Origin: Candidatus Hodarchaeota archaeon | Lineage (GTDB): Archaea > Asgardarchaeota > Heimdallarchaeia > Hodarchaeales > YT1-057 | Direction: 5' to 3' | DNA: 6,074 nt | Assembly: GCA_016839955.1 (NCBI GenBank) | Contig: JAEOTI010000656.1 | Coordinates: 1 to 6,074, forward strand | Shown here: piece after piece, positions 1 to 6,074 of the stretch | How the letters are laid out: every line of letters begins with the position of its first letter | Position numbering within the stretch: the first letter of the stretch is position 1 | Translations under genes and position numbers: made by a program | The notes under the pieces: model-generated | Database searches by the model: none | What the model was told of the DNA's origin: nothing | Seen by the model: the letters and a program-made list of their open reading frames with translations, nothing else

Positions 1-2846
1 ATTGTGTTATTGTCTCCAGTAATAATATCAACAATTTCACTACTAACATTTGGATCTTGCTGAATTGAGAATGATAGAGAAACGTATGCTGTGTTCCCTA
101 TAGAATCATTTCCATAAATATGGAGAGTGTAAGCTCCATTTTCTAAGTCTGTTTCTTGTGTTAATACCGTCCAGCTGACATTAACATGTCCTGAAGGACC
201 TTCAAGGTTATACCAATAATGAACTGCATCTCCAGAGAGTAGAATATCTACAACGGGAAATGCATAAGTTGTATTATACGGATCAAGGATAGAGATATTG
301 GGAGGAGTTGTATCTATGGTGAAATAGATGAAATCACTAATCTCATTGCCAGCAGAATCATTTCCATAGACATAGAATGTATAATGTCCATCATTCAGAT
401 CCGTTTCATTGTATAGGCCTGTCCAACTAATATTTCCATGCCCTGAGGGTCCAATTAGATAGAACCAATAATTATCCTCAAGATCTCCAACTAGATCTAT
501 TATTATTGTCGAAGAACTATAAGTAATGTTCAAAGGGGAGACTATTGTTAACAGCGGAGGAGTTGTATCAATAGTAAAGACTATTTGTGATATTCCTTCA
601 TTTCCATTTGAATCATTTCCATACGCATAGAGAGTATAAATGCCATCCTCTAAATTATCCTCGACGATAGTACCTGTCCAGCTCGTATTCCCATGCCCAC
701 TGGTACCTTCTAAACTATACCAGTAATGATCAGCTCCCCCTGATAAGACGATAGTGATTGAGTCATCAGTATAGGTTGTATTTAATGGGCTATTAATCAC
801 AATTGAGGGAGGAGTCGAATCATCAACATAGACAAAAATAGAATCGTTGTTGAATTGCCCACCCCGATCATAGACGATGAGAGTATAATTATATGTTCCA
901 ATTTTAAGCCCATCAATGTTCAAACTGATAGAATTTCCATCCCAACTTTGAGTTGTGTTAAGACTATCGTTTAAGTAAATATAGTACCAATACGGGTTAG
1001 CATCAGAAGCATTCCAAATAATCCAGTTATTTGTTGTATCATATTCATAATCCATGAAATCAAGAAGTTCGATTATAGGGGCATCTGTTTCCGACCCTGG
1101 AGGTAACATTAATGGATGATGGTCTTTTACTGATGAAAAGATTGTATAGTTCTCATCCCCCAATCCATCATGGTTATTATCTGGGCCAGTATAATCATCC
1201 CACCAATTACCATGTGTACCATTATCCCATTGATTATTTAAATTATCATCATAGCCGTGTCCAAGCCCATTCGTCCTAAATGTGTTGTACCAAACGTTAC
1301 AAAATATACTATCTGAATCTAATTCAATCCCATAGGCACTATTATTTTCCAGAATATTATTTGAAAGATTACAATATTCTGTAACTAAAAGGTAAATTCC
1401 TTTACTATTGTTGTAGATCAAGTTGTCTGTAATATTATTATAGGATGAGGGATTCCAAAACATACCATCCCCCTCAAGATGGATACCATCAGAACAAAAG
1501 CTTATGTTATTGTTCACAAAGGTGTTTCTATCTGCTGAAGTAGTCAATCCATATTTACAATCATATATTATATTGTTAAAAATGGTGGAATTTTCGGTAA
1601 TTGTTATCAAAATTCCGTCCCATGTAACATTATAAACCAGATTATTTGACACCGTTGAATTATGAGAAAAATCTAAGACGTAAATACCCTGGGAAACGTT
1701 CCAAACAGTATTATATGATAACGTATTATTTTCACCACTATCAACACGAATCGCTCCAAAACTTGATTTGATAGAGAATACCTTGTTTTCTTTCAAGATA
1801 TTGTCATGTGCAAATGAAAGGAAAAGAGCTCCAATTCCAGCTACATCGGTGATAGTATTGTTTAGAATGTCGCATTTATCACTTTGAACCAAATAGAGAC
1901 CTTCTTCTTCAGTTCCATTTATTAAATTGTCTCTAATTGTGTTATTGTCTGAATACTCTGCTTTAATTCCACAACTACCTGAATCATGTATTGAATTATT
2001 AAGTAAAAAATTATTTTGGGAATTTTGCAATTCGATTCCATATGAGCAATTAGTAAAATTATTGTTTTCAATGATACAGTTATTTGCATGCTGTAAGTAT
2101 AAAGCAAAGTTGTTGTAGGAAAAAGAACAGTTAATTATTTGAGAATCATTTGTATTTAGCCAAATACCACTTTCTTCAAAATAATCAAAACCTGCATAAT
2201 AGAATCGGCTATTATATAATTTTACTAAACTGGTTGAATTTGCTATTAGATACCAAGCATTCGAAGAATTACTCGGACAAACGCTTGAATTAGCTATTAT
2301 ATTCAATTCAGAAGATTCATTCACCTCAATTCGAAATTCACCATCAGAACTACAATTTATCCACAAAGTAACATTTTGTAAAGTAAGATTTCCAGAATTT
2401 GTAACAATTAAATTACCATTCAGAGTTATATTTTCATCCCAGACTACTGTCTGACTATCAACGATCCAATCGCCGGTTCCTGAATAAGAGGAGTCCTCAC
2501 CACTTCCGTCTGTTAATTGCGGTAAAGGTCTAGGCGTTCTAGACTGTGTGTTTGGTTGTTCCACTAGATTTTCAATAAATACAAAACTATTAACATTCTT
2601 TTCACTTAACTCTGTCATCAATCCATCAGAATTTTTTGATTTGATGTCTTCCAGATATTCTAGTTGCGCTAGACTTGTTTTATCAAATGGAGAAACAATA
2701 TTCTCTTCATTGTCATTATTTAGGTAGAAAGTGTGATTAAAAGCAACAAAACTAAGACTAAATGTCACGAATAGGAAGAAATAGTTTCTACATAATGTAA
2801 TCTTCGGTCTTTTAGTAAATAAAATAGAAAAAAATCCTTGATCCAA
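1..2846 (-). CDS. Large secreted/surface beta-helix protein with Ig-like repeats (C-terminus beyond window)
   Basis: This is a probable cell-surface or secreted protein, 948 codons in the window with no stop and with its C-terminus off the left edge. Residues 12-21 are basic and 22-36 form a hydrophobic segment (YFFLFVTFSLSFVAF), which fits a signal peptide or membrane anchor. Residues 42-120 form a polar linker. Residues about 126-190 are a beta-rich entry segment, and about 190-545 are Asn-rich right-handed beta-helix coils with recurrent NN.I/N.F steps. GNWWDDY...DGLGD follows at 546-564, typical of NosD/CASH-like proteins. From 589 there is a divergent Ig-like domain, then three homologous Ig-like repeats (677-929). 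At least 17 N-x-S/T sequons lie between 589 and 948, which suits an extracellular glycoprotein. The start is TTG: an in-frame TAG lies seven codons upstream, there is no ATG between, and a GAGGAG ribosome binding site sits 6 nt before it. The ligand or substrate is unknown. Adhesion or polysaccharide binding is inference, and catalysis is not shown. Confidence 0.9.
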   Translation of the reverse strand, partial: MDQGFFSILFTKRPKITLCRNYFFLFVTFSLSFVAFNHTFYLNNDNEENIVSPFDKTSLAQLEYLEDIKSKNSDGLMTELSEKNVNSFVFIENLVEQPNTQSRTPRPLPQLTDGSGEDSSYSGTGDWIVDSQTVVWDENITLNGNLIVTNSGNLTLQNVTLWINCSSDGEFRIEVNESSELNIIANSSVCPSNSSNAWYLIANSTSLVKLYNSRFYYAGFDYFEESGIWLNTNDSQIINCSFSYNNFALYLQHANNCIIENNNFTNCSYGIELQNSQNNFLLNNSIHDSGSCGIKAEYSDNNTIRDNLINGTEEEGLYLVQSDKCDILNNTITDVAGIGALFLSFAHDNILKENKVFSIKSSFGAIRVDSGENNTLSYNTVWNVSQGIYVLDFSHNSTVSNNLVYNVTWDGILITITENSTIFNNIIYDCKYGLTTSADRNTFVNNNISFCSDGIHLEGDGMFWNPSSYNNITDNLIYNNSKGIYLLVTEYCNLSNNILENNSAYGIELDSDSIFCNVWYNTFRTNGLGHGYDDNLNNQWDNGTHGNWWDDYTGPDNNHDGLGDENYTIFSSVKDHHPLMLPPGSETDAPIIELLDFMDYEYDTTNNWIIWNASDANPYWYYIYLNDSLNTTQSWDGNSISLNIDGLKIGTYNYTLIVYDRGGQFNNDSIFVYVDDSTPPSIVINSPLNTTYTDDSITIVLSGGADHYWYSLEGTSGHGNTSWTGTIVEDNLEDGIYTLYAYGNDSNGNEGISQIVFTIDTTPPLLTIVSPLNITYSSSTIIIDLVGDLEDNYWFYLIGPSGHGNISWTGLYNETDLNDGHYTFYVYGNDSAGNEISDFIYFTIDTTPPNISILDPYNTTYAFPVVDILLSGDAVHYWYNLEGPSGHVNVSWTVLTQETDLENGAYTLHIYGNDSIGNTAYVSLSFSIQQDPNVSSEIVDIITGDNNT
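60..311 (-). repeat. Ig-like tandem repeat 3 (84 codons)
   Basis: This segment encodes residues 846-929 of the surface protein. It opens with TTPPNISI and carries the shared core HYWYNLEGPSGH, then YGNDSIGN near its end. It keeps the same 14-nt block (plus-strand GAATCATTTCCATA, 103-116) found in the other two copies. It ends in SFSIQQ rather than the FTID that precedes the TTPP of a next unit, so it is probably the last repeat of this type before the unseen C-terminus. Confidence 0.85.
312..566 (-). repeat. Ig-like tandem repeat 2 (85 codons)
   Basis: This segment encodes residues 761-845. It opens with TTPPLLTIVSP and shares NYWFYLIGPSGHGNISWTG and YGNDSAGN with its neighbours. The conserved 14-nt block lies at 355-368, which is 252 bp from the copy in repeat 3 and 255 bp from the copy in repeat 1. 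The unit is one codon longer than the flanking ones. Confidence 0.85.
567..818 (-). repeat. Ig-like tandem repeat 1 (84 codons)
   Basis: This segment encodes residues 677-760. It opens with STPPSIVINSP, contains HYWYSLEGTSGHGNTSWTG and YGNDSNGN, and ends in FTID. The conserved 14-nt block lies at 610-623. The domain before it (residues 589-676) has the same general beta pattern, including YDRGG and a terminal FVYVDD. It lacks the TPP opening and the SGH core, so it is a diverged relative rather than a fourth copy. Confidence 0.85.
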
Positions 2847-2852
2847 CGAAAA

Positions 2853-2860
2853 CTCCTCTT
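2853..2860 (-). promoter_or_regulatory. Ribosome binding site that fixes the TTG start of the surface protein
   Basis: The minus strand reads AAGAGGAG, then a 6-nt spacer (TTTTCG), then TTG at 2846-2844. The match to the 16S 3' end is strong and the spacing is normal. No ATG or GTG lies in frame between the upstream TAG stop and this TTG, so the site decides the start. Confidence 0.8.
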
Positions 2861-2902
2861 TTTTCTAGTATTAAACGTAAATAGAAGAGACAAGCCTAAT
2901 TG

Positions 2903-2913
2903 TTTTATTTTTT
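2903..2913 (-). promoter_or_regulatory. Candidate TATA-like element for the surface-protein gene
   Basis: The minus strand reads AAAAAAATAAAAC here, ending about 57 nt before the TTG start. A transcript starting some 25 nt downstream (about 2880) would have a leader near 35 nt that includes the ribosome binding site. The region is simply A-rich, so this is a weak call. The cleaner palindrome GTTTATAAAC at 2981-2990 is the alternative and would give a leader of about 110 nt. Confidence 0.3.
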
Positions 2914-2945
2914 TCCTTCCAATAACGAAATAAGAGAATTACAAA

Positions 2946-2980
2946 TTTTTTTAAAAAAAGAGCTCTCTGAAAACTTTCAG
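2946..2980 (-). terminator. Candidate terminator of the thioredoxin-V4R gene
   Basis: About 25 nt after the stop codon, the minus-strand transcript would contain CTGAAA-GT-TTTCAG (2980-2967). It is followed by AGAGAGCTC and a run of seven T (2959-2953), continuing into A7 (2952-2946). Archaeal termination relies mainly on U-tracts, so the T7 is the main signal and the short hairpin is supporting evidence. The T7A7 block is itself a perfect palindrome and could act in either direction. Confidence 0.5.
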
Positions 2981-2990
2981 GTTTATAAAC
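2981..2990. promoter_or_regulatory. Palindromic TATA-like box GTTTATAAAC
   Basis: This is a perfect 10-bp palindrome that matches an archaeal TATA box on either strand, lying 15 nt beyond the stop of the thioredoxin-V4R gene. On the minus strand it could drive the surface-protein gene with a leader of about 110 nt. That transcript would have to cross the T-tract just downstream, which weakens the case. Confidence 0.35.
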
Positions 2991-3005
2991 TTCTAATCTT
3001 ATTTT

Positions 3006-4760
3006 CTAATCTAGGACGACTTCGAACAGACAGTGGTTGTGTCCTGTGGAATGACATTCTATCTCTTTCACTCTTACATCCTCATCAAGTAGAAGATCCA
3101 ATCTACCATGAATGAAACCTGCAGTAAAATCACATAAGGGAATTTTTTCCTCTTCTTTCTCTTGACCATGAATATCCACAAGGGGTTGTTGAAGACTCCC
3201 GCTACCAGAGGCTGTGGCGCATTCCATGATTTTTACATGGGCAGTCTCGTCATCAATGAACTTAACATAAACATTACCGTGGTTTCTTTGAAGTATAGTA
3301 CGAGGGTCATTGAAATAAGCTTCAAGAACCTTTATTCCGTCCTCAAAATCAAGGGGGAGTTTGTAAGGAGAATCTTCCTGAAATAGAATAGATTGTAACA
3401 CAACTTTGTCGACTCCTAGACGACCATAGTGGGCACCTGCATAATAGAGGAGAGTCGAATTAAAGGGATCTGCAAATTTTAAACCGTTAAGAACTTGTTG
3501 TAAAACTGTTATATGAACGTAATCACCTACACCTGGTCGAAGAACTCGTTGCATGAGTACACTTTCGTAGGTATTTTGTGAGATAGTACTCAAACAATTC
3601 TCAAACATTTCAGATCGTTTTTCAGACATGAATTCTTTATCGTCTTCACTAGCGATTTCAAAAGATGATTCTTCCCCTAGTTTTAATTCAAATTCACAGA
3701 ATTCATCCCCTAATCCCCAGCAAGCGGTCTCTTTTACAGAACATTGTTCTCCTAATTGCGTTTCAACCATCCCAGCGATATCCCCCGCAGTAAAATTACA
3801 GAGAGGGGTCTGTATATCAACTGCATGAGTAGAAATTGCGGATCCATAAATACGGATCGTTGCTGATCTCGTACCAGAACGCATTACTTTTGCGCCTGAT
3901 GAAAGGAAGGTTGGGAATAAATCCTTAGTTGCATCATACATCTTTCCAAGACCAGTTACTATTTCACGAAACCGTTTGCTTGGTTCAAATTGGTCGAAAA
4001 TTCTAGGATTGTATTCGAATAATTTTGTTTGAGTAGCCCCAAAACGACCCATTAAATTACCAGCTCGGTAAATGTATCTAATTGAAGATGCACTGATTGA
4101 CATCATACTCGTCACAATAGCTTGAAGAACGCCGATATGCACATAATCCCCAATTGCAGGGCGAATCATATCACCTTCTTCGTCAATCGCCTTTAATGCA
4201 TTAGAGGAAATTTGTAACATGTTATTCTTCATATTTGCCGGTAAATCTCGTTCTTCCCGATCTACACGAGCTTCTATAAGGGCATTAAATAAATGGTTAA
4301 ATACTTCAGCTCCCGATCCTGCAAATATTGATCCAAATCCTTCTCCTTGGTCTTCCATTCCTCCTGAGTCAAATGATAAAACATCAGGAGCACCCATTGT
4401 AGTCGTTGATCCTGCATCAAATCCCATCATCTCAGCAAGTGCTCCAGAAGAACCAGAGCTTCCAAGGAGTTCTGACGCTTCACTTGCAGAGAGAACAGTT
4501 TTATTGTCAATCAAAACTTCTGGAACATTTACAATTCCATATTTATCTCGTAAAGCAGGGTGCTTTTCAGTATCAATTTGCAAAAAGTTGATGTGGAAGG
4601 ACCCAGCAGTATCTAGAATCTTATCAAGATGCTTTTTCACGATTTTACAAGGAGCACAATCCTTTCCCATGAATAAGACAATGGAAATTGCCTCATCTGT
4701 GGAACTACTCAACCTTAATTCTACTCCGATTTTTAGATGACCGAATAACACATTTTTCAA
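3006..4760 (-). CDS. Thioredoxin-like domain fused to two tandem V4R domains
   Basis: This is a 584-residue soluble protein with no signal peptide or membrane segment, so cytoplasmic. Residues about 22-100 form a thioredoxin-like domain with the redox motif CAPC (35-38) and the probable cis-proline loop NVPE (P80). Residues 101-150 are a Gly/Ser-rich flexible linker. Two homologous V4R modules follow, about 199-361 and 408-584. Both have RP..GDYVHI.VLQ, an AG...GR.G helix and a C-terminal PLC[ND]FTAG...C...C block. The cysteines are C321/C347/C355 and C543/C569/C577, with identical 26- and 8-residue spacing. V4R domains are known as small-molecule-binding, probably metal-binding sensor domains related to TRAPP Bet3. 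A redox-linked sensor or regulator is inference, as no DNA-binding or output domain is visible. The start is uncertain: the TTG at 4760 directly follows an in-frame TAA and lacks a ribosome binding site. GTG at 4751 or TTG at 4712 (residue 17, GGAG 11 nt upstream) are alternatives that keep every domain. Confidence 0.9.
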   Translation of the reverse strand: MKNVLFGHLKIGVELRLSSSTDEAISIVLFMGKDCAPCKIVKKHLDKILDTAGSFHINFLQIDTEKHPALRDKYGIVNVPEVLIDNKTVLSASEASELLGSSGSSGALAEMMGFDAGSTTTMGAPDVLSFDSGGMEDQGEGFGSIFAGSGAEVFNHLFNALIEARVDREERDLPANMKNNMLQISSNALKAIDEEGDMIRPAIGDYVHIGVLQAIVTSMMSISASSIRYIYRAGNLMGRFGATQTKLFEYNPRIFDQFEPSKRFREIVTGLGKMYDATKDLFPTFLSSGAKVMRSGTRSATIRIYGSAISTHAVDIQTPLCNFTAGDIAGMVETQLGEQCSVKETACWGLGDEFCEFELKLGEESSFEIASEDDKEFMSEKRSEMFENCLSTISQNTYESVLMQRVLRPGVGDYVHITVLQQVLNGLKFADPFNSTLLYYAGAHYGRLGVDKVVLQSILFQEDSPYKLPLDFEDGIKVLEAYFNDPRTILQRNHGNVYVKFIDDETAHVKIMECATASGSGSLQQPLVDIHGQEKEEEKIPLCDFTAGFIHGRLDLLLDEDVRVKEIECHSTGHNHCLFEVVLD

Positions 4761-4786
4761 TTATTTTTTTTGTGAGTAATGAAATC

Positions 4787-4800
4787 GGAATTTTAATTCC
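4787..4800. promoter_or_regulatory. Inverted repeat GGAATT-TT-AATTCC upstream of the V4R gene
   Basis: Perfect 6-bp arms are separated by 2 bp, 27-40 bp upstream of the annotated TTG. It would lie in the leader or near the transcription start of the thioredoxin-V4R gene, where a dimeric regulator could bind. A+T-rich DNA gives such repeats by chance, so this is a candidate only. Confidence 0.3.
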
Positions 4801-4826
4801 TTTTGAAGAATTTTGTTCTAGTTATC

Positions 4827-4843
4827 ATTGAGTATGACTCAAT
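4827..4843. promoter_or_regulatory. Inverted repeat ATTGAGT-ATG-ACTCAAT, possible operator
   Basis: Perfect 7-bp arms flank a 3-bp centre, 67-83 bp upstream of the annotated start of the thioredoxin-V4R gene. On the minus strand it overlaps the end of a TATA-like CAATTTATTG (4849-4840). An archaeal repressor bound here could block the start of transcription. The placement in the promoter region is the main argument; no regulator is encoded in the window. Confidence 0.4.
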
Positions 4844-4865
4844 AAATTGAACTTTTTATTACAAA

Positions 4866-4889
4866 AGTAGTCAAATGAGTAGTTCAAAT
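4866..4889. repeat. Short direct repeat AGTAGTCAAAT / AGTAGTTCAAAT
   Basis: Two near-identical 11- and 12-nt units lie at 4866-4876 and 4878-4889, separated by one base, and differ only by one inserted T. They lie between the candidate promoters of the two divergent genes. A weak 5-bp hairpin (ATAAC-TCGTT-GTTAT, 4888-4902) follows. The repeat could be a protein-binding site or part of the left end of the mobile element. Neither is proven. Confidence 0.4.
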
Positions 4890-4924
4890 AACTCGTTGTT
4901 ATCTTTCAGCCCTCTCTCTTCAAA

Positions 4925-4934
4925 CTTTATAAAG
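4925..4934 (+). promoter_or_regulatory. TATA box of tnpB
   Basis: CTTTATAAAG is a perfect palindrome with a TTTATAAA core, a good archaeal TATA box. It is centred about 47 nt before the ATG. A start of transcription about 25 nt downstream would leave a leader of roughly 20 nt containing the GAGGT ribosome binding site at 4963-4967 (9-nt spacer). Confidence 0.6.
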
Positions 4935-4976
4935 AAGTATGGATGCAGAAGGGATGATTGTTGAGGTAAGAAGTGA

Positions 4977-6074
4977 ATGACAATTCGAACCGAACAGATT
5001 TTCCTCCCACCTAGTCCTGTTATTGGTAAGGCATGTCATTCTGCAAATAATTTATACAATGAAGGAAATTACCGTGTTCGACAGGAGTTCATTAATAATG
5101 GTAGTTGGATTCGCTATAACCAACTCTATCATCAATTGAAGGACTCTCAGAACTATCGAGCGTTACCTGCCCAATCCAGCCAACAACTTCTTAGACTCCT
5201 CGACAAAAATTGGAAAGTCTTCTTCAAAGCTATCAAAGACTGGAAAAAACATCCCGAAAAGTATCAAGGGCGACCAAAACTTCCAAACTATTGCAAAAAG
5301 AACGGGGAATACTTGTTACTGTTCACCAATCAGCAAGTCACAATAAAAGAGGGCGTGCTCCGACTTCCCAAAAAATTAGGGCAAATTAAGACTCATCTCA
5401 CTCAAAAACTCCGAGGTGCACGACTTCTCCCCCAAGGGACAGGCTAATTACTCGAAATCCTTTATGAAAAACTTGACGTTCAATTACGACCACACAAGAA
5501 CAGAATTGCAAGCATTGATCTAGGTCTTAACAATCTTATAACTATGGTCAATAACATTGGTGGACCCCCGATTGTTATTAATGGTAAGAGTGTCAAAGCC
5601 CTGAATCAATATTTCAATAAACGAAAGAGTCGTTTACAAAGTATTTATGATAAAATAGGAGTAAAAAATAGTAAAAAACAACAACGAATGTTCTTAAAAA
5701 GAAAGAAGCAGATAAAAGATCGTCTACACAAAGCGAGTCGTTTTGTGATCGATTGGTGTATTAAAAATAACATCGACACCTTGGTAGTAGGCTACAACCA
5801 AACATGGAAGCAACACATCAACATTGGTAAAAGGAACAACCAACATTTCGTTAACATACCGTTTTTCATGTTAATAACTCAATTGGAATACAAATGTGAA
5901 GATGATGGTCTTAATTTCATTACAATAGATGAAAACTACACATCCAAGTGTTCCTTCCTCGACAACGAACCACTACAGAAACATTCTAAGTATCTAGGGA
6001 GACGGATTAAGAGAGGTCTGTTTCAATCTTCTACTGGAAAACTAATCAACGCATACTTAAACGGAGCGTACAAC
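4977..6074 (+). pseudogene. tnpB: IS605/IS1341-type TnpB, interrupted by an in-frame TAA and catalytically damaged (C-terminus beyond window)
   Basis: This is a TnpB (OrfB) RNA-guided nuclease of an IS200/IS605-family element, with no tnpA in the window. The ATG start has GAGGT 9 nt upstream. The first 156 codons give the N-terminal part (NNLYN, VRQEFINNG, GRPKLP, FTNQQV). Codon 157 is TAA at 5445-5447. The same frame then continues without another stop to the window edge (codon 366) with LEILYEK, RuvC-I SIDLGLNNL (D181), GYNQTWKQ (272-279), GKRNNQHF, DENYTSKCSF (E319) and INAYLNGAYN. Relatives usually read GYxxEIxYEK at the break, so TAA most simply replaces a Tyr codon. In INAYLNGAYN, Tyr360 stands where the family normally has the RuvC-III aspartate (NADxNGAYN). 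The downstream half has no start codon or ribosome binding site near the break. Two independent lesions argue for a decaying copy. The element's right end and any guide RNA lie outside the window. Confidence 0.88.

What the first reader, a model, noticed from the sequence alone, without database searches (positions are those of the whole stretch)
3006..4760. Thioredoxin domain fused to a duplicated V4R sensor
One polypeptide joins a CAPC thioredoxin-like domain, a flexible Gly/Ser linker and two V4R domains. V4R is usually seen alone or joined to DNA-binding or signalling output domains. Here the only partner is a dithiol redox domain, so the protein may pass redox state to, or read it from, the Cys clusters of the V4R modules. 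This architecture may be undescribed.
Basis: partly seen in the sequence, partly recalled or inferred. Interest (0 to 1): 0.7.

Follow-up and report, generated by a model that had tools for sequence, protein, structure and literature searches.

The report
Thioredoxin joined to twin V4R sensors
An Asgard archaeal protein family joins a small redox enzyme (thioredoxin) to two copies of a ligand-sensing domain related to a eukaryotic vesicle-tethering protein, and its active-site cysteines hardly ever vary, which suggests a redox-linked sensor that seems not to have been studied.

Summary
The minus-strand gene at 3006-4760 encodes a thioredoxin domain (CAPC plus cis-Pro), a disordered Gly/Ser linker and two complete V4R units; the start is probably TTG 4712. 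Pfam, a 63-sequence AlphaFold2 model and structure alignment agree.

It is no chance fusion. 61 of 227 genomes of the same (Asgard) phylum hold the family, and 57 of these show Trx and a V4R core in one frame; the other four are cut or split at contig ends. No fusion was found outside the phylum in the sets searched. All 69 aligned full-length, partly redundant members keep CxxC, cis-Pro and the first V4R's C/E/C/C. The long Gly/Ser linker is specific to the window's subfamily.

The V4R "Cys clusters" are the usual V4R zinc-site pattern (spacing as in DmpR and MsvR; present in Trx-less V4Rs; Asp at one position in 23 of 69 second V4Rs). They are no evidence for Trx-to-V4R thiol transfer, though the Trx system does reduce MsvR.

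In one subgroup (9 of 9 genomes) a peroxiredoxin gene follows directly, and a closely related Trx sits in a PAS-HATPase protein. Best reading: a cytosolic redox-linked sensor. Activity, ligand and partner are untested; no paper found describes it.

The parts
3006..4712 (-). Trx-V4R-V4R gene with the preferred start (TTG at 4712, about 568 aa); the longest ORF begins at TTG 4760
   Evidence: P0004 (MSSPEDDEAVSIVLF) and P0002 begin at the residue matching codon 17; GGAG 11 nt upstream
4458..4691 (-). Thioredoxin-fold domain, residues 24-101
4647..4658 (-). Active-site motif CAPC (C35, C38); cis-Pro P80 lies further on in the domain
   Evidence: C35, C38 and P80 conserved in 69 of 69
4311..4457 (-). 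Gly/Ser-rich linker, residues 102-150, predicted disordered
   Evidence: pLDDT under 50 over 105-147; long only in the window's subfamily
3669..4310 (-). V4R unit 1, residues 151-364 (N-terminal helices plus V4R core); C321, E344, C347, C355
3009..3647 (-). V4R unit 2, residues 372-584; C543, E566, C569, C577
   Evidence: second PF02830 stretch; PoxR aligned at all four residues (E 0.014); first position C 44, D 23, E 1, G 1 of 69

Best explanation
A cytosolic redox-linked sensor. A catalytically competent, thioredoxin-type dithiol domain is tethered to two V4R units that pair with each other inside one chain, as PoxR and TRAPPC3 subunits pair between chains. Each V4R unit holds a structural zinc at a C/E/C/C (or D/E/C/C) site and a hydrophobic ligand pocket. 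The Trx exchanges electrons with other proteins: peroxiredoxin in at least one subgroup, probably the cell's Trx reductase elsewhere. The ligand state of the V4R pair and the redox state of the Trx influence each other by domain contact. Shown by computation: the domains, the conserved active-site and zinc-site residues, the fixed architecture, and the peroxiredoxin linkage in one subgroup. Inferred: redox activity, zinc, ligand binding, intrachain pairing, and the coupling between Trx and V4R.
For: CxxC and cis-Pro in 69 of 69 full-length members, while the XX dipeptide varies. V4R1 C/E/C/C in 69 of 69; V4R2 [CD]/E/C/C in 67 of 69. Cys spacing 26 and 8 in the window equals the DmpR zinc cysteines C151/C177/C185 and MsvR C206/C232/C240; PoxR aligns residue for residue at the V4R2 site. 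Complete V4R folds with N-terminal helices in both units. V4R and TRAPPC3 proteins are dimers with hydrophobic-ligand cavities and a zinc site (passages). A peroxiredoxin lies directly downstream on the same strand in 9 of 9 genomes G055-G063, each of which has only 6-8 AhpC-TSA matches in 2.3-4.1 Mb. A Trx of the same kind, with CVYC, is built into a PAS/HATPase protein in the same 9 genomes (Pfam in one; frame and CVYC in all nine).
Against: The peroxiredoxin linkage is seen in one subgroup only. Other lineages have different neighbours: DHDPS and a LeuA-like enzyme, roadblock or Ras-like genes, or what looks by eye like a chaperonin gene. The window has a surface-type protein and a TnpB. 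Zinc and ligand are inferred from homology. Two of 69 members have lost V4R2 site residues (P0008, P0022). No Trx-V4R contact could be measured, because model coordinates and PAE were not available.
Confidence: 0.5

Rival explanations
1. MsvR in cis: the Trx dithiol directly reduces or oxidises V4R cysteines, which act as a zinc-thiolate redox switch.
For: In Methanosarcina acetivorans the Trx system reduces MsvR, whose V4R cysteines C206/C232/C240 (same spacing) affect redox-dependent DNA binding. V4R1 cysteines are invariant in 69 of 69. A fusion of two proteins known to interact in trans is a classic functional hint.
Against: The same C/E/C/C set occurs in 17 of 18 V4R ORFs without N-terminal Trx found here (the motif search itself required the last two Cys), so it is no adaptation to the Trx. 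V4R2 replaces its first Cys by Asp in 23 of 69 members with CxxC intact. In DmpR the Cys at the same spacing hold zinc.
Confidence: 0.25
2. A plain Trx reductant anchored by V4R: the V4R pair only localises or dimerises the Trx, for example to a membrane lipid or a protein partner, with no sensing.
For: Relatives of the fold bind palmitate and sit in tethering complexes; the Trx is the only domain with known chemistry.
Against: Strong conservation in both V4R units, including R200, D205, H208 and R408 in 69 of 69, suggests more than a handle. In other V4R proteins of these genomes the partner looks by eye like a DNA-binding or KaiC-type domain.
Confidence: 0.13
3. The Trx domain is a sensing or docking domain without oxidoreductase turnover, as KaiB-like Trx folds are in some kinases (recalled).
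For: The same Trx type occurs inside a PAS/HATPase protein.
Against: CxxC and cis-Pro are invariant in 69 of 69 and CVYC is kept in all 9 PAS/HATPase proteins, which a pure docking domain would not need.
Confidence: 0.07

Closest known systems
MsvR (V4R transcription regulator of methanogens)
   Same: V4R core with three Cys at identical spacing; redox-responsive and reducible by thioredoxin
   Different: MsvR has a DNA-binding domain and one V4R; this has Trx and two V4Rs, no HTH match, and 60.6 bits against an MsvR cut-off of 220
DmpR/PoxR/MopR phenol-sensor V4R domains
   Different: DmpR links one V4R to an AAA+ ATPase and a DNA-binding domain and dimerises between chains
Asgard and eukaryotic TRAPPC3/Bet3
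   Different: no Trx in the solved subunits; no TRAPP Pfam match in this protein
Thioredoxin / small archaeal Trx
   Same: fold, CxxC, cis-Pro
   Different: in this family joined to tandem V4R; the NCBIfam Trx models score below their cut-offs

Membership tests
V4R (PF02830) | Pfam score over curated cut-off | tested here: met
   104.1 bits against 31, two stretches
V4R (PF02830) | V4R/TRAPPC3-type fold | tested here: met
V4R (PF02830) | C/E/C/C zinc-site residues | tested here: met
   C321 E344 C347 C355 and C543 E566 C569 C577; Cys spacing as DmpR. The DmpR paper prints Glu172, 5 before C177; here the Glu is 3 before, as in the PoxR alignment
V4R (PF02830) | bound zinc and hydrophobic ligand | not testable with these tools
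   needs protein
Thioredoxin | Trx fold with CxxC and cis-Pro | tested here: met
Thioredoxin | NCBIfam equivalog cut-off (TIGR01068, classical Trx) | tested here: not met
   25.1 bits against 96.8, so it is Trx-like by domain, not a classical Trx equivalog
Thioredoxin | NADPH/Trx-reductase dependent disulfide reduction | not testable with these tools
   needs enzyme assay
MsvR | NCBIfam MsvR cut-off | tested here: not met
   60.6 bits against 220
MsvR | N-terminal helix-turn-helix | tested here: not met
   N-terminus is Trx; no HTH Pfam match at E up to 1
TRAPPC3/Bet3 | TRAPP family sequence match | tested here: not met
   only V4R and Trx/glutaredoxin-type families in Pfam at E up to 1, though the fold is shared

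The most novel reading that the evidence does not exclude
An Asgard peroxide-signalling relay: peroxiredoxin oxidises the fused Trx, whose redox state sets the shape and ligand affinity of a TRAPP-like twin V4R module. This would be a redox-gated ligand sensor or tether without any DNA-binding domain, old within the archaeal phylum nearest to eukaryotes, and one of at least two uses of a shared 'sensor thioredoxin' module that is also found inside PAS/HATPase proteins.
Probability: 0.2. Interest if true: 0.75.

Novelty: new variant of a known kind. Interest (0 to 1): 0.5.

Why it matters
V4R is the likely prokaryotic relative of the TRAPP subunit Bet3, and outside phenol sensors and MsvR its function is little known. 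A conserved covalent link between V4R and an intact thioredoxin site in Asgard archaea makes a direct test possible: does redox state control V4R ligand binding or partner choice? It also gives a possible link between peroxide metabolism and TRAPP-like folds in the lineage closest to eukaryotes.

Tried and rejected
Trx-less homologues: P0023 (448 aa, Pfam V4R only) begins inside the longer ORF of L010, which carries CPPC, so it is most likely a start-codon call. P0048, P0051, P0052 and P0054 (V4R only in Pfam) begin inside the Trx domain and keep its second half; P0032 begins within the CxxC motif. P0055-P0058 hold the Trx and are short (200-297 aa) without a V4R motif; I take them as fragments, untested. 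P0059 is KaiC plus V4R without Trx. In one search four of 61 genomes (G032, G046, G054, G072) lack Trx and V4R core in one frame: G046, G054 and G072 pieces end at contig edges, and G032 begins 37 bases from one.

Sequence search of V4R1 alone against the PDB gave only MJ1460 at E 1.5. V4R2 alone gave MJ1460 0.0085 and PoxR 0.014 and weaker chance-like rows. These are weak alone, so the fold evidence carries the case.

Fusion outside the phylum: 392 relatives of G001 (up to 3 candidates per genome scored, E 1e-15) and a Trx+V4R1 profile against the protein collection gave no fusion outside. Genomes numbered above G227 matched by V4R alone or Trx alone. I take these as outside the phylum because one search gave G001-G227 as the whole phylum. 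Each protein search scored only about 8,000 candidates, and more distant phyla were not searched.

Roadblock or Ras-like GTPase genes near some members: such genes are common in Asgard (recalled), no chance test was done, so I draw nothing from them. Reach of CAPC to the V4R cysteines: not measurable, no coordinates given. The paper that reports the MsvR-Trx experiment is not held; I rely on a passage of the review. Recalled and from no call: KaiB-like Trx folds in kinases; that the phylum of G001 is the Asgard phylum (its record is titled Heimdallarchaeota).

Full report
What is there. The minus-strand ORF 3006-4760 (584 aa, TTG start) matches Pfam Thioredoxin at residues 23-86 and V4R twice. 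The start is probably the TTG at 4712: two close relatives (P0002, P0004) begin at that residue, a GGAG precedes it by 11 nt, and I see nothing like a ribosome site before the TTG at 4760. The public record of this protein has 581 aa, a third choice. The protein shows no hydrophobic leader, so it is most likely cytosolic (read from the sequence).

Distribution. The protein collection gave 23 relatives, the window's own included (the same 23 with a broader profile), and 42 with a Trx+V4R1 profile, fragments and one KaiC-V4R protein included. Those that carry an organism name are Heimdallarchaeota, Hodarchaeales or Hodarchaeota, Kariarchaeaceae or Promethearchaeota; most carry none. A scan of GTDB genomes gave 21 loci, all titled Heimdallarchaeota, Hodarchaeota or Hodarchaeum. 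In the phylum of G001, 61 of 227 genomes hold a match at E below 1e-50 (counted from the listing). With a broader profile, 57 of these 61 show Trx and a V4R core in one open frame; the other four are split or cut at or near contig ends. Genomes numbered above G227, which I take as outside the phylum, match by V4R alone or Trx alone. No intact Trx-less member was found: the database proteins of the family without a Trx label either begin inside the Trx domain (P0048, P0051, P0052, P0054) or begin inside a longer ORF that has it (P0023).

Conservation. I aligned 75 different sequences and excluded 6 fragments; P0001 (the window itself) and P0023 were left out beforehand, and proteins P0024-P0059, found later, are not in this count. 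In the remaining 69, which are related and partly near-identical, C35, C38 and P80 are kept in 69 of 69. C321, E344, C347 and C355 are kept in 69 of 69. In V4R2, position 543 is C 44, D 23, E 1, G 1, while E566, C569 and C577 are each kept in 68 of 69. The two residues inside CxxC vary (AP, AA, AT, AV, PP, FA, YA, VY, GP, KW and others). The stretch from residue 92 to 200 is 104-120 aa in the window and P0002-P0008, 61-93 aa in a wider group, and 50-53 aa in the remaining full-length members, so a flexible tether is not a shared feature.

What the V4R cysteines are. Their spacing in the window (26 and 8) equals MsvR C206/C232/C240 (passages of PMC3729527) and the DmpR zinc cysteines C151/C177/C185 (passages of PMC7264223). 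PoxR aligns at C543, E566, C569 and C577. Of the 30 loci returned for Pfam V4R in 13 genomes, 12 hold members of this family. Of the other 18, 17 gave 18 ORFs with the motif, from 8 genomes, judged by eye to lack an N-terminal Trx; 17 have C/E/C/C and one G/E/C/C. One locus (L126, below Pfam's cut-off) gave none. The motif search required the last two Cys, so only the first two positions are informative. The cluster is thus a general V4R zinc-site pattern. The change of the first ligand to Asp in 23 of 69 V4R2 units fits metal binding and argues against that Cys as a needed redox partner. In some later-found members the spacing in V4R1 differs (the strict motif is missed, for example P0048 and P0051), though the Cys remain by eye. 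In its favour, oxidised MsvR is reduced by the M. acetivorans Trx system (passage of the review PMC7278568), and V4R Cys variants of MsvR change its redox-dependent DNA binding.

Context. I looked at 60 family ORFs on 60 loci, some of them the same place fetched twice; the 30 short-flank loci L022-L051 were left out and many flanks are cut by contig ends. In genomes G055-G063 a peroxiredoxin of the AhpC-TSA family follows directly on the same strand in 9 of 9 (two scanned by Pfam; all nine found by the family search; positions). In one of these (G062, L076) the reading frame holds a stop. A profile of these peroxiredoxins found none in the other loci examined. These genomes have 6-8 AhpC-TSA matches each in 2.3-4.1 Mb, so chance adjacency is unlikely, but the linkage may be a single event. 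The three members of this group in the tree form one clade (SH-aLRT 100, quick method, several long branches elsewhere). The other groups have other neighbours. The window itself has a beta-helix surface-type protein downstream and an interrupted OrfB/TnpB on the other strand, which tells nothing about function.

A related protein. The same 9 genomes encode a protein with a family-like Trx (66.3 bits in one) together with two PAS stretches and a histidine-kinase-type ATPase domain (Pfam of one of the nine; that the Trx lies between the PAS domains is read from the sequence printed). CVYC is kept in all nine frames, one of them cut at a contig end. The Trx module is therefore used in at least two sensor-like architectures, which supports a signalling role.

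Mechanism. Best reading: a working Trx dithiol tied to a zinc-holding, intrachain V4R pair that binds a hydrophobic ligand, with redox and ligand state influencing each other. V4R proteins are thought to bind hydrophobic ligands and signal in cis or trans (passage of PMC2253512), and Asgard TRAPPC3 is a zinc-holding dimer with cavities (passages of PMC10933270). Shown: domains, conservation, distribution, one operon-like linkage. Inferred: activity, zinc, ligand, pairing, coupling.

Novelty. Paper searches for V4R with thioredoxin, Asgard, archaea, fusion or Heimdallarchaeota, for MsvR with thioredoxin, and for Trx-domain kinases in Asgard (open-licence PMC only) found no paper that describes this fusion in its title, start of abstract or the passages I read. 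Passages were read of PMC10933270, PMC7278568, PMC3729527, PMC2253512, PMC7264223 and PMC5847659; the other listed papers were seen as listings only. PMC5847659 does mention response regulators with thioredoxin reductase in Heimdallarchaeota and a V4R-like domain in methanogens, not this fusion. Database entries that have a name are called 'V4R domain-containing protein', 'thioredoxin family protein' or 'predicted hydrocarbon binding protein', two of the last kind with a second domain in the name (glutaredoxin, KaiC). V4R and Trx are both known, so this is a new variant of a known kind of sensor.

Noticed in passing
L070:3240-5246 (-) and L092-L099 (genomes G055-G063): Trx domain with CVYC inside a PAS/HATPase protein in 9 of 9 genomes; by eye, in the sequences printed, the stretch where an H-box would be expected lacks a clear His, so it may not be an ordinary histidine kinase.
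   Followed up: partly
L100:1666-3321 (+): A stand-alone 82-aa Trx with CNWC follows 9 nt after a gene that looks like a KaiC/RecA-type ATPase (by eye, not scanned).
   Followed up: no
window 4977-6074 (+): IS605-type OrfB/TnpB: two same-frame ORFs separated by stop codon(s), the second matching OrfB_IS605 in Pfam and running off the window; probably a decayed insertion sequence.
   Followed up: no
window 3-2846 (-): Gene for a beta-helix (NosD-like) protein with repeated Ig-like domains, probably a surface protein; runs off the window.
   Followed up: no
L102 and L116: V4R preceded by what looks by eye like a roadblock/LC7 domain in genomes outside the G001-G227 set; the fusion of two folds found in eukaryotic trafficking complexes may deserve a look.
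   Followed up: no
P0059: KaiC-type ATPase joined to V4R (Pfam PF06745 and PF02830), another V4R architecture.
   Followed up: no
L001:9331-9735 (-); L063:6966-7529 (-); L065:7507-8082 (+): Roadblock/LC7 or Ras-like GTPase genes lie next to or close to some family members in two subgroups; not tested against chance.
   Followed up: partly
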